Source: Sulfurimonas sp. (GTDB lineage Bacteria; Campylobacterota; Campylobacteria; Campylobacterales; Sulfurimonadaceae). Taken from it: a stretch of DNA of 64,000 nt. The notes under the pieces were generated by a model. It had not been told where the DNA came from. It searched no databases and worked only from the letters and a program-made list of their open reading frames with translations. This document shows, in pieces, positions 1-64,000 of the stretch; the first letter of the stretch is position 1, and every line of letters begins with the position of its first letter. The stretch lies in NCBI GenBank assembly GCA_013791885.1, contig VMSZ01000038.1, positions 62,001 through 126,000 of the forward strand, given 5' to 3'. Both the position numbers and the translations under genes were made by a program.

Positions 1-820
1 GAATGGAAATTCCTTTTTCATCAAACGCAAGTTTTACTTTTTCTGTAAGGTCGAAGTAAACATCCCAGTAGTCATCTGTTTTTACCCATGCGCGTACGGT
101 AAAATTCACGCTGCTTTCCGCCAGAGCACTTACTGCTACAAACGGTTCAGGTTCTGCGAGCACTTTTTCATGAGAGCTTATTATTTGCATAAGTGTCTCT
201 TTCGCAAGTTTTAAATCATCTCCGTATCCAATGCCGAAAGTAAGATCTACGCGGCGCTCAGACTGGCTTGTAAAGTTTGTAATATTGCCTGCAATGATGG
301 CTGAGTTTGGAATGATGATAGCTCTGTTGTCGGCAGGAGTGATGATGGTTGAAAAAAGGTTAATGTTACTTACTTTTCCTGTTGCGCCACCCGCATCAAT
401 AACGTCACCGACTTTAAAAGGGCGAAAGACAATAATAAGAACTGCTGCTCCAATGTTAGAGAGTGTTCCCTGAAGTGCAAGACCAACAGCCAGAGAAGCA
501 GCACCTAAGACGGCTATGAAAGAAGTAGTATTTACTCCCAAAGCATTGAGTGATGCCATTACAACCATGAGCAGGAGCAAGAAGTAGATAAGACTTGAGC
601 CGAACTCAATAAGAGTCTTGTCAACATTTGCCTTATGCATAAAAGCTTTGATAACTTTCGTTACTTTTTTAACGACCCATTTCCCGATAAAAAAAATGAG
701 TAAAGCACCTAAAAGTTTTAAGCCGTATTCACTTGCATAGTTTATTGCAATATCAGCATACTTGTTAACAGTCGTTGCGGTTGCTTTTGTTACTTCCTGG
801 GTTTGGGCTAATGCGTCCAT
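1..820 (-). CDS. MscS-family mechanosensitive channel (3' end off window)
   Basis: The minus frame is open from ATG at 820 to the window edge, about 273 codons. The upstream AAGGACTCCC-type stretch gives a fair ribosome site. The N-terminal third has hydrophobic helices. It is followed by the typical MscS pore and beta-domain region: a Gly/Ala-rich helix (SLAVGLALQGTLSNIGA), then PFKVGDVID and a hydrophobic IIIPNS segment. A soluble alpha/beta C-terminal domain follows. Small MscS proteins are about 275-290 aa, so only a few residues should be missing. The family opens under membrane tension to release solutes on osmotic downshock. It is transcribed away from the neighbours and looks like a single gene. 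Confidence 0.88.
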   Translation of the reverse strand, partial: MDALAQTQEVTKATATTVNKYADIAINYASEYGLKLLGALLIFFIGKWVVKKVTKVIKAFMHKANVDKTLIEFGSSLIYFLLLLMVVMASLNALGVNTTSFIAVLGAASLAVGLALQGTLSNIGAAVLIIVFRPFKVGDVIDAGGATGKVSNINLFSTIITPADNRAIIIPNSAIIAGNITNFTSQSERRVDLTFGIGYGDDLKLAKETLMQIISSHEKVLAEPEPFVAVSALAESSVNFTVRAWVKTDDYWDVYFDLTEKVKLAFDEKGISI

Positions 821-865
821 GGGAGTCCTTTTTTGGCGGAATTATAGCAGTAAATGGTAAAAAGT

Positions 866-1198
866 CTAGAGAGCCTTAGAATGATAGAGGGTATCTATAT
901 GTCTGCTTATAAAGTGATAACTGTTTTTGTACGGTGACGTTATTCTGTATAAAAGAGGTCTGTATTTGAGGTAAGTACTCCACGCTTTTTTACTCGGATT
1001 TTCACGGCCGAGTTTGATGAGTTCAAAAGAGACTGCTGCGTTTATGAAACCTTTGAGCAAAAACACTTCCTCATCTTTTTCAAAACGGCGCGGAAACCAG
1101 ATCTCTTCAAGCGCTTCATGTGCGTCGTAGTAGCGTTTTTCATTTAGGCAGAGCATAAACTCTTCTAAAAGTTTTTCATGTTTAGAGAGCATCTTCAT
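866..1198 (-). CDS. DUF309-like small helical protein
   Basis: A 110-residue protein with no signal peptide. The segment YYDAHEALEEIW (about residues 23-34), followed by a second conserved helix LLKGFINAAVSFELIKLGR, matches the pattern of the DUF309 family, whose function is not established. Its start overlaps the end of the upstream rhodanese-like gene by 17 bases, so the two are probably co-transcribed. A second ATG two codons in (1192) is an alternative start. Family assignment is from motif memory only. Confidence 0.62.
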   Translation of the reverse strand: MKMLSKHEKLLEEFMLCLNEKRYYDAHEALEEIWFPRRFEKDEEVFLLKGFINAAVSFELIKLGRENPSKKAWSTYLKYRPLLYRITSPYKNSYHFISRHIDTLYHSKAL

Positions 1199-1502
1199 CC
1201 ATTAGCATCATATTCTTCCTCCAGTAACCTCTGCCGCCTTTGAGTGAAATACAGTGATACTCCGGAAATTTTTCTTTGTACTCTTTAAGTCTGTCAAGTG
1301 TTGCTTTGCCGCTGTCGCAGTAAAAAACAAAGACACTCCCTTTTGGGTAATTTTTGAGTTCAAAAGGATTATAGGTAGTCGTGTTCGCTTTTTCTATGGG
1401 GGAGAGTATTGTGTCTATGAGAATAACAGCAATGCCCTCTTTTTCAAGTTTGGCTTTATGCTGTAAAAATTCTTTTTGTGTCCATTCGTTTGGATAGTTC
1501 AA
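1182..1502 (-). CDS. Rhodanese-like domain protein
   Basis: A 106-residue single-domain protein. The central VFYCDSGKAT loop puts a cysteine where rhodaneses carry the persulfide-forming residue, and the later GGRGYW segment resembles the usual strand-turn after the active-site loop. Single-domain rhodaneses move sulfane sulfur in the cytoplasm. In a sulfur-oxidising lineage such a role is plausible but not shown here. First gene of a two-gene unit with the DUF309-like protein. The fold call is moderately secure, the substrate unknown. Confidence 0.6.
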   Translation of the reverse strand: MNYPNEWTQKEFLQHKAKLEKEGIAVILIDTILSPIEKANTTTYNPFELKNYPKGSVFVFYCDSGKATLDRLKEYKEKFPEYHCISLKGGRGYWRKNMMLMDEDAL

Positions 1503-1559
1503 TGTGCAAACCTCTTATAGTGTGAGAGCAATTATATAAGAGGAAGTTTTAGGAGCAGA

Positions 1560-2300
1560 TTAAGCTTTCTTGGACGTGAGTAAAACTAGGACAGCACTAA
1601 GAAAAGCGCCTAAAAAGACTATGGTGTAGCCTGTGGGCAAATCATAATAGTATGAGAGTACGATGGCTGCACTGCTAAAACTCCATCCAAAAGCAAAACT
1701 TCCAAAAAGGGGATGTTTTAAATTAAGTGAAGTTGCCATGAGTGCTGGAGCAATGAGTAAAACAAACACCACTAACACACCCGCTAACGCGACAGAAGAG
1801 GTTACTGTTATTGCAAGAAGGGAGAAAAACGCAAGCTCTTTGACAAAACCTGTAAGCCTTGGGTAAACCTTCCAAAGTGCTAAAGCGATAAGGGCGTAAA
1901 TGAGCGCGCTTTTGAGTACTTCATCCAAAGGAGTAAAGAGAATGTCACTCGCAAGAAGTGATTTGAAATGCTCCATTCCCTCAGCAGAATTAGCAAGAAC
2001 CATCATAATACCGCTTGCACCGAGGACATAAAGTATGCCAATGAAGGCTTCTAGTTTAAGTTCTCGTTGTGAAGCAAAAGCAATGAGAAACGCGCTTAAA
2101 AGTGCGAAACTCAGCGTTAAAACATAAAAATACTCATGATGGAAATAGCCAAGACTGATGGACGAACCAAGCGCCGCAAACTGAGCAATGGCAAGGTCGG
2201 TAAAAATGATGCCGCGTTTAAGAATGCCCATGCCAAAGTAGGAGTGGAGCATGACGAGGACAAAAACAAGCGCCAAAGGAACAAGTAAAATATCTATCAT
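1560..2300 (-). CDS. znuB: Metal (zinc-type) ABC transporter permease
   Basis: A 246-residue, very hydrophobic protein with about seven or eight membrane spans, of the ABC-3 family (ZnuB/MntB type). Typical features are the IIFTDLAIAQFAALGSS stretch near residue 35 and the ALAGVLVVFVLLIAPA segment near residue 180. It forms the inner-membrane channel for a divalent metal handed over by the upstream binding protein. Its ATG overlaps the stop of znuA by four bases, indicating translational coupling. No ATPase (ZnuC) gene is adjacent on either side, so the ATPase must be encoded elsewhere. Zinc rather than manganese is inferred from the neighbouring His-rich proteins. Confidence 0.85.
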   Translation of the reverse strand: MIDILLVPLALVFVLVMLHSYFGMGILKRGIIFTDLAIAQFAALGSSISLGYFHHEYFYVLTLSFALLSAFLIAFASQRELKLEAFIGILYVLGASGIMMVLANSAEGMEHFKSLLASDILFTPLDEVLKSALIYALIALALWKVYPRLTGFVKELAFFSLLAITVTSSVALAGVLVVFVLLIAPALMATSLNLKHPLFGSFAFGWSFSSAAIVLSYYYDLPTGYTIVFLGAFLSAVLVLLTSKKA

Positions 2301-3172
2301 TTGATAGCTCCCGTGAGATAATCAAACAAAGATTTTAAATCTTCTATATTTTCAAGCGCACCGATATCATGAGGCATAAGAACTATGGGGATGCCTGTTT
2401 TTTCACTGATAAACGCAGCCGTTTTTGTGGAGTGGTAAACGTCATGTAAAACGCAGCAGGGCTTCTCTTTTTTGATGAGTTCTATGAGCTCTAAAGTGTG
2501 GCGAGAACTTGGCGGAATTCCAGGAAGCGGCTCGATTGTGCCGATGCTCTGAAGGCCGTATGTCTTGTTGAAATATGCCAGATTGTCGTGAAACTGGATA
2601 ACTTTTTTGCCTTTTTTTTCAGCCATTTTTGTTTTCCAAATCGCTATATTTTTACTCCATTCTTCAGTAAACGCAGCGTAGTTTGTCTCGTAAATCGCCT
2701 GATGCTCGGCATCGATTGAGATGAGAAACTCCTCAATTGTTTTGGCTAAAATCAAAATATTTTCAGGAGCAAGGTGAAAATGCGGATTGCCGTCAGGATG
2801 CACGTCGCCGCCGCTTCTATCTACACTTTTTGGTTTTAAGATGAGCTCTACATGGTGCGAAAGATTTAAAAATGTCGGCGCATTAGGCTGCGTTTTTGGG
2901 TTTGCCGCACGGTTGATAAGCGGCGGCAGCCAACCGATTTCCAGCTGAGCACCGTTCATAATAAGCGCATCTGCGTTTCTCATCTTTGCAATGAGCGAAG
3001 GTCTAGGCACCACAAAATGCGGATCCCAATTGCCATTAGCTAAAACAACGGTGTCAATATGTTCCCCGCCAATACTCTTCGTAATAGCCCCAATAAAAGG
3101 ATAACTCACAGCAATGCTCATGTGGGCGAAAAGTGTGAAGGGAAGTAAAAAGAGAAGTAACAATTTGTTCAT
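2297..3172 (-). CDS. znuA: Zinc-type ABC substrate-binding protein
   Basis: A 291-residue periplasmic protein with an N-terminal Sec signal (MNKLLLLFLLPFTLFA). It belongs to the cluster A-I metal-binding proteins. Candidate ligands lie in HPDGNPHFHL (about residues 123-132), IQFHDN and the PHD near the end. It lacks the long His-rich loop of enterobacterial ZnuA. It captures the metal in the periplasm and delivers it to the permease encoded directly downstream. It follows the outer-membrane barrel gene, with a REP-type palindrome pair in the gap, so barrel, binding protein and permease probably act as one uptake line. Confidence 0.87.
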   Translation of the reverse strand: MNKLLLLFLLPFTLFAHMSIAVSYPFIGAITKSIGGEHIDTVVLANGNWDPHFVVPRPSLIAKMRNADALIMNGAQLEIGWLPPLINRAANPKTQPNAPTFLNLSHHVELILKPKSVDRSGGDVHPDGNPHFHLAPENILILAKTIEEFLISIDAEHQAIYETNYAAFTEEWSKNIAIWKTKMAEKKGKKVIQFHDNLAYFNKTYGLQSIGTIEPLPGIPPSSRHTLELIELIKKEKPCCVLHDVYHSTKTAAFISEKTGIPIVLMPHDIGALENIEDLKSLFDYLTGAIK

Positions 3173-3199
3173 AAAGTGTCCTTTTTTTGTGTCTATGCA

Positions 3200-3277
3200 T
3201 TCCCACGCAGAGCGTGGGAACGAGAGCGAGAGGGACTTTGGTTAAAAACCTTCTCGCTCCCATGCTCCGCGTGGGAG
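3200..3277. repeat. Paired inverted REP-type palindromes
   Basis: Two palindromes face each other: 3200-3220 (TTCCCACGC, AGA, GCGTGGGAA) and 3257-3277 (CTCCCATGC, TCC, GCGTGGGAG), separated by 36 bases. The same pair with nearly identical arms is found at 40059-40112. This is the layout of REP/BIME elements, mobilised in trans by REP-associated tyrosine transposases; no such transposase gene is in the window. The pair sits in the barrel-znuA gap and may modulate mRNA stability or read-through. Confidence 0.85.
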
Positions 3278-3292
3278 TGGCTCGTTCCTCGC

Positions 3293-4579
3293 TTAAAAGC
3301 TATGTGCTCCGTGTGCGCCGATAGAGATGTTGGCTTGCAGCATAATCGTGTCTACCTGCTGGCGCTCATCATCGGCGTTGTAGAGAGCATTATTTCTGTC
3401 GTATTGCAATCTGAATCTTGCAAATTCGCTTGTAGAGTACTCAAGCATCGCAGAATATTTGTCTAAATTTTCCGGTGCAAACGCAGGTGTTCCCGCACTT
3501 TTTTCAATGTCGTTTTGGTAGATGGTATCATATCTTGCGCCGACTTTCCAGTTTTTGTCATAGGCATAGACGAGTTGCGTGTAAAGTCCGCTTTGCTCTT
3601 TTGTCAAATCAACGGCAGTTGAGGCCAATGTAGTTGGATTGATGGCGTATTGCGTTCCTTCCATCTTTCTGCTGAGCAGTTCACTCTGCCAAGTCAAAGA
3701 GCTGTAGGAGTCAAAAAAGTGTTTCACGACCAAATCCGCTCCATAAAGCGTGCTGTCCCCGCTAAATGCGTGCGCTCCTTCTTCATCTTCGGTATGGTCA
3801 AGGCGTGAGCTTCCTTTTGCATAAGAGAGACCGCCTAAGATAGTTGTCTCACCAATATCAAAAGAGGTTTTTGCATAGGCCACAAAAAGAGAGGGTGCAT
3901 CGGCTGATTCTAAATGCGGGTTTGCTGCGTTTAAATCATCGAGATGAATACTTTGATTTCCAAACATCTGCTCATTTTCACCCTGAAGCACTTCGGCTCC
4001 TACCATAAAGTAGGTATCAGTAGGTGCTGTCCACTGGAGTTGTGCGCCTGTTTCGTTGATACCGTGCATTCCTAAAAATGTTTCATAGACAAGCGGCATG
4101 TCATTAAAGCTCCATGCGTGGTGGTGTTGCTCGTTTAAGTAACCGAAGTTGGAGTTAAATTTTCCGCCTTTTGCACGAAGACCGTTTCCAAGTGCTGTAG
4201 ATGTGAAGAAAAGCTCTTCTATCTCAACGCCGTTTTCGCTAAAGTGAAAAACGCCGTCCATAGTAAAAAACGGGTCAACTGAGCTTGAGAGAACCAGCTC
4301 GGCATAGTTGAGGTTAAAGCCGTTGTCGGCGTTGTAAACGGCGTGAGATGTGTCTCCATGGTCGTGTGAACCAAGAAGCCCGTGCGCTACTCCCGGAACT
4401 TCAAGCCCCACAACTTCATCATCGCTCACACTTCTGCTTACTACAGAAGCGTCCATAACCAAAGAGATGTCAGGGATAAACTTTGACTGCTCGAAAGTTC
4501 TTTTTTCAACCGGAAGCACATCTGCTGCTCCAAACGCAAGGCTTGCGCATAATGCGCTTGATAGTAATATTTTTTTCAT
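3293..4579 (-). CDS. His-rich outer-membrane beta-barrel (zinc-uptake associated)
   Basis: A 428-residue protein with a Sec signal (MKKILLSSALCASLAFGA). The rest is porin-like: alternating beta-strand pattern with many aromatic residues and a final strand ending in SF after HGAH. No TonB box or plug domain is visible, so it looks like a porin-type barrel rather than a TonB receptor. His clusters (SHDHGDTSHA near residues 89-98 and EQHHHAW near 150) suggest metal binding at loops. It lies upstream of znuA and znuB on the same strand and downstream of a small Cys/His protein. Metal passage across the outer membrane is inference from context. Confidence 0.75.
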   Translation of the reverse strand: MKKILLSSALCASLAFGAADVLPVEKRTFEQSKFIPDISLVMDASVVSRSVSDDEVVGLEVPGVAHGLLGSHDHGDTSHAVYNADNGFNLNYAELVLSSSVDPFFTMDGVFHFSENGVEIEELFFTSTALGNGLRAKGGKFNSNFGYLNEQHHHAWSFNDMPLVYETFLGMHGINETGAQLQWTAPTDTYFMVGAEVLQGENEQMFGNQSIHLDDLNAANPHLESADAPSLFVAYAKTSFDIGETTILGGLSYAKGSSRLDHTEDEEGAHAFSGDSTLYGADLVVKHFFDSYSSLTWQSELLSRKMEGTQYAINPTTLASTAVDLTKEQSGLYTQLVYAYDKNWKVGARYDTIYQNDIEKSAGTPAFAPENLDKYSAMLEYSTSEFARFRLQYDRNNALYNADDERQQVDTIMLQANISIGAHGAHSF

Positions 4580-4607
4580 AAGTATCCTAAATCATATTAT
4601 ATTAGAC

Positions 4608-4689
4608 GCTAGAATGGGCAAAGCTCATTCTAGCGGCAGGGACAAAATGTCCCTTGCAACCCCCTAAAGCTACCTGTATTTTATACAGG
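4608..4689 (+). repeat. Structured intergenic repeat family A, copy 1
   Basis: Three hairpins in a row. Hairpin 1 (4608-4634) has arms GCTAGAATG/CATTCTAGC around GGC AAA GCT. The core GGCAGGGAC..TGTCCC..CCCCCTAAAGCTA (4635-4672) includes hairpin 2. Hairpin 3 (4673-4689) is CCTGTAT TTT ATACAGG. The core recurs at 34121-34160 and, inverted, at 41832-41874 and 47979-48014, while hairpins 1 and 3 have different but self-complementary sequences. It sits upstream of the barrel gene. Confidence 0.85.
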
Positions 4690-4748
4690 AGATAAAGAAC
4701 ATTTACAGTGAGGGTATGCAAAAACAAAAGGTTTGTTTTTTTTTGGAT

Positions 4749-5018
4749 TTAGGAAACTAGAGGCGGGGCGTTTGCCTGATTTGCGGTTTTTTTGCTAAAC
4801 GCAGTGAATGTTTGGGATGTAAGAGAAATGGATTCAAATTTATAAACAAGAGGTTCTTCAAACGCAACGATAATATCGCCAGAAACAGAGTGGTGATCGA
4901 CAATACAGACACTACAAGCAGTGCTGTCGTGAGCGCCTTTTATATGCTCCAATTGGTGCAAGGCAGTCAGCGAAGTGGCAATGACAAAAAGTACGGAGAA
5001 GAGTAGTCTTAGTTTCAT
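4749..5018 (-). CDS. Small exported Cys/His protein upstream of the zinc barrel
   Basis: An 89-residue protein beginning with a hydrophobic signal or anchor (MKLRLLFSVLFVIATSLTALH). It continues with HQLEHIKGAH and a CSVCIVDHH motif, and ends in an APP tail. The layout is reminiscent of DUF2946-type proteins that accompany outer-membrane metal receptors, but I cannot confirm the family. It is first in the apparent zinc operon (small protein, barrel, ZnuA, ZnuB). A role in sensing or handling metal in the periplasm is a guess from the Cys-x2-Cys and His residues. Confidence 0.55.
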   Translation of the reverse strand: MKLRLLFSVLFVIATSLTALHQLEHIKGAHDSTACSVCIVDHHSVSGDIIVAFEEPLVYKFESISLTSQTFTAFSKKTANQANAPPLVS

Positions 5019-5052
5019 GGGCGCAATTTTAGCACACTTTACTTTGAGAAAC

Positions 5053-5068
5053 GCACAAGGGATTGTGC
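5053..5068. terminator. Perfect 6-bp inverted repeat between thpR and the zinc operon
   Basis: GCACAA GGGA TTGTGC lies immediately after the thpR stop codon and about 35 bases upstream of the small zinc-operon gene. Only a short GTTT follows on the minus strand, so it is a weak terminator candidate. It could equally be an operator for the zinc genes. Confidence 0.35.
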
Positions 5069-5578
5069 TTAATTGTTGGAGTTAAACTCTTTGAGAGATT
5101 CGTAGCGCACACCCTCAGGGGTGAAATTGCTTTGCATAAGGTGGATGCTTGCGCTGAGTTGACCGAGCTTTACACCGGCATATTTGTCTAAAGTTTTTTC
5201 AAAAAGCTCTGTGTCAGAAATCTTTTTCATTCGCATAAGCGTCACATGAGGGACAAATTTTGCAGCTTCCAAACGCGAAAAATATTTGCTCAGTCTAGCC
5301 CGAAACTCGAGAAGTTCTTCACTCTGCGTTTGGGCAAAAAGAATATTGTTATGTTTAAAATACGAAAGGGAAACAAGTTCGGACGGCGCTATTTTTTCAA
5401 TCTCTTTTGGCATAAGCTCCAAGACTTCATCAGGCGTGTAGAAATCGCCAAAAAAACAAAGGGTGAGGTGGAGGTTTTCTTCCCTCGTCCATTTTCCCTC
5501 TATAAGCCCCTCAAAGTCAGCCTTAATCGAATCATACGCATAAAGTTCTGCTTTGAGAGCCAAAAAAAGCCTGCTCAA
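5069..5578 (-). CDS. thpR: RNA 2',3'-cyclic phosphodiesterase (LigT/ThpR family)
   Basis: 169 residues with the two diagnostic HxTx motifs of the 2H phosphoesterases: HLTLCFFGD near residue 37 and HVTLMRM near residue 115. These histidines hydrolyse 2',3'-cyclic phosphates; ThpR-type enzymes open such termini on RNA. Length and spacing between motifs fit the family. It starts right after the stop of the BFD-like ferredoxin gene with no gap, so they share a transcript; no functional link between the two is obvious. Confidence 0.85.
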   Translation of the reverse strand: MSRLFLALKAELYAYDSIKADFEGLIEGKWTREENLHLTLCFFGDFYTPDEVLELMPKEIEKIAPSELVSLSYFKHNNILFAQTQSEELLEFRARLSKYFSRLEAAKFVPHVTLMRMKKISDTELFEKTLDKYAGVKLGQLSASIHLMQSNFTPEGVRYESLKEFNSNN

Positions 5579-5773
5579 TTATACTTCTTCTAAAGCTCTT
5601 TTGATGGCTGCATGGAGTGGTAAATCTACTTTGTCGCACTCATCTTCCAAACAACACTCACACGTCGTTCCGGCATCTGTTTCGTCCATAATGGCTTTTA
5701 AATCGTTTCCATGTTTCTTTACAGCAGCTTTTACGGCGTCGAAATCTACCTCGTTACAATCACATACCAACAT
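5579..5773 (-). CDS. BFD-type [2Fe-2S] small protein
   Basis: 64 residues. The N-terminal VCDCNEV and the later CECCLEDEC supply cysteines for a BFD-like [2Fe-2S] cluster, as in bacterioferritin-associated ferredoxin and the NirB/CopZ-type domains. Such proteins transfer electrons or iron-sulfur clusters in the cytoplasm. It is first of two genes ahead of thpR. The extra cysteines (five in the second group, if the neighbour is counted) differ from the minimal pattern, so the exact ligand set is uncertain. Confidence 0.72.
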   Translation of the reverse strand: MLVCDCNEVDFDAVKAAVKKHGNDLKAIMDETDAGTTCECCLEDECDKVDLPLHAAIKRALEEV

Positions 5774-5920
5774 AGCAAATCCTTTTTTTGTTTTATTGTA
5801 GCCCTCTTGGACTTAAGTCTCACTGTTAAAAATAGACTCATAAAAAGGTTAAATTTTAATCATATAAGCACAGATGATAAAAAATATAAGAGATATAATT
5901 TTCAAAATGAGGAGCAGATT

Positions 5921-6784
5921 ATGAAAGAATATTTAGAAATTTTTACAAAAAACCAAGATAAGATTGAGTCATTTATAGAAGAGACACTTGAGAGTGTCGG
6001 TTCTCTTACTGAGAGTGAAGATGAGAAATACAAAAAACTTTTTAAAGCTTTCCCCTCGTTAGAACTTATTTATGTCGTATGCAGCGGAAATAAAGAGCAG
6101 ATTTCTCCTAATATTTACAGAAATAAAATAGATGAGAATGAGAAAAATAAAGACAGAACCTACCTGCTTGAGAGACTCAAAATAAAAGAGAACGGGTTTG
6201 CCTTTGCACAGCCGTATCAGAGCTCGGCCACTTCAAATGTCTGTATTACGGTTTCAAAAAAAGAGGGACCGCTGATTGTTTTTATGGACTTACAGTTAGA
6301 AGTGCTCCTTGAGCGTTTGGGGATTATAGAAAAGCATCATTTTTTTAGCAGTATCACAAAAACTTTTTATCTGCTAGCGGGTTATTTTATGATGTTTCTC
6401 TCAGGTGTTGCAATTTTTTATGCAGGGCATGATTTTGTGAGCAATCTTCTCGAGTCAAAGCTTAGCATTGACACCATATTTAAACCTATTATCGCCGCGA
6501 CCTTGGGACTTGCAATTTTTGACCTTGCTAAAACTATTCTCGAGCAGGAAGTCTATTACAAAAGCTACATCAAAGACTCTAAGATTGAGATAAAAACGCT
6601 GACAAAATTTTTAGTAACTATTCTTATAGCACTCTCTATTGAGACGCTTATGGTTGTCTTTAAAATTGCCATAGAAAATTATGACAAGATGGTAAACGCG
6701 CTTTATTTGATGATGGGAACGTCGATGTTTATCGTCTCACTTGCGTTTATGATTTATATCACTAAAAAAAATAAAGATAAATAA
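5921..6784 (+). CDS. Membrane protein with N-terminal PDC-like sensor domain
   Basis: The frame stays open further upstream, but ATG at 5921 is preceded by GAGGAG at 5909-5914 and gives a sensible 287-residue protein. Residues 1-135 form a PDC-like ligand domain (IYVVCSGNKEQISPN, then DRTYL and a SSATSNVCITVSKK strand). This is followed by about four membrane helices and a short lysine-rich tail. No output domain such as kinase, GGDEF or methyl-accepting region is present, so how a signal would be passed on is unclear. The N-terminal part resembles the C-terminal sensor of the EAL protein at 35193-36377. Confidence 0.7.
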   Translation: MKEYLEIFTKNQDKIESFIEETLESVGSLTESEDEKYKKLFKAFPSLELIYVVCSGNKEQISPNIYRNKIDENEKNKDRTYLLERLKIKENGFAFAQPYQSSATSNVCITVSKKEGPLIVFMDLQLEVLLERLGIIEKHHFFSSITKTFYLLAGYFMMFLSGVAIFYAGHDFVSNLLESKLSIDTIFKPIIAATLGLAIFDLAKTILEQEVYYKSYIKDSKIEIKTLTKFLVTILIALSIETLMVVFKIAIENYDKMVNALYLMMGTSMFIVSLAFMIYITKKNKDK

Positions 6785-6824
6785 CATCATACACTTGGGT
6801 GATGTTTCATCTTTATTTTTACCC

Positions 6825-6885
6825 TACAATATTGTTGCATGAGAATAACTCAAGGTACTTTTAAGAAGTACAAGATGGGGGGGGG
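6825..6885 (+). promoter_or_regulatory. hsp20 promoter, HspR-like half-site and poly-G tract
   Basis: A -10 box TACAAT lies at 6825-6830. ACTCAAG at 6848-6854 is a perfect right half of the HspR operator (HAIR, CTTGAGT-N7-ACTCAAG). The left half at the correct spacing (6834-6840, GTTGCAT) matches at four of seven positions. A tract of nine G residues at 6877-6885 lies in the predicted leader, about 30 bases before the hsp20 start. Heat-shock control is inference. Confidence 0.5.
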
Positions 6886-6915
6886 ACTCATAAATTTGTG
6901 TTGAAGGAGTTAGAT

Positions 6916-7362
6916 ATGTTAATTACAAAATTTGATCCGTTTCAGGATCTTAGAGATCTCAATAAACGATTTCAGTATTTGGGTGGCTCGTCGTTCCCAA
7001 AATTATGGGATACTTCGGATGCTTCTATATCTGGTTTTACACCTGCTATGAACACGAGAGAGGGTGAGTTTGCTTACCACATTGATGTTGATTTGCCTGG
7101 TGTGAAAAAAGAAGACATTAAAGTTGATATTGAAGACAATATGTTGAAAATTTCCGGGGAAAGAAATTTTAAAAAGGAAGTGAAAGAAGAAGATTACTAT
7201 AAAGTAGAAACTTCTTTTGGAAAGTTTGAGAGAAACTTTACACTTCCAAGTAACGTTGATGTCGAAAATATTAAAGCTAGCTCAGAAGACGGTGTGCTTG
7301 AGGTTGTGCTTCCTAAAATTACTGAGAAAAAGAAAGAAACGAAAAAAATAAAAGTGAAATGA
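6916..7362 (+). CDS. Small heat-shock protein, Hsp20 family
   Basis: 148 residues from ATG 6916, which is preceded by AAGGAG at 6904-6909; an upstream GTG in frame is unlikely. The alpha-crystallin domain runs from about residue 45 to 140: FAYHIDVDLPGVKKEDIKVDIEDN, then the GxLxVxLPK-type strand (DGVLEVVLPK), and a C-terminal Lys-rich tail. It is an ATP-independent holdase that keeps unfolding proteins soluble in the cytoplasm. It is followed one base later by a second Hsp20 gene, so the two form an operon. Confidence 0.92.
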   Translation: MLITKFDPFQDLRDLNKRFQYLGGSSFPKLWDTSDASISGFTPAMNTREGEFAYHIDVDLPGVKKEDIKVDIEDNMLKISGERNFKKEVKEEDYYKVETSFGKFERNFTLPSNVDVENIKASSEDGVLEVVLPKITEKKKETKKIKVK

Positions 7363-7363
7363 G

Positions 7364-7951
7364 ATGAACTCCTTCAATAGTAGCGTACTAATTATGGGGT
7401 TGATTCTTATAGCTGTGGTTGCGTGGCAGACTTATGTTATTTATGGGCTCAAGAGTAATTTGGAGAGTAAAGAGAGAAACTCTGACGTAAATTATCTTGA
7501 TTTGCTCAATGAAGAGCCTGCTCGTATAAGCGCTGAAAAAGGTTTAAATCTTTTTAAAGAGATTCAAACAATACAAAGAGAGTTTGATAATACTTTTAGA
7601 CGTTTGGGTACTAATTTTGCAGACGAACCTTATTTCAAGCTTGCGTTTAACAACTTTTTTTATGCACCGTCCTTAGATGTCGTCTCTAAAGATGACAGGT
7701 ATGTCATTAAAACTGACCTTCCGGGAGTTAAAAGAAGTGATATTAGAATAACTGCAGATAACAATGTTTTGAATATTAAAGCGGAAGTTAATACTTTTAA
7801 CGATGAAAATTCGTCGAAGTACATACGAAAAGAGCGCTACATGAGTAAATTTCAAAGAGCTGTCTCACTTGCTGAGGATGCGGATTTTACGAAAATGGAG
7901 CACTCTTATGAGAATGGTGTTTTAACAATTAGCGTTCCTAAAAAGAAGTAG
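7364..7951 (+). CDS. Membrane-anchored Hsp20-family protein
   Basis: 195 residues. An N-terminal hydrophobic segment (about residues 7-29, VLIMGLILIAVVAWQTYVIYGL) looks like an uncleaved anchor, followed by about 55 linking residues. An alpha-crystallin domain from about residue 100 follows (YVIKTDLPGVKRSDIRITADNN, ending NGVLTISVPK). It starts one base after the stop of the soluble hsp20 gene. An sHsp fixed to the inner membrane is unusual. Whether the domain faces the cytoplasm or the periplasm cannot be told from sequence alone, though the short N-terminus before the anchor would allow a periplasmic domain. Confidence 0.8.
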   Translation: MNSFNSSVLIMGLILIAVVAWQTYVIYGLKSNLESKERNSDVNYLDLLNEEPARISAEKGLNLFKEIQTIQREFDNTFRRLGTNFADEPYFKLAFNNFFYAPSLDVVSKDDRYVIKTDLPGVKRSDIRITADNNVLNIKAEVNTFNDENSSKYIRKERYMSKFQRAVSLAEDADFTKMEHSYENGVLTISVPKKK

Positions 7952-7953
7952 AC

Positions 7954-10338
7954 TTAAACGTCCGCTTCTTCTAATGCACATACGAGTGTGTGCATTTTAT
8001 AAATTGAGTCAGGGTTTAAAGAGATGGAGTCAATTCCCTCTTTAACTAAAAACTCCGTAATCTCGGGATAATCTGAGGGAGCTTGCCCGCATATGCCTAT
8101 ATATTTGCCTCTTTCCTTGCACGCCTTAATGGCCATCTGCAACATCCGCTTGACCGCCTCATTCCTTTCATCAAATATATGGGCAATGCGTGCGCTGTCT
8201 CTATCTACGCCTAATGTGAGTTGGGTTAAATCGTTTGAGCCGATGGAGTAGCCGTCAAAGACTTCCAAAAATTTATCGGCCAAGATGACATTTGCCGGAA
8301 TTTCGCACATGGCGTAAATCTCCAAACCGTTTTCACCTTGCACTAAGCCTTGCGTATTCATAACCTCTATGACTTTTTTACCTTCTTCTGGTGTTCTGAC
8401 AAATGGAAGCATTATTTTTATGTTACTAAGTCCCATCTCATCTCTTGCACGCTTGAGCGCTTCACATTCCCATTCAAAAGCCTCTTTGTACTTTTCGTGG
8501 TAATATCTGCTTGCTCCTCGAAAGCCTATCATTGGATTTTCTTCCTGCTCTTCATAAACACTGCCGCCTGGCATGTTCCGGTACTCATTGCTTTTAAAAT
8601 CACTGGTACGGATGATAACGGGTTTTGGGTAAAACGCAGCGGCGATGGTCGCAACACCCTCACTGACTTTTTGTAAAAAGAATTCTTTGGTATCTTTATA
8701 GCCGGAGATAAAGCCGAGTATTTCCTCCTCGCCTGTGACCTGATTACCTTTGTATAAATCAACAAGAGCCATTGGATGGGCTTTAATGGAGTTGCTCATA
8801 ATGAACTCCATACGTGCGAGTCCTACGCCGTCGTTTGGAATTTTTGCCAAGTTAAAGGCCTCAGCGGGATTGCCTATGTTCATATAGAGCTGCGTTTTTG
8901 TAGGTTTGAGTGCAGACATATCCTGCGTTTGGGCACTGAATTCTAATAAGCCCTCGTACACATAGCCTTCATCACCCTCGGCACAACTGACGGTAACTTC
9001 TTGCGCATTTTGCAAAATATCTGTTGCGTTTACGGCACCGACAACGGCAGCAACTCCTATTTCACGGGCGACAATAGCTGCGTGACAGGTTCTGCTTCCT
9101 CTGTTTGTTACAACCGCCGAGGCTTGTTTCATGAGCGGTTCCCAGTCGGGATTTGTTGTGTCTGCAACAAGCACATTGCCTTTTTTAAAGTTATGAAATT
9201 CGGACTTACCCTTAATTATGCTGACCTTGCCGCTGCCGATTTTGTCTCCGACCGCGCGTCCTGTTGCCAATACTTTTTTTTCTTTAGTTTTAGCAAGAGA
9301 GTATTTGGTAAAGCCTGCTGCGTTTTTAAGTTTGCTTTGCACAGTCTCGGGTCTTGCCTGAACAATGTAAAGTTTTCCATCATCTGAATCTTTCGCCCAT
9401 TCTATGTCCATAGGACATTTGTAATGCTCTTCAATCATGAGTGCCTGCTTGGCTAGGGAGAGTACTTCCTCATCAGTAATGGAAAAACTGTTTTGCTCTT
9501 CTTGTGTTGTTTCAATGTTAAGCGTTCTTACGCCATTGTCACTGTAAATCATTTTCTCTTTCTTGCTTCCCAGCGAGTGTTTGAGTATGCTTTTAAAACC
9601 CTGTGCCAGAGTCGGTTTAAAGATAAAAAACTCATCTGCGTTTACGCGTCCGCTGACAACATTTTCACCAAGACCCCAGCTTGAATTGATGAGGATGAGT
9701 TTCTCGCAGCCGCTCTCAGTGTCGATGCTAAACATGACTCCGCTTGAAGCCCCGTCACTACGCACCATTTTTTGCACGCCCACAGAGAGTGCTACTTTCA
9801 TATGGTCGAAATTGCGGCTTGTTCTGTAACTGATGGCTCTGTCCATAAAAAGTGAGGCAAAACATCTTTTGACACAGCCGAGCAATTCTTCAAGTCCACT
9901 GACGTTTAAAAAACTCTCCTGTTGTCCTGCAAAAGAAGCGTCAGGTAAATCTTCGGCCGTTCCTGAAGAACGCACGGCAACATCCACGCTCGCGTTTTTA
10001 TACTCTTGTCCCAGTGTTTTGTACGCCTCTGCCAGCTCCTCTTCAAGCACTTTTGGAAGCGTTGCGTTTAGAATAAGGGAGCGAATTTCAGCACCGCGTT
10101 TTTGGAGATTTGCGTTGTCTGCAATATCAAGCGTGGCAAGTATGTTTTGTATTTTATCTTTTATGGAGTTTTCTTCAAGCAAAAGCCAATAGGCTTCACT
10201 TGTCGTTGCAAAACCGTTTGGAATACGTACACCCTTTGGTGCCAGGTTTTGGTACATTTCACCCAGAGAAGCATTTTTACCGCCAACAGAGGGAACGTCC
10301 GAGATTGTGAGTGAGTTGAAAAATTTGATGTATTTCAT
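7954..10338 (-). CDS. ppsA: Phosphoenolpyruvate synthase
   Basis: 794 residues, the usual PpsA length. The N-terminal ATP-grasp half begins with VGGKNASLGEMYQNL. The swivelling domain has the phospho-histidine in SRTCHAAIVARE (His419). The C-terminal PEP/pyruvate TIM barrel carries PVIIRTSDFK and the catalytic Cys in GICGQAPSD (Cys750). It converts pyruvate, ATP and water to PEP, AMP and phosphate, the entry to gluconeogenesis in an autotroph fixing carbon through the reductive TCA cycle. Converges on the hsp20 pair with two bases between stops. A minus-strand TATAAT at 10372-10377 is a good promoter. Confidence 0.95.
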   Translation of the reverse strand: MKYIKFFNSLTISDVPSVGGKNASLGEMYQNLAPKGVRIPNGFATTSEAYWLLLEENSIKDKIQNILATLDIADNANLQKRGAEIRSLILNATLPKVLEEELAEAYKTLGQEYKNASVDVAVRSSGTAEDLPDASFAGQQESFLNVSGLEELLGCVKRCFASLFMDRAISYRTSRNFDHMKVALSVGVQKMVRSDGASSGVMFSIDTESGCEKLILINSSWGLGENVVSGRVNADEFFIFKPTLAQGFKSILKHSLGSKKEKMIYSDNGVRTLNIETTQEEQNSFSITDEEVLSLAKQALMIEEHYKCPMDIEWAKDSDDGKLYIVQARPETVQSKLKNAAGFTKYSLAKTKEKKVLATGRAVGDKIGSGKVSIIKGKSEFHNFKKGNVLVADTTNPDWEPLMKQASAVVTNRGSRTCHAAIVAREIGVAAVVGAVNATDILQNAQEVTVSCAEGDEGYVYEGLLEFSAQTQDMSALKPTKTQLYMNIGNPAEAFNLAKIPNDGVGLARMEFIMSNSIKAHPMALVDLYKGNQVTGEEEILGFISGYKDTKEFFLQKVSEGVATIAAAFYPKPVIIRTSDFKSNEYRNMPGGSVYEEQEENPMIGFRGASRYYHEKYKEAFEWECEALKRARDEMGLSNIKIMLPFVRTPEEGKKVIEVMNTQGLVQGENGLEIYAMCEIPANVILADKFLEVFDGYSIGSNDLTQLTLGVDRDSARIAHIFDERNEAVKRMLQMAIKACKERGKYIGICGQAPSDYPEITEFLVKEGIDSISLNPDSIYKMHTLVCALEEADV

Positions 10339-10439
10339 GTATCAACCTTTTTAAAAAAGAGTGTTGGAACTATTATAAAGGATTATAACTCAAATGTTTT
10401 AACTGTGTGAAGATAAGGAGAGAAATTTTGTATAAATGA

Positions 10440-10473
10440 GAAAAGCCCACATCAAAAGATGTGAGCTTTGAGT
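10440..10473 (-). terminator. Rho-independent terminator after the BNR lipoprotein gene
   Basis: Read on the minus strand, AAAGCTCACATC, TTTT, GATGTGGGCTTTT forms a stem of about 12 bp with one mismatch, running into a T-rich stretch. It is 25 bases past the stop codon at 10498. Confidence 0.8.
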
Positions 10474-10497
10474 CTGTTCAGAGTTTAGCCTCAGAGA

Positions 10498-13400
10498 CTA
10501 GTTTGGAGCAACATTTGAAATGTTGTAATCCACACGTCCAAACCAAGTATCAAGACCAGAGAAGTGATCAGAAGAATTGTACTCTTCAGATTCTTGAATC
10601 CAAACATTGTAGAAAGTTTTACCATCCGGAGATGCGTAACTGTTTACTTCTTTCTCTTCGATGTAACCAAAATCTTTATTGGCTAGCATAGTGGTGTTCA
10701 CATCCCATGTAAGACCACCATCAATAGAGCGTTTGTAGTAAAGACCTGTTTCTGATTTACCTAAGTTTTGATCAGTTGGATCTATCCAGTCAATCTCACC
10801 CCATGTAAGGAACAGAACTTTCGGATCACTGTATTTGTCTGAGTCCAAAGGACTTAAACTATTGCCTTTTGGTGTAGTGAAGAGTCTCGGATCCACAGAT
10901 GTAGCCGAAGCTTTTACAATGCCTGTAACATTTACAGGTCCGTTCCACTGACCATTTGAATATACATGAACATGGAAGTTACTTGGCATATTTCCATTCT
11001 CTGAAGCTGTTTTGTTAGCATCCGGTGAATACACATACCCTGTGAAAATACTATCCCCACCACTTTCGGTTCCACGAAGGAATATACGAGGGGAGAATGT
11101 ATTATCATCTTTATTTTCATAATTATAGTCATCAAGGTTATCAGCTGTCCATTGTACAGTATAGTCTAGGATACTATCCGGTACTATAGGTATTTGTGCA
11201 CTGACATTAGAAACATTGAGATCCCCTGCAACTGCGTCATTAAGGGCTACAAATGTATCATAAGTAAAGCCGTTGTTTACACGGACAAACATATCAGATG
11301 ATGCACCCTGAGTTTCAAATGACTCTTTGTACAGTAGAGCAAAAGTGAAGTTCTCTGCCAGACAAGAGTCTATATGCGAACCAATTACAACACGACGAGC
11401 ATTTTCATAAATCATATTGCTTGTGTTGTTCTCATCAGGTATTTTCATATTTACGATACCACCGGCACTTACAAGCGGCATTGACATTTTTTGAATGATG
11501 TCAGAATCTGTCGCATTAAACTCATCTATAGCATTGAAGTTAAAGCTTTCAAAATAAACAGATTTACCTTCATACTCGATGATAGTATCAACTGTACCTT
11601 GATCTTGATCACCTGTTCCAGTTGTATTCTCAGAGAGACCTTTAGTCTCTTCATAGCTAAGAATAACCACAGACTCATTCATATCTGTTTTCAAGATTTT
11701 AAGAGCTGATCTAGAAGCCCCAGTATCACCATCAAGTATAACTTGGGTGTTTGTAAGCATATCTACATCGTATGTTTTACATCTTTCAATAGTAGTTCCT
11801 GCATTGTTAAGTGTAGTAGACGACACTGAACCGTAAGTATCACAGAGTGTTTGACAGTATAATTTACTATCATTAACTTGACACTGCTCATTATCCGTAA
11901 TACGCATTGGGTAATGGAAGTTGTACAATGATTTAGGTTTTGTATCTTCAAGAGCTGCCGTCTCGTTAATATCATCAAACTCGCTCATTTTCAAAGATGA
12001 GTACCAGATATCTGAACCGTGGTTTGTTGTAGCACCACTCCAGCCATCTCCCGGACCTGCACCTTTACCTGAACGAAGACCTTTTGTATCTTCCTGCCAT
12101 GCCATTGCAAAACCGGCGTCTGAAGCTTCTATCCAGATATGGTTTGAATCTCTTTTACCGGTTGTAAGCTGCATTGGAGCATGCCAAGTGATGTTTCCAT
12201 CCACATCCATAGTACCTCTTGCTGTCCATACACAAGAAAATGGTACTTCATAAACTTCTTTGCCGTTTGGCGCAATCATAACTTCGCCGTCATCAGCAGT
12301 ATAGTCAATGGAGCCTTGTGTACCGTTTACAGCAAAAAAGTCATCAGGATACGTTACGTTTTCATCAACTGTTACCTGTGCAAGGTCAAAAGGATTACCG
12401 CTCGGACAGTATTTGTCGTGCCATGCCATCATAATTCTATTGCCATATATAGCCATTTTCGGTTTTTGAGCATGCCCGCCATAATTAATGAGAGAACCGG
12501 CCCACGTTACCTGAGTTGAGCTTTTAGCTGTAGAGTCTGAGACAACCTGGCTTTTCCAAGTTTCTCCATTGTCTAAAGATGTAGCAAAGAAAACAGCATC
12601 TCTTTGATTTGGATCACCGATATCAGCACTTCCGTCACCCATCTCATATCCTCCATCAGCAGCAGTTGCGTCATAAACTACTTCCTGAAGATAACTGATT
12701 ACTATAGGATGGTATTGAACATCAGGAATAAGTGTGCCACTAGCTTCTCTGGCGTTAACGATAACACCACTCATGTTTGCAATCGCATTATGAGATGTCC
12801 CTCTCTCTCTTGTATCATCAGTTGTGTGGGAAGATACATTTCTTACTAGAGGGTCACTTGCATTCCAATCGGCTGCATCTGTAGCTGTTATGATAGCTGT
12901 ATCAGGAGTACATGCCAATTTTGTACCGGAGAGCGTTATAGCTGGCGGCTGAGGTCCGTAAAGTGTTTCAGTAAAGTGGTCTTCTGCATCTTCTGGAGTT
13001 ACCACGACATCTGTATCAGCCGGATTTTCCGGATCATCAGGCGTTGCATCAACAAGGGCAGTAAGTAAGTCACTGAGTTCAGTCATGGTAAGTGACGTGA
13101 AATCAAAAGTTGTCAAGTCCGTTACGTTGTAAGGATCTGCCGCTAAGATACCTTCCAAAAGTGTAATAGTATCAGCTGAAATAGTAATTCCATTGCTTGT
13201 ATCTCCGTCTGAGTCAAGAGATTGAAGCAATACTATAAGCTTTTGAATTTTTGTATCAGAGACAGTCAACTGCCCGTCATAGAAGTCAAGTACCGACACC
13301 TGAGAAGTTTTAGGCACAAGTGTTCCCAAACTTAGCTGCTCGCCTAGTAAAAATTCAACCCTGTCTGTTCCTTTAAAAGAGTAGTGACCACCCGCGTCAG

Positions 13401-13581
13401 TCACTCCGCTTAAATTCCCTTTATATGTTAGGCCCTGAACTGCCGAGTCTACGAACGTTCCCTCTAGGGTCGTCGCAGCAGCCTCGTCACTAGAGCTACC
13501 TGAACTACTACATCCAATGAACGTCGCGGCCCCAAACAACGCCAAAGCCGTAACAATAGAATATGTAAGTTTCGTTTTCAT
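10498..13581 (-). CDS. Large BNR-repeat secreted lipoprotein (choice-of-anchor O-like)
   Basis: 1027 residues from ATG 13581, preceded by AAGGGAGA; the frame is open 32 codons further but that extension lacks a signal. The start gives a lipoprotein signal with a lipobox-like FIGC followed by SSSGSSS. Residues about 40-200 form a domain common in secreted lipoproteins (GxVVDGxVxG-like). The rest has Asp-box motifs of BNR/sialidase-like propellers: SLDNGETWKS near residue 348 and SIDGGLTWDV near 950. It resembles the choice-of-anchor O proteins in annotation databases, from memory. The substrate is unknown. It stands alone with its own terminator. The AAACGCA heptamer common elsewhere is absent here. 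Confidence 0.72.
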   Translation of the reverse strand: MKTKLTYSIVTALALFGAATFIGCSSSGSSSDEAAATTLEGTFVDSAVQGLTYKGNLSGVTDAGGHYSFKGTDRVEFLLGEQLSLGTLVPKTSQVSVLDFYDGQLTVSDTKIQKLIVLLQSLDSDGDTSNGITISADTITLLEGILAADPYNVTDLTTFDFTSLTMTELSDLLTALVDATPDDPENPADTDVVVTPEDAEDHFTETLYGPQPPAITLSGTKLACTPDTAIITATDAADWNASDPLVRNVSSHTTDDTRERGTSHNAIANMSGVIVNAREASGTLIPDVQYHPIVISYLQEVVYDATAADGGYEMGDGSADIGDPNQRDAVFFATSLDNGETWKSQVVSDSTAKSSTQVTWAGSLINYGGHAQKPKMAIYGNRIMMAWHDKYCPSGNPFDLAQVTVDENVTYPDDFFAVNGTQGSIDYTADDGEVMIAPNGKEVYEVPFSCVWTARGTMDVDGNITWHAPMQLTTGKRDSNHIWIEASDAGFAMAWQEDTKGLRSGKGAGPGDGWSGATTNHGSDIWYSSLKMSEFDDINETAALEDTKPKSLYNFHYPMRITDNEQCQVNDSKLYCQTLCDTYGSVSSTTLNNAGTTIERCKTYDVDMLTNTQVILDGDTGASRSALKILKTDMNESVVILSYEETKGLSENTTGTGDQDQGTVDTIIEYEGKSVYFESFNFNAIDEFNATDSDIIQKMSMPLVSAGGIVNMKIPDENNTSNMIYENARRVVIGSHIDSCLAENFTFALLYKESFETQGASSDMFVRVNNGFTYDTFVALNDAVAGDLNVSNVSAQIPIVPDSILDYTVQWTADNLDDYNYENKDDNTFSPRIFLRGTESGGDSIFTGYVYSPDANKTASENGNMPSNFHVHVYSNGQWNGPVNVTGIVKASATSVDPRLFTTPKGNSLSPLDSDKYSDPKVLFLTWGEIDWIDPTDQNLGKSETGLYYKRSIDGGLTWDVNTTMLANKDFGYIEEKEVNSYASPDGKTFYNVWIQESEEYNSSDHFSGLDTWFGRVDYNISNVAPN

Positions 13582-13734
13582 TACTTTGTCTCCCTTTAAA
13601 CATCCCCATCTTACGTGAGAATAATTTTTTAGTTTTTTTATGACTATTGAGATATTGTACGAAAATAAAAAAATCAATACATCACACTAATGGGTGATAA
13701 CTTTAATTAATATTTATTTATTGCAAAAAAAAAT

Positions 13735-13774
13735 TTGACTAAAAATTTAACTGCTTTTGCTACAATACTTTATG
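13735..13774 (+). promoter_or_regulatory. Predicted leaderless promoter of the SUV3-like helicase gene
   Basis: An extended -10 (TTGC TACAAT, box at 13761-13766) lies five bases before the ATG at 13772, with TTGACT at 13735-13740 as a distant -35. The expected start of transcription falls on the start codon, and no ribosome-binding site is present. Confidence 0.45.
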
Positions 13775-16564
13775 GCAAAGAAAAATAAAAAAAATATAAA
13801 AATTAACCAAAAAATAAGACAATATTTTGATGATGAACCTTTTGATATGGGGGTTGAGAGAGTCTCTACCGAGACACTCAGCGAGCTCATGCATGTTCTG
13901 GGTATGTACGACGTGGAGTACTCTAAACATGCGCTGCTTAAAGCTGTCCGCGGCGTTTGGAGCGAGGGCGACACAGAGGTGCGCGCAGAGATTTTAAACT
14001 TTTTTGCAAACGAAGGCAAAGTCTATAAGTCGACTGCTCCAAAAGAGCCCAATCTTGACAGAACACACAAGATTCAGATGCTTCTTGACGAACTCGATGC
14101 TTCTGCAGAGGAGGGTGCTTTACTCTTTAATGCGTTTATGGATGTTCGAAGCAAGAAGATAACCATAGAAAAGATGGAAGCCAAGCTCAAACACATCCGT
14201 TATGAGATGAAAAAAGAGAAACTTCAAAAAGCTTTAGACGGCGTTTTTGACATAGATGATGCGCTGGAGTTTAACGCCTCCATTAAGTATCAGATTTACG
14301 ATCAGACTTTTCATAAGATACTGACGCTTACTACCAAACCTTATGAGTATGAGTATCTGCAAAATGAAGCCGTAGAGACAATTATAGAGAGAATAGAAAA
14401 AGATAAAATAGCAATAACAGAGGAAAAGCAGAAGCAGACAGAGCTGTTTTTAGCCGGTATTAAAAAACCGCATGATTATCTGACAGACAAAGAGATAGTC
14501 GCTTCGCTTCGGGCATCGCCTCCAAAAACAGCTACAAGTTATCCATATATAAAGGCGTCCATTTTAAAAAGCCTCATAGAGACAAAACTTGATGTTTTGG
14601 AATTGGCTTTGCATGACAAAGAAGTTTTAATCAAAATTAATGAGAGTATTCGTCTTCCATATTCGAGTATAGATTTTCATTACCACTTGGATTTGCATTT
14701 AGAACTTGACTCGCTTTTGGAGACTATCTGGAACTCTGATGAACTCGATTTCGAGACTGTTTTGCATGAGGCTAAAAAAGAGCATGAAGAGCAGTTTTTA
14801 CAGGAACTCAAAGAGATAGTCGATGAGTGTGGCACTTACGCAACTTTGCTTCATTTGGCTCCTGAGGAGTTGCATAAAAAAGTTTACCAGTTCCTCGTAG
14901 AACTTTTACCGAAATCTCTGCACATCTCTGCAAAAAACGCAAGAAAAATTATTCGTGCTTTTATCACTGATGTACATGACTTGCTCATTAAAAAGCAACG
15001 CCAAGCACTATTGGCACGAACCATACGTGACTTTAAAAATCTTTTTCCGCTTGCACGTTCTATGAGAAGAAAACTCATTTTTCATGTGGGACCTACAAAC
15101 AGCGGAAAAACGTATCAGGCAATGCAAAAACTTGAAGCCGCAGATACAGGCTATTACCTCGCACCGCTGCGTTTACTCGCACTTGAGGGCTATGAGACGC
15201 TTAGAGAAAATGGCATTGCCTGTTCACTCATTACAGGAGAAGAGCAGCTTTTAGATGAAGACGCAACGCATATTAGTTCTACAATAGAAATGCTTAATTT
15301 TGAAGTTGATGTGGATGTTTGTATCATTGATGAGGTGCAGATGATAGACGACCGTGACCGTGGCTGGGCATGGGCAAATGCAATCATCGGCGCGCCTGCC
15401 AAAGAGATTATTATGACAGGTTCGACAAATGCAAGAGAAGCGGTTATTGCTCTTGCGGAGTACCTTGGAGAAGAACTTGAGATAGTCGAGTTTGAGCGAA
15501 AAGTACCACTCTCACTTTTAGACGCTCCGACTCCCGCAGAAGAGGTAAAAAGCGGGAGTGCCATCATTGCGTTTAGCCGTAAAGATGTACTCAAACTCAA
15601 ACAAGAGTTCTCAAGATATTTCAGCATAAGCGTTATTTACGGCAATCTTTCCCCAGAAGTCAGGCGTGAAGAGGCTCGCCGTTTTAGAGAAAAAGAGACG
15701 GAAATTTTAATTGCTACAGATGCGATTGCGATGGGAATGAACCTGCCGATTGACACCATACTTTTTTCAAAAGCAGAAAAGTTTGACGGAGTAACAATTC
15801 GCGACCTTCAGCCTCCTGAAGTACAGCAGATTTCCGGTCGTGCGGGAAGATTCGGACTGAGCTCGGCGGGCTATGTCGGAGCGCTCAGTTATGATGTTTT
15901 AAAGGTAGTGAAAAAGAATTTTAACAAAGAGCCTAAGTCAATTACCCTGCCGTTTAAGGTTATGGCAAATCTTGAACATGTAAAACTGGTCAGTACGATT
16001 TTGGAAGAGAAATCTTTAGAGGAAGTGTTGAGGTTTTTTGTCGATAACATGGAGTTTAACGGCCCTTTTAGAGCACAAAACTTGGATGATATGCTTGAAG
16101 CGGCAAGAATACTTGACGGCTATGATTTAGACATGGCTGCGAAGTACCATCTTGCCTGTGCTCCGCTGACACTCAAATCTCCTTACATTATTGCAACTTT
16201 TGAGAGTTATGTCTCTTACTTGGAGCAAAAAATGCCTGTGCCGTACGCACCGCCCGCTCTTGTTGGAAGTTATGCGCAGACATCTGAGGAACTTTTACGG
16301 GCTGAAGATATGGTCAAGGAGATATCACTTTATTTGTGGTTGAGTTACCGATTTAAAGAGTATTTTTTGGAAGTGCCTAAGGTACAAAAAGCAAGACATA
16401 TTCTTAATAAATTTATAGAAAATTCTTTACAGCAAAGTCGCTTTGTACAAAGATGCCGACTCTGTGAAGTGCCATTGCCTTTAAATTCTAAATACAGTAT
16501 TTGTCAGGCTTGTTTTAAAAAGAATTACACGGGGCAAAACGCAAGAAAAAGAGTCTACAGATAA
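13772..16564 (+). CDS. SUV3-like DExH RNA helicase with C-terminal zinc-binding motif
   Basis: 930 residues from ATG 13772. Residues 1-430 are a charged, mostly helical N-terminal extension. The helicase core starts with Walker A GPTNSGKT (about 440-447), motif II DEVQ (520-523), motif III TGSTNA, and the second RecA domain ending in QQISGRAGRFG. This is the Suv3-type motif set, as in mitochondrial and alphaproteobacterial RNA helicases of degradosome-like complexes. The end carries CRLC...CQAC (Cys895, 898, 911, 914), a likely zinc ribbon. RNA unwinding is expected from the family. The partner nuclease is not in this window. Confidence 0.85.
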   Translation: MAKKNKKNIKINQKIRQYFDDEPFDMGVERVSTETLSELMHVLGMYDVEYSKHALLKAVRGVWSEGDTEVRAEILNFFANEGKVYKSTAPKEPNLDRTHKIQMLLDELDASAEEGALLFNAFMDVRSKKITIEKMEAKLKHIRYEMKKEKLQKALDGVFDIDDALEFNASIKYQIYDQTFHKILTLTTKPYEYEYLQNEAVETIIERIEKDKIAITEEKQKQTELFLAGIKKPHDYLTDKEIVASLRASPPKTATSYPYIKASILKSLIETKLDVLELALHDKEVLIKINESIRLPYSSIDFHYHLDLHLELDSLLETIWNSDELDFETVLHEAKKEHEEQFLQELKEIVDECGTYATLLHLAPEELHKKVYQFLVELLPKSLHISAKNARKIIRAFITDVHDLLIKKQRQALLARTIRDFKNLFPLARSMRRKLIFHVGPTNSGKTYQAMQKLEAADTGYYLAPLRLLALEGYETLRENGIACSLITGEEQLLDEDATHISSTIEMLNFEVDVDVCIIDEVQMIDDRDRGWAWANAIIGAPAKEIIMTGSTNAREAVIALAEYLGEELEIVEFERKVPLSLLDAPTPAEEVKSGSAIIAFSRKDVLKLKQEFSRYFSISVIYGNLSPEVRREEARRFREKETEILIATDAIAMGMNLPIDTILFSKAEKFDGVTIRDLQPPEVQQISGRAGRFGLSSAGYVGALSYDVLKVVKKNFNKEPKSITLPFKVMANLEHVKLVSTILEEKSLEEVLRFFVDNMEFNGPFRAQNLDDMLEAARILDGYDLDMAAKYHLACAPLTLKSPYIIATFESYVSYLEQKMPVPYAPPALVGSYAQTSEELLRAEDMVKEISLYLWLSYRFKEYFLEVPKVQKARHILNKFIENSLQQSRFVQRCRLCEVPLPLNSKYSICQACFKKNYTGQNARKRVYR

Positions 16565-16565
16565 G

Positions 16566-16680
16566 GAGACTGCCACGACTTCTCTGAAGTCTCGCAGTGA
16601 CTGCGTTTTGTGTCACTGCAATGGCTGTGTTTTAGCATTGCGAAGTAGTTTTCCCCCGACATTGCGAGGAACGAAGCAAT
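16566..16680. repeat. Multi-hairpin intergenic repeat (family C)
   Basis: This gap between convergent genes is almost all inverted repeats: GACTTC/GAAGTC; GCAGTGAC/GTCACTGC around a ten-base loop; GCAATG/CATTGC; and ATTGCGAGGAACGAAGCAAT at the end. The last piece matches a dispersed repeat known in many unrelated bacteria. No coding potential seen. Confidence 0.6.
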
Positions 16681-18270
16681 CTAACTTTTAAATTCTTCCA
16701 AAGATGCTTGAAGTGCTTTTGCTACTTGTACAAGTCTTCGTAAATCTGCTTCTATGCTTTGAACACTCGTTCCGTTTGCAGTTGATAGTGTTTCAATTTG
16801 AGAAATATCATCTATAATTTCTTCTAAATTCTTAGACATTTTCATACTGTCTTCTTTAGAATCGTTTGCTACTTTTGTTGAGTATGCAATGGCGCTTGAA
16901 GTTGCATTTATTTTATCTTGTACATCATTTGAGATATTTGAGAGATTCTCAATATTGCTTGCGTTAACATGCATTTTATCACTGACATCATTAATAGATT
17001 GAACAATTGTGCTTACACTTATATCAATCTCAGTCAGACTTTTTTGTGTTCTCTCTGCAAGTTTACGTACTTCATCCGCAACTACGGCAAAACCGCGTCC
17101 ATGCTCACCGGCACGTGCCGCTTCTATAGCTGCGTTTAGGGCAAGAAGGTTTGTTTGTTCTGCAATCTCTTTTATAACGTTAAGTACGCCTTTTACTTGG
17201 TCAGCGTTTGTTTTGAGTCCTGAGAGTTCACTTGAGAGTTCATTTTCAATAGCAACAAAGGAGACAACTTCATCGCTTAATGTGTTGAGTGCTGCAATTG
17301 CGCTGTTTAGCTCTATATTTGCATCTTCTACTGTTTTTTTCGTCTCTTCTGTTGCTTGTATTGTTTGATTGAGGAGAGATTTTATAGCTTCGCTTTTTTG
17401 AGTTGTTTCGTACACGATAGCTTGTTCTTGCTGTGTTCCTTTACGGATGACATGGCTTGAAAGCTCTATCTCTGAAGCGATAGCCGAGTTTTGATGCCCT
17501 AAAGATTTAATCTCATTGACTGTTCCCTGAATCATCTGAACAAAGTTGTTAACCTCTTTGGCTGCGTCACCAAATTCATTGCCGTCTTTGTATGCAAGGC
17601 GTTTAGTAAGGTCTTTGTCTCCGCTGACCATTGAAGCAATACGAGTTTTAAGTCCGCATAGAGGATTGAAAATTTCTTTTACGAAAAAGATAGTCGCAGT
17701 AACCGCAAATAAAATCCCAATAATAGCCATGGAGATAATGAGTGTGAGGTTCGTCGCTGCAATCTCTTTATCATTTTTATCTAATGACATTGTCAAATCC
17801 ATAGCACCCAAAGTGTAGCCAACTTCTGCATTATAGTGACATACTAAACATCTTTCTTCCGCTACCATAGGTTTTATCATTCTAATAGTATGGTGTGCGT
17901 TTTCATTTTTTTCAACGAGTTTTGTCGTTTTATTTTTAAGTACATCTATAATGAGAGCATCTTTAGTAAATTCTTCCCCCTCACCGTAAACATCCAAAAC
18001 TGCCTGAGACTTAGTGATTTTTAAATCTTCTATACCTTGTATGCTTTTTGCACTTGCAAATGCATGTTTTACAACAGCAGGATCACCCATCATCATACTT
18101 GCTGTCATTGTTTGAAAGATTGATTCGCTTAGCATTGCAAGCGACTGTTTATTGTTCTCATTCGAGAGATTATGCAAAGTATTTGAAAGATAATAACTAA
18201 GACTAATAAGGCCAAAAATACTCAGTGTGAGTACTGAAGCTATAACTTTTGATTTTACTGATATGAACAT
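16681..18270 (-). CDS. Methyl-accepting chemotaxis protein with periplasmic c-heme motif
   Basis: 529 residues: membrane helix at about 8-30, periplasmic domain to about residue 175, second helix (about 176-200), HAMP, and the signalling hairpin ([40 protein letters not shown]). The periplasmic part contains CLVCH (Cys141, Cys144, His145), a c-type heme attachment motif, followed by [14 protein letters not shown], a pattern seen in heme-carrying DUF3365/Tll0287-type sensors. The receptor should feed CheA/CheW in the cytoplasm and may respond to redox state, NO, CO or oxygen; which is unknown. No CheA/CheW gene is adjacent. Confidence 0.88.
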
Positions 18271-18422
18271 AATAATTCCCCATTTGTTTTGTAGCGAGTG
18301 GTAAAGTGTTAATTGTACAAGATAATATCTTATTGTAGTATAAATATAGAGATGAAAGTACTCGCTTGGGCTTTTATTGTTAGCCTAGAGAGAATAGAGG
18401 AGAGAGAGTTTCGTTCAAAGCA

Positions 18423-18452
18423 GTCATAACCCCACATGAGTGGGGCAATGAC
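18423..18452. terminator. Hairpin between the CsgG operon and the chemoreceptor gene
   Basis: GTCAT, AA, CCCCAC, ATGA, GTGGGG, CA, ATGAC: a two-part stem with a symmetric internal loop, 21 bases beyond the stop of the DUF799 gene. No T-run follows in either direction, so factor-dependent termination or mRNA 3'-end protection is as likely as a classical terminator. The rest of the 18271-18473 gap holds AT-rich sequence for the chemoreceptor promoter. Confidence 0.5.
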
Positions 18453-18473
18453 TAGAAGTAGTTTATAAAAGCT

Positions 18474-19154
18474 TTACTTCATTAATTTTACGTCTTGGTC
18501 TTTGAGGTAAAGTTGGTGGTATGGGCCGACAGGCAAGGCAACCATCATTCTTGCGTTTACTTGACGGGCGTACTTCACATAATCGGCAGAAGCCGTATTT
18601 ATGGCAGTTGCAATAGCGTTTATAATTAATCCGGCAAGATCACCGCTGTTATTCCCGCCGCTAAGGTCAACTACTATTGAGCCGTTGTATGTCCATAAAA
18701 CTTCTGATGTTTTTGTAGAAACTATTTTGGATTCGATGGCAACAGTTAAAGTAGAAGCGACAACCATGTATGACACATCCCATTTTTTGATACGTGTAAA
18801 TAAAACCGCATCGGCACCAAAGTAATCATAAAATTTATCTAGAGGCAGTTCATAAAGAAGTTCAGTGTCGTAAATACCCTCTTGCTTCATAATGTCACCA
18901 ACCATTTCAACCGGAAAAGTGTAGTAGCCCATGAGCGCGTAAGGTGTCTCAACCGTTGTCATGTAGTAGTCTTTTGCTTCTGCATCTGTGCTTTCATTCA
19001 TTGGAGGGAGTATAAGCAAAGATCGAGGCTGTTCCTCATACATCTTTGGAAATAGTGAGCTTTTCGTAGGTTGCGGAGAACCGGCAACACAACCCGAAAA
19101 AAGTAAACCCAGAAGAGTTGTTGCCAAAAGTGCTACAAGTTTATTTCTTATCAT
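18474..19154 (-). CDS. DUF799 / GNA1162-type lipoprotein
   Basis: 227 residues from ATG 19154 (ribosome site AGGAG just before), overlapping the end of the upstream gene by 14 bases. Lipobox LFSGC at about residues 18-22 after a Leu-rich signal. The body has RSLLILPPMNESTDAEAKDYYMTTV and an alpha/beta pattern like TolB-N/CsgG-fold lipoproteins. It fits the DUF799 family represented by meningococcal GNA1162, whose genes sit with CsgG- and DUF4810-type lipoprotein genes, exactly as here. Last gene of a four-gene operon. The operon likely builds an outer-membrane lipoprotein complex; its cargo is unknown. Confidence 0.8.
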   Translation of the reverse strand: MIRNKLVALLATTLLGLLFSGCVAGSPQPTKSSLFPKMYEEQPRSLLILPPMNESTDAEAKDYYMTTVETPYALMGYYTFPVEMVGDIMKQEGIYDTELLYELPLDKFYDYFGADAVLFTRIKKWDVSYMVVASTLTVAIESKIVSTKTSEVLWTYNGSIVVDLSGGNNSGDLAGLIINAIATAINTASADYVKYARQVNARMMVALPVGPYHQLYLKDQDVKLMK

Positions 19155-19533
19155 TTTCAGCTCCTTGTGCAACTTGAACTTTTTTAATCATTCTGTCCAT
19201 AAAGTGCGCAGATTCGGGATAGATTGATTTTTCTTTCTCAAAATTTGCAATCGCCTCTTTGCTTTTTCCGCCTTTGAGGTAGATATAGCCCAGATTAGCA
19301 TACATTCCCGGAGCGACTCTTCCAGAAGAGCTCTCAGACGCATTTTCTATCGCCTTTTCTATAGACTTCTGCAGTACAAGTGCCGATTCTTCGGTCATAT
19401 TCTTTTTTGCGCCATAGTAGCTGTCACTATAATCTTCATAATTGTAAAGAGGTTTTGGCTGCCCCGAGCAGGCTGTGAGTAAAAACACAGCAGAGACAGC
19501 TCCAAGCAGACCTGTGTTTGCAATAATTTTCAT
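19141..19533 (-). CDS. DUF4810-type lipoprotein with TPR-like repeat
   Basis: 130 residues. Lipobox LLTAC at about residues 18-22. Then PLYNYEDYSDSYYG and a TPR-like helical hairpin (MYANLGYIYLKGGKSKEAIANFEKEKSIYPES). This combination is the DUF4810 family that accompanies CsgG-like and DUF799 lipoproteins. The start is coupled to the upstream gene (one-base overlap of stop and start). Probably a periplasmic scaffold subunit of the complex. Confidence 0.75.
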   Translation of the reverse strand: MKIIANTGLLGAVSAVFLLTACSGQPKPLYNYEDYSDSYYGAKKNMTEESALVLQKSIEKAIENASESSSGRVAPGMYANLGYIYLKGGKSKEAIANFEKEKSIYPESAHFMDRMIKKVQVAQGAENDKK

Positions 19534-19832
19534 TATTTAACCTCTATCTCTTTAGCAACGCCGTCGCTGATAAAGATTTCTCTTATAACAAGAAGATGAT
19601 CACCTCGGTAGATTTTCACCACATGCTTGCCCGGAGTGATGGCATACTGATGCTTTTCTCCGGCTAGGACAGAAAATTCCACAGCGTCGTCAATGGAAAC
19701 AGTGATGTCAGAGACATTCCCGCTAAAGTAAAGATATGATTTTTGGCTCGCTGTCGCAACACCTTCTTTGTAGCCGCATCCTGAAGCAAGAAGCAGGAAA
19801 AGCAGGCTGGCTATTGTTAGAATTGTTTTCAT
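19533..19832 (-). CDS. Small lipoprotein of the CsgG operon
   Basis: 99 residues with lipobox LLASGC (Cys at about 19). The remainder is a single beta-rich domain (VTVSIDDAVEFSVLAGEKHQYAITPGKHVVKIYRG), resembling a PEGA-like or carboxypeptidase-regulatory-like sandwich. Overlaps its neighbours on both sides by one base, so it is translated together with them. No known catalytic motif. The usual operon in other bacteria has three genes; this one is the extra member. Confidence 0.68.
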   Translation of the reverse strand: MKTILTIASLLFLLLASGCGYKEGVATASQKSYLYFSGNVSDITVSIDDAVEFSVLAGEKHQYAITPGKHVVKIYRGDHLLVIREIFISDGVAKEIEVK

Positions 19833-20812
19833 TATTTTTCTCCTGGTTGTATGTAGAGTTCAGAGAAGTTTTTCTCTTTTACATAAGCACTAATATCACC
19901 GCTTTTTACCTGCGCTAACGAAACTTCAGTCTCTGGTGTATCACCGAGTGTCGCTACAATTTCAGCTGTCGCCACTTGTTTGCCCGGAAGAGTCATCATC
20001 ATGTTATTTTGCGGATTTTTAACCTGTTTGCCTTTTTTGTAGATGGTGAAAACATCGCCGATTTTTATGTTTTGGCTTTTTCCGCCTGAGGTGATAAGAT
20101 TGCCATCCTCAAAGCCGAGAATATACCCTCTCCAAGGTTTGTCAAGCATGTTTTCCATAATATTTGAAGTCAAATCAGAGATGGCCGCATCTATGGCTTT
20201 GTCGTTGAGCTGTGCATCATAACTCGCTTTTGCACCGATACCCATAACAGTTCCCGCTTCGCTAAACGCAGTTCCTTTTCCCTCTTCTGAGTAGATGATT
20301 TGTCCTGTGCTTACGTCTACAATTCTGATGTGGACTTTTGCAAAAGTCTCCTGCTTTTTCACACGGCTGAAAAGACCGACATCGCTTGTCTCTTTGCGTC
20401 CGAATTCTGTAATAGAGCCTAAGATGAGGAAATCTGCGGAGTTGTCAAGTTGCGGAGCATTGCCGATTTGCAGTTCTTTTTCAATTTTTGAAAGATCGGC
20501 ACGTTCGAGCATAATGAATCTGCCTGATTGAAAAAGTTTTGCAGAAAGAATGTCCATGGCCTGCTTGCCAATCTTATCGTTTTCTTTGTCTATAAAAAAA
20601 CTTTGGCCGTATTTTGTTTCATTGCTAAATCTGCCGATGGCGACTTTTCGTTTAAGACCTGTCGGCTCATCCGCTTTTACCGCGGTGATTGTTTTACTAT
20701 CCTGTGACAGCGGAGTACTCGGTGTTTCGTGTGTCTCCGTTTTTTGCATGGTGGCACAACCGGTAAACATCAAGGCAACTCCCGCTGCGAAAGTTAAACT
20801 TTTGAGAATCAT
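19832..20812 (-). CDS. CsgG/HfaB-family outer-membrane lipoprotein
   Basis: 326 residues. Lipobox MFTGC near residue 18. The CsgG-like domain spans about residues 55-235: RKVAIGRFSNETKYGQ, an ERADLSKIEKELQIG segment and ADFLILGSITEFG, followed by VHIRIVDVSTGQIIYSEEGKG. A C-terminal extension of about 90 residues continues past the usual CsgG end. CsgG proteins form nonameric export pores for curli, but relatives in this lipoprotein operon have other, unclear roles. No curli subunit gene is nearby. First gene of the operon. Confidence 0.82.
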   Translation of the reverse strand: MILKSLTFAAGVALMFTGCATMQKTETHETPSTPLSQDSKTITAVKADEPTGLKRKVAIGRFSNETKYGQSFFIDKENDKIGKQAMDILSAKLFQSGRFIMLERADLSKIEKELQIGNAPQLDNSADFLILGSITEFGRKETSDVGLFSRVKKQETFAKVHIRIVDVSTGQIIYSEEGKGTAFSEAGTVMGIGAKASYDAQLNDKAIDAAISDLTSNIMENMLDKPWRGYILGFEDGNLITSGGKSQNIKIGDVFTIYKKGKQVKNPQNNMMMTLPGKQVATAEIVATLGDTPETEVSLAQVKSGDISAYVKEKNFSELYIQPGEK

Positions 20813-20884
20813 AGGTATCCTTTGTAAATCAAATTTTACGTAGTATGCCTAGAATAAGCTTAGAGATAACTAATTATAACAATA

Positions 20885-21448
20885 TTAGTTTAAATCCCCG
20901 TCAGCCCAATATTTTGTTCCCTGAATCGTTGCTTGGATGGCTAAACCATTTTCTGTGAGTTTATAGATGCGAACTCCTGGAGCAACTGTAATTGCTGCGT
21001 TTAGTGCGCCTCCGTCTCCTCTGATTTTTGCCGCTGCGTCTGCTTGGGCATTTGCTTCCCATCCGTGTTGTACAAAAAAGTCAAAGGCTTTTTTGGTTTC
21101 AAACAAAAAAACGATTCTAAAATCTTTAATGCCAAGGCCTAAACCAACTCCGCCTGATGCCATGTTCATATAAGTAATGTTGCCGTTGCTGTTGACTTTG
21201 GCAAGACCTTTTCCGCCTTCGACAGAAAAGAAGAGAGCATTAACGCCTACATTGGCAAAAGTAGCGTAACCATAAGAGTTTGCTACCATGTCCTTTGCCT
21301 CCGGGGCGTACTTGTAAAGCATATTAAGGGTTTCATGACTGAGTTGAATGCGCTCATTTTTCAGTTGATTTGGACTCTCCCCTGACCAAAAACCTGAAAA
21401 CATTATTACTGCAAGCATAAGTGCTGCAACTACTCCTAATTTTCTCAT
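20885..21448 (-). CDS. SYLF (YSC84-like) lipid-binding domain protein, exported
   Basis: 187 residues with an N-terminal signal (MRKLGVVAALMLAVIMFSGFWS). The body is the SYLF/Ysc84 fold: MVANSYGYATFANVGVNALFFSVEGGKGLAKV, then SGGVGLGLGIKDFRIVFLFETKKAFDFF. In other bacteria and in eukaryotes this domain binds phospholipids. Stands between cobQ2 (18 bases upstream) and the CsgG operon. An AT-rich 7-bp inverted repeat (20868-20890) overlaps its stop codon. Confidence 0.8.
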   Translation of the reverse strand: MRKLGVVAALMLAVIMFSGFWSGESPNQLKNERIQLSHETLNMLYKYAPEAKDMVANSYGYATFANVGVNALFFSVEGGKGLAKVNSNGNITYMNMASGGVGLGLGIKDFRIVFLFETKKAFDFFVQHGWEANAQADAAAKIRGDGGALNAAITVAPGVRIYKLTENGLAIQATIQGTKYWADGDLN

Positions 21449-21466
21449 CTAAACTCCTTTGTGTGG

Positions 21467-22849
21467 TTAAATTAACTCTTTTTCTATAGCCTCAATATTA
21501 ACACTACTTTCTATATGAGCGGCAAACTCCTCGATAACTTTTTGCTTATGCGCTTCGTAGTCGTAGCCTTTGTACTCAGGATTTATTGAGCGGAACAGTT
21601 TGTTTCTAAATTTACTGTTCTCAAAAATACCATGGACATGGGTTGCATAAAGATTGCGTTTTTTAACAGCCACCTCTTTTGTAATGGCGTTATGAATCTC
21701 ATAGCCCTCGAGTTTACAGCCAAAAATAGAGTAAAGGCCTTTTTTAGTAAAGGTCTTTTTTTTGAGTTCTATATTGCCCTCGACTCTGGCAAGTCCAGGT
21801 ACTTTTTTGTGCTGGGATTCTACTCCATGCGGATCTAAAATGAACTCATGAAGCATCTCGTATCCGCCTGAAATGGCAACAAGTTTTTGTTCTTTTGAGG
21901 TAAGAATATTTTTAAAACCTCCATCTATGAGCCATTCTAAGTCTTCTGCAACCAGCTTGCTTCCGGGTAAAATAAGCAAATCGCAAAAAGAGGCCTCGTG
22001 CAAGCCTGTAATAAAACGCAGTTCTATTTCTTTGTCTGCAATGAGTGGCTCAAAGTCAGTGATGTTACTGATGTGCGGGAGTTTCAAAACCCCGACTGTA
22101 ATAATGGCCGCAGAGGTGTCTTGTTGGTATGCCATCATAGACTTTAAGTCATGAAAACCACTATTGAGTTCTTTGTGCGGGACAACACCAAGCACTCTCA
22201 TGCCAAAAAGCTGCTCAATAATACTCGCACCGTCTTCAACTTCGGGCACATTGTTTTGAAATTTATCGACAATAACGCCAATAACGTTTTTTCTCAGTTT
22301 CTTCGGTAAAAGCTTGTAAACGCCATAAATTGAAGAAAATAGCGTTCCGTCGTCAATACTTGTGACAAGAATGATTTTGGTATGAAACTCTTCGGCTATG
22401 TAGATGTTGGAAAGGTCACGTTTCATATAACTCTGTTCAACAGGATTCCCCGCGCCCTCAGCCACCACACATTCATACTCTGCAAGGAGTTTGGAAAAAG
22501 CATTTTTGACGTAAGGCTTGAGAATCTGCGTGTCTTTGTAACAGCTCCAAATATCTTTTTTACCAAAACTTTTCCCGTCTATGATGAGGTCGGTTCTCGT
22601 CGGGGAGTCGCGTTTGAGTAAAACAGGGTTCATAAGATGAGAACTTTTAATGCCAAGAGCCTCCGCCGCAAAGTGCTGAGGAATTGCCATCTCGCCGCCG
22701 TCGTCACTTATCTGTGAGTTTTCTGAGATACTCTGTGCTTTAAATGGGGCTACTTTGTAGCCACGTTTATGTAATATGTAAGTAAGCGCAAAGGCAATAG
22801 TAGACTTTCCGTCATCATTGCTTGTTCCGAAAATACTAAGTGATTTCAA
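21467..22849 (-). CDS. CobQ paralogue lacking key active-site residues
   Basis: 460 residues, collinear with the CobQ at 27458-28849 and about half identical by eye. Key positions have changed. The glutaminase nucleophile is Ser327 (AISGGYE) where the other copy has Cys327 (AICGGYE). The DIERGG loop at residues 164-169 reads SIDDGT. NKFRGD reads DKFQNN. The P-loop reads GTSNDDGKST instead of GTSSDAGKST. The C-terminal HG of the glutaminase triad (HVHGIF) is kept. The frame is intact throughout, so this is not a decayed pseudogene; it is probably a pseudo-enzyme or has another substrate. It is the last gene of the cobalamin locus, separated from ycaO by a family B repeat. Confidence 0.85.
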   Translation of the reverse strand: MKSLSIFGTSNDDGKSTIAFALTYILHKRGYKVAPFKAQSISENSQISDDGGEMAIPQHFAAEALGIKSSHLMNPVLLKRDSPTRTDLIIDGKSFGKKDIWSCYKDTQILKPYVKNAFSKLLAEYECVVAEGAGNPVEQSYMKRDLSNIYIAEEFHTKIILVTSIDDGTLFSSIYGVYKLLPKKLRKNVIGVIVDKFQNNVPEVEDGASIIEQLFGMRVLGVVPHKELNSGFHDLKSMMAYQQDTSAAIITVGVLKLPHISNITDFEPLIADKEIELRFITGLHEASFCDLLILPGSKLVAEDLEWLIDGGFKNILTSKEQKLVAISGGYEMLHEFILDPHGVESQHKKVPGLARVEGNIELKKKTFTKKGLYSIFGCKLEGYEIHNAITKEVAVKKRNLYATHVHGIFENSKFRNKLFRSINPEYKGYDYEAHKQKVIEEFAAHIESSVNIEAIEKELI

Positions 22850-22911
22850 AGCGTAATATTCCTTTTGAAGGTGTTGTCACCATTTTGTAGCAAAAAGTGT
22901 ACTCACTCTTT

Positions 22912-22987
22912 AAACGCAAAATGAACGCGTCCATTTTGCTACGCTTGCGCCGCTATGGCGACTAAAGCTTTGCCCCTTTGGGGCAAG
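22912..22987 (+). repeat. Structured intergenic repeat family B, copy 1
   Basis: Hairpin 1 (22916-22939) has arms GCAAAATG/CATTTTGC around AACGCGTC. TACGCT leads into hairpin 2 (22948-22960, CGCCGCTATGGCG), then ACTAAAGC and hairpin 3 (22970-22986, TTGCCCC TTT GGGGCAA). The element runs into the 3' end of ycaO. Same plan at 38441-38513 and inverted at 49411-49527. Confidence 0.82.
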
Positions 22988-24605
22988 AATTTTTACTGCG
23001 TTTTTTGAGCTCCAGTCTGTCATACATAGCGAGCATATTTCGGTAATCCTGATGCAGTGTCACATCTATCAAATACTCATCGCCATCAAGAATTCCCAGC
23101 GCTTTTTGGACTTTTTCTTCCGTATAGATTGCGTTTAAGCCCTCTTCATACTCTTCAAAAAGCATATCGTTTGTATCCATTCGCATAAGTTCAAGAACAA
23201 TGTGGCCGAGTCTGTCTTGTCCAAATTCGAGGAGTTCAAAAACTTCTTCAGAGTTTCTTAGCATAAGATGAACCTGTGCTTTGAACTCACGCATAGTGAA
23301 GTTTTGCGCAAATATTACACCGATGTATTTTTCCATATTGAGCGAATCTTCGAGGGATTCTATTTCGGTTAAAATGTCTTCAGGGTCATACTCTTTGAAG
23401 TTTAAAACCATATCTCTTATGCGTTTTGGCGTGTTTTTGTTGTTGTAAATCAGGTCGTCAATCGGGTAGACTTCACTTATACCTGGAATGAGCATCTGGC
23501 AGGAGTAAAAGCCTAAGTAGTCGTACTCTCTGAGGTATATTTCATGTTCTAAGTCACGTGCGATGCCAATTAAGAACGCATGTTCATCTTCTGTGCAAGA
23601 ACCATCATAACGCCATGGTGTGTAGGGAAAACTTTTTTTTGAGCTCAGAAAATGAAAACCGAGTTTGCCGTTGGAATCTATAAAATGCGATTCTAAATTA
23701 AAGTTGTCTGCAACTAAACTCAAATCAAAAGTAGGGGTTTCAAAACCGTCTAAATTTTCAAGTCCGCGTCCCTGCATAAGCTCTGTCATAGTGCGTTCAA
23801 GGGAGACTTCCAAAATCGGGTGTGCTCCAAAAGAGACAAAAAGCGTGGCGTTTTTCGGGTTGATGAGAGAAATGGCGGTGACGGGAAATTCACCGCCCAA
23901 AGAGGCATCTAAAACCTCAATAATATAGCCTAAATCTCTGAGTGCCCCAACGTCGTGTGAGAGTTTTGTAAAAGAGTTTACAAGTTCATCCGGAAATTTC
24001 GGCAGGGCGTAACCGTTTTTGATGATTTGCATCTTCGCATAGCGCTCATAAATCTCGCTTAGTGCCTGAACCTGCGCTTCTTGCGGAGTGTTTCCGGTGG
24101 CAAGACCGTTACTGACATACAAATTGCTCAATATATTTATTGGAAAATAAATTTGTTCCCCAGTAGAATGCTTGACAAAAGGCAAGGAGACAATCTTGTC
24201 CTCATAATCGCTGTTGTAGTCCACCAAATCTTCATCGCTCAGTTCTGCGTTTGGGTCGTAAATGCTTAGGAGTTCAGCGCTGAGATACTCTCCGCCAAAG
24301 TCAAACGCAACTTCATCGGGGTAATATTTACGATTAGGCAGATGAAAATCTATAAAAAAGTTGTTTGTCTGAAGTCGCTCAATGTACTCGCCCAAAGCAC
24401 TTGCCATGGAAGCTTCCGAGAGCGTGCCTTTGCCGTTTGAGTAGATATGTTTAGGTGCTTCTTTAGAAGCCAAATTGACTGAGTAACAGTTTTGCAGAGG
24501 ATGTTTTTCTTCTGAGAAAGTAACTTCACAGCCAACGCTTTCTAAAACTGAACGCATTTTTTTTAAGGACTCTTCGAGCGGGGCATCTTTGGAAAGGATA
24601 TTCAT
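22962..24605 (-). CDS. ycaO: YcaO-domain protein (RimO-accessory type)
   Basis: 547 residues, close to the length of E. coli YcaO. The YcaO ATP-binding core spans about residues 55-380 (SNGKGTLSEASMASALGEYIER; ATGNTPQEAQVQALSEIYERYA), followed by a helical C-terminal domain. The E. coli protein is an accessory factor for S12 methylthiolation by RimO; YcaO enzymes activate amide backbones with ATP. No precursor peptide or partner dehydrogenase is visible nearby, so a RiPP role is less likely. The last eight residues (SCPKGAKL) are encoded by the third hairpin of a family B repeat. It follows cobC by 23 bases. Confidence 0.85.
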   Translation of the reverse strand: MNILSKDAPLEESLKKMRSVLESVGCEVTFSEEKHPLQNCYSVNLASKEAPKHIYSNGKGTLSEASMASALGEYIERLQTNNFFIDFHLPNRKYYPDEVAFDFGGEYLSAELLSIYDPNAELSDEDLVDYNSDYEDKIVSLPFVKHSTGEQIYFPINILSNLYVSNGLATGNTPQEAQVQALSEIYERYAKMQIIKNGYALPKFPDELVNSFTKLSHDVGALRDLGYIIEVLDASLGGEFPVTAISLINPKNATLFVSFGAHPILEVSLERTMTELMQGRGLENLDGFETPTFDLSLVADNFNLESHFIDSNGKLGFHFLSSKKSFPYTPWRYDGSCTEDEHAFLIGIARDLEHEIYLREYDYLGFYSCQMLIPGISEVYPIDDLIYNNKNTPKRIRDMVLNFKEYDPEDILTEIESLEDSLNMEKYIGVIFAQNFTMREFKAQVHLMLRNSEEVFELLEFGQDRLGHIVLELMRMDTNDMLFEEYEEGLNAIYTEEKVQKALGILDGDEYLIDVTLHQDYRNMLAMYDRLELKKRSKNSCPKGAKL

Positions 24606-24628
24606 TGTGAACTCATTGTATTAATTTT

Positions 24629-25192
24629 TTAGGGCTTTACTTGGACAAATGTATTGGCTATTTTATCTAAAATCACGCAAGAAGCGTAGGGCAATTCAGT
24701 GGCAAAAGCCTCTTCGAGTGTAATATTTTGCACAAGTGAGAGGAGCATTTTGATAACACCACTGTGCGTTACAACTAAAATATTTTGAGCATCTTGCTTG
24801 AAGATAGTCTTAAAAAAATAGTTTTCTACTCTTCGTCTAAAATCTTCTACACGCTCGCCATCGAGTGCATCTACCCAATAGTCAAAGTTAAGGTACTCAA
24901 TTCCTTCTGCGTTTATCTGCTCAAAACTTTTGCCCTCATGACGTCCCCAAGATTTTTCTCTGAGTGCCGATGAAAAAATGGGTTTGCATTGAAGTTCAAA
25001 AGGGGCAAGTGTTTCTTTTGCTCGAAGCAAGTCAGAACAAAAAACCGTGTCAAAGCCTGCATTCAGGTACTTATCTGCCAAAGCTAAGGCTTGTTCATCT
25101 CCTTTTTTTGAGAGCCCAATCTCATTGTGCCCGTTGTATTTGCCCAAAAAATCGTCTTGAACTTGGGCGTGTCTGAGGAGTGTGATTTTCAT
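24629..25192 (-). CDS. cobC: Alpha-ribazole phosphatase (histidine phosphatase family)
   Basis: 187 residues. The RHG motif is LLRHAQ (His8). The family's second phosphatase signature is SALREKSWGRHEGKSFEQ, and the later VTHSGVIKMLL supplies the second catalytic histidine. In the cobalamin pathway it removes the 5'-phosphate from alpha-ribazole phosphate or adenosylcobalamin phosphate. The name rests on position directly after cobS, whose stop it overlaps by four bases; motifs alone would only give a phosphoglycerate mutase-like phosphatase. Confidence 0.85.
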   Translation of the reverse strand: MKITLLRHAQVQDDFLGKYNGHNEIGLSKKGDEQALALADKYLNAGFDTVFCSDLLRAKETLAPFELQCKPIFSSALREKSWGRHEGKSFEQINAEGIEYLNFDYWVDALDGERVEDFRRRVENYFFKTIFKQDAQNILVVTHSGVIKMLLSLVQNITLEEAFATELPYASCVILDKIANTFVQVKP

Positions 25193-25911
25193 GCGTAAGT
25201 TCGAATGATGACTGCGTTTAAAAGGACGAGTTCACTGATTTCTATGATGAAGCCGTAAATATCCCCGCTGAGTCCGCCAAGACGTTTGACAAAAAACGCA
25301 GCGCAGAGAAGGCCGACAAGCAAAGAGAGGAAAAACGAAGTGCCAAATGAGAAAAAATAGACCAAAACGCAGCTGTAAATAAAAGCAAAAAGAACCATTT
25401 TGAGTGAAAGTTCCTCTTTTAAAAGCGCGCCGACACCTTTGCTGGCGTAAGGAAAAAAGTAGATGGCAAGGCTTGCGTTTAGGCGTGAAATCATCAGCAA
25501 AACCGGCAGAAGATAATAGGCCTCGAAGTAGATGAGGCTTGAGAGTTTGAGTGCTAAAAACGCAAAAGTGAAAATCATCCCCATTCCGCCGACATGAGCA
25601 TCTTTCATAACTTCAAAGGCACGTTGTTTGGAGACAAAAAGTCCGTCTATGGTATCGCTGAGGCCATCAAGATGCAACGCGCCCGTGAGCAAAATCCAAA
25701 GAGCAAAGATGAGGACCGCCAGATGAGTTGGCGGGAGCTGCGTTTGCAGAAGTGAATGTACACCCCAGAGAACAGCGCCAATAATGAAACCCACAAGCGG
25801 ATAAAACATGGCCGAATAGCCGTTGATTCCCTTGAAAAAAGTGTGCACTTTAAAAAAAGGCAAGATAGTGAGCATATTAAACGCAAGGGCAAAACCGTAG
25901 AAGAGTTTCAT
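25189..25911 (-). CDS. cobS: Adenosylcobinamide-GDP ribazoletransferase
   Basis: 240 residues from ATG 25911, which overlaps the cobU stop as ATGA; the open frame reaches 16 codons further but that would invade cobU. Multi-spanning membrane protein. The family hallmark is GALHLDGLSDTIDGLF near residue 75, whose aspartates bind metal, and KDAHVGGMG follows. It joins adenosylcobinamide-GDP with alpha-ribazole (phosphate) at the membrane, completing the nucleotide loop. Confidence 0.93.
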   Translation of the reverse strand: MKLFYGFALAFNMLTILPFFKVHTFFKGINGYSAMFYPLVGFIIGAVLWGVHSLLQTQLPPTHLAVLIFALWILLTGALHLDGLSDTIDGLFVSKQRAFEVMKDAHVGGMGMIFTFAFLALKLSSLIYFEAYYLLPVLLMISRLNASLAIYFFPYASKGVGALLKEELSLKMVLFAFIYSCVLVYFFSFGTSFFLSLLVGLLCAAFFVKRLGGLSGDIYGFIIEISELVLLNAVIIRTYA

Positions 25912-26402
25912 TTGATGCGCACACTTATGCCCGCAACGGTGTTGTAGACTTCCTCGCATTGTTGCGCCAAAAACTGAGCGACACGGCCGTTGATATCTAC
26001 GAAGTCCCGCACAAGCCTATTCTCGCCTATAACAGAGCAGCTAACGTCGTTGATAACAAACACGATGTTTGCGTTTGTGCTTGTTAGGGCTGTGAGTGCT
26101 GCAAAAATTTCTGCCTCATTTTTGCCGTGGTAAAGCATATTGTTAATCCACATACTCACACACTCAAGTAAAATGGGCGCTTCTTGATTTTGGGTAGCTT
26201 CATAGAGATTTAGCGGCTCTTCAAGCGTAATAAATTTCTCGTCCCGCTGCGTTTGGTGTTTGGCGACTCGCTCACGCATCTCTTCATCAAAAAACTCTGT
26301 CGTTGCCAAATAAATGGGTTTTTCTTTGGCAAACGCAAGAATGTAGTTCTCTGCGTTTTTGCTCTTGCCGCTTTTGATGCCGCCGATAAAAAGTGCGCGC
26401 AT
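25908..26402 (-). CDS. cobU: Bifunctional adenosylcobinamide kinase / guanylyltransferase
   Basis: 164 residues. P-loop GGIKSGKS at residues 7-14, and a later E-C-V-S-M-W-I-N-N-M segment typical of CobU. NDVSCSVIGENRLVRDFVDINGR includes the conserved region with R and D after the guanylation site. The enzyme phosphorylates adenosylcobinamide and attaches GMP. Somewhat shorter than the about 180 residues usual for the family. It starts right after cobT and overlaps cobS. Confidence 0.92.
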   Translation of the reverse strand: MRALFIGGIKSGKSKNAENYILAFAKEKPIYLATTEFFDEEMRERVAKHQTQRDEKFITLEEPLNLYEATQNQEAPILLECVSMWINNMLYHGKNEAEIFAALTALTSTNANIVFVINDVSCSVIGENRLVRDFVDINGRVAQFLAQQCEEVYNTVAGISVRIK

Positions 26403-27458
26403 TTACATCTCGTACATAATGAGTTCGACTGCGTTTAGTACATCTGCGTTACTAAGCCCGTTTGCGCACGCATAAGCAAGTGCGGCACCTGCACCGACAC
26501 CCTCTTTTGCTTCGCCTTCGTCATACTTTTTAAGCACGGGAATTTCTGCGTTTGCAAAGCTGAATTCTGTATAGACTGCGTGTGGCGTGTAGCTCAGTTG
26601 AGAGAGAATTTTTTGTATGTCTGAGTATTCATCTTTTGCCACCCACTGCGTTGTAGCAAGGGTAATGTTGTCATGTTTTATGCGCATAAGCACATCTTCT
26701 CTCAGAGCGTCGGCAATGAGTAGACAAGCCGCCATCTGCGTTCCGCCGGCTAGAACGACATGAAATCTTCTCGAAGCCTCAAACAAAAAACCTGCACAAA
26801 AGAGAAGCATATTATCACTGACATAAGAGAGCTTTTCAAAGTTGTTCATCTCTGCGTTTACCAGCGAGAGAGCTTGGTCTATAGTTGCGTTTTTTATGTT
26901 TGTCGGGACATTTAAAAAGCTTGAAGAAAAAGCATCTTGGCAGTCATAGCCCAGTGCTAAGGAAGTAGCCGCCGCCGTTGTTGTCCCGCTTGGAGTGCTT
27001 TCGCCGAGGATGAGATAACTCCCTTTGAGCTCGTAACTTTTGCCAAAAAGCATTCCTTTTTCAAAAACGCTTCGGGCATCTATCTTCGCCCCTGTCGCTA
27101 TGGAACCCGAGATAGGAATGTTGAAATTATGCACAAAGCACTGCTGAGGCTGAAGTTCGAGTCCTAAGTCCACAATCTCTATGCTTTTAAAAGGGTTGAG
27201 ATTATGAACGGCTCGTGTAATGAGTGCCGGAGTCGGTACTCCGCTTGGCGTTTGTGCAAGTTCTGGCAGAGAATGGAGCTTTTGAGTGCAAATAAATTCC
27301 GCGTCAAGCGTAGGTGTGAGAGGAATTTTCCCCGGAATTCCTGCTTGTGTTATTCCCTCAATTTCGCAGGTTCGTGTTACGCTTGCGGCAAGTAGAAAAT
27401 CGGCTTTTCCTTCTGGAAGAGTGTCTGTCTGGTTGGTAAAAAGATTAAAAGTTTTCAT
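26403..27458 (-). CDS. cobT: Nicotinate-nucleotide:dimethylbenzimidazole phosphoribosyltransferase, archaeal/cyanobacterial type
   Basis: 351 residues. The strong signature is LGESTPSGTTTAAATSLALGYD near residues 150-172, diagnostic of the TIGR00303-type CobT family rather than the enterobacterial form. VVLAGGTQMAACLL lies near residue 233. It makes alpha-ribazole phosphate from the lower-ligand base and nicotinate mononucleotide. The start ATG overlaps the cobQ stop by one base. No base-synthesis gene (BluB or Bza) is in the window. Confidence 0.9.
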   Translation of the reverse strand: MKTFNLFTNQTDTLPEGKADFLLAASVTRTCEIEGITQAGIPGKIPLTPTLDAEFICTQKLHSLPELAQTPSGVPTPALITRAVHNLNPFKSIEIVDLGLELQPQQCFVHNFNIPISGSIATGAKIDARSVFEKGMLFGKSYELKGSYLILGESTPSGTTTAAATSLALGYDCQDAFSSSFLNVPTNIKNATIDQALSLVNAEMNNFEKLSYVSDNMLLFCAGFLFEASRRFHVVLAGGTQMAACLLIADALREDVLMRIKHDNITLATTQWVAKDEYSDIQKILSQLSYTPHAVYTEFSFANAEIPVLKKYDEGEAKEGVGAGAALAYACANGLSNADVLNAVELIMYEM

Positions 27459-28849
27459 TATTTTCCTAAGTGTAGATTTTGAACTATAAAGTCGATGTCA
27501 ACGTGTTTTTCTATGTGCTGTGCGAAGTTTTTGATACTTTGTTTTTTGTACTCTTTGAAGTTGTAGCCACGATAATTTTTGTCTATCTGTGAAAAAATCT
27601 CATAACGGATTCCGTCGTTGTCAAACAAACCGTGAAGAAATGTGCCGTAGAGATTTTTCTTCTTTGTTGCAAGATTTTTGGTTTGGGCGTTGTGGATTTC
27701 ATAACCCTGAATTTTATGTCCAAAGAGTTTATACGAGCCTTTTTTGACTGTTTTTTCTGCTTCAAAAATCACATCGCCTTTTATCCGTCCAAAACCTTTG
27801 ATTTCTTTTTCCCCAGACTCTATGCCTAAAGGGTCTGAAATTCTCTCAAACATCATCTCGTAGCCTCCGCAGATGGCAACAACTTTTTGCTTTTTGCTGA
27901 CAAGACTTGACTCAAACCCTCGTTCTCTCAGCCAAGCCAAATCTTCTACAACTCTTTTACTTCCCGGAATGACAATCAGCTGACAAGAACTGAGTTCGCT
28001 GATATTGGAGATGAACGAGAGCTCTATTTCCCCATCGGCAACAAGGGGTTCAAAGTCTGTAAAGTTACTCATGTGAGGGAGTTTTAAAACGCCTACTTTT
28101 AAGAGTGCCTTTGAAGTGTCCTGAGTATAGCCCATGAGCGATTGGCTGTCTTCAAAGCCGAGATTAAAAGGTAGAAACGGGACAACACCCAGAACTCTCA
28201 GACCAAAACGATTTTGAATAATCTCAATTCCCTCGTCAAACAGGCTCATATCACCACGAAATTTGTTGACAATCACACCGATGACATTTTTACGTAACTC
28301 TTTTGGCAGCAGTTTATAAACCCCGTAAATGGAAGCGAAAACGCCGCCGCGTTCAATGTCCGCCACCAAAATAATTTTGGTTTTGAACTTTTTGGCGACA
28401 TAGATGTTAGACAAATCTTTGTCCATAAGATTGAGCTCCACGGGACTTCCAGCCCCCTCAGCCACAATACATTCATACTGCGTTTGGAGTTTTTTGAAGG
28501 CTTTTTTGACAAAGGGTTTGAGTGTGTCTATATCTTTGTAATAACTCCAGACATCCTTTTCGCCCACGCTTTTGCCGTTGATGATAAGATGCGCCGCGTT
28601 TTTGGAACCCGATTTTAAAAGGATAGGGTTCATAAAATGTGAAGTAGCAATTCCAATAGCCTCAGCAGCAAAGTGTTGGGGAATAGCAATCTCCCCGCCA
28701 TCATCACAAACTTGCGAATTGTTTGAAACATTTTGCGCTTTAAACGGAGCGACTTTTATGCCGCGTTTGTGAAGCAGGTAGGTAATGGCAAAACTAAGCG
28801 TAGATTTACCAGCGTCGCTGCTTGTGCCGAAGATGCTTAGGGAGTTCAT
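27458..28849 (-). CDS. cobQ: Cobyric acid synthase
   Basis: 463 residues. All expected motifs are present: P-loop GTSSDAGKST (8-17), APFKAQNVSNNS, ADIERGG (163-169), NKFRGD, the glutaminase nucleophile Cys327 in AICGGYE, and the histidine in LHGLFDND. It amidates four side chains of adenosylcobyrinic acid diamide using glutamine and ATP. It is the functional copy against which the paralogue at 21467-22849 is judged. One base separates it from the Cys-rich gene upstream. Confidence 0.93.
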   Translation of the reverse strand: MNSLSIFGTSSDAGKSTLSFAITYLLHKRGIKVAPFKAQNVSNNSQVCDDGGEIAIPQHFAAEAIGIATSHFMNPILLKSGSKNAAHLIINGKSVGEKDVWSYYKDIDTLKPFVKKAFKKLQTQYECIVAEGAGSPVELNLMDKDLSNIYVAKKFKTKIILVADIERGGVFASIYGVYKLLPKELRKNVIGVIVNKFRGDMSLFDEGIEIIQNRFGLRVLGVVPFLPFNLGFEDSQSLMGYTQDTSKALLKVGVLKLPHMSNFTDFEPLVADGEIELSFISNISELSSCQLIVIPGSKRVVEDLAWLRERGFESSLVSKKQKVVAICGGYEMMFERISDPLGIESGEKEIKGFGRIKGDVIFEAEKTVKKGSYKLFGHKIQGYEIHNAQTKNLATKKKNLYGTFLHGLFDNDGIRYEIFSQIDKNYRGYNFKEYKKQSIKNFAQHIEKHVDIDFIVQNLHLGK

Positions 28850-29275
28850 TTACAAAACACACTTTTGCATGACTTTCTTCCAATCCAAATCAAAATGTTT
28901 CTCTACATAAGATCTATGGTGAGGGACGCTGCATTTGGAGCAGTCTTGATGGATGGACTCACCGTAGATGCCTTGTGCTCCGTCTTTAGAATCTATGTCA
29001 CAAAAACTGTACTGCGTTTTGTCCTCAATTTTTTGCAGGCCGTCATCTTTAAAGCGGAAGTTTGGGCAGGCGCAGAGGTAGCAGTTGAGAGACTCCATCT
29101 CGTGACATTTTTTATGTTCGGCGTAGAGCGGACAAAAATCAGGCTCTGCTTGAACCATATTTTCAAAGTCAAAATAGTCGATAATCTGCGCTTTTGTAAA
29201 CTCTTGTTTTTGAAGCTTATTGACTATGGTTTTATGTTTGGCAGCGTGCGCTTCAAACCAGGATGTGTAGCTCAT
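28850..29275 (-). CDS. Cysteine-rich small-domain protein of the cobalamin locus
   Basis: 141 residues with ten cysteines, mostly in one block: FCPLYAEHKKCHEMESLNCYLCACPNFRF, later FCDI and HQDCSKCSVPHH. This matches the Pfam cysteine-rich small domain (PF04071), often encoded beside cobalamin genes and thought to bind metal. It may deliver or sense cobalt or an Fe-S cluster; nothing shows which. The start overlaps the end of the BtuC-like permease gene by four bases (ATGA). Confidence 0.8.
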   Translation of the reverse strand: MSYTSWFEAHAAKHKTIVNKLQKQEFTKAQIIDYFDFENMVQAEPDFCPLYAEHKKCHEMESLNCYLCACPNFRFKDDGLQKIEDKTQYSFCDIDSKDGAQGIYGESIHQDCSKCSVPHHRSYVEKHFDLDWKKVMQKCVL

Positions 29276-30237
29276 TTTTTGCCTTTGCTGATAATAAGAT
29301 AGATGAAAAACGGCCCGCCGATAAGTGCGGTGACAATGCCGATAGGAAGTTCGCTCTGCGTTTGCAGTCCTCTTGTAAGTGTGTCACAAAAGACCAAGAA
29401 AAAACCGCCAAAGAGGGCAGTTTTAAGGATGCGTTTGTTGATAGTTTGCGGGTAGATTTTCGCAACAATGTGCGGCACTATGAGCCCCACAAAACCGATG
29501 GGCCCGCTGATGCTCACGAGTATTCCGATGCCAAGCGAGGAGAGCAAGAGAAGAATGAGGGTCACGCGTTTTGTGTTAATGCCCTTGAGTTGTGCCTGAT
29601 GCTCGGAAATGCTGAGGAGTTGCAACTCAAATCTGTACAAATAAATGCCCACGAAAAGCATAAACGCAACAAACGCAAGCAAGAGCGGTGTTTGCCAGCC
29701 GATGATGGAAAGTGAACCCATGGTAAAACGGATGAGCACATCGTTTTGCATTGCACTGCCGAGGTAAAAAACTACCATAAGCGCCGCGGTGTAAAAAAGT
29801 GAAAGGGCAATCCCTAAAAGCAGGAGTGATTCATGATGTCCTGAACGCAAAAACTGTGCAAGATAGAGCAGTAAAAAGACGGTAAAAAGTGCGCCCAAAA
29901 ACCCAAAGATGCTGATGGCCGCGACCCCAAAAAAAAGTGTGCCAAGCCCGAGTTTAAGAGCTATGCCAGCGCCTAAAACGGCACCGCTAGAGATGCCTAG
30001 AGTGTAAGGGGTCATGAGGGCGTTGCGAAAGAGTGTCTGAAACAAAAGCCCGCTGAGTGCGAGTATGCTTCCCGCCGCAAAGGCAAAGAGAACTCGGGGT
30101 AAACGCAGCTCAAAAAAGATGTTGCGGGCTAAGGTATCTGCGTTTAGAATATCGCCAAGGTTTAGTGAAACCGCACCGATGAACGGAGAGATGACGAGAA
30201 TTGCGAGCAGGAAAAACCAAAGGGCAAATTTAAACAT
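29272..30237 (-). CDS. btuC: Corrinoid-type ABC transporter permease (FecCD/BtuC family)
   Basis: 321 residues with about nine to ten membrane helices. Family motifs are LRLPRVLFAFAAGSILALSGLLFQTLFRNALMTPYTLGISSGA near the N-terminus and ISGPIGFVGLIVPHIV near residue 265. It forms the inner-membrane channel. It overlaps the ATPase gene upstream by eight bases. The FecCD family carries siderophores and corrinoids; corrinoid is chosen because the locus contains cobalamin salvage genes and a dedicated TonB receptor. Confidence 0.85.
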   Translation of the reverse strand: MFKFALWFFLLAILVISPFIGAVSLNLGDILNADTLARNIFFELRLPRVLFAFAAGSILALSGLLFQTLFRNALMTPYTLGISSGAVLGAGIALKLGLGTLFFGVAAISIFGFLGALFTVFLLLYLAQFLRSGHHESLLLLGIALSLFYTAALMVVFYLGSAMQNDVLIRFTMGSLSIIGWQTPLLLAFVAFMLFVGIYLYRFELQLLSISEHQAQLKGINTKRVTLILLLLSSLGIGILVSISGPIGFVGLIVPHIVAKIYPQTINKRILKTALFGGFFLVFCDTLTRGLQTQSELPIGIVTALIGGPFFIYLIISKGKK

Positions 30238-30955
30238 ACTTCACCGCCAAGCTCTCAAACGCAACCCCGTACAACTCTTCAAGTCTTGCATCGTCAAAAA
30301 ACTCTTTCTCGTAAAACGCAGCCGTTTTGTCTTTGATGAAAACAACGGGCGAATCCACGTAGCAGGCAAGATGCAAATCGTGTGTGATGAGAATAATCTG
30401 ATGCCACTCTTTGAGACCTTTTATGTGCTGTGCGATTATTTTTGCATTATGCGGGTCGAGGTTTGCCGTGGGCTCGTCAAAGATGATGATTTTACTCTGC
30501 TGGGTGAGTGCCTGAGCTATGAGGACGAGTTGCTGTTCACCTGAACTCAGAGAGCTCACAGGGTTTTCTTTGAGGTGCACAATGTTCAAAAACTCAAGAG
30601 TTTGCAGGGTAATATTCTTGTCCTTGTCAGAGTAGTCGAACAGACTCTTTTTGTGGGCAAATCGCCCAAGAAGGACAAACTCTTCAACGCTGATATAAGG
30701 GTCATGAATTTCAAGTTTAGCCGGAATGTAAGAGAGCAATTTTGCCCGCTCATTTAGCGTGTACTCCTGCGTTTTCTTTCCCGCAATGAAGACAGTGCCG
30801 CTAAACGCAACAAGGTCACAAATGGCTTTTGCCAAAGTACTTTTACCCGAACCGTTTGCTCCGAGAACGCTAATATGAGAGTCGATTTTTAGAGAAACGT
30901 TTTCTAAGATTACTCTCCCATTAAACGCACACTGCAGCTCTTTTAGCTCAATCAT
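30230..30955 (-). CDS. btuD: Corrinoid-type ABC transporter ATPase
   Basis: 241 residues. Walker A GANGSGKST (about 33-41), signature LSSGEQQLVLIAQAL, Walker B IIIFDEPTANLD, and switch histidine in LITHD. It powers the BtuC-like permease encoded downstream. Overlaps both neighbours by eight bases. Substrate by context as for the permease. Confidence 0.87.
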   Translation of the reverse strand: MIELKELQCAFNGRVILENVSLKIDSHISVLGANGSGKSTLAKAICDLVAFSGTVFIAGKKTQEYTLNERAKLLSYIPAKLEIHDPYISVEEFVLLGRFAHKKSLFDYSDKDKNITLQTLEFLNIVHLKENPVSSLSSGEQQLVLIAQALTQQSKIIIFDEPTANLDPHNAKIIAQHIKGLKEWHQIILITHDLHLACYVDSPVVFIKDKTAAFYEKEFFDDARLEELYGVAFESLAVKYV

Positions 30956-31766
30956 TCATCTCCTTGCAAAGCCGAGTTGCGGTTAAAGCTACACGGTGGG
31001 ATGGAATGTGCAGATACGCTTCATCTACTATGGAAATTTTGTTATTTTTAGCTGCGTTTGTCGGCAATGAGTACCAACTCTCAAGTGCCTTTGTCACGTC
31101 TACATTTGGCTCTGTGGCGTGAGAATGTAAAATGATGATTTGGTCAGGATTGAGCGCAATGACATTTTCATAACTCAGAACTGGTTGCTCCGCTGCGTTT
31201 GATGTGTAGGCGTTTGTATTGCCGCAAGCCGTGATAATATCTTCAAAAAAGATGTTGTGTCCGGCAATGTAAATACCGTTTCGTAAATCTTCTTTGAGTC
31301 CGTAGACAATCATGACAGAGTGCTGTTTTTGGCTTTTCGATGCGTTTGTTATGGCGTTTGTTATGTTTGTTAGGAGTTGTTTGGCTTCTGCTTCTGCACC
31401 CAAAACAGAACCCAAATGCGTAATGGATTTTTTTATATCTTCAAGAGTTTTGAGTTTCAGAACTAAAGTTTTAATATGGAATTTTTCAAGTTTTTCGAGC
31501 GGCTGAGTATTATACGACTGACCTAAGACAAGAGTAGGAGAGTGAGAGAGAATTTTTTCCAAAGAAGGGCTTTCATAACCGCCGATAATCGGCAGACTTT
31601 GCGCCTCTTTGGGGTGAAGGGAATAGGCACTCGTTGCCACCAACTCCTCGCCTTTTCCAAGAGCGTACACTATCTCCGTAATGGAAGGGCTCAGAGAGAC
31701 AATTCTCTCCTGCGCCCAGAGGCTGAGGATAAAAAAATGCAAAATGAAAAAAGTTTTTAACCTCAT
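30948..31766 (-). CDS. btuF: Corrinoid-type periplasmic binding protein
   Basis: 272 residues with a Sec signal (MRLKTFFILHFFILSLWA). The class III binding-protein fold begins RIVSLSPSITEIVYALGKGEELVATSAYS, the usual BtuF/FhuD opening. It includes PIIGGYESPSLEKILSHSPTLVL and ends with a long linking helix typical of the clamshell with a rigid hinge. It hands its ligand to BtuCD. Located between the TonB receptor and the ATPase genes, eight bases after the receptor stop. Confidence 0.87.
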   Translation of the reverse strand: MRLKTFFILHFFILSLWAQERIVSLSPSITEIVYALGKGEELVATSAYSLHPKEAQSLPIIGGYESPSLEKILSHSPTLVLGQSYNTQPLEKLEKFHIKTLVLKLKTLEDIKKSITHLGSVLGAEAEAKQLLTNITNAITNASKSQKQHSVMIVYGLKEDLRNGIYIAGHNIFFEDIITACGNTNAYTSNAAEQPVLSYENVIALNPDQIIILHSHATEPNVDVTKALESWYSLPTNAAKNNKISIVDEAYLHIPSHRVALTATRLCKEMND

Positions 31767-31774
31767 GTTTGCCT

Positions 31775-33709
31775 CTAGAATTTTAGTTTAAGACCTGCAA
31801 TAGCAGTCGTTGTAAAGTTTACCGGATAGATGGCATCGTCTTTAATCCACAAACCGTTGCTCTGGTTAAATATATTGTTTATTTTAGCGAAAAGTTCAAA
31901 ATCTTTCTTTGCATACGTTACAGAAATATCGGTTGTATTATACGGATCTTGTTTTTGCGCAAAGTCGTTTGCAAAATCATTTGCCGCATAGGCCTCAGAA
32001 CGGTAAACTTCTATCAGAGACAAGGTGATTTCTTGAGTTGGAAGATAACTCAGAGTGGCTTTGATGTTATGGTCACTTACACCCGGGAGTTTGTTTCCTG
32101 AATAATCTTCGCCGTTTCTGCCAGTTTCTTCATCTATTATAGCCTGCACATAGTTGTAGTTAAGCGCTAGATTAAACTTTTCATTTATTAGCCATTTATC
32201 GTAAATGTCAATTCCATACTTGTGTGATTTGTCTATATTTGTATTGACAGATAAGCTTGGCGACGGCCACGAGTTTATTAGGTCACTGTAATAATAAATC
32301 TCATCTTTCAAATCAATATAATAGAAAGAGGCTTTAAATTTATTATGCTCAAGGATATGATTAAATCCGAGGGTATAGTTATTTGCCTGCATCGGCTCTA
32401 TAAAATCATTGAAGACACCGTAAGAGAAAAATCTGTCAATATCGGGGGCCTGATAGGAGTGTGCATAATTTACAAAGAGTGATTTTTCTTTATCGAGTGC
32501 ATAGTTATAGCCGAGTTCCGCGCCGTGCAAAGAGTGGTTGTCTTTTATGTTGACGCTTGTATCATCATGTTTATATGTTACCTGTTCAAATCTGTAGCCT
32601 GCTTTTAGAGTAGAATCTCCAAAGCTTACATTGCTCATGATAAAACCGGCAATGTTGTTCTTGTCCGTAGTTTTCGTACCGGAAGTTCTTTCCCCATTAA
32701 AGACATCTATTCCGCCAACAAGGGAGAGATTATTTTTACTGTATTCAAGAGTAGATTTTGCTGCGCTGTATGTGTAGTTCGACACATAATCATAGGTAAT
32801 ATAATTAGATTTTTTCTTCTCTTGGCTTGCGTCAACATTTAAGTTTAATGAATTATTGATAAAATAAGTTAGACCGGCACTGAGAGCATTTGTATCATAC
32901 TCTTGCTCAGTAGAACCCCAGTTTGTAGCTCCTGCTACTGATGGATTGTCATTGTACTCATCTTCTGTCAGATAGCTTGCGTAAATAACATTCGTTCTCG
33001 CAAAACTGGCTCCCGCTCTGAGTTCAAGTTCGTCAATTGGATTGATTGTCAAATCAAAGGAGCCGTTTGTAAGAGAATTTTTGTCTTTGTCCCCGTCTCC
33101 TATGTATCTTGTCCCTGCGTGTCTTTTGGTATCAAGAGCGGTAGAAAGTGAGTATTTCTCTTCGCTGTGTCCAAGATACAAAGAACCGTCATACGTGCCG
33201 TAGTTTCCGCCGTAAACCGTGAGTTCTTTGTCATTGTTTTGTTTGGTTGTAATGTTAATGACACCTGCGTTTGCTCCATCACCTCCTGTGACAATGCCTC
33301 CGGATTTGATGATTTCTATACGGCTGATAGATGCCGGAGAGATAGAAGAGAGCAGAGGGGCGACCATATCAATGTTGTTAATTTTTCTTCCGTTAAGTGT
33401 CACGACAATGTTTTGATAACCGTCGCCTATGCCGTAGCCGTGTATATCCATCTTCTGAGAAAACGGATTTCCGTAAGTCGGCATAGTAATAACAGAAGTT
33501 TGGCTGTTTAAAAACTCATAAACATTTTGCACATGGGCTTTTTCTATATCCTCTTGTGTGTAGATTTCTACTGCATCTGTGGCTTTTAGCTCATCTGTTT
33601 CGATGGCTGTTGATGTGATGCTAAGAGGTATGAGAGTTACTGTCTCCTCCGCAGAAAGTGAGCTCAAAAGAGCGACTGAGATAAGGGATAATTGTATTGT
33701 TTTTTTCAT
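31775..33709 (-). CDS. btuB: TonB-dependent outer-membrane receptor, BtuB-like
   Basis: 644 residues. Sec signal (MKKTIQLSLISVALLSSLSA). Plug domain at about residues 45-155, with YGIGDGYQNIVVTLNGRKINNIDMVAPLLSSI and IEIIKSGGIVTGGDGANAGVINITTK. A 22-strand barrel follows, ending AIAGLKLKF with terminal Phe. The TonB box should lie in the stretch around VTLIPLSIT. Size fits BtuB (about 600). Corrinoid specificity is inferred from being first in a line with BtuF-D-C and the salvage enzymes. No cobalamin riboswitch was found upstream. Confidence 0.87.
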   Translation of the reverse strand: MKKTIQLSLISVALLSSLSAEETVTLIPLSITSTAIETDELKATDAVEIYTQEDIEKAHVQNVYEFLNSQTSVITMPTYGNPFSQKMDIHGYGIGDGYQNIVVTLNGRKINNIDMVAPLLSSISPASISRIEIIKSGGIVTGGDGANAGVINITTKQNNDKELTVYGGNYGTYDGSLYLGHSEEKYSLSTALDTKRHAGTRYIGDGDKDKNSLTNGSFDLTINPIDELELRAGASFARTNVIYASYLTEDEYNDNPSVAGATNWGSTEQEYDTNALSAGLTYFINNSLNLNVDASQEKKKSNYITYDYVSNYTYSAAKSTLEYSKNNLSLVGGIDVFNGERTSGTKTTDKNNIAGFIMSNVSFGDSTLKAGYRFEQVTYKHDDTSVNIKDNHSLHGAELGYNYALDKEKSLFVNYAHSYQAPDIDRFFSYGVFNDFIEPMQANNYTLGFNHILEHNKFKASFYYIDLKDEIYYYSDLINSWPSPSLSVNTNIDKSHKYGIDIYDKWLINEKFNLALNYNYVQAIIDEETGRNGEDYSGNKLPGVSDHNIKATLSYLPTQEITLSLIEVYRSEAYAANDFANDFAQKQDPYNTTDISVTYAKKDFELFAKINNIFNQSNGLWIKDDAIYPVNFTTTAIAGLKLKF

Positions 33710-33733
33710 ATTTTATTTTCCTGAAATGTATTT

Positions 33734-34081
33734 TTAAAGTGTGAGAAAAAGTTTGCAAGGTGGAGAAATGGCATTATTAAGTGTTTTGAAGTAGTTGAAA
33801 AAAAGTTTTTGATTGAAATAAAGTTTGAGGGTTTTGCGTGTTTTTTTAAAGAAATAACAGTTGCAATGGCAAGGTTTGAAAGAGAGCTCCAGCGGGCAGA
33901 GAATGGCGAGTTCTTCTATCTCTTCTTCTGCTTCTAGCTCCTCTGATTTGTAAGTGAGTGTATGAAAACTTTGCACACGTACAGCGGTTGCGTTTATGCT
34001 TATTTGTCCGACAGTTGCAGTGATTGCGTTTAAGTTAAAGTAATTTTTACCAAAACCTTTAGGAAGTTTCATGCTGCTCAT
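33734..34081 (-). CDS. Hypothetical small protein ahead of btuB
   Basis: 115 residues from ATG 34081, with AAGGTG about 12 bases before; ATG 34072 is an alternative. There is no clear signal peptide. It has an acidic stretch (SEELEAEEEIEELAILCP) followed by a Cys-rich PCHCNCYFFKK and an ending with SPPC. I do not recognise it. The position directly upstream of an outer-membrane receptor mirrors the small protein before the zinc barrel at 4749-5018, which also ends in a Pro-Pro tail, but sequence similarity is slight. If not real, 33710-34214 holds only a family A repeat. Confidence 0.4.
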   Translation of the reverse strand: MSSMKLPKGFGKNYFNLNAITATVGQISINATAVRVQSFHTLTYKSEELEAEEEIEELAILCPLELSFKPCHCNCYFFKKTRKTLKLYFNQKLFFNYFKTLNNAISPPCKLFLTL

Positions 34082-34090
34082 TTCATTGAT

Positions 34091-34178
34091 GTTATGCACC
34101 TTAATGAGCAAAGCCCATTAAAATGGCAGGGACTAAAGTCCCTACAACCCCCTAAAGCTACATAAAACTTGTTTTATG
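34091..34178 (+). repeat. Structured intergenic repeat family A, copy 2
   Basis: TTATGCAC is followed by hairpin 1 (TTAATG AGCAAAGCC CATTAA, 34101-34121). The core GGCAGGGACTAAAGTCCCTACAACCCCCTAAAGCTAC follows in pieces (34125-34161), then hairpin 3 (CATAAAAC TT GTTTTATG, 34161-34178). The core is nearly identical to copies at 4635 and (inverted) 47979, while the stems differ but still pair. Confidence 0.85.
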
Positions 34179-34214
34179 AGATTTTTAGAAGTTGAAATAT
34201 TTTGCGAAGTATAG

Positions 34215-35138
34215 CTAAAAAATACTCAGTCCTGTTTTCGTCGTAAAAAGCTCTAACGCTTTTGTGCCCACAAGCGAATTTCCTTGCGCGTTGAGGCCGG
34301 GGGAGAAGACGGCTATGCCCATCACTTTTGGAATAAGTGCAACTATGCCTCCGCCCACACCGCTTTTTCCGGGGAGTCCTACATGAAACGCAAAGTCTCC
34401 CGAAGCGTCATAATGGCCGCAGGTGAGCATGACTGCATTTATGCGTTTAGCTTGGTTGGGTGAGATAAACTGTTTGGCACACAGAGGGTCAATACCGTGG
34501 TTTGCAAGGTAGAGCATGGAGCGAGAGAGAGTTTTTGTGCTCATTTCAAGCGCGCAAAGTTTGAAGTAGGTCTCAACTACATCTTGTACTTCATTATCGA
34601 GATTGCCAAAACTTTTCATAAGGTTAGCAAGAGCAAGATTTCTGTGTCCGTGCTCCATTTCTGAAGCGGCTACGACAGGATTCGAAGCAATGCTGTTGTT
34701 GCAAGAGACCTCCTGAATAAATTTTTGAACTTCTTCAAAGGCTGTTTCTTTATTTCCATAATGGTTTATAAGCGCATCAGCGACAACAATAGCGCCTGCG
34801 TTTATGAAAGGATTACGGGGTTTTCCTCTTTCATATTCGAGCTGAACGAGCGAGTTAAAAGGATTGCCCGAAGGTTCACGCCCTACGCGTTTGTATAAAT
34901 CTTTGCTGTAGAACTTTAGTGCAAGGGTAAAACTAAATACTTTGGAAATGCTCTGGATGGAAAAAAGTGTATCTGCAACACCGACACTGTATTGCATGCC
35001 GTTAAAAAGTGTAATGCTCATGGCAAACTGTTTTTTTTCTACACTTGCGAGAGCAGGGATGTAGTCTGCAACTTTCCCCTTTTCCAAAAGAGGTTCGACC
35101 TCCGCCGCAATCTCATTTAAAATAGCTTGATAGTCCAT
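34215..35138 (-). CDS. glsA: Glutaminase
   Basis: 307 residues from ATG 35138, preceded by AGGA at good distance; an upstream in-frame start lacks one. Serine-dependent beta-lactamase-like glutaminase fold with the SxxK pair Ser63-Ile-Ser-Lys66 (FSIQSISKVF). Further on come GNPFNSLVQLEYERGKPRNPFINAGAIVV and CGHYDASGDFAFHVGLPGKSGVGGG, all typical of the family. It releases ammonium from glutamine in the cytoplasm. It is next to the nitrate-assimilation block but on its own transcript; a shared role in nitrogen balance is only suggestive. Confidence 0.93.
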   Translation of the reverse strand: MDYQAILNEIAAEVEPLLEKGKVADYIPALASVEKKQFAMSITLFNGMQYSVGVADTLFSIQSISKVFSFTLALKFYSKDLYKRVGREPSGNPFNSLVQLEYERGKPRNPFINAGAIVVADALINHYGNKETAFEEVQKFIQEVSCNNSIASNPVVAASEMEHGHRNLALANLMKSFGNLDNEVQDVVETYFKLCALEMSTKTLSRSMLYLANHGIDPLCAKQFISPNQAKRINAVMLTCGHYDASGDFAFHVGLPGKSGVGGGIVALIPKVMGIAVFSPGLNAQGNSLVGTKALELFTTKTGLSIF

Positions 35139-35192
35139 AACAAATCCTAGGCATTTAGTTGTCAAACTATAACATAAGAAAAAAAATTGTCG

Positions 35193-36377
35193 CTATGCCA
35201 GGATGTCAAAACAGACGATGCAATCGCACTTGTCCAGAGATATTCTCGCAGAGTAGGTTCTGCACATATTTCCACTCGCTTTTGAGATGTACTTTGAGCT
35301 GAGGTAATCCCCGCGGGAGGAGTCTTTGGCAATAAAGTAGTACTCTCTGAGGCTATGGTCATGCCCATCTTTACAGGGTGTATAAAGGTATCGCTCTTCT
35401 GAATGGATACGCGTCGCGCCAATCTGCAAACCACTTTCTGCATGAATGATATAGATGGCTTCAAGCTTAGGAGTCTGCGCAATTATTTCAGATATTTGAG
35501 CTTCTTGGTCTTGTGCATTTTGCTCAAGTATGGTGAGAACTTTTTGTGTCAGTTCTTTGGAATGATGCAAGAGCATTTTTTTTCTCTCAAGACGCTCTTT
35601 GATAATGTTCTTGTAGCTCTTGCCAATATAATCTATTGAACTTCCTATCTGCGCAATCAGGGCTGCGTTTATGCTGTTCTGGGGTTTGCAAAACCAAAAT
35701 CCCTGAAAAATATCTATCTCTTTTTGAACACAGGAGAGAATTTCATCTTTATGCTCAACTCCCTCAGCCAGTACTATAGCTCCTATTTTATGGCACATAT
35801 TGGAGATAGCAGACAAAATCTCAGAGTTCACAAAGTTGTTGTGAACATTGTAAATAAGAGATCTGTCTACTTTTACAATATCGGGCTTTATAAATTCGAG
35901 TCTGTCAAAACTCGAGTAACCGGTTCCAAAGTCATCTATGGCAATTACAAAGCCGTGTTTTTTGTATTTGTCTATAAATTTTTTGAGAATATGGGAGTCT
36001 TTAATCCTGTCTTCTTTTACCTCTATGACAATATTTGCCGGAGGAATATTGTACTTGTAAACGGTAGGCACGAAGCTGTTATCCTGTTCATTTTCAATAA
36101 CGGAAGATTCAAAGTTTAAAAAAAGCAGAACACTTTTATCTTGTTGGTAATACTCTTGAAACTTTAAAAGGGCGAGCTCTCTTACATACTCATCCAATTT
36201 ACAGGAAAGATTCTCTTTTTTCGCCTGATCAAAAAGATACAGAGGAGAGATTGCTTCTCCATATCTGTCGGTTGCCCTCGTGAGTGCCTCGTAAGCAAAG
36301 ATTTTCTTATCTTTAATGGACACTATCGGTTGTAAGTATATCTCAATGTTTTTTTCATTTATTAAATCATTTATCAT
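35193..36377 (-). CDS. EAL-domain c-di-GMP phosphodiesterase with C-terminal PDC-like sensor
   Basis: 394 residues, no signal or membrane helix. The EAL domain spans residues 5-240: FAYEALTR, metal-binding positions in FLNFE and EVKED, DDFGTGYSSFDRL, KVDRSLI and AEGVE, so the active site looks complete. A helical linker follows. The C-terminal 100 residues (PKLEAIYIIHAESGLQIGATRI, REYYFIAKDSSRGDYLSSKYIS) form a cytosolic PDC-like sensor. The final stretch has five cysteines, including CDCIVC. It likely degrades c-di-GMP in response to a small molecule. Its upstream region carries a copy of the nitrate-promoter box. Confidence 0.87.
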   Translation of the reverse strand: MINDLINEKNIEIYLQPIVSIKDKKIFAYEALTRATDRYGEAISPLYLFDQAKKENLSCKLDEYVRELALLKFQEYYQQDKSVLLFLNFESSVIENEQDNSFVPTVYKYNIPPANIVIEVKEDRIKDSHILKKFIDKYKKHGFVIAIDDFGTGYSSFDRLEFIKPDIVKVDRSLIYNVHNNFVNSEILSAISNMCHKIGAIVLAEGVEHKDEILSCVQKEIDIFQGFWFCKPQNSINAALIAQIGSSIDYIGKSYKNIIKERLERKKMLLHHSKELTQKVLTILEQNAQDQEAQISEIIAQTPKLEAIYIIHAESGLQIGATRIHSEERYLYTPCKDGHDHSLREYYFIAKDSSRGDYLSSKYISKASGNMCRTYSARISLDKCDCIVCFDILA

Positions 36378-36383
36378 GGTGCT

Positions 36384-36432
36384 ATTATGATGAAATATCC
36401 AAGTTTTTTCTTCAAGAAAGTGTATAAATATT
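36384..36432 (-). promoter_or_regulatory. EAL gene promoter with nitrate-type box
   Basis: TGTATAAATATT at 36421-36432 is identical over 12 bases to the box upstream of nrtA and narK. Read on the minus strand, a CATAAT -10 (36384-36389) lies about 38 bases closer to the EAL start codon at 36377. The box also touches the end of the nasA gene (stop at 36435), so it could have arisen within that small gap by chance. Confidence 0.4.
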
Positions 36433-36434
36433 CA

Positions 36435-38414
36435 TCACACTTTTTCTATTTTTACGGCACTGTGATTATAGTCAGGTTCAAAAGACTCTTTGTCGAGCAG
36501 GTCGTTTGTCAGGTAGTTTATTTCACGGTTACTTATGGGAATAAAGATATTTTTTTCATTGATTCTTTCCGTTACAAGCGCTTTTGTTTTAAGAGTTCCT
36601 CTTGTTGAGCTCACAAGGATTTCGTCCCCGTCTTTTATCTTCAAAAGTTCTGCATCATTTGGATGTATTTCACAAAAATTAAGTTCTTTGAATTTTAAAA
36701 GCGTTGCCGGAAGATTCGTTTTTGTCCCGCTGTGCCACTGGTCTCTTGTTCTTCCTGTAAGCAGAACAAAAGGGTATTCCAAACTTGTTTTTTCACTCAG
36801 CAGCTTGTTCTCGACAAAAAAGAGATTGCCTTTTTTGTCGGGCGTTAAAAAGTTCTTAATCTTTTCTCCCCATACAAAGGGCTTTTCTCTGAGCTTTGCG
36901 TAATCAATTTCTGCCATATCCATGTAGCTGTTTAGCTTCGTCATAGCCTGATACTCTTCAAATATCTCTTGTGTGTTTTTAAAATTAAATGCCTCTTTGT
37001 AGCCGAGTTTTTGGGCAAGCAGCTGAAAAATCTCCCAGTCAGGTTTGCACTCGATGGAGGTACGTGTGAGTTTTTCCTGCTTGGTGATGGTGCGGTCAAG
37101 ATTTGTCTGCGTTCCCTCTTTTTCTCCCCAAGGTGCGGCAGGAAGCTTTATATGAGCAAATTTTGAAGTCTCAGAATTTTCATAGGCGTTTATCTCTACA
37201 ACCATAGGTATTTTTTTTATGAGTGCTTCAACTTTGTTTCTGTTTGGAAGATGATAAACCGGGTCGGTGTGGCAGACAATGAGCACGTCAAGTTTGGCTT
37301 CCAACATCTGGGTTGCCGTAAGCCCCGGTTTATTGTCTATTTTGTCTGTTTTCCAAAACTCAGCAACTTTTTTTATGCTCTGCTCATCAAAGCCGAGGTG
37401 AACAGCTAGCATAGTTGAAAGTCCTCCAACTTCACGTCCGCCCATTGCGTTTGGCTGTCCTGTTAAACTGAGCGGACCGTTTCCTTCTTTAAATATCTTG
37501 CCGGTGAGAAGATGCGTGTTAATAAGCGCCAGGTTTTTGTCTACACCCTGCACGGACTGGTTGAGTCCCATAGTCCAGGCTGTGATGATATTTTCACTAT
37601 TCTTATAGAGCTCAAAAAATTCTTCGAACTGCTCATGAGAAAGCCCTGTGCGTTTGAGCATTTTTGTCACGGGAACTCTTTTAAATTTATTTTTGAGCAG
37701 TTCAAAGTTGTTAATGTGCTCTGCTACAAACTCTTTGTTGTAAAGCTCTTCATCTATAAGTCTTTTTGAAATAAGGTTAAAAAAGTCGATGTCACTTCCA
37801 ACTCGAAGGGGCAAATAAAGGTCTGCGTTTTTTGCAGTGTCTGTTAAACGCGGGTCAATAACGACCACTTTGAGCCCTTGCTTTTTGGCCTTTTTTATCT
37901 GGTTGTGAAAAACGACATGCGCCTCAGCCGTATTTGCACCGGCGAGAATGAGAAGGTCTGACCTGAAAATATCGTTCATGCGAAGAGGCACAAAGTCGGC
38001 TCCCAAAGATTTTTTGTAGGCAACGACAGCGCTTGACATGCAGGTGCGGCTGTTTGTATCCACATTGTTTGTACCTAAAAAACCTTTGCCGAGTTTGTTT
38101 GCTATATAGTAGTCTTCTGTGAGGAGTTGTCCTGAGAGGTAAAAACCGATTTTATCTTTGGGTGTTTGTTCTATTTTCTTGGCAATTGCGTTTAGGGACT
38201 CTTCCCAGGTACTTATTTTGTACTCATCACTGATTGCGTTTCGCATATGCGGGCGAAGAAGTCTTGAACTTGTTTCTATACTAATGAGTTCGGAAACGCC
38301 TTTAGAACAAAGATTTCCCTCATTGACAGGATAAGTGATTTCCCCTATAAGTTTGTCTTTATCAAACTCCAAACCGCATCCAACACCGCAATACCCACAT
38401 ACAGACCTAATCAT
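36435..38414 (-). CDS. nasA: Assimilatory nitrate reductase catalytic subunit (molybdopterin)
   Basis: 659 residues from ATG 38414, preceded by GGGGTG; a GTG four codons upstream is also possible. The [4Fe-4S] motif is Cys6, Cys9, Cys13, Cys36. Mo-bisMGD signatures follow, such as SRTCMSSAVVAYKKSLG, where the cysteine is the expected Mo ligand, and NQSVQGVDKN / LTGQPNAMGGREVGG. No twin-arginine signal, so cytoplasmic. It reduces nitrate to nitrite using ferredoxin or flavodoxin. It is divergent from nrtA and part of a block with two nitrate transporters, CysG and NirA, which separates it from respiratory NapA. Confidence 0.9.
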   Translation of the reverse strand: MIRSVCGYCGVGCGLEFDKDKLIGEITYPVNEGNLCSKGVSELISIETSSRLLRPHMRNAISDEYKISTWEESLNAIAKKIEQTPKDKIGFYLSGQLLTEDYYIANKLGKGFLGTNNVDTNSRTCMSSAVVAYKKSLGADFVPLRMNDIFRSDLLILAGANTAEAHVVFHNQIKKAKKQGLKVVVIDPRLTDTAKNADLYLPLRVGSDIDFFNLISKRLIDEELYNKEFVAEHINNFELLKNKFKRVPVTKMLKRTGLSHEQFEEFFELYKNSENIITAWTMGLNQSVQGVDKNLALINTHLLTGKIFKEGNGPLSLTGQPNAMGGREVGGLSTMLAVHLGFDEQSIKKVAEFWKTDKIDNKPGLTATQMLEAKLDVLIVCHTDPVYHLPNRNKVEALIKKIPMVVEINAYENSETSKFAHIKLPAAPWGEKEGTQTNLDRTITKQEKLTRTSIECKPDWEIFQLLAQKLGYKEAFNFKNTQEIFEEYQAMTKLNSYMDMAEIDYAKLREKPFVWGEKIKNFLTPDKKGNLFFVENKLLSEKTSLEYPFVLLTGRTRDQWHSGTKTNLPATLLKFKELNFCEIHPNDAELLKIKDGDEILVSSTRGTLKTKALVTERINEKNIFIPISNREINYLTNDLLDKESFEPDYNHSAVKIEKV

Positions 38415-38440
38415 AATACACCCCACACTACTAATTATTA

Positions 38441-38513
38441 AAACGCAAAATGAGCAAAGCCCATCTTTGCTACGCTAGCCGCTAAGGCACTAAAGCTTGC
38501 CCTTTTAGGGCAA
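38441..38513 (+). repeat. Structured intergenic repeat family B, copy 2
   Basis: AAACGCAAAATG opens the element. Hairpin 1 (38445-38470) pairs GCAAAATG with CATCTTTGC around AGCAAAGC. TACGCT leads to hairpin 2 (GCCGCTAAGGC), then ACTAAAGC and hairpin 3 (TTGCCC TTTT AGGGCAA). It lies between the nasA start and the nrtA promoter. Confidence 0.82.
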
Positions 38514-38559
38514 ATGAAATAGAATTATACACAAAAGTTTAATGTAAAACTAAGATTAT

Positions 38560-38616
38560 ACTGTATAAATATTAATCAGTAATATGATGTTTTTCCATTC
38601 AGCGCTCTGATACAAT
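38560..38616 (+). promoter_or_regulatory. nrtA promoter with shared 15-bp operator
   Basis: ACTGTATAAATATTA at 38560-38574 is exactly repeated upstream of narK at 43648-43662. In both promoters TCCATTC follows 20 bases after the box (38594-38600 here) and a -10 hexamer comes 10-11 bases later (TACAAT, 38611-38616). The box centre is therefore near -56, a usual place for an activator. Confidence 0.72.
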
Positions 38617-38657
38617 GTTGCCATGAGAAAGTACTAATGAAAACTTAAGGAGTTGGA

Positions 38658-40046
38658 ATGTTAAGTAAAATTGTAAAAATTGGATTGGGATTGTCACTTG
38701 TTGCAACATCGTTGTTGGCTGAGTTAGAGAAAAAAGAGTTGACCATAGGTTTTATTGCCTTAACGGATTGTGCTCCGATAGTCATTGCTGAAGAAAAAGG
38801 TTTTTTTGACAAAAACGGTTTGGATGTACATGTTGTAAAAGAGGGTGGCGGATGGCCTGGTATCCAGCAAAAAGTGATTAGCGGAGAGTATGACTTCTCG
38901 CACGCACTCGCCGGAATGCCGATTGCCGCTACATTAGGTATTAACGGAAATGCAAATCTTCAAGCTGTGTTATCACTTGACTTTAACGGAAACGGTATCA
39001 CTTTTGGAAATAAAATCATCAACGAGATGAAAAAATACGGAATGGATGAGAAAAAACGACCGCTTGGTTCTGAGTCACTTAAGAAGTATATAGATGCAAA
39101 ACACGCAGCCGAGGGTGACAACTACCAGCCGTTGAACTTCGGGATGGTTCACCCTGTTTCAACGCACAACTATGAGCTTCGTTACTGGATGGCAAGTTCT
39201 GGGATTCAGCCTGACCGTGACACGACGATTAAACCTTTCCCTCCGCCGACTATGCCATCAAACCTGATAGCAGGAAACATTGAGGGTTACTGTGTAGGCG
39301 AGCCTTGGAATGAGAGAATTGTTCTTATGAAAGAGGGCTCAACACTTGTAACGAACTATGACATTTGGAACAACAACCCTGAAAAGGTACTTCAAACGCG
39401 AGCAGATTTCATTACGAAAAACCCTGAGACGACCAAGGCTGTTATGAAAGCGGTAATTGAAGCGCAAATGTGGCTGGATGCTTCGTGGGAAAACCGTAAA
39501 GAAGCGGCAAAAATTTTGAGCCAAAAGAACTATGTAAATGCACCGGTCAATGTTTTGGAAAAATCGATGATAGGGACATTTCAGTACCTCAAAGGGCAAA
39601 AATCTGAGTCAAATCCTCAGTTTAATGTTTTTGCAAACTACTATGCGGCATATCCGTTTTACTCACACGGTATGTGGTTTATCACACAGATGTACAGATG
39701 GGGACAGATTGACAAAGCTGTAGATATGAAAGCAGTGATTGAGTCTGTGTACAGACCCGATTTATTTGAGATTGCAGCTAAAGAAGTCGGCTACACATTG
39801 CCTCCAAGCGCATGGAAAAAAGACGGTGTGGACAAATACAATATGTTTATGGATGGTAAAGTGTATGACCCCAATCAAGCGGTTGAGTACATCTACAGCT
39901 TTGATGTAAACGGAGCAGTGGTGAGTAAAGCTGATTTAAAAGCGGCAAACAAATGGGAAGGAAGTCTAAAAACTGCCCAACCGGAATACTCATGCCAATA
40001 TGGCCCGGCAGGATGTGCTGATCCGAAGTATGTGACGAAAAAATAG
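38658..40046 (+). CDS. nrtA: Nitrate ABC transporter substrate-binding protein
   Basis: 462 residues. Sec signal (MLSKIVKIGLGLSLVATSLLA). The NrtA/CmpA-type fold begins LTIGFIALTDCAPIVIAEEKGFFDKNGL, with VKEGGGWPGIQQKVISGEYDFSHALAGMP. GNIEGYCVGEPWNERIV near residue 210 is the strongly conserved ligand-proximal segment. It binds nitrate (or nitrite) in the periplasm. It is followed, after a REP pair and a long hairpin, by the permease and ATPase genes. Strong ribosome site AAGGAG before the start. Confidence 0.92.
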   Translation: MLSKIVKIGLGLSLVATSLLAELEKKELTIGFIALTDCAPIVIAEEKGFFDKNGLDVHVVKEGGGWPGIQQKVISGEYDFSHALAGMPIAATLGINGNANLQAVLSLDFNGNGITFGNKIINEMKKYGMDEKKRPLGSESLKKYIDAKHAAEGDNYQPLNFGMVHPVSTHNYELRYWMASSGIQPDRDTTIKPFPPPTMPSNLIAGNIEGYCVGEPWNERIVLMKEGSTLVTNYDIWNNNPEKVLQTRADFITKNPETTKAVMKAVIEAQMWLDASWENRKEAAKILSQKNYVNAPVNVLEKSMIGTFQYLKGQKSESNPQFNVFANYYAAYPFYSHGMWFITQMYRWGQIDKAVDMKAVIESVYRPDLFEIAAKEVGYTLPPSAWKKDGVDKYNMFMDGKVYDPNQAVEYIYSFDVNGAVVSKADLKAANKWEGSLKTAQPEYSCQYGPAGCADPKYVTKK

Positions 40047-40058
40047 ACTAAGTACTCA

Positions 40059-40112
40059 CTCCCATGCTCTGCGTGGGAGCGTATATATGCATTCCCACGC
40101 AGAGCATGGGAA
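40059..40112. repeat. Paired inverted REP-type palindromes
   Basis: CTCCCATGC TCT GCGTGGGAG (40059-40079) and TTCCCACGC AGA GCATGGGAA (40092-40112) face each other across twelve bases. Arms are nearly identical to the pair at 3200-3277. It follows the nrtA stop. Confidence 0.85.
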
Positions 40113-40123
40113 CAAGTTGCAAA

Positions 40124-40167
40124 TTGAATTTAAAAATAACTAAAGTTTTAGCTATTTTTAAATTCAA
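40124..40167 (+). other. Long perfect hairpin between nrtA and nrtB
   Basis: Perfect 15-base arms (TTGAATTTAAAAATA and its complement) continue after one mismatch with CTAAA/TTTAG, giving about 20 paired positions around GT. No T-run follows, so it is more likely an mRNA-stabilising or read-through-damping structure that keeps the binding protein in excess over NrtBC than a full terminator. Confidence 0.75.
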
Positions 40168-40181
40168 AACGAAGGAATAAA

Positions 40182-40997
40182 ATGAATTCAGAACTTATAA
40201 AAAAAATAGTGCTGCCACTACTCGTGTTTGCGCTTATAATACAAATATGGTCGGCTATTGCAGGAAATGTTGCCTCTTTTCCGACACCGAGCGAAACTTA
40301 TACAGCTGCGTTTGGCGGGATAGATGAGGATGGTGAAGAGATTATCGGGGTTTTATCCGACCCGTTTTATGTCAACAATCAAGACGATATGGGTATCTTC
40401 TGGCAAATTATGGAATCACTTAAAAGAGTATTCGCCGGATTTGTATTAGCGATTTTAGTCGGTGTTCCTGTTGGCCTGCTAATCGGTATGAGTAAAAACG
40501 CACAGTACGCATTGAACCCGTTTATTCAAATATTTAAGCCGGTTTCACCTTTGGCGTGGCTGCCGCTGTTGCTGTTTATATTTAAAGATATCAACTTAAC
40601 GGCTATTTCGACAATTTTCATTACTTCTATCTGGCCGATTATCATCAACACGGCTTTGGGTGTGAAAAATGTCAGCGAAGATTATATGAACGTGGCAAAG
40701 GTTTTAAGATTTTCTCCACTTGAAAAAATTGTACAGATAATTTTACCGGTAGCTGTACCTTTTATTTTCACTGGAATGCGTCTTTCACTTGGGATTGCAT
40801 GGCTTGTAATTGTCGCGGCAGAGATGCTGACAGGCGGAATCGGGATTGGTTTTTGGATTTGGGATGAGTATAACAATTTGAACTACCACAACATTATCAT
40901 CGGGATTATCGTAGTCGGTCTTATCGGTTTTGTACTCGACATTTTGATGGGAAAAATTGCGGATTATTTTGATTATACAAAGAGAGGAAAAGCATAA
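40182..40997 (+). CDS. nrtB: Nitrate ABC transporter permease
   Basis: 271 residues. About six membrane helices and the EAA-like loop of binding-protein-dependent permeases (AKVLRFSPLEKIVQIILPVAVPFIFTGMRLSLGIAW), as in NrtB/SsuC. A loop after the first helix (residues about 30-65, with DEDGEEIIG) projects into the periplasm. Its stop overlaps the start of the ATPase gene by one base. It takes nitrate from NrtA. Confidence 0.9.
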   Translation: MNSELIKKIVLPLLVFALIIQIWSAIAGNVASFPTPSETYTAAFGGIDEDGEEIIGVLSDPFYVNNQDDMGIFWQIMESLKRVFAGFVLAILVGVPVGLLIGMSKNAQYALNPFIQIFKPVSPLAWLPLLLFIFKDINLTAISTIFITSIWPIIINTALGVKNVSEDYMNVAKVLRFSPLEKIVQIILPVAVPFIFTGMRLSLGIAWLVIVAAEMLTGGIGIGFWIWDEYNNLNYHNIIIGIIVVGLIGFVLDILMGKIADYFDYTKRGKA

Positions 40998-41788
40998 TGA
41001 GCAAGTTTTTAAGTTTAGAAGGGATTGAGAAAAGATTTCCTATTCCGGGAAAAGAAGACTATGTGGCTGTGACGGATGTGAATCTTGAGATAAAAGAGAA
41101 TGAGATTATCGCAATTATCGGGCACAGCGGTTGCGGGAAAAGTACGCTCTTAAATATGATCTCCGGTCTTGATGCACAAACAGAGGGTGCAATATTATTG
41201 GAAAACCAGCATGTCAAAGGTCCAGGGCCTGAGCGTGCGGTTGTTTTTCAAAACCACTCACTGCTTCCATGGCTGACAGTGTACCAAAACATAGAGATGG
41301 CCGTAAAAAAAGTTATGCCCCAGCTGAGTGCATTTGAACTCAGACAAAGAGTTGAGAAGTTTGTAAGTATGGTAAATCTTGACCATGCCAAAGACAAACT
41401 TCCAGGAGAGATAAGCGGTGGTATGAAACAGCGCGTGGGGATTGCCAGAGCACTTTCAATTAAACCAAAAGTACTGCTCATGGACGAGCCTTTTGGAGCG
41501 CTTGATTCACTGACAAGAGCAAATCTGCAAGAGCATCTTATGCGTATTCAGGAGAGTGTGAAAAACACGGTTGTCATTATTACGCATGACATTGACGAAG
41601 CGGTACTGCTCAGCGACAGAGTTATCATGATGACAAATGGTCCGGATGCGACAATCGGTGAAATTTTAGAGGTAAATATTCCGCGTCCACGTAACAGAGT
41701 TGAGTTGCAGAGTGACCCGGAATACATCCGTTGCCGTGAAGCAATTTTGAGCTTTTTATATGAGAAATTTGCAAAAGACGATGAATAA
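40997..41788 (+). CDS. nrtC: Nitrate ABC transporter ATPase
   Basis: 263 residues. Walker A GHSGCGKST (about 42-50), Q-loop VFQNHSLLPW, signature ISGGMKQRVGIARAL, Walker B LLMDEPFGALD, and switch histidine in IITHD. Single-domain ATPase of the NrtD type, without the NrtA-like C-terminal domain that cyanobacterial NrtC carries. It therefore probably acts as a homodimer; nrtD would be an equally valid symbol. Confidence 0.9.
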   Translation: MSKFLSLEGIEKRFPIPGKEDYVAVTDVNLEIKENEIIAIIGHSGCGKSTLLNMISGLDAQTEGAILLENQHVKGPGPERAVVFQNHSLLPWLTVYQNIEMAVKKVMPQLSAFELRQRVEKFVSMVNLDHAKDKLPGEISGGMKQRVGIARALSIKPKVLLMDEPFGALDSLTRANLQEHLMRIQESVKNTVVIITHDIDEAVLLSDRVIMMTNGPDATIGEILEVNIPRPRNRVELQSDPEYIRCREAILSFLYEKFAKDDE

Positions 41789-41813
41789 ATAGAAGACTTA
41801 AAACTGAAGTTTT

Positions 41814-41908
41814 CTCCCCTATTTGGAAGATAGGGTTAGCTTTAGGGGTGGCAAGGGGCTAAAAGTCCCTGCCGATTAAACGGACGCGTTCGTTTAAGTG
41901 CATAACAT
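41814..41908 (-). repeat. Structured intergenic repeat family A, copy 3
   Basis: Inverted copy. Read on the minus strand: TTATGCAC, hairpin 1 (TTAAACG AACGCGTC CGTTTAA), the core GGCAGGGAC..CCCCTTGCC..ACCCCTAAAGCTA, and hairpin 3 (CCCTAT..ATAGGG). The core is less conserved than in the other three copies. It lies after nrtC and before the kinase/phosphatase promoter (TATAAT at 41919-41924). Confidence 0.8.
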
Positions 41909-41953
41909 AAGTAATAGTATATAATCGATAAAATATTTTTATAAAGAGTGAAA

Positions 41954-43600
41954 ATGAGCTCAAACAATATAAAGTTTTCCGCTTTTTCTCTTGCTAAACG
42001 CAAGGAGCTTGTGGGGGATGATTTTTATGATGCAAAAACCATAGGCGGTGTGACAATCGCCATTGTCTGTGATGGCGTTGGCAGTGCCGAGGAGGGTGCT
42101 GAAGCGGCAAAACGCACGACAAACTATCTTATGAATAACTTCAAAAACCGCCCAAAAAGCTGGAGTATCGAAAAATCAATCAAGAGTTTCATTCAATCTA
42201 TAAACGCCATCTTATACGAAGAATCACAAATAAATTATGAACGCTCAGAGCTTGTAACGACACTCACTCTTGTAGTGCTTGAGGGAAACAGACTCTACGG
42301 TGCAAACGTGGGAGACAGCCGTGTGTATCTTCAGAGAAACAACGAGATACATCAACTCTCCTCGGACCATTCTATGGATGAAGCAGGATATGAGAATGTT
42401 CTTACTCAGGCCATAGGGATTGCTCCTGAAGTGGATATTTACTACTTTGAAAATATTCTGGAAAAAGATGATTTTATTCTTTTGTGCAGCGATGGGCTTT
42501 ATACTATTATGAGCAAAGACCGTTTGAGTAAAGGGCTTGGTCTGGGAGCGCATTCGTTGGTTAAAAAAGCGAGTTCGCTTATGGAGGACAATCTTCCTGA
42601 TGACACTACGGCAATTGTTTTAGAAGTGTTAAATGCAGATGAAAAAGAGCTGCTCAAGAGACAAAATGTTCCTATTCCTAAGAGTCTTAAAGCAGGGCAA
42701 AATATCGATGGCTATATTTTAGAAAAGTCCTTAATCCAAAACGACAGAACATGGATAGCGTTTAAAAAAACAAAACGTTATGTACTTAAATTTGCGCCAA
42801 TAGAAGCGATAGATGATGAGACAATCTTAGACTTGTTTGTTAAAGAAGCCTGGAATGCTAAGCGGCTTAAGGCAGACTTTTTTGCCAAAGCGGTCATTCC
42901 AAAAAATAGAACGGCACGTTACTATGTGATGGAACTTTTTGATGGGGAAGATTTAGGTAAATACCTCAAAACGCAGCAACTCAGTATTGATGATGGAGTG
43001 AAGCTTGCACAAACGCTGTTAAAAATGTCTCAGTTTTTACTCAAATACGATTTAGTCCATGGCGATATAAAACCTGAAAATATCATGCTTTGTAAAGATG
43101 AAAAAAGACATTTTGAATTTAAAATCATAGACTTTGGAAGTATTACAGAGATTTTTTCGACGCATTCAAAAGCGGGAACACCGAGCTTTTTGTCTCCTGA
43201 GCGTTTTGTAAATGAGGCCATCAGCGAAACAAGCGAGATATTTGCAATAGGTGTGACGCTCTATTTGGCACTCACGGGAAAATATCCTTACGGGGAGATA
43301 GAACCTTTTCAAAACCCTGCGTTTAAAGAGGCAAAAAAACCAAGCACCTACAATAAAAACATCCCCGATTGGCTTGACAGCGTCATTTTACGTTCTATAG
43401 CCATCGACAAAGAACAGCGATATGCGTATTACTCCGAGATGGCTTATGAGCTTTCAAATCCTCAAAAAGTAAAACCTTTCTTTGCAAAAGGCGCAACACT
43501 TATTGAACGTTCACCTCTTGCGTTTTATAGAACAGGCTTTATCCTTATGACAGTACTCAGTATGGCACTTCTGCTTCTTATAGGCTACCAAAACAGTTAA
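41954..43600 (+). CDS. Fused PP2C phosphatase and protein kinase of the nitrate cluster
   Basis: 548 residues from ATG 41954. Residues 1-230 are a PP2C phosphatase (IVCDGVGSAEEGAEAAKRT, GANVGDSRVYLQ, LLCSDGLY, DDTTAIVLE). Residues 245-515 are a Ser/Thr kinase with catalytic HGDIKPENIM and metal-binding IDFGS; the glycine-rich loop is degenerate (LIQNDRTWIAF). A single C-terminal membrane helix ends the protein. Fused kinase/phosphatases like this occur in nitrate-assimilation clusters of other proteobacteria. The likely role is regulatory modification of a transporter or reductase, with the target unknown. Confidence 0.85.
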   Translation: MSSNNIKFSAFSLAKRKELVGDDFYDAKTIGGVTIAIVCDGVGSAEEGAEAAKRTTNYLMNNFKNRPKSWSIEKSIKSFIQSINAILYEESQINYERSELVTTLTLVVLEGNRLYGANVGDSRVYLQRNNEIHQLSSDHSMDEAGYENVLTQAIGIAPEVDIYYFENILEKDDFILLCSDGLYTIMSKDRLSKGLGLGAHSLVKKASSLMEDNLPDDTTAIVLEVLNADEKELLKRQNVPIPKSLKAGQNIDGYILEKSLIQNDRTWIAFKKTKRYVLKFAPIEAIDDETILDLFVKEAWNAKRLKADFFAKAVIPKNRTARYYVMELFDGEDLGKYLKTQQLSIDDGVKLAQTLLKMSQFLLKYDLVHGDIKPENIMLCKDEKRHFEFKIIDFGSITEIFSTHSKAGTPSFLSPERFVNEAISETSEIFAIGVTLYLALTGKYPYGEIEPFQNPAFKEAKKPSTYNKNIPDWLDSVILRSIAIDKEQRYAYYSEMAYELSNPQKVKPFFAKGATLIERSPLAFYRTGFILMTVLSMALLLLIGYQNS

Positions 43601-43647
43601 AAAATTGTTTTTCAGAATTCAGTACTTTTATGTAATATTAAGTATTG

Positions 43648-43703
43648 ACTGTATAAATATTAGGCAATTACATGCGTATATTCCATTCTTAAAGCAGTAT
43701 AAT
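43648..43703 (+). promoter_or_regulatory. narK promoter with shared 15-bp operator
   Basis: ACTGTATAAATATTA at 43648-43662, TCCATTC at 43682-43688 and -10 TATAAT at 43698-43703 repeat the nrtA arrangement to within one base. This suggests a common activator for both nitrate transporters. Confidence 0.72.
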
Positions 43704-43752
43704 TTTTCCAATAAATAAAACTTAATGAAAAGTTAAGTTACAAGGAAAAAAG

Positions 43753-45033
43753 ATGGCGGGATTTAAAGATTTAAAAGGACAAGGGCATGCACCGACGCTG
43801 TTCATGGCTTTTTTGTATTTCGATATGAGTTTTATGGTTTGGACTATGCTTGGTCCCTTAAGCACCGAGATTACGGAAGCTTTAGCACTTACCGGGCATA
43901 TAATGAGTGCAGGAGAAAAAGCAACGCTTCTTTCTCTTCCGATTCTCTCAGGTGCACTGCTGAGAATCTTGCTTGGATTCGGTGTTGATAAACTTGGAGC
44001 TAAAGTTACTGCTTTGATGGCACAAACCGTTGTTATTGCAGCGCTATTAACTGCTTTTTTCATGGGCAGCGACATTACATACAACGCACTCTTAATTGTT
44101 GCGCTAGGTCTTGGTTTTGCAGGGGCATCTTTTGCGGTGGCACTTCCACAGGCAGGTCAATGGTATCCGCCAAAGCTTCAGGGTGTTGTTTTGGGAATTG
44201 CAGGAGCCGGAAATATCGGTGTAGTCATCGACTTCTTGTTTGCGCCTAAAATTGCGGAACTTTGGGGCTGGGAATCAGTCTTTGGTGTTGGTGCGGCTAT
44301 GGCGATTGTTGTTCTTATCGCTTACGCATTTCTTGCTAAAAACGCTCCCGCGGAAGTTTACACGGCTCGTCCTAAAAAGTTAAAAGACTACGGCAAGCTG
44401 CTTAAAGACAAAGACACTTGGTGGTTTAACCTCTTTTATGCGGTAAGTTTTGGCGGGTTTGTCGGGTTTGCAGGATATATGAAAGTTTACTTAATGAGCA
44501 CTTACCAGGCTGACATGAGCGCTTTTGGCTTGGATGTTTTGGATGAGGGAAATGTAAAAGTTGTTGCAGGCTATTTTGGTGCTTTATGTATCTTCGCAGG
44601 GGCTGTTTTACGTCCTGTAGGCGGGGCTATTGCAGACAAACTTGGCGGAATTAAATCACTCTATATTTTCTTTGGGACAGTTATTCTTTTAGCAGTTTTA
44701 AACGCAAGCATGACCCTGCCTTTTGGTGTAGCTATCTTGGTCTTGTTTTTAATCATGGCTAACCTCGGTATGGCAAACGGCGCAGTGTTTCAACTCGTAC
44801 CACAAAGATTTGGCAAGGATATCGGGATTATGACGGGAATCATCGGTGCAGCCGGCGGTCTTGGCGGAACGGCTCTTATTAAAACACTTGGCTGGTCTAA
44901 AGGTGCGTTTGATGGTTACGCGGCAGGATTTATGATCTTTGCAGCGGTTGTTATGGTCGCACTCATGGGCATCTCTCTTGTAAAAACAAGATGGAGAACG
45001 ACATGGGGCGTTCAAGCTGGCGGAAGGATATAA
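43753..45033 (+). CDS. narK: Nitrate/nitrite transporter, MFS NarK family
   Basis: 426 residues, 12 membrane helices. NarK signatures: SFMVWTMLGPLSTEI in helix 1, the first glycine-rich nitrate signature (GLGFAGASFAVALPQAGQWYP), and the second (MANLGMANGAVFQLVPQRFGKDIGIMTGIIGAAGGLGG). Conserved arginine in RILLGFGVDKLG. A second route for nitrate beside NrtABC, or nitrite export. It lies one base before cysG, so transporter, siroheme synthase and reductase form an operon. Confidence 0.93.
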   Translation: MAGFKDLKGQGHAPTLFMAFLYFDMSFMVWTMLGPLSTEITEALALTGHIMSAGEKATLLSLPILSGALLRILLGFGVDKLGAKVTALMAQTVVIAALLTAFFMGSDITYNALLIVALGLGFAGASFAVALPQAGQWYPPKLQGVVLGIAGAGNIGVVIDFLFAPKIAELWGWESVFGVGAAMAIVVLIAYAFLAKNAPAEVYTARPKKLKDYGKLLKDKDTWWFNLFYAVSFGGFVGFAGYMKVYLMSTYQADMSAFGLDVLDEGNVKVVAGYFGALCIFAGAVLRPVGGAIADKLGGIKSLYIFFGTVILLAVLNASMTLPFGVAILVLFLIMANLGMANGAVFQLVPQRFGKDIGIMTGIIGAAGGLGGTALIKTLGWSKGAFDGYAAGFMIFAAVVMVALMGISLVKTRWRTTWGVQAGGRI

Positions 45034-45034
45034 A

Positions 45035-46324
45035 ATGCAATACAAAACCCTGCCAATCGTGTTGAAAGATATGAAAGTCCTGCTCATTGGAGGGGGCAAA
45101 GTAGCGCTTCAAAAGGCGGAAGTTATGCAGAGAAACGCAGTTGATTTTGAGTGCGTTTCTTCTGCTTTTATTGAAGAATTTCAAAGTATAAACGCAAGAC
45201 AAACGCAGAAAGATTTTGAACGGGGAGATTTGCAAAACTACGCAGTTGTCGTAGATGCGACAGGTTGTGAAGATGTTATGAACAGCCTTTTGGCACATAA
45301 AAAAGAGCTAAATTTTCTCTACAACTGCGTGGACGTTCCGGCTGTGTGTGACTTCTTTTTTGCCGCACTTTTGGAGTACGGTTCACTTAAAATAGCAGTG
45401 TCCTCTTCTGGCGCAAGTCCAACGCTTGCACAAAGTGTACGTGAGAAGATACAAAGAGTATTGCCAAAAGAGCTTGAGAGCTTAAACGCAGCACTTCAGA
45501 GTAAACGCAGTGAAGGAATAATAGACATCAACGAGGCTAAAAAAGAGGCAAAAAAACTCTTAGGCAAGGTAACACTTGTCGGCTGCGGAACAGGTGATGT
45601 TGACCTTTTGACACTCAAAGCTTACAAAAGTATTCAAAACGCAGACGTGGTTTTTATCGACCATCTTATTAGCGATGAAATAATTGAGATTATTCCCAAA
45701 GATACGATGAAAATCTCGGTAGGCAAACAAAAAGGCGCACATAGCGTCAAACAGGAAAAAATCAACGAGATGCTCATTGAGTACGCCTCAAACGGCTTCG
45801 AAGTTGCGCGTCTTAAAGCAGGTGATCCTTACATTTTTGGTCGCGGAGCAGAAGAGGCTCAGGCACTCATAGAACATAACATTCGTGTAGATGTCATTCC
45901 TGGAATTTCGTCTGCCATAGCTGGACCGCTGAGCGCGGGGATTGCACCGACAGCCCGTGGGTATGCAACAAACCTCTCCATTGTTTCGGCGCACTTGGCA
46001 GGAAACTCCATCAACACCGAATGGATAGATTTACTTAAGATGAAAAACCACACAACCATTGTGCTTATGGGGCTTTCACGTGCAGATGAAATTGTAAAAG
46101 CGGCGCTTGAGGCCGGAGCCGATGCTAACATGCCAACGGCAATTATCTCAAACGCTTCAAGACCAAACCAAACGCGAATTATTACAACCCTAAGAGAGTT
46201 GCCAAGTTTTGCAAAAGATGCACCTAGACCGGGGATTATCGTCTTTGGGGATGTGGTGAACTTAGCAAAAATACTTCCGAGTTATGAGATGAAAGAGGAG
46301 ATATGTGATGAAAAGATTGCATGA
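45035..46324 (+). CDS. cysG: Siroheme synthase (precorrin-2 dehydrogenase plus uroporphyrinogen-III methyltransferase)
   Basis: 429 residues. The N-terminal third is the dehydrogenase/ferrochelatase part (VLLIGGGKVALQKAEV, later YNCVDVPAVCDFFF). The C-terminal part is the SAM-dependent methyltransferase (LVGCGTGDVDLLTLKAYKSIQNADVVFIDHLI, RLKAGDPYIFGRGAEEA). It makes siroheme for the nitrite reductase encoded next. The region is unusually dense in the AAACGCA/TGCGTTT heptamer (about seven copies in the first 620 bases). Its end overlaps nirA by 17 bases. Confidence 0.93.
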   Translation: MQYKTLPIVLKDMKVLLIGGGKVALQKAEVMQRNAVDFECVSSAFIEEFQSINARQTQKDFERGDLQNYAVVVDATGCEDVMNSLLAHKKELNFLYNCVDVPAVCDFFFAALLEYGSLKIAVSSSGASPTLAQSVREKIQRVLPKELESLNAALQSKRSEGIIDINEAKKEAKKLLGKVTLVGCGTGDVDLLTLKAYKSIQNADVVFIDHLISDEIIEIIPKDTMKISVGKQKGAHSVKQEKINEMLIEYASNGFEVARLKAGDPYIFGRGAEEAQALIEHNIRVDVIPGISSAIAGPLSAGIAPTARGYATNLSIVSAHLAGNSINTEWIDLLKMKNHTTIVLMGLSRADEIVKAALEAGADANMPTAIISNASRPNQTRIITTLRELPSFAKDAPRPGIIVFGDVVNLAKILPSYEMKEEICDEKIA

Positions 46325-47903
46325 GGCTTACGCCGCACACAGTAAAAAAGTCAATAAAATTGAGCAGATGAAGGAGTTAAAAACACCAATGTCTGTTTAT
46401 GTTAACCTAAAAATTCTTTGCGAAAACGGCTATGAAAATCTCAAAGATGAAGACAGTAAATATTTTCTCAAATGTTTTGGATTGTTTGACAAGGGCGAGG
46501 GCGAGTTTATGATTCGTGTGCGTGTTCCTGCGGGGCAACTCAGCCTTGAACAGGCTTTGGCAATTGGTAAAATATCCAAAGAGTTTGGAAATGACTACAT
46601 AGATATCACCACAAGACAGCAGATAGAGCTGCGTTTTATAAAGTTTGAAAATCTTTACGAGGTCATAACAAGTTTGGATTTAGCGGGGCTTACGACGTTT
46701 CAGACGGGGATTGACAACTTTAGAAATATCGTTACTTCTTCATACGACGGACTCAGCGAAGAGAGTTTGATTACATGTATGCCGATTATCGAAGAGCTTC
46801 AAGAGATATTTTTGAAAAAAGAGGAGTGGACGGGCGTTTTGCCTCGTAAATTTAACGCAGCAATTTTGGGAACACAAACCAATGACTGCAATATTTTCGG
46901 GCATGACTGCTCGTTTATTCTTGCAAAAAAAGGCGAGGCTTTGGGTTTTAATCTTTACCTTGGCGGAAGAGTCGGGATGCAAGCACAAGACAGCGGACTG
47001 TTTGTAAAACCAGAGGATGTAAAAGAGGCATTTTTGTCTGTCATATCTTTGTTTAAAGAGTTTGGATTTCGAGACAACCGTAACAAAAACCGCCTGCATT
47101 TTCTTATAGAAGAGGTCGGTATGCAAGCTTTTGCGGAGGCTATTGTGCAGACGACAAAAGCAAAATTGGGGAGTTCCGGAGAAATTCTGCTTGCAAATGA
47201 ACACAAAATTCCTGCTGATGGCATAGTTAAACTGAAAGAGGGAAAATCGGCACTTTTGTTTAATATTCCTTCCGGGATTTTTAGCGGAAGCGACCTCCTT
47301 GCCTCTGCTGAGGAAGCCCAAGAAGTTGGCGGTGAGCTGCGTTTATCGATAGAGCAGAGTTTTTACATCGTCTGCAGGGATGAAGATATTGGCAAAATAA
47401 AAGAGAGTGAGATATATGCAAAATACGCGAAATATCAAAATCCTTATTTTGTTCACCAAATAGCCTGTGCAGGGACTGCGACTTGTTCTTTTGGTGTTAT
47501 TCCTAATAAGCCTGATGCTATTGAGATGGCGGAATATTTGTACAAAGAGGTGCCGCTTGAAGATGCAAAGGTAAGAATGTACTGGTCGGCGTGTCCAAAA
47601 GGGTGCGGAATTCACGGCATTGCCGACATTGGTTTTGAAGGTTGCAAGGCCAAGGACGCCAATGGTGAAACTTGTTTTGGAGTACACATTCTTCTAGGTG
47701 GAAAAGCCGCAACACAGGCGCAAGAAGCAAGAATTATTTATAAAGCCGTGCCTTTAAGTGAAGCAAAATATACGGTAAAAAAAATCATGCTTATGTATAA
47801 AAAGGAAAGAGAAGCGGGTGAGAGTTTCGAGAGCTTTGAGAGCCGTGTTTTAAGCTGTTTGGAAAACGAGGCTTTGGTGGAAAAAATAGAGAGTTATCAC
47901 TGA
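46308..47903 (+). CDS. nirA: Ferredoxin-type nitrite reductase (siroheme, [4Fe-4S])
   Basis: 531 residues from ATG 46308, seven bases after GAGGAG. Two ferredoxin-like half-domains and the siroheme/[4Fe-4S] cysteines Cys387, Cys393, Cys429 and Cys433 (CAGTATC and CPKGC). DITTRQQIELR in the first half is typical of the nitrite/sulfite reductase family. It reduces nitrite to ammonium with six electrons in the cytoplasm. Nitrite rather than sulfite follows from the operon with narK and cysG and the presence of nasA. Confidence 0.9.
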   Translation: MKRLHEAYAAHSKKVNKIEQMKELKTPMSVYVNLKILCENGYENLKDEDSKYFLKCFGLFDKGEGEFMIRVRVPAGQLSLEQALAIGKISKEFGNDYIDITTRQQIELRFIKFENLYEVITSLDLAGLTTFQTGIDNFRNIVTSSYDGLSEESLITCMPIIEELQEIFLKKEEWTGVLPRKFNAAILGTQTNDCNIFGHDCSFILAKKGEALGFNLYLGGRVGMQAQDSGLFVKPEDVKEAFLSVISLFKEFGFRDNRNKNRLHFLIEEVGMQAFAEAIVQTTKAKLGSSGEILLANEHKIPADGIVKLKEGKSALLFNIPSGIFSGSDLLASAEEAQEVGGELRLSIEQSFYIVCRDEDIGKIKESEIYAKYAKYQNPYFVHQIACAGTATCSFGVIPNKPDAIEMAEYLYKEVPLEDAKVRMYWSACPKGCGIHGIADIGFEGCKAKDANGETCFGVHILLGGKAATQAQEARIIYKAVPLSEAKYTVKKIMLMYKKEREAGESFESFESRVLSCLENEALVEKIESYH

Positions 47904-47911
47904 TTTTAAGC

Positions 47912-48049
47912 ACTCAAATCAGCTAAGTCCATTTGAGCGGTAAGGACAGTTACTCTCCCGTATCCGACAGATACGGGTAGCTTTAGGGGGTTGTAGGGAC
48001 ATTTGTCCCTGCCACTAAAACGGACGAGTTCGTTTTAGTGCATAACATG
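47912..48049 (-). repeat. Structured intergenic repeat family A, copy 4
   Basis: Inverted copy and the longest. On the minus strand: TTATGCAC, hairpin 1 (CACTAAAACG AACTCGTC CGTTTTAGTG), core GGCAGGGACAAATGTCCCT plus ACAACCCCCTAAAGCTAC, hairpin 3 (CCCGTATC/GATACGGG), and an extra hairpin CTCAAAT..ATTTGAG at 47912-47936. It fills most of the nirA-rqcH gap. Confidence 0.85.
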
Positions 48050-48061
48050 AATCATATGTGA

Positions 48062-48074
48062 TACAATCATGCCA
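48062..48074 (+). promoter_or_regulatory. Predicted leaderless promoter of rqcH
   Basis: TGATACAAT provides a -10 box (TACAAT, 48062-48067) whose expected start point, six to seven bases on, is the A of the ATG at 48074. No ribosome-binding site precedes the ATG. Confidence 0.45.
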
Positions 48075-49402
48075 TGAAACTATCACACTTAAAACAAATA
48101 ACTTCTTACATACAAAAATTTACAAAAATCTCTGCAATATTCAGGGTGTCGGACACTATTTTAAAAGTGGTTTTCGACAGAGATGATGAAATATATTTTG
48201 AAATGCAGCGCTCAAATGCAAACATTTTTAAAACGCAGTCTTACCCGCGCTCCAAAGTCTACAATGCTCCTTTTGATGTTGTTTTGGCAAAGCGGTTTAA
48301 CCGCTCGAACATCCTTGAAGTCGGACTTTTAAATGACGATAAAGTACTGCGTTTTAAAACTTCCGTCGCTTCTGCGTATAAGCAAGAGATAACTTACCTG
48401 CAGATTGAAATGACGGGAAAATATACAAACATCATTATTTTAGATGAGCAAAATATTGTGCTCGAAGCGCTTCGTCATGTGGATTTGTTCTCCTCTTTTC
48501 GAGAAGTAAGAGTCGGGCAGAAGCTGCTTGATATTCCCTCTGCTCCATTTGAAGCAAAAGAGTATCCGCTTGAGGATGTTGAAAGTTTTTTGTATGCACA
48601 GCATGAAACGCAGCAAAACCAAAAACTTGTATCTGCAAAAAAACAAAAAATAGCTCTTTTACAGAAGAAACTCAAAAAGCTGGAAAAACTTTTGAACTCT
48701 TTGGATGATGAAGAGGCACTGCTAAAAGAAGCGGATATTTCGCAGCACTACGGCAATCTTGTGCTTTCAAATATGCACAATATCAAGCCTTATTCACGTT
48801 TTTTGAAACTGCAGGATTATGATGGAAGTGAAATTGAAATAGAGCTTGATAAAGCCTATGCGACTCTCCCTCAAATCTCAAATGCACTCTTTACAAAAAG
48901 TAAAAAAGCAAAGCAAAAAGCCATGCATATGCATATAGAAAAAGATTCTTTAAGTGCAAAAATAGAGCATATCAAACTTTTTATCCATGCAGTACAAGAG
49001 GCTAAAGATGTGGCAAAAATAGAGCTTTTGTTTCCAAAAAAAGTACAAAGTAAAAAAATAAAACAGAATGATTCTATAGAGATGTTTCTTATAGAAGGCT
49101 ACAAAGTTCAGCTTGGCAAAAATGAAAACGGCAATGTACAACTCTTGCAAAACGCCAAAGCAAAAGATGTCTGGCTCCACTTAAAAGAACGTCCATCTAC
49201 GCATGTTCTCATTACAACAGATAAACAAAATGTTCCCATGAGTGTGATTGAAGGAGCTGCAAGACTCTGCGTAGAGTTTACCACGACTCAAAAAGACAGG
49301 TTTTTGGTCGATTATACTCCACGGCGTGAAGTAAGTATTCAAAGCGGTGCGAATGTGCTTTACAATAAATATAAAACAATTGAAGTGGATAACCGAGACT
49401 AA
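48074..49402 (+). CDS. rqcH: NFACT-family ribosome quality-control protein
   Basis: 442 residues. N-terminal NFACT-N-like domain (SAIFRVSDTILKVVFDRDDEIYFEMQ, YLQIEMTGKYTNIIILDE), a short coiled coil at about residues 185-225, and the NFACT-R module near the end (KAKDVWLHLKERPSTHVLITTDKQ). RqcH proteins bind stalled 50S subunits and add alanine tails to the nascent chain. Shorter than the Bacillus form (about 570), in line with compact epsilon homologues. Formerly annotated as fibronectin-binding protein. Monocistronic between two repeats. Confidence 0.87.
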   Translation: MKLSHLKQITSYIQKFTKISAIFRVSDTILKVVFDRDDEIYFEMQRSNANIFKTQSYPRSKVYNAPFDVVLAKRFNRSNILEVGLLNDDKVLRFKTSVASAYKQEITYLQIEMTGKYTNIIILDEQNIVLEALRHVDLFSSFREVRVGQKLLDIPSAPFEAKEYPLEDVESFLYAQHETQQNQKLVSAKKQKIALLQKKLKKLEKLLNSLDDEEALLKEADISQHYGNLVLSNMHNIKPYSRFLKLQDYDGSEIEIELDKAYATLPQISNALFTKSKKAKQKAMHMHIEKDSLSAKIEHIKLFIHAVQEAKDVAKIELLFPKKVQSKKIKQNDSIEMFLIEGYKVQLGKNENGNVQLLQNAKAKDVWLHLKERPSTHVLITTDKQNVPMSVIEGAARLCVEFTTTQKDRFLVDYTPRREVSIQSGANVLYNKYKTIEVDNRD

Positions 49403-49410
49403 TAAATAAA

Positions 49411-49527
49411 CTCTCGCCAAAGGCGAAGCTTTCACGAGAAATCATTTAGTGATTTCCTGCATTGGGCTTTAGCCCTTAAGTCGCCTCAGCGGCGTGAGCG
49501 GAGTAAAAGGGATGTATTCCTTTTACG
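49411..49527 (-). repeat. Structured intergenic repeat family B, copy 3
   Basis: Inverted copy. On the minus strand: hairpin 1 (GTAAAAGG AATACATC CCTTTTAC), TCCGCT, hairpin 2 (CGCCGCTGAGGCG), ACTTAAGGGC TAAAGCCC, then two more hairpins (GAAATCA..TGATTTC and TCGCC TTT GGCGA). It starts eight bases after the rqcH stop, so it may also serve as its 3' end structure. Confidence 0.8.
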
Positions 49528-49580
49528 GAAAAATAAGATGATGTCCCTTCATTTTATGCAATAAAATTAAGGAGAGTACG

Positions 49581-49883
49581 ATGGCAATAGGTCCGATTGG
49601 GAACGCTATCTTTGTGAATCAGATGACTGCAAGTGTTGCTTCTGTTCAGAATGCCCACAATAATCGTGTTGATTTCCAAAATATGGTGGCGCAGGCTGCT
49701 GCAAATGAAAAAGAAGAGAAAGTTCTTGAGGTTCGTCCGACAGAAGAGAACCAGGAAGTTGATCCAGACCGTGAGCATCAAAAAGATGAGGCGGACGCAC
49801 AAAATGAACGAAGCCCAAAAAAAGAGAAACAAGAGGAAGAAGAGGCGATAGAACTCCATTATAAACTTGATATTAAAGTATGA
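49581..49883 (+). CDS. Conserved hypothetical charged protein
   Basis: 100 residues, good ribosome site (AAGGAGAG). N-terminal IGPIGNAIFVNQMTASVASVQNAHNNRVDFQNMVAQAAANEKEEKVLEVRPTEE is followed by a very acidic and lysine-rich middle, and the last residues LHYKLDIKV form a likely strand. I have seen similar proteins in Sulfurimonas-like genomes annotated as hypothetical, without function. No signal or membrane helix. It precedes cdsA by 51 bases, perhaps in the same transcript. Confidence 0.75.
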   Translation: MAIGPIGNAIFVNQMTASVASVQNAHNNRVDFQNMVAQAAANEKEEKVLEVRPTEENQEVDPDREHQKDEADAQNERSPKKEKQEEEEAIELHYKLDIKV

Positions 49884-49934
49884 TAGGATACAATTGCGTT
49901 TTATAATATTTAACAAAGAATTCAAGGATGTTTT

Positions 49935-50690
49935 ATGAGTATTTTGAATGATCATAAAGAGAGAATCATTACGGGAGCAGCACTTTTAGCGGTAGTTCTG
50001 CTTGTAGGTTTTATAGATAATTTTTATGTAATGTGGCTTGTTTTTGGGGCCATTTATCTTGTTGCGTTTAAAGAGGCAATGGTGCTTTTTGGCATAACAA
50101 GCGATAAAGAGCTTGGGTACGCAGCGGGGATTTGGCTTTTAGCGGGGATTTATCCATACGGAGACGACTTGTTTGTTCTTGCAGGTATGGCATATGCGAG
50201 TGCTGTAGCCTATAACAAAGAACTTGAATGGAAGAATTTTTTACCGTTTTTATATCCGACAGCAGGGATGCTTTTCCTCTTTACGATGTACCAAGAGTAT
50301 CATGTAGTTTCACTTCTATGGCTTTTGGTGATTGTTGCGTTTACTGATATTGGCGCTTATGCGGTAGGTAAAAGCATAGGAAAAACAAAATTTTCTGAGA
50401 CAAGTCCAAATAAAACATTAGAAGGCGTTGTCGGCGGTGTAGTTTTTGCAACGCTGGGCGGTATGTTTGTCGGACTTTTTATAGTAGATTTCAGCGTAGC
50501 GCTTGTTATATCTTTTGTCGTTTCTCTCGCTTCTGTTTTTGGAGATTTATTTGAGAGTTTACTCAAACGCAAGGCAGAGGTAAAAGACAGCGGAACAATA
50601 TTTCCGGGGCATGGCGGAATGCTAGACCGCATCGATGGTTATTTATTTGGCGCTATTGTAATGCTGGTGCTTATGAGAGGTTTGGTATAG
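49935..50690 (+). CDS. cdsA: Phosphatidate cytidylyltransferase
   Basis: 251 residues, about eight membrane helices. The CTP-transferase signature lies at the end: SLASVFGDLFESLLKRKAEVKDSGTIFPGHGGMLDRIDGYLFG (about residues 198-240), with the S-x27-P-x3-GGxxDRxD pattern. It makes CDP-diacylglycerol for phospholipid synthesis at the inner membrane. It directly precedes dxr, an arrangement common in proteobacteria. Confidence 0.95.
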   Translation: MSILNDHKERIITGAALLAVVLLVGFIDNFYVMWLVFGAIYLVAFKEAMVLFGITSDKELGYAAGIWLLAGIYPYGDDLFVLAGMAYASAVAYNKELEWKNFLPFLYPTAGMLFLFTMYQEYHVVSLLWLLVIVAFTDIGAYAVGKSIGKTKFSETSPNKTLEGVVGGVVFATLGGMFVGLFIVDFSVALVISFVVSLASVFGDLFESLLKRKAEVKDSGTIFPGHGGMLDRIDGYLFGAIVMLVLMRGLV

Positions 50691-50694
50691 CTTT

Positions 50695-51768
50695 TTGATT
50701 TTACTCGGCTCCACAGGCTCCATAGGTGTAAATACACTCGAAGTGGCTAAAAAATTCGGCATGAATGTCGAGATTTTAGTCGCTGGGAAAAATATAGAAC
50801 TACTCAACAAGCAAATAAAAGAACACTCCCCAAGTATTGTTATAGTGTCTGATAAAGAAGACATAGCAAAAGTAAGTCATCACTGCGTTTATGCGGGTGA
50901 AAAGGCTATTGTCGATGTTATTAAAGATTCTTCAAGCGAGCTTGTCGTCAATGCGCTTGTAGGATTTTTAGGTCTTCGTCCCACGCTTGCGGCACTTGCA
51001 GCCGGTAAAAGAGTCGCTCTAGCCAATAAAGAATCTCTCGTAGCTTGCGGGGCCTTCATTGACACTTCAAAAATTCAGCCCATAGACAGTGAACATTTTG
51101 GCCTTTGGTATCTTTTGCAAGAAAGAGCAATTAAAAAAATGATTATTACTGCAAGCGGCGGCGCATTTCGCGACTGGGATTTGAATAAACTTCAAAACGC
51201 AACACTTGCCGATACGCAAAAACATCCAAATTGGTCAATGGGACAAAAAATCACTATAGATTCTGCGACGATGGTCAATAAAATGTTCGAACTCTTAGAA
51301 GCAAGATGGCTTTTTGGAGAGGGCGAATATGATGCTATCATTGAAACAAAATCCCTCATTCACGCACTTATAGATTTTAAAGACGGTTCAACGACGGCGC
51401 ATTTTGCACATGCGAGTATGCAGTTGCCCATAGCCTACGCACTCAATAAAAAGATGGATGAAAATATTTTAGCTCATGTGGATTTGCTTAAAGTAGGTTC
51501 TTTGGAGTTTCGTGAGATATTGCCGGAGCGCTATCCGGTATGGCAGATTAAAAATGACCTTCTCAAAAACCCCGCCAGAGGGGTGGTAATAAACGCAGCC
51601 AACGAAGCTGCGATAGAGCTTTTTATAGCAAAAAAAATCGGCTTTATGGATATTAGTAAAAATATTATCAAGGCGTATGAAAAGTTTACCGCCTTGCCTA
51701 AAAATGTTGAAGATGTATTTCTAATCGATAAAGATGTTCGTAGTTTTATATTGCAAAATAAAGGATAA
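50695..51768 (+). CDS. dxr: 1-deoxy-D-xylulose 5-phosphate reductoisomerase
   Basis: 357 residues. A TTG start at 50695, four bases after the cdsA stop, gives the expected first residues MILLGSTGSIGVNTLEV with the NADPH-binding GSTGSIG; any later start would remove it. Further motifs: ALANKESLVACG, PIDSEHFGLW, ITASGGAFRDW, HPNWSMGQKITIDSATMVNKMFE, all carrying metal and substrate ligands. First committed step of the MEP isoprenoid pathway. The start relies on coupling to cdsA, with GAGAGG 14 bases before. Confidence 0.95.
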   Translation: MILLGSTGSIGVNTLEVAKKFGMNVEILVAGKNIELLNKQIKEHSPSIVIVSDKEDIAKVSHHCVYAGEKAIVDVIKDSSSELVVNALVGFLGLRPTLAALAAGKRVALANKESLVACGAFIDTSKIQPIDSEHFGLWYLLQERAIKKMIITASGGAFRDWDLNKLQNATLADTQKHPNWSMGQKITIDSATMVNKMFELLEARWLFGEGEYDAIIETKSLIHALIDFKDGSTTAHFAHASMQLPIAYALNKKMDENILAHVDLLKVGSLEFREILPERYPVWQIKNDLLKNPARGVVINAANEAAIELFIAKKIGFMDISKNIIKAYEKFTALPKNVEDVFLIDKDVRSFILQNKG

Positions 51769-51775
51769 ATTTAAA

Positions 51776-53254
51776 ATGAAATTATACTTGCTGTTGCTGC
51801 TGCCCTTCATGCTTCTCTACTCTGATACCATTAATATAAAAAAAGCTTCTCTGCGGGGCTCTTATGAAAATGTGAAAATCAGCGATACTGAGGATATGGG
51901 ACTTGCCGGATTAGAATTTCTCTTTGAGGCTAATGACAATTTTTATTATGGCCTTGGTAGTTATGGTGCTGTTGATGGAAACAGAGGAGGATTTTTTGTT
52001 GGTGGATTCACAGGTGGATTCAAGTACGAGCTTTTTGATGATTTGTATCTGGATACCGGTGTTTTTGTCGGTGGCGGCGGCGGTGGAAACGATGCAGGAC
52101 AGGGCGGAGGCTTAATGCTAAGGTCTTATGCCGGAGGCTTTTATGATTTTGATGATTATACTCTTGGGGTAAATTACTCGTACATAAAATTTCCAAACGG
52201 CACTATAGACAGCAGTCAAATTTCTCTTGTTGGAGCTATGAAATTTGATACTGTATTTGTTGATGGACCCGTGAGTAAAGATGTATTACGACGATACCAT
52301 ATTACAAGCAGTGAAGATTATGTAGTTGCTACCTATCAAACCTACTTTCCAAAAGAGGGGACACTTACAAGAGGCAAAACCCCTCTTACTAATGATATCA
52401 ATCTTTTGGGTATAGAATATGGCACCAATGTGTCAAAAAATGTAATCGCATATTTTGAAAGTGCCGGAGCAATGAGCGGAGCCCCGGGATACATGGAAGT
52501 TCTCGGAGGTATGGGATATACTCAAAACCTTACAAAGAGCAGTAACGTTCAGGCAAAACTTTCAGTTGGCGCTGCCGGTGGCGGGCATGTTGATACAGAA
52601 GGCGGCGGTATCACTAAGGCCTCTGTAAACTTAAACTATAATCCGACAAAAAAAATCAATACAGGTATAGGCGCTGGATATATACATGCCTTTAATGGCG
52701 GTTTTGATGCGCCTTTTGCCAAGCTGACTTTAGGAATCAATACAAACTTTCTATCTGTTGGCGCTTCCAAAAAAGAGCTAGATTATAACTCTGTTTCGAC
52801 TCAAAAGTTAAATATCCGAATATGTAATCAAACATATTTATATTCAGATACTTTGAGTTTAAATCCAAATAATACTGATAATGTTGATCAAATAGGGCTT
52901 AAACTTGATTGGTTTGTAACGAATAATCTATATCTGACAGGTCAAGGTCTTGCTGCTTATTCTGGCGGTGCCGGAGGTTATGCTGTGGGTATGTTTGGAA
53001 CAGGATATATTCAGCCGCTTTTTTATGACCTTTATGCTGTGGCTGAAGTTGCTATTGGCGGAGCCGGTGGCGGCGGGGTAGATGTTGGAGGAGGAAATAT
53101 AGTGCAACCCATGGGGGGCTTCTTGTATCAAATCAGCAAAAAGGTAGCTTTTGAGGCTTTATATGGAAAAGTTGTTTCTATAAATGGAAATCTGGATGCT
53201 GATGTATTAGAGTTTGGGCTTGTTTATAAATTTAGTAAGCTTTTATCGAATTGA
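51776..53254 (+). CDS. Outer-membrane protein with three glycine-rich repeats
   Basis: 492 residues from ATG 51776; the open frame begins 14 codons earlier inside dxr. Short Sec signal (MKLYLLLLLPFMLLYS). Strand-rich, with three similar units, each a hydrophobic strand into a glycine run, an acidic or polar turn, and a second glycine run: VFVGGGGGGNDAGQGGG (about 95-112), VGAAGGGHVDTEGGG (264-279), IGGAGGGGVDVGGGN (426-441). Each is followed by a strand ending in aromatic residues. I do not recognise the family. Probably three barrel or barrel-like domains in the outer membrane. Follows dxr by seven bases. Confidence 0.65.
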   Translation: MKLYLLLLLPFMLLYSDTINIKKASLRGSYENVKISDTEDMGLAGLEFLFEANDNFYYGLGSYGAVDGNRGGFFVGGFTGGFKYELFDDLYLDTGVFVGGGGGGNDAGQGGGLMLRSYAGGFYDFDDYTLGVNYSYIKFPNGTIDSSQISLVGAMKFDTVFVDGPVSKDVLRRYHITSSEDYVVATYQTYFPKEGTLTRGKTPLTNDINLLGIEYGTNVSKNVIAYFESAGAMSGAPGYMEVLGGMGYTQNLTKSSNVQAKLSVGAAGGGHVDTEGGGITKASVNLNYNPTKKINTGIGAGYIHAFNGGFDAPFAKLTLGINTNFLSVGASKKELDYNSVSTQKLNIRICNQTYLYSDTLSLNPNNTDNVDQIGLKLDWFVTNNLYLTGQGLAAYSGGAGGYAVGMFGTGYIQPLFYDLYAVAEVAIGGAGGGGVDVGGGNIVQPMGGFLYQISKKVAFEALYGKVVSINGNLDADVLEFGLVYKFSKLLSN

Positions 53255-53267
53255 ATAAGGCAAAAAA

Positions 53268-54251
53268 ATGATACTTAGTATAGAAAGCAGCTGTGATGAC
53301 AGCGCAATAGCAATTACCGAGATAGCAACAAACAAACTGCTGTTTCATAAAAAAATCTCTCAAGAACTTGAACACAGCGTTTATGGCGGAGTCGTACCGG
53401 AACTTGCGGCAAGACTTCATGCGGAAGCTCTCCCAAAAATACTAAAAGAGTGTGAGCCTTACTTTAAAGATTTAAGAGCAGTTGCAGTAACTTCTTCCCC
53501 AGGTCTTGCGGTCACACTCATTGAAGGCGTGACGATGGCAAAGGCCATTTCAGTTGCACTTGGAATTCCTCTTATCGGAGTGAATCACTTGGTTGGACAT
53601 ATCTACTCTTTATTTATTGAAAAAGAGACAACTTTTCCACTTACGGTACTTTTAGTTTCGGGCGGACATACGCAGGTTATGGAAGTGAATTCTCTAAGTG
53701 AGATTAAGACTGTAGCAAAAAGTATGGATGACAGCTTTGGAGAGAGTTTTGACAAAGTTGCAAAAATGATGGGTCTTGGTTATCCGGGTGGGCCGCTTAT
53801 ACAAGAACTTGCAAAAAACGGCGATAGAAAAAAGTATGACTTTACTATTCCTCTGCAAGGAAGACAATCCTCTTTACTTGCGTTTTCCTACTCGGGGCTT
53901 AAAAACGCAGTGAGACTTGCGGTTGAAAATTCTGATGAAGAAGGTTATGCGGATATTGCCGCTTCGTTCGAACACATAGCTACAATGCATATTATAAAGA
54001 AACTCAAAAAATATTTTGAAACTTCTTCACCGAAGACATTCGCCATAGTCGGCGGGGCAAGTGCAAATCTTTATCTGCGCTCTCATATAGAGGAGTTGCT
54101 GAAACCTTATGGTGCCAAGTTACTTTTGAGTGAATTAAAGTACTGTTCAGACAATGCTGCGATGATAGGAAGAGTAGCCGTAGAAATGTATAAGAGAGAA
54201 ATGTTTCACAGCTTGGATGATTTAGAGATAGCTCCAAGAAGTAACATATAA
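53268..54251 (+). CDS. tsaD: tRNA N6-adenosine threonylcarbamoyltransferase
   Basis: 327 residues. ASKHA/Kae1 fold with [13 protein letters not shown] at the start, the iron-binding HLVGH (about residue 107), [24 protein letters not shown], and [11 protein letters not shown]. With TsaB, TsaC and TsaE it makes t6A37 in tRNAs reading ANN codons. Thirteen bases after the barrel gene; probably the end of the cdsA-dxr transcript. Confidence 0.96.
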
Positions 54252-54360
54252 ACTTAAATATAGCTTACGCAAGAAGACTCTTTTTATAAATAAGACAATA
54301 ATTATCCGATTTCAAATATACTTCTGCCATAAATAAATAAATCAAAAACAAGGAGCCAAA

Positions 54361-54864
54361 ATGGCAACTACAAAATTCAAAGGTACAGACGTAGAGTTAT
54401 TAGGAAATGAAGTAAATGTAGGTGATAAAGCACCACAGGTTACAGTTGTAAATTCAGATGGTTTAGGTGATGTAGTAGTTGGTGGCGCTCAAGGTCACAA
54501 ACAACTTATTATTGTTGTTCCTTCATTAGATACAGGTGTATGTGCTGCTGAAACTCGTAACTTCAACGCAAAAGCTGCTTCATTAGAAGGTGTTAAACCA
54601 ACTATCGTTTCTCTTGACCTTCCATTTGCTGCTGGTCGTTTTTGCCAAGCTGAAGGTATTACTAACTTAACAGTAACTTCAGATTTCAGAAACAAAGATT
54701 TCGCAAACGCTTATGGTGTATTACTTGGCGGTTCTGTACTTGCTGGTGTAACTTGTAGAGCTATTTTTGCTGTAAATGAAGAAGGAATCGTAACTTACAA
54801 AGAAATCGTTCCAGAAATCACTGAAGAGCCAAACTACGAAGCGGCACTTAACGCTGTTAAATAA
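54361..54864 (+). CDS. tpx: Thiol peroxidase (atypical 2-Cys peroxiredoxin)
   Basis: 167 residues. Peroxidatic Cys61 in PSLDTGVCAAET and resolving Cys95 in GRFCQAEG give the Tpx arrangement. Reduces hydrogen and alkyl peroxides using thioredoxin. Codon use here is very uniform (GGT, GCT, TTA), as in strongly expressed genes, and the 5' end has a strong AAGGAG. Its own promoter lies in 54252-54360 and two hairpins follow the gene. Confidence 0.95.
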   Translation: MATTKFKGTDVELLGNEVNVGDKAPQVTVVNSDGLGDVVVGGAQGHKQLIIVVPSLDTGVCAAETRNFNAKAASLEGVKPTIVSLDLPFAAGRFCQAEGITNLTVTSDFRNKDFANAYGVLLGGSVLAGVTCRAIFAVNEEGIVTYKEIVPEITEEPNYEAALNAVK

Positions 54865-54888
54865 TTCTTTTTAAGAAGTTTCACCTAT

Positions 54889-54922
54889 CTAATCGTTAAC
54901 CCCCCTTTGGCGATTAGATTTT
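54889..54922 (+). terminator. tpx terminator
   Basis: CTAATCG and CGATTAG pair across a loop that includes a C-run, followed by ATTTTCC and, ten bases on, TTTTTT. 24 bases after the tpx stop. Confidence 0.65.
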
Positions 54923-54959
54923 CCTAGGCTTTTTTAGAGCTTATTCACTTTCCCCTTTT

Positions 54960-54987
54960 ACTATTTAGGCATTATGTCCTAAATAGT
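54960..54987. terminator. Second hairpin after tpx
   Basis: Perfect 10-bp inverted repeat (ACTATTTAGG, eight-base loop, CCTAAATAGT) followed by GTTTTC. It lies between the tpx terminator and the next promoter. It could be a back-up terminator or an operator. Confidence 0.6.
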
Positions 54988-55030
54988 GTTTTCATAAACA
55001 TGCATTCAGCAACATCTACAGTTCGTTTGA

Positions 55031-55036
55031 TATAAT
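55031..55036 (+). promoter_or_regulatory. -10 box for the outer-membrane protein gene
   Basis: TATAAT preceded by GA gives a start point near 55043 and a short leader with GGAGA at 55052. Confidence 0.55.
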
Positions 55037-55062
55037 AATCCCAATTTATTTTGGAGAAAATT

Positions 55063-55821
55063 ATGAAAAAAATCTTAACCACACTACTTTCTACGGCTAT
55101 AGTAACAACAATCGCGAGTGCAGATATGAGCAGAGTAGAAATGGGTGCCGGTATTTGGATGCAAACGCCAAAGGGAGAGCTTTCATATACGGAGGGCGGA
55201 GCAGACGGCAGCAATATATTTGATGAAAAAGAAGAAAATAATGCTTATGTTTGGATGCTGGTGAAACATCCAATCCCTGTTTTACCAAATCTGAGACTTG
55301 AATATGTAAATATAGACACTACAGGTATTGCGAGTGGAACTTTTGAAGACTTTACTGCATCCGGTAGTAAAACTTCATTAAAAATGACACAATTTGATGT
55401 TATTCCTTACTACAATATTCTCGATAACGCGGCATGGATAACCCTTGATTTGGGTCTTGACTTAAAAGTTGTAAGTCTTGATTACAAAGCAGAAGATGTA
55501 ATAATAGGCCTAAGTGCAAATCAAAACTACAGCGATACACAAACCATAGCCCTTCCTTTGGTTTACCTGCGAGCAAGAGTAGAAATTCCTCAAACAAATG
55601 TTGGCCTTGAAGCAGATATGAAATATGTCACTTATGATGGTTCAACTGTTTCAGATATCCGCGCTAAAGTTGATTACACTCTCGGTTTTATTCCTACAGT
55701 GCAGCCGGCTTTGGAAGTTGGATATAGAATACAGAAAATAGATATCTCGAGCAGTGACGTAAAATCGGCTATGAATGTGGATTTTTCAGGATTGTACGCA
55801 GGTTTGATGCTGCGTTTTTAA
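55063..55821 (+). CDS. Outer-membrane beta-barrel protein, TIGR04219-like
   Basis: 252 residues from ATG 55063 after TTGGAGAAA. Sec signal (MKKILTTLLSTAIVTTIASA). The mature part begins MSRVEMGAGIWMQTPKGELSY and has about ten to twelve amphipathic strands (LRLEYVNIDTTG, VIPYYNILDN, WITLDLGLDLKV). It ends YAGLMLRF with terminal Phe. Pattern and length recall the TIGR04219 family of outer-membrane proteins, function unknown. Converges on murB with a four-base overlap of the ends. Confidence 0.72.
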   Translation: MKKILTTLLSTAIVTTIASADMSRVEMGAGIWMQTPKGELSYTEGGADGSNIFDEKEENNAYVWMLVKHPIPVLPNLRLEYVNIDTTGIASGTFEDFTASGSKTSLKMTQFDVIPYYNILDNAAWITLDLGLDLKVVSLDYKAEDVIIGLSANQNYSDTQTIALPLVYLRARVEIPQTNVGLEADMKYVTYDGSTVSDIRAKVDYTLGFIPTVQPALEVGYRIQKIDISSSDVKSAMNVDFSGLYAGLMLRF

Positions 55822-56648
55822 GAAGAGCGGTTTGCCTTGAGTAAAGGCGAACCAGCCCCCATATATCTCTCATCTAAAACAGCTATTTCACACTCAAGCC
55901 AAATGCCAAACTCTTTAAAAACTCTTTTTTGCGCTTCTTGAATGAGGTGTATTGCATCTTCAAATTTTCCATCTTTATGGTTGACCAAGAAGTTCGCATG
56001 CTCTGTGCTAAACTCCATCTCTCCAATTCGCATACCTTTGAGTCCAACCGCTTCTATGAGTCTTCCGGCATAATCACCCTCAGGATTTTTAAAGCAGCTC
56101 CCGGCACTTGGAGTAGAAGGTTGGTTTGAACGCATTTTTTTAAACATAGAAACTTTTTCTTCATCAAAACCATAAGAAAGTGCGAGGCCTACTTCAAGAA
56201 TTGGCTCATTAATGTTAGTGTATCTATAGCCAAACTCTACCTCTTCTTTGCGTTTATTCCCTGAACAAGTTTGAATGCTCAAAATATAATTAAATATTTC
56301 ATATTCTTTGAGGCCAGCATTCATATAAACCAAACCGCCCATTTTTCCAGGTAGATGCGAAAGAAATTCAAAGTTTGCAATATTGTTTTTTTTACAAAAT
56401 GAAGCAACTTTTCCCGATGGAGTCGCAGCCCCTATTTTTAACACATCATCCTCTATTTTGATGTAATCGTATTTTTTGCCAAGCATCATAAGTTTTGGAG
56501 GCTGAGTGCCTATAAGCACATTGTTGCAAGAGCCGATAATATAGTATTGTTCTGAATAAGAGAGGCAATCCTCTAAAAGAGGAATTTCTAAAGTCGGGCC
56601 AATTCTCATAGAAGAGAATTTTGAAAAATTCACTTGTTTTGTTTGCAT
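55818..56648 (-). CDS. murB: UDP-N-acetylenolpyruvoylglucosamine reductase
   Basis: 276 residues. FAD-binding region with YIIGSCNNVLIG, and LPGKMGGLVYMNAG. The catalytic serine lies in PSAGSCFKNPEGDYAGRLIEAVGLKG, and the terminal glutamate region includes GIWLECEIAVLD. Second step of UDP-MurNAc synthesis for peptidoglycan. Shorter than enterobacterial MurB (342), matching the type lacking one loop. The ATG overlaps the fliQ stop (TAATG). Confidence 0.93.
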   Translation of the reverse strand: MQTKQVNFSKFSSMRIGPTLEIPLLEDCLSYSEQYYIIGSCNNVLIGTQPPKLMMLGKKYDYIKIEDDVLKIGAATPSGKVASFCKKNNIANFEFLSHLPGKMGGLVYMNAGLKEYEIFNYILSIQTCSGNKRKEEVEFGYRYTNINEPILEVGLALSYGFDEEKVSMFKKMRSNQPSTPSAGSCFKNPEGDYAGRLIEAVGLKGMRIGEMEFSTEHANFLVNHKDGKFEDAIHLIQEAQKRVFKEFGIWLECEIAVLDERYMGAGSPLLKANRSS

Positions 56649-56914
56649 TACTCTACAAATGTCGGAATCATATTGAGAATATTAACTGAGAAGTCAGTCA
56701 TAGAGTTAAGCATCCAAGGCATGGTTAAAACTATAACAACTACAACAGCAATAATTTTAGGAATAAATGAAAGAGTCATCTCGTTTATTTGGGTAGTGGC
56801 CTGAAATATACTCACAGCCAAACCAATAAACATTCCGGTTAGAAGACCTGGCAATGCCAAGATCAGAGCGATTTTAAAAGTCTCGACACCAAGTGCTATG
56901 AGTTTTGCTTCCAT
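56648..56914 (-). CDS. fliQ: Flagellar export gate protein FliQ
   Basis: 88 residues with two membrane helices: ALILALPGLLTGMFIGLAVSIFQATTQINEMTLSFIPKI is the standard FliQ sequence. Part of the FliPQR gate of the flagellar type III export apparatus in the inner membrane. It sits in a housekeeping operon between mqnD and murB rather than a flagellar one, as is usual in Campylobacterota, where flagellar genes are scattered. Confidence 0.95.
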   Translation of the reverse strand: MEAKLIALGVETFKIALILALPGLLTGMFIGLAVSIFQATTQINEMTLSFIPKIIAVVVVIVLTMPWMLNSMTDFSVNILNMIPTFVE

Positions 56915-57778
56915 TTATGAATTCCTAAGTTCTGTGTACTCTGTAGGGATAAGATAATCTTCTATTTGTGTCATGGTATCATAAAATCCATGTTTGAAGC
57001 CAATTTCAAAGAGTTTGTTAATGGCTTTATACTGCAAAGGACTGAGTGAAATAGAGTCGTCATTTGCATAGAGTTCCAAGTATTTTTCAAGAGTGGCTGC
57101 GTTTATGCGAACAAGATTGCGTTCAAGAAGCATTTTTGAGAGTCTTTCTTTGTGCTCTCGTGCAACATGAACTGCTTTTGTAAGCGTCGCTTCGTAATCT
57201 ATTGCTTTGTTTAGTGGAAGAGAGCGACGAATAGCCATACCGCCTAAAGGCAGCGGTAGCTCATCTCCGGCTAGCTCCTGCCAAATATCCCACATTTCTC
57301 GTTCAACTTCAAGCTCATCAGCATACGTTAAAATACTCTCATGGATTAAAACACCCGCATCCACAACGCCATCAAGGACAGCTTGCTCAATTTCTAAAAA
57401 GTTCATATAAGAAACTCTCGCTTCAGGGTAAGCGATGCGAAAAAGCATTGCGTTTGTGGTATGTTTTCCGCTCAAAGCTACTTTAAAATTGCGTTTGAGT
57501 TTTGTGCCCTTGCGTTTGATGACTTTTGGGCCATAACCCTCTCCAAAACTTACAGCAGTTCTTAGAGGCGCATACTCTTCTTTGATGTGAGGATAGAGCG
57601 CAAAACTTATTGCGACAATGTCATAAACACCATTTAGGGCATCTTCGTTGAGCGTTTGAATATCTTTGGCAATGTTGTCAAATTGAGTATTTTTCATATC
57701 TACCCAGCCAAATTTGATAGCATAATACATAAAGATATCGTCTGCATCGGGGGAGTGGGCTATGAGTGTTTTTTTCAA
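56915..57778 (-). CDS. mqnD: 1,4-dihydroxy-6-naphthoate synthase (futalosine pathway)
   Basis: 287 residues. Begins TLIAHSPDADDIFMYYAIKFG, the MqnD signature. Further typical are the VALSGKHTTNAMLFRIAYPEARV loop and GVLIHESILTYADE, where the histidine is the presumed catalytic residue. It cleaves cyclic de-hypoxanthine futalosine on the way to menaquinone, the route used by Campylobacterota. Followed directly by fliQ without a gap. Confidence 0.92.
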   Translation of the reverse strand: MKKTLIAHSPDADDIFMYYAIKFGWVDMKNTQFDNIAKDIQTLNEDALNGVYDIVAISFALYPHIKEEYAPLRTAVSFGEGYGPKVIKRKGTKLKRNFKVALSGKHTTNAMLFRIAYPEARVSYMNFLEIEQAVLDGVVDAGVLIHESILTYADELEVEREMWDIWQELAGDELPLPLGGMAIRRSLPLNKAIDYEATLTKAVHVAREHKERLSKMLLERNLVRINAATLEKYLELYANDDSISLSPLQYKAINKLFEIGFKHGFYDTMTQIEDYLIPTEYTELRNS

Positions 57779-57931
57779 ATTAGTTCCATTATAATAAGCA
57801 TTTAAATTTTATAAAGTAGATTTTAACCAAATAAGGATAAAATTTCACTCAATTTATGTAGGTAGTTCTAGATAAAAAATGAATAAATATGACAAATTGA
57901 AATATTTTTTTTAAACTATATTAAATTGCCA

Positions 57932-57937
57932 TATAAT
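57932..57937 (+). promoter_or_regulatory. -10 box of recA
   Basis: TATAAT within an AT-rich stretch, 31 bases before the ATG. No LexA-type palindrome seen in the 190-base gap. Confidence 0.6.
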
Positions 57938-57968
57938 AAGTCTAAATTTAATAATAAGTGAGCCCAAG

Positions 57969-59009
57969 ATGGATGCAAACAAACAAAAATCATTAGACTT
58001 AGCAATGAAACAAATCGATAAAGCGTTTGGTAAAGGCGCTTTAATGAGATTAGGCGACAAAGAGTTCGAACCTATTAAAGCAATCAGCACAGGATCTCTT
58101 GGGCTTGACTTAGCGTTAGGAATAGGCGGAGTTCCTCAAGGTCGTGTTGTTGAAATTTATGGACCTGAAAGTTCTGGAAAAACAACTTTAGCATTGCAAA
58201 TAACTGCAGAATGTCAAAAAGCAGGCGGTGTCTGTGCATTCATAGATGCAGAACATGCTCTAGATGTGGTATATGCCAAAAATCTGGGAGTAGACATTGA
58301 TAATCTTCTTGTTTCACAGCCAGATTATGGTGAACAAGCTTTGGATATCGTGGAGACAATCGCCAGAAGCGGTGCCATTGACCTAATTGTCATTGACTCG
58401 GTTGCAGCACTTACTCCTAAATCTGAGATAGAAGGTGAGATGTCTGATCAAAATGTAGGTGTTCAGGCAAGACTTATGTCAAAAGCACTTCGTAAACTGA
58501 CAGGTATTTTACATAAAATGAACTGTACAGTTATTTTCATCAACCAAATTCGTATGAAAATTGGGATGATGGGCTATGGATCTCCTGAGACAACTACAGG
58601 TGGAAATGCACTTAAGTTTTATGCTTCTGTGCGCATTGATGTTCGTCGTATAGCGGCACTTAAACAGGGTGAAAGCAATATTGGAAATCGTGTAAAAGCT
58701 AAAGTTATAAAAAATAAAGTTGCTCCTCCATTTCGTCAGGCTGAGTTTGATATAATGTTTGGAGAGGGTATCTCTAAAGAGGGTGAACTTGTTGATTACG
58801 GTGTTAAACTTGACATCATTGACAAAAGTGGAGCTTGGTTCTCATACGGAGAAACTAAGCTAGGCCAAGGACGTGAAAACGTGAAGGCGAAGTTTAAAGA
58901 CGAGCCGGAATTAGCCAAAGAAATAGAAGAAAAAATAAAAGAAGCTATGGGTATGAGTACGCTCATGACTATGGAAACTTCAGATATAGAAGAGTTCGGC
59001 GAAGATTAA
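57969..59009 (+). CDS. recA: Recombinase RecA
   Basis: 346 residues. Walker A GPESSGKT (about 66-73), Walker [17 protein letters not shown]-binding loop 1 [22 protein letters not shown] and loop 2 [24 protein letters not shown]. An acidic C-terminus (EEFGED). Strand exchange and SOS-type signalling. Only 17 bases separate it from eno, a gene order known in this phylum. The region is nearly free of the AAACGCA heptamer. Confidence 0.98.
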
Positions 59010-59026
59010 AAATAAGAGGTGAATAA

Positions 59027-60295
<1,269 letters not shown>

Positions 60296-60305
60296 GTAAG
60301 ACTCT

Positions 60306-60584
60306 ATGGACAATGAAGAGCTTTATGACAATATAGATAATTCTCAGAGTGTAACGCAAAAATACCTCGGTATCTCTTTTGCAAAGTTTTTACTCATGTT
60401 TTTTATTGTCATAGGCTTTGGTATTTATTTGGGAATGCTCCTCTACGGCACAAATTCTCTTGAAGTGCTTTTTGGTCTTCAGGATTATGAGACATTTCTT
60501 CAAAGTGAAGTCGATAGGCTAAGAAGTGAAAATGCAGAATTACAAAGAGAGTATTTTGAGCTAAAAGAGATTTCTGCTCAATAA
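60306..60584 (+). CDS. Septum-formation initiator (DivIC/FtsB-like)
   Basis: 92 residues: a cytoplasmic N-terminus of about 25, one membrane helix (FLLMFFIVIGFGIYLGMLLYG), and a short periplasmic coiled coil (YETFLQSEVDRLRSENAELQREYFELK). This is the FtsB/DivIC layout; enolase next to ftsB is the same order as in many gammaproteobacteria. It would link with FtsL/FtsQ at the division site. Confidence 0.82.
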   Translation: MDNEELYDNIDNSQSVTQKYLGISFAKFLLMFFIVIGFGIYLGMLLYGTNSLEVLFGLQDYETFLQSEVDRLRSENAELQREYFELKEISAQ

Positions 60585-60628
60585 CTTGCTATAATACCCG
60601 CTAACTAAAATGCCTAAGGAGTGAATTG

Positions 60629-61288
60629 ATGAAGGTTTTGATAGCAATATTTTTACTTTTATCTTCTCTTAGCGCAAGAGAAAATCCTTTTTTTCCATCA
60701 GATGGAGAAAAAGAGATTCCCTATACTACAAACGAAAACAAAACATTACCCGATCTTAAACGTGCTACAATCACCCTTCCTTCAAAAGCAAGAATTCTTG
60801 AAAGCGTTACTGTAAAATATAAAAATCTTGATGGTTCAGTAGAGAGCAAAACTATTGAAGTTGAAAATACAATTGATTGGCATTTACCGCTTTTTATTTC
60901 ACAGAGTTATTATGAAGACAGTGAAAAAACTCAAACAAAAACAAAAGAGAAGGTAAAAAAAACGACAACATCTCAAAAAGCAGAAGCCAATGAAAAAGTT
61001 GGCTCAATCCCTTTCGCAGATTTTTACATTTCAGGTAAAAGTTTTAAAATCAATACAAAAGATAAACTCATCCGAAATTTTTTAATGACTCAACCTCATA
61101 GAATAGTTCTTGATTTTGAAAAAGATGCAACTCTTCATGCATACACAAAAATAAATCCAGAGAGTGTTTTTTCTAAAATAAGAGTTGGAAATCATTCTGG
61201 ATACTATAGAGTAGTTCTAGAGCTTGACGGATATTATAAATATAAGCTTGAAGAAGTGACAGAGGGTTATCTTATTCAACTCAAATAA
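60629..61288 (+). CDS. AMIN-domain exported protein
   Basis: 220 residues from ATG 60629 (AAGGAGTG before it). Sec signal (MKVLIAIFLLLSSLSA). A low-complexity Lys/Thr/Glu section lies near residues 105-125. The C-terminal 90 residues are an AMIN domain (FYISGKSFKINTK, RIVLDFEKDATL, FSKIRVGNHSGYYRVVLELDGYY). AMIN domains bind septal peptidoglycan; placed after the DivIC-like gene this suggests a division or envelope role. No amidase domain is attached. Confidence 0.8.
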   Translation: MKVLIAIFLLLSSLSARENPFFPSDGEKEIPYTTNENKTLPDLKRATITLPSKARILESVTVKYKNLDGSVESKTIEVENTIDWHLPLFISQSYYEDSEKTQTKTKEKVKKTTTSQKAEANEKVGSIPFADFYISGKSFKINTKDKLIRNFLMTQPHRIVLDFEKDATLHAYTKINPESVFSKIRVGNHSGYYRVVLELDGYYKYKLEEVTEGYLIQLK

Positions 61289-61290
61289 GC

Positions 61291-61449
61291 TTAGGCGTTA
61301 AAAAAAGAGTGCATCAATCTTCTTATTATAGACTCTTTTTTCTTCTCCACTACGTATGCTTTTGGCTTTTTTACATTGGTCAAAATAGTGAATTTTTCAT
61401 CTAAGTATTTTGACGCAATCTTTATAAATTTAGGTTCAAAATCATTCAT
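61291..61449 (-). CDS. Small basic protein downstream of the OmpA-like gene
   Basis: 52 residues (MNDFEPKFIKIASKYLDEKF, then a Lys-rich stretch ending RRLMHSFFNA). The ATG at 61449 overlaps the end of the OmpA-like gene by eight bases, and the stop lies two bases from the stop of the convergent AMIN gene, so it fills the gap exactly. No homologue recognised. Translational coupling to the motor-like pair makes it a plausible third member. Confidence 0.5.
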   Translation of the reverse strand: MNDFEPKFIKIASKYLDEKFTILTNVKKPKAYVVEKKKESIIRRLMHSFFNA

Positions 61450-62557
61450 AATCTAGAATCTTCTCTATTTCATTCATCGCATCATCATTTTTAAGCGTGA
61501 ATTTTATTTCTATTCTTCGTGAGAGTTCTTTATCTTCATTGCCGTCTCTGAATTTGATAGTGTCTTGATCAGACCTTCCGCTTGCCAGCAGAAGAGGCTT
61601 GAGATTATTTTCTTGTGTAAAATCAAGCGTTAAGAGATAATTCATAACGGCAAAAGCTCTTTTTTGGGAAAGGTCAAGATTATACAGGTATCCTCCATCA
61701 CTGTCAGTATGTCCTTCAATAATAATTTTATCAAGTTGGGTTCTAATGTTTTTGTTTGATGTAAGTGCTCCGACATAATTTATAAAAATGCGTTTTAGTT
61801 CCAGTTTTGACGTCTCTTTGAGTTCATAACTTCCTTTGTCGAAGAGTATACTCGAAGCAAGTCGCAATGAACCGCTTTTAGGGTCAATCTGAACATATTT
61901 ACCAAGGCTTTGTTTAAGCTCGGCAATGACTTTAATTTTAATCCCTGTAAGACTTTTAATTTTAGCTTTTTGCTCTTGCAATTTTGCAATAAGGAGGTCA
62001 TACTTTGTCTGTTTTTCTTCCAGAGCCTGCAGCATTTTCAAGAGTTCACTGTCTTTTAGTTTGAGAACGTCATTTTTACTTGTGAGTTCATTAGATAGAA
62101 TCAACACTTTATTTTCGTAATCTTGCAAACTTTTATTTTGAAGACTTGCGTTTGATTCTGCCTCACTTAAAAGATTTTGCATAATAATAATTTTGGAGTT
62201 AAAATCATCAATTTTCATTGTTTGAGAAAGCAGAATATTGTTTAAATTGACAATCTCTTCTGTTTTGAGTTCAAGCGCACTCTTGGAAATAAGCAATTCC
62301 TTTTCTTTGTCACTTAATTCCTGGCTTCTTTGTGCAAGAAGTTGTTTGAGCTTTTGCACTTCTGTATCACGCAGTAAAAGCATTTGCAGAGAGCTTTCAA
62401 GAGAGCTTTCCTTGCTCTCAAGACTTGATTTTAAGACAATAGATTTAATAACGATTGCACCTATGAGTAAGATGAAAACAAAGAGTAATCCTGCCATCAA
62501 GTCGGCATAGGATAGCCAGAAATTTGTATCTTCATCTCTTGCGTTTTTTCTAAACAT
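61442..62557 (-). CDS. OmpA/MotB-like protein with long coiled coil
   Basis: 371 residues. One membrane helix (FWLSYADLMAGLLFVFILLIGAIVIKS) with Asp19 at the MotB-type ion-binding position. A coiled coil at about residues 50-210 (ESSLQMLLLRDTEVQKLKQLL). The C-terminal OmpA-like peptidoglycan-binding domain has IIEGHTDSDGG and NLDLSQKRAFAVMNYLL. It pairs with the MotA/TolQ-like protein encoded upstream (one-base overlap). The long stalk separates it from flagellar MotB. Resembles ZorB-type proteins in its start motif. Confidence 0.83.
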   Translation of the reverse strand: MFRKNARDEDTNFWLSYADLMAGLLFVFILLIGAIVIKSIVLKSSLESKESSLESSLQMLLLRDTEVQKLKQLLAQRSQELSDKEKELLISKSALELKTEEIVNLNNILLSQTMKIDDFNSKIIIMQNLLSEAESNASLQNKSLQDYENKVLILSNELTSKNDVLKLKDSELLKMLQALEEKQTKYDLLIAKLQEQKAKIKSLTGIKIKVIAELKQSLGKYVQIDPKSGSLRLASSILFDKGSYELKETSKLELKRIFINYVGALTSNKNIRTQLDKIIIEGHTDSDGGYLYNLDLSQKRAFAVMNYLLTLDFTQENNLKPLLLASGRSDQDTIKFRDGNEDKELSRRIEIKFTLKNDDAMNEIEKILDYE

Positions 62558-63687
62558 TATCTATCTCTTAGTTGACTAGCTACCATCTGATGGTATTTTT
62601 TTATACTGTCCTGCACCTCTTTGCTCTCTTGAGAAACGTGAGTGGCAAAGTCTGCAAGTTTTATAACTATATCTCCAACTTCCGTGTCAATTTTATGAAA
62701 AGTAACATTTAGTGAGTTGTTAAGTTCGGCACTAAAGAGTTTTGTAGTCTTTTCAAAACTTCTTGTGGCAACTGTAAAGTCAACCAAAGATTTATCTATA
62801 TGATTTCTTGCGCTGATGGCAGATTGTGATTTATCAACTTCTGAGAGTATCTCTTTTAAATCAATCGAAGCTCTGTGAAGATGTTTTGAAATATTTGTAA
62901 AATTTTGATTTGTTTCCAGCATGATTTTTTCAAAACTTTCCAAATGCTGTTTATTGAGTGTTTGAATAAAATCCAAGCTAAAAGTTTCTTTGAGTGCCGA
63001 GATAAATTTATGCTCCTTTGACTCATGCTGGGATAGTTTGTGAATCAAGAGCTCCTCTTTTGACCAAAGAGCATCTTCAAAACCTCTCTTTATTGTCACA
63101 AAATAGGTATCAACTTTACTAAGTCCTCTTTTTTCAAAATAGGTCCATATAAGTGAGAGTAAAATACCGTAAATAGAAGCAAAGAACGCAGAACCGACAC
63201 CGCTGAGTAAAATGGAAATTTCGTTGTCAAGAGCTGCGGTTTCTTTGACTGAGAAGTTTGGCATAGATATGGCAATGGCAATAAAAGTACCTAAAATTCC
63301 CAGCATTGGAAAGATAGAAGATGCAACGGATACAAAGTTGTTGTTTCTGATATCAGAGTAATAGGTGTTTAAAAAAGTATCTAAATCTAGAATAGATTTT
63401 GTTTTATTTCCGAGAGTTAAAGATGTTGTAGAGATTTTTTCTTGTATATCGTTCTCGAGAACTGCACGAGAAGAACGCATTCTACAGATACTGTAGTTTG
63501 CATTATGACTGATAAAAAGCAAAAAAATGAAGAGGATAAAGCCAAGAATACTTAAAGTATGTAATGAGATGTTTAGCGGAATAAAGCCGATATAGCCCAG
63601 TGCAACGAATGTAAAAAATAGCAGAGGTATAGCAGAAATAACAATAAAGTTTGCCGAGCATCTGGCCTGATTGTTTAAAGTTTGCAT
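62557..63687 (-). CDS. MotA/TolQ/ExbB-family proton channel protein
   Basis: 376 residues. Three or four membrane helices: two near the N-terminus (LLFFTFVALGYIGFIPLNI, LSILGFILFIFLLFIS), then SSIFPMLGILGTFIAIAISMP and LLSGVGSAFFASIYGILLSLIWTYFEKRG. The last two are the TolQ/ExbB/MotA channel pair. A long cytoplasmic C-terminal helix region follows (about residues 215-376). With the OmpA-like partner it should form a 5:2-type ion-driven rotor or pump. The substrate or effector is unknown; flagellar, Tol and Exb partners are not adjacent. Confidence 0.83.
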   Translation of the reverse strand: MQTLNNQARCSANFIVISAIPLLFFTFVALGYIGFIPLNISLHTLSILGFILFIFLLFISHNANYSICRMRSSRAVLENDIQEKISTTSLTLGNKTKSILDLDTFLNTYYSDIRNNNFVSVASSIFPMLGILGTFIAIAISMPNFSVKETAALDNEISILLSGVGSAFFASIYGILLSLIWTYFEKRGLSKVDTYFVTIKRGFEDALWSKEELLIHKLSQHESKEHKFISALKETFSLDFIQTLNKQHLESFEKIMLETNQNFTNISKHLHRASIDLKEILSEVDKSQSAISARNHIDKSLVDFTVATRSFEKTTKLFSAELNNSLNVTFHKIDTEVGDIVIKLADFATHVSQESKEVQDSIKKYHQMVASQLRDR

Positions 63688-63733
63688 AAATAATTCCTAG
63701 TATAGTAATTGAATTTGAATTATATACAAATTT

Positions 63734-64000
63734 TTATTGTATTAGATTACCCGACTCATCCCATTTTTGTTCAATTCCAACCAATGTCCCGTTGTTGTAA
63801 AGAGCTTCAAAAGATTTTTTACCATTTTCGTACCATTTTTCAAATTTTCCATCTTTTTGTCCATTTTTATAAAAGCCGGCACTCGCTTTTTTCCCGTTTT
63901 CCCACCAAGTTTTTGCTTCTCCGCTTTGAAGGTCATTTTCATAATAGGCTGTACTTTTTTTACGGCCGTTTTCCCACCAAGTGGCCACTTCACCTTGTTG
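63734..64000 (-). CDS. MORN-type (YwqK-like) repeat protein, 5' end off window
   Basis: The frame is open to the window edge (QQGEVATWWENG...), so the start is missing. At least three repeats of the form W-ENGKK-x-A-x-Y-x-NGxxxGxxxxW: WWENGRKKSTAYYEN, WWENGKKASAGFYKNG, WYENGKKSFEALYNNG. Such MORN-variant repeats form beta-hairpin ladders and are annotated as YwqK-family antitoxin-like, with no firm function. 46 bases upstream of the MotA-like gene on the same strand. Confidence 0.78.
   Translation of the reverse strand, partial: QQGEVATWWENGRKKSTAYYENDLQSGEAKTWWENGKKASAGFYKNGQKDGKFEKWYENGKKSFEALYNNGTLVGIEQKWDESGNLIQ

Follow-up and report, generated by a model that had tools for sequence, protein, structure and literature searches.

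We identified in the window (the whole 64,000-nucleotide stretch of Sulfurimonas DNA under analysis) a gene for a glutaminase-dead CobQ paralogue that has probably acquired a new role. The gene (21467..22849, minus strand) encodes 460 amino acids from a TTG start and was recognized from its open reading frame and its alignment to the canonical CobQ of the window (27458..28849, minus strand), which has all motifs and the Cys. On balance, we think that a protein derived from CobQ acquired a new function inside Sulfurimonas, be it a new ligase substrate or a corrinoid/nucleotide switch, outlived its cobamide pathway and lost the glutaminase nucleophile in two lineages in parallel. The narrower reading, which we draw from sequence and regard as evenly balanced, is that the protein may be a neofunctionalized, glutamine-independent cobyric acid synthase paralogue acting via a re-specified ATP-binding synthetase domain.

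Replaced and retained residues

The plus strand of 21467-22849 is full of stops, and TTG is the sole possible start of the minus-strand frame in all four genomes that carry the gene, with in-frame stops 6-30 nt upstream. A Shine-Dalgarno-like sequence precedes this start across the carriers (AAGGAA, GAGGAA or AAGGAG); in the window it is AAGGAA (22859..22864, minus strand). The GC content of the gene is that of the window. The first-pass annotation had described the protein as collinear with the functional CobQ, and the two indeed align with zero gaps at 58% identity and 77% positives. The replacements it listed (C327S, VADIERGG to VTSIDDGT, and VNKFRGD to VDKFQNN) all appear in this alignment. 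Its reading of the P-loop as altered stands in part: GTSSDAGKST has become GTSNDDGKST, but the changes fall at variable positions and the Walker A residues G8, G14, K15 and S16 are kept.

Besides C327S, the paralogue departs from CobQ at AQNVSNN, SPVELN, VADI-RGG and NKF-GD, and thereby lacks the synthetase motifs AQNxSNN, AEGAGSPVELN, VADIx(R/K)GG and NKFxGD as well as the glutaminase nucleophile. All 51 canonical sequences have Cys at position 327, which a profile aligns to the Cys elbow of HisH, and the four paralogues have Ser. We scored such departures over the 147 alignment columns at which 48 canonical Sulfurimonas CobQs show no variation. Each paralogue deviates at 30-34 of them, whereas genuine CobQs, left out singly (n=48), depart at a median of 1 and a maximum of 4; the departures exceed chance. 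All four paralogues are altered at 26 of the 147 columns, 14 of these to an identical new residue, and of the 41 columns changed in at least one paralogue, 33 fall within the N-terminal synthetase domain (residues 1-245). N40, N43, S135, L139, N140, D164, G169, N195 and G199 are replaced in all four, as is Cys327; the same positions are invariant in all canonical CobQs that cover them, other families included (n=51). Kept in all four are the Walker A residues and the acidic and lysine residues of the ATP site (K37, D49, E53, E131, E138).

A sequence match for a solved CobQ structure returned none, and an AlphaFold model built on five sequences reached a pLDDT of 55 from a shallow alignment, in which residues could not be placed. 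The presumed roles of single residues are those of the dethiobiotin synthetase/CbiA fold; going by this homology, the replaced positions presumably sit around the base and the acceptor.

Descent, selection and order of changes

We scanned 84,980 species, each represented by one genome, using as query an alignment of the window protein and the orthologue in genome G016, and recovered three loci encoding relatives of the paralogue at 75-77% identity. They belong to the Sulfurimonas metagenome-assembled genomes (MAGs) STC_53 (L045), STC_122 (L046) and GWF2_37_8 (L047), and all three proteins have Ser327 and the same altered motifs. Among 135 Sulfurimonas genomes, the carriers were the window genome and these three MAGs (G141, G016 and G093) only; the three were published as MAGs, and G093 is 82% complete. 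In Campylobacteria outside the genus, the profile search matched only at the score levels of canonical CobQ, and a scan of viral contigs for further CobQ sequences found none.

In a maximum-likelihood tree the four paralogues form one clade (100/100) on a stem of 0.82 changes per site, nested inside the Sulfurimonas CobQs beside the group of the window CobQ (96/90). By identity of phosphoenolpyruvate synthase (PpsA), the genomes nearest to the window genome are the carriers G016 (83%) and G141 (82%), with most others reaching no more than 77%. Vertical descent fits, because the GC content matches that of the window and the closest species by PpsA carry the gene; the same two observations led us to reject a horizontal gain. 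In G017, also a close relative (82% across a portion of PpsA), neither the paralogue nor CobQ was seen, which its incompleteness (68% complete) may explain. The data fit a single duplication in the ancestor of the species group, followed by vertical descent. The canonical cobQ would then have been lost in three species or, alternatively, regained by the window genome. Elsewhere in the genus, G094 (L124:2704-2832) and G077 (L125:1643-1852) each encode, close to an intact cobQ, an N-terminal piece of a second CobQ of canonical type. We ruled these out as remnants of the paralogue since the canonical motifs are present; they are remnants of other duplications. In G010, a genome without CbiB, a canonical CobQ (L023, C2:1357-2724) has an in-frame TAG and is apparently being lost, or the stop is an assembly error.

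Pairwise dN/dS (NG86) was calculated for the pairs among the three closer paralogue sequences and compared with 28 canonical pairs of 85-95% identity. Over the whole protein, values were 0.032-0.073 for the paralogue versus a canonical median of 0.084 (range 0.055-0.143); over the synthetase domain they were 0.019-0.026 versus a median of 0.053, and over the GATase domain 0.053-0.105 versus 0.105. Single ratios are rough because many dS values exceed 1, yet the direction is uniform. Conservation among the carriers extends to the start codon, the ribosome-binding site and the gene downstream. The paralogue is not decaying and is under purifying selection at least as strict as that on a working CobQ; neither relaxed selection nor a broken frame marks it as a pseudogene. 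The earlier proposal that the gene is maintained despite its lost catalytic residues is thus borne out: three orthologues share the replacements, none of them has regained the Cys (0/3), and a dN/dS of 0.03-0.07 speaks against decay in sister strains.

Serine codons point to the order in which residues were lost. At 24 of the 25 serines shared by the four paralogues, the codon box is identical in all. The sole exception is residue 327, encoded by TCA in the window (21869..21871, minus strand) and by AGC or AGT in the three orthologues. Both boxes, TCA and AGY, lie one base change from TGY, and the differing box suggests that Cys327 was probably lost twice. A switch of box through an intermediate is possible; it was seen at none of the other 24 shared serines. 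Judging from these codons, the rewriting of the synthetase domain probably came first, in an ancestral paralogue that would have kept Cys327; two lineages would then each have exchanged this Cys for Ser.

Gene neighborhood and the cobamide pathway

The first-pass annotation had placed the gene at the end of the cobalamin operon. By position this is correct in the window, where the gene lies 112 nt past a gene for a YcaO-domain protein (22962..24605, minus strand) that separates it from cobC and the other nucleotide-loop assembly genes of the cluster, cobS, cobU and cobT (24629..27458, minus strand). The placement does not extend to the other carriers, which have no cob operon and a different gene upstream in each. 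The only constant neighbor (4/4) is downstream, a gene for a SYLF-domain (BPSL1445-type) lipoprotein (20885..21448, minus strand), with an ATGA overlap in three carriers and an 18-nt gap in the window. A constant SYLF neighbor and a varying upstream gene indicate that the two genes form a unit of their own, outside the cobalamin operon. Upstream, the four carriers share an identical 15-mer, AGTACACTTTTTGCT (22889..22903, minus strand), at 40-68 nt 5' of the start and with diverged flanks, which makes it a candidate promoter or control element. The idea of a sigma-54 site in this 15-mer could not be supported, and Rfam gave zero matches to a cobalamin riboswitch near the paralogue or the cobalamin operon. 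A similar sequence, TGTACATTTTTTGCT, lies directly 5' of a gene for a Cys-rich protein in L047 (7058). In the window this protein has 141 amino acids (28850-29275) and weakly resembles PF04071; its gene adjoins CobQ in several loci, is retained in genomes without the pathway, and is probably tied to corrinoid use.

Co-occurrence of the paralogue with other cobamide-assembly enzymes was found only in the window genome. In G016, G141 and G093 we found no canonical CobQ and no full-length CobT, and CobU, CobS and CobC were not among the matches listed, where real matches score far above the cut-off. CbiB was found neither in G016 nor in the window genome. Each genome examined encodes two proteins with a B12-binding domain, one the size of MetH (>1,000 amino acids) and the other of about 500. 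The paralogue thus persists in cells that use cobalamin yet appear not to assemble it.

Partial pathways also occur elsewhere in the genus. Canonical CobQ is kept together with CobT, CobU, CobS and CobC in genomes without CbiB and CbiA, namely the window genome (24629-28849) and G032 and G078, both complete, single-contig assemblies (L158, L159). Short, degenerate CobT-like proteins (242-270 amino acids, about 30-34% to the window CobT) are encoded in four Sulfurimonas genomes (L045:14444-15250; L127:5963-6775; L128:4941-5741; L129:3733-4461) and miss blocks that include much of the region around the conserved STPSGTT segment of the window CobT. In G141 the short gene is near the paralogue; G009, G028 and G109 have no CobQ, and there it lies close to the Cys-rich gene and to a TonB receptor of B12 type. 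These proteins are probably a parallel case of a retained, inactive cobamide enzyme.

Proposed function and known systems

The scenario that we propose starts from a copy of the genus's own CobQ. Along a single long stem this copy changed at many invariant positions, and the product has since stayed under strong purifying selection in the four related species, of which three appear to have lost the real pathway. Because the nucleophile is absent, the known class I route to ammonia from glutamine is closed to the protein. It would still bind nucleotide and Mg and would recognize a different acceptor, perhaps also a different base, so that its most likely activity would be to activate a carboxylate at the expense of ATP, with free ammonia or some other nucleophile as partner. 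This activity would reside in the synthetase domain, the C-terminal domain being kept as a scaffold; the synthetase domain probably changed first, before Cys327 was lost in parallel in two lineages. As first candidate ligand we suggest a corrinoid that these B12-importing cells take up. The first-pass annotation had offered a regulatory pseudo-enzyme, direct use of ammonia or another substrate. The evidence leans toward a changed specificity of the synthetase domain, because this domain changed most and is now the more constrained of the two. Furthermore, the phosphate and Mg residues are kept and the presumed base and acceptor positions replaced, which favors a re-specified ATP-dependent ligase, with a non-catalytic binder as a close second.

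Such a binder, the main rival and in our judgment a tentative possibility, would be a pseudoenzyme that binds corrinoid and/or nucleotide. It might serve as a sensor or chaperone, or partner another protein such as the SYLF lipoprotein or canonical CobQ. The glutaminase nucleophile is gone, along with many motifs of the synthetase domain; should NKF-GD and VADI-RGG serve catalysis in addition to specificity, no chemistry would be left; and the gene persists where the cobamide-assembly enzymes are gone, constantly linked to the SYLF lipoprotein gene and in one carrier with a degenerate short CobT in its locus. However, all four proteins keep Walker A, K37, E131, D49 and E53 unchanged, and a pure binder need not keep the phosphate/Mg site. 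Nor can partnership with canonical CobQ be the only role of the protein, as three carriers are without that enzyme. The loss of catalytic residues and the MAG origin of three carriers would also suit a decaying duplicate or an assembly artifact, which we find very hard to credit given an intact frame, TTG start, Shine-Dalgarno sequence and neighbor conserved in four assemblies, a dN/dS below that of real CobQ, and replaced positions largely fixed to new residues.

Two readings keep the protein closer to its ancestral chemistry. A cobyric acid synthase working in the ordinary pathway with free ammonia would agree with the 58% identity and with scores above both NCBIfam CobQ equivalog cut-offs, and human CPS1 shows that a Cys-to-Ser change can leave an ammonia-dependent enzyme (PMC4655335). 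We consider it improbable, since nine residues invariant in 51 CobQs (N40 to G199, listed above) are replaced, the surrounding pathway is absent in three carriers and canonical CobQ is present in the window. Less probable again is corrinoid repair, in which the paralogue, and canonical CobQ in genomes without CbiA/CbiB, would re-amidate damaged imported corrinoids: canonical CobQ does persist in complete genomes without CbiB and CbiA (G032, G078) and B12-binding enzymes occur in all genomes examined, but the idea is wholly inferential and the substrate motifs of the paralogue are altered.

If the paralogue has a new substrate or serves in sensing, it offers a clean natural experiment: one genome still keeps the ancestral enzyme, there are four orthologues, the order of changes can be dated and a knockout would be a simple test. 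Naming also matters. The paralogue matches the curated NCBIfam CobQ models over its full length and above their cut-offs, with 359.5 bits to PRK00784 (cut-off 273; window CobQ, 474.7) and 315.0 bits to TIGR00313 (cut-off 309.9; orthologues, 318-321; window CobQ, 400.1). Because both cut-offs are passed, automatic annotation would name these genes cobyric acid synthase, and a step of the pathway would be assigned to B12-importing genomes that do not have it. The protein lacks the catalytic Cys and the synthetase motifs, so we call it a CobQ-derived paralogue rather than CobQ.

The literature that we searched turned up no description of a CobQ pseudoenzyme. Like CobQ/CbiP (PRK00784, TIGR00313), the paralogue is full-length and collinear with an AAA_26/CbiA plus GATase_3 architecture; it differs by the absent glutaminase Cys, four replaced motifs and a pathway missing in three of four carriers. 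Another two-domain family of the same fold class by profile is more distant, at only 19-23 bits against cut-offs of 254-261. The CobQ-type glutaminase GatD works with a Cys/His pair (PMC5871853); GatD/MurT has separate subunits and an active Cys, whereas the paralogue is one chain without it. In human CPS1, the change of Cys to Ser explains the inability to use glutamine and the need for free ammonia (PMC4655335). The paralogue likewise keeps its GATase domain with the nucleophile Cys replaced by Ser, yet CPS1 has its synthetase sites intact and is proven to work with ammonia, and in the paralogue the synthetase site is rewritten.
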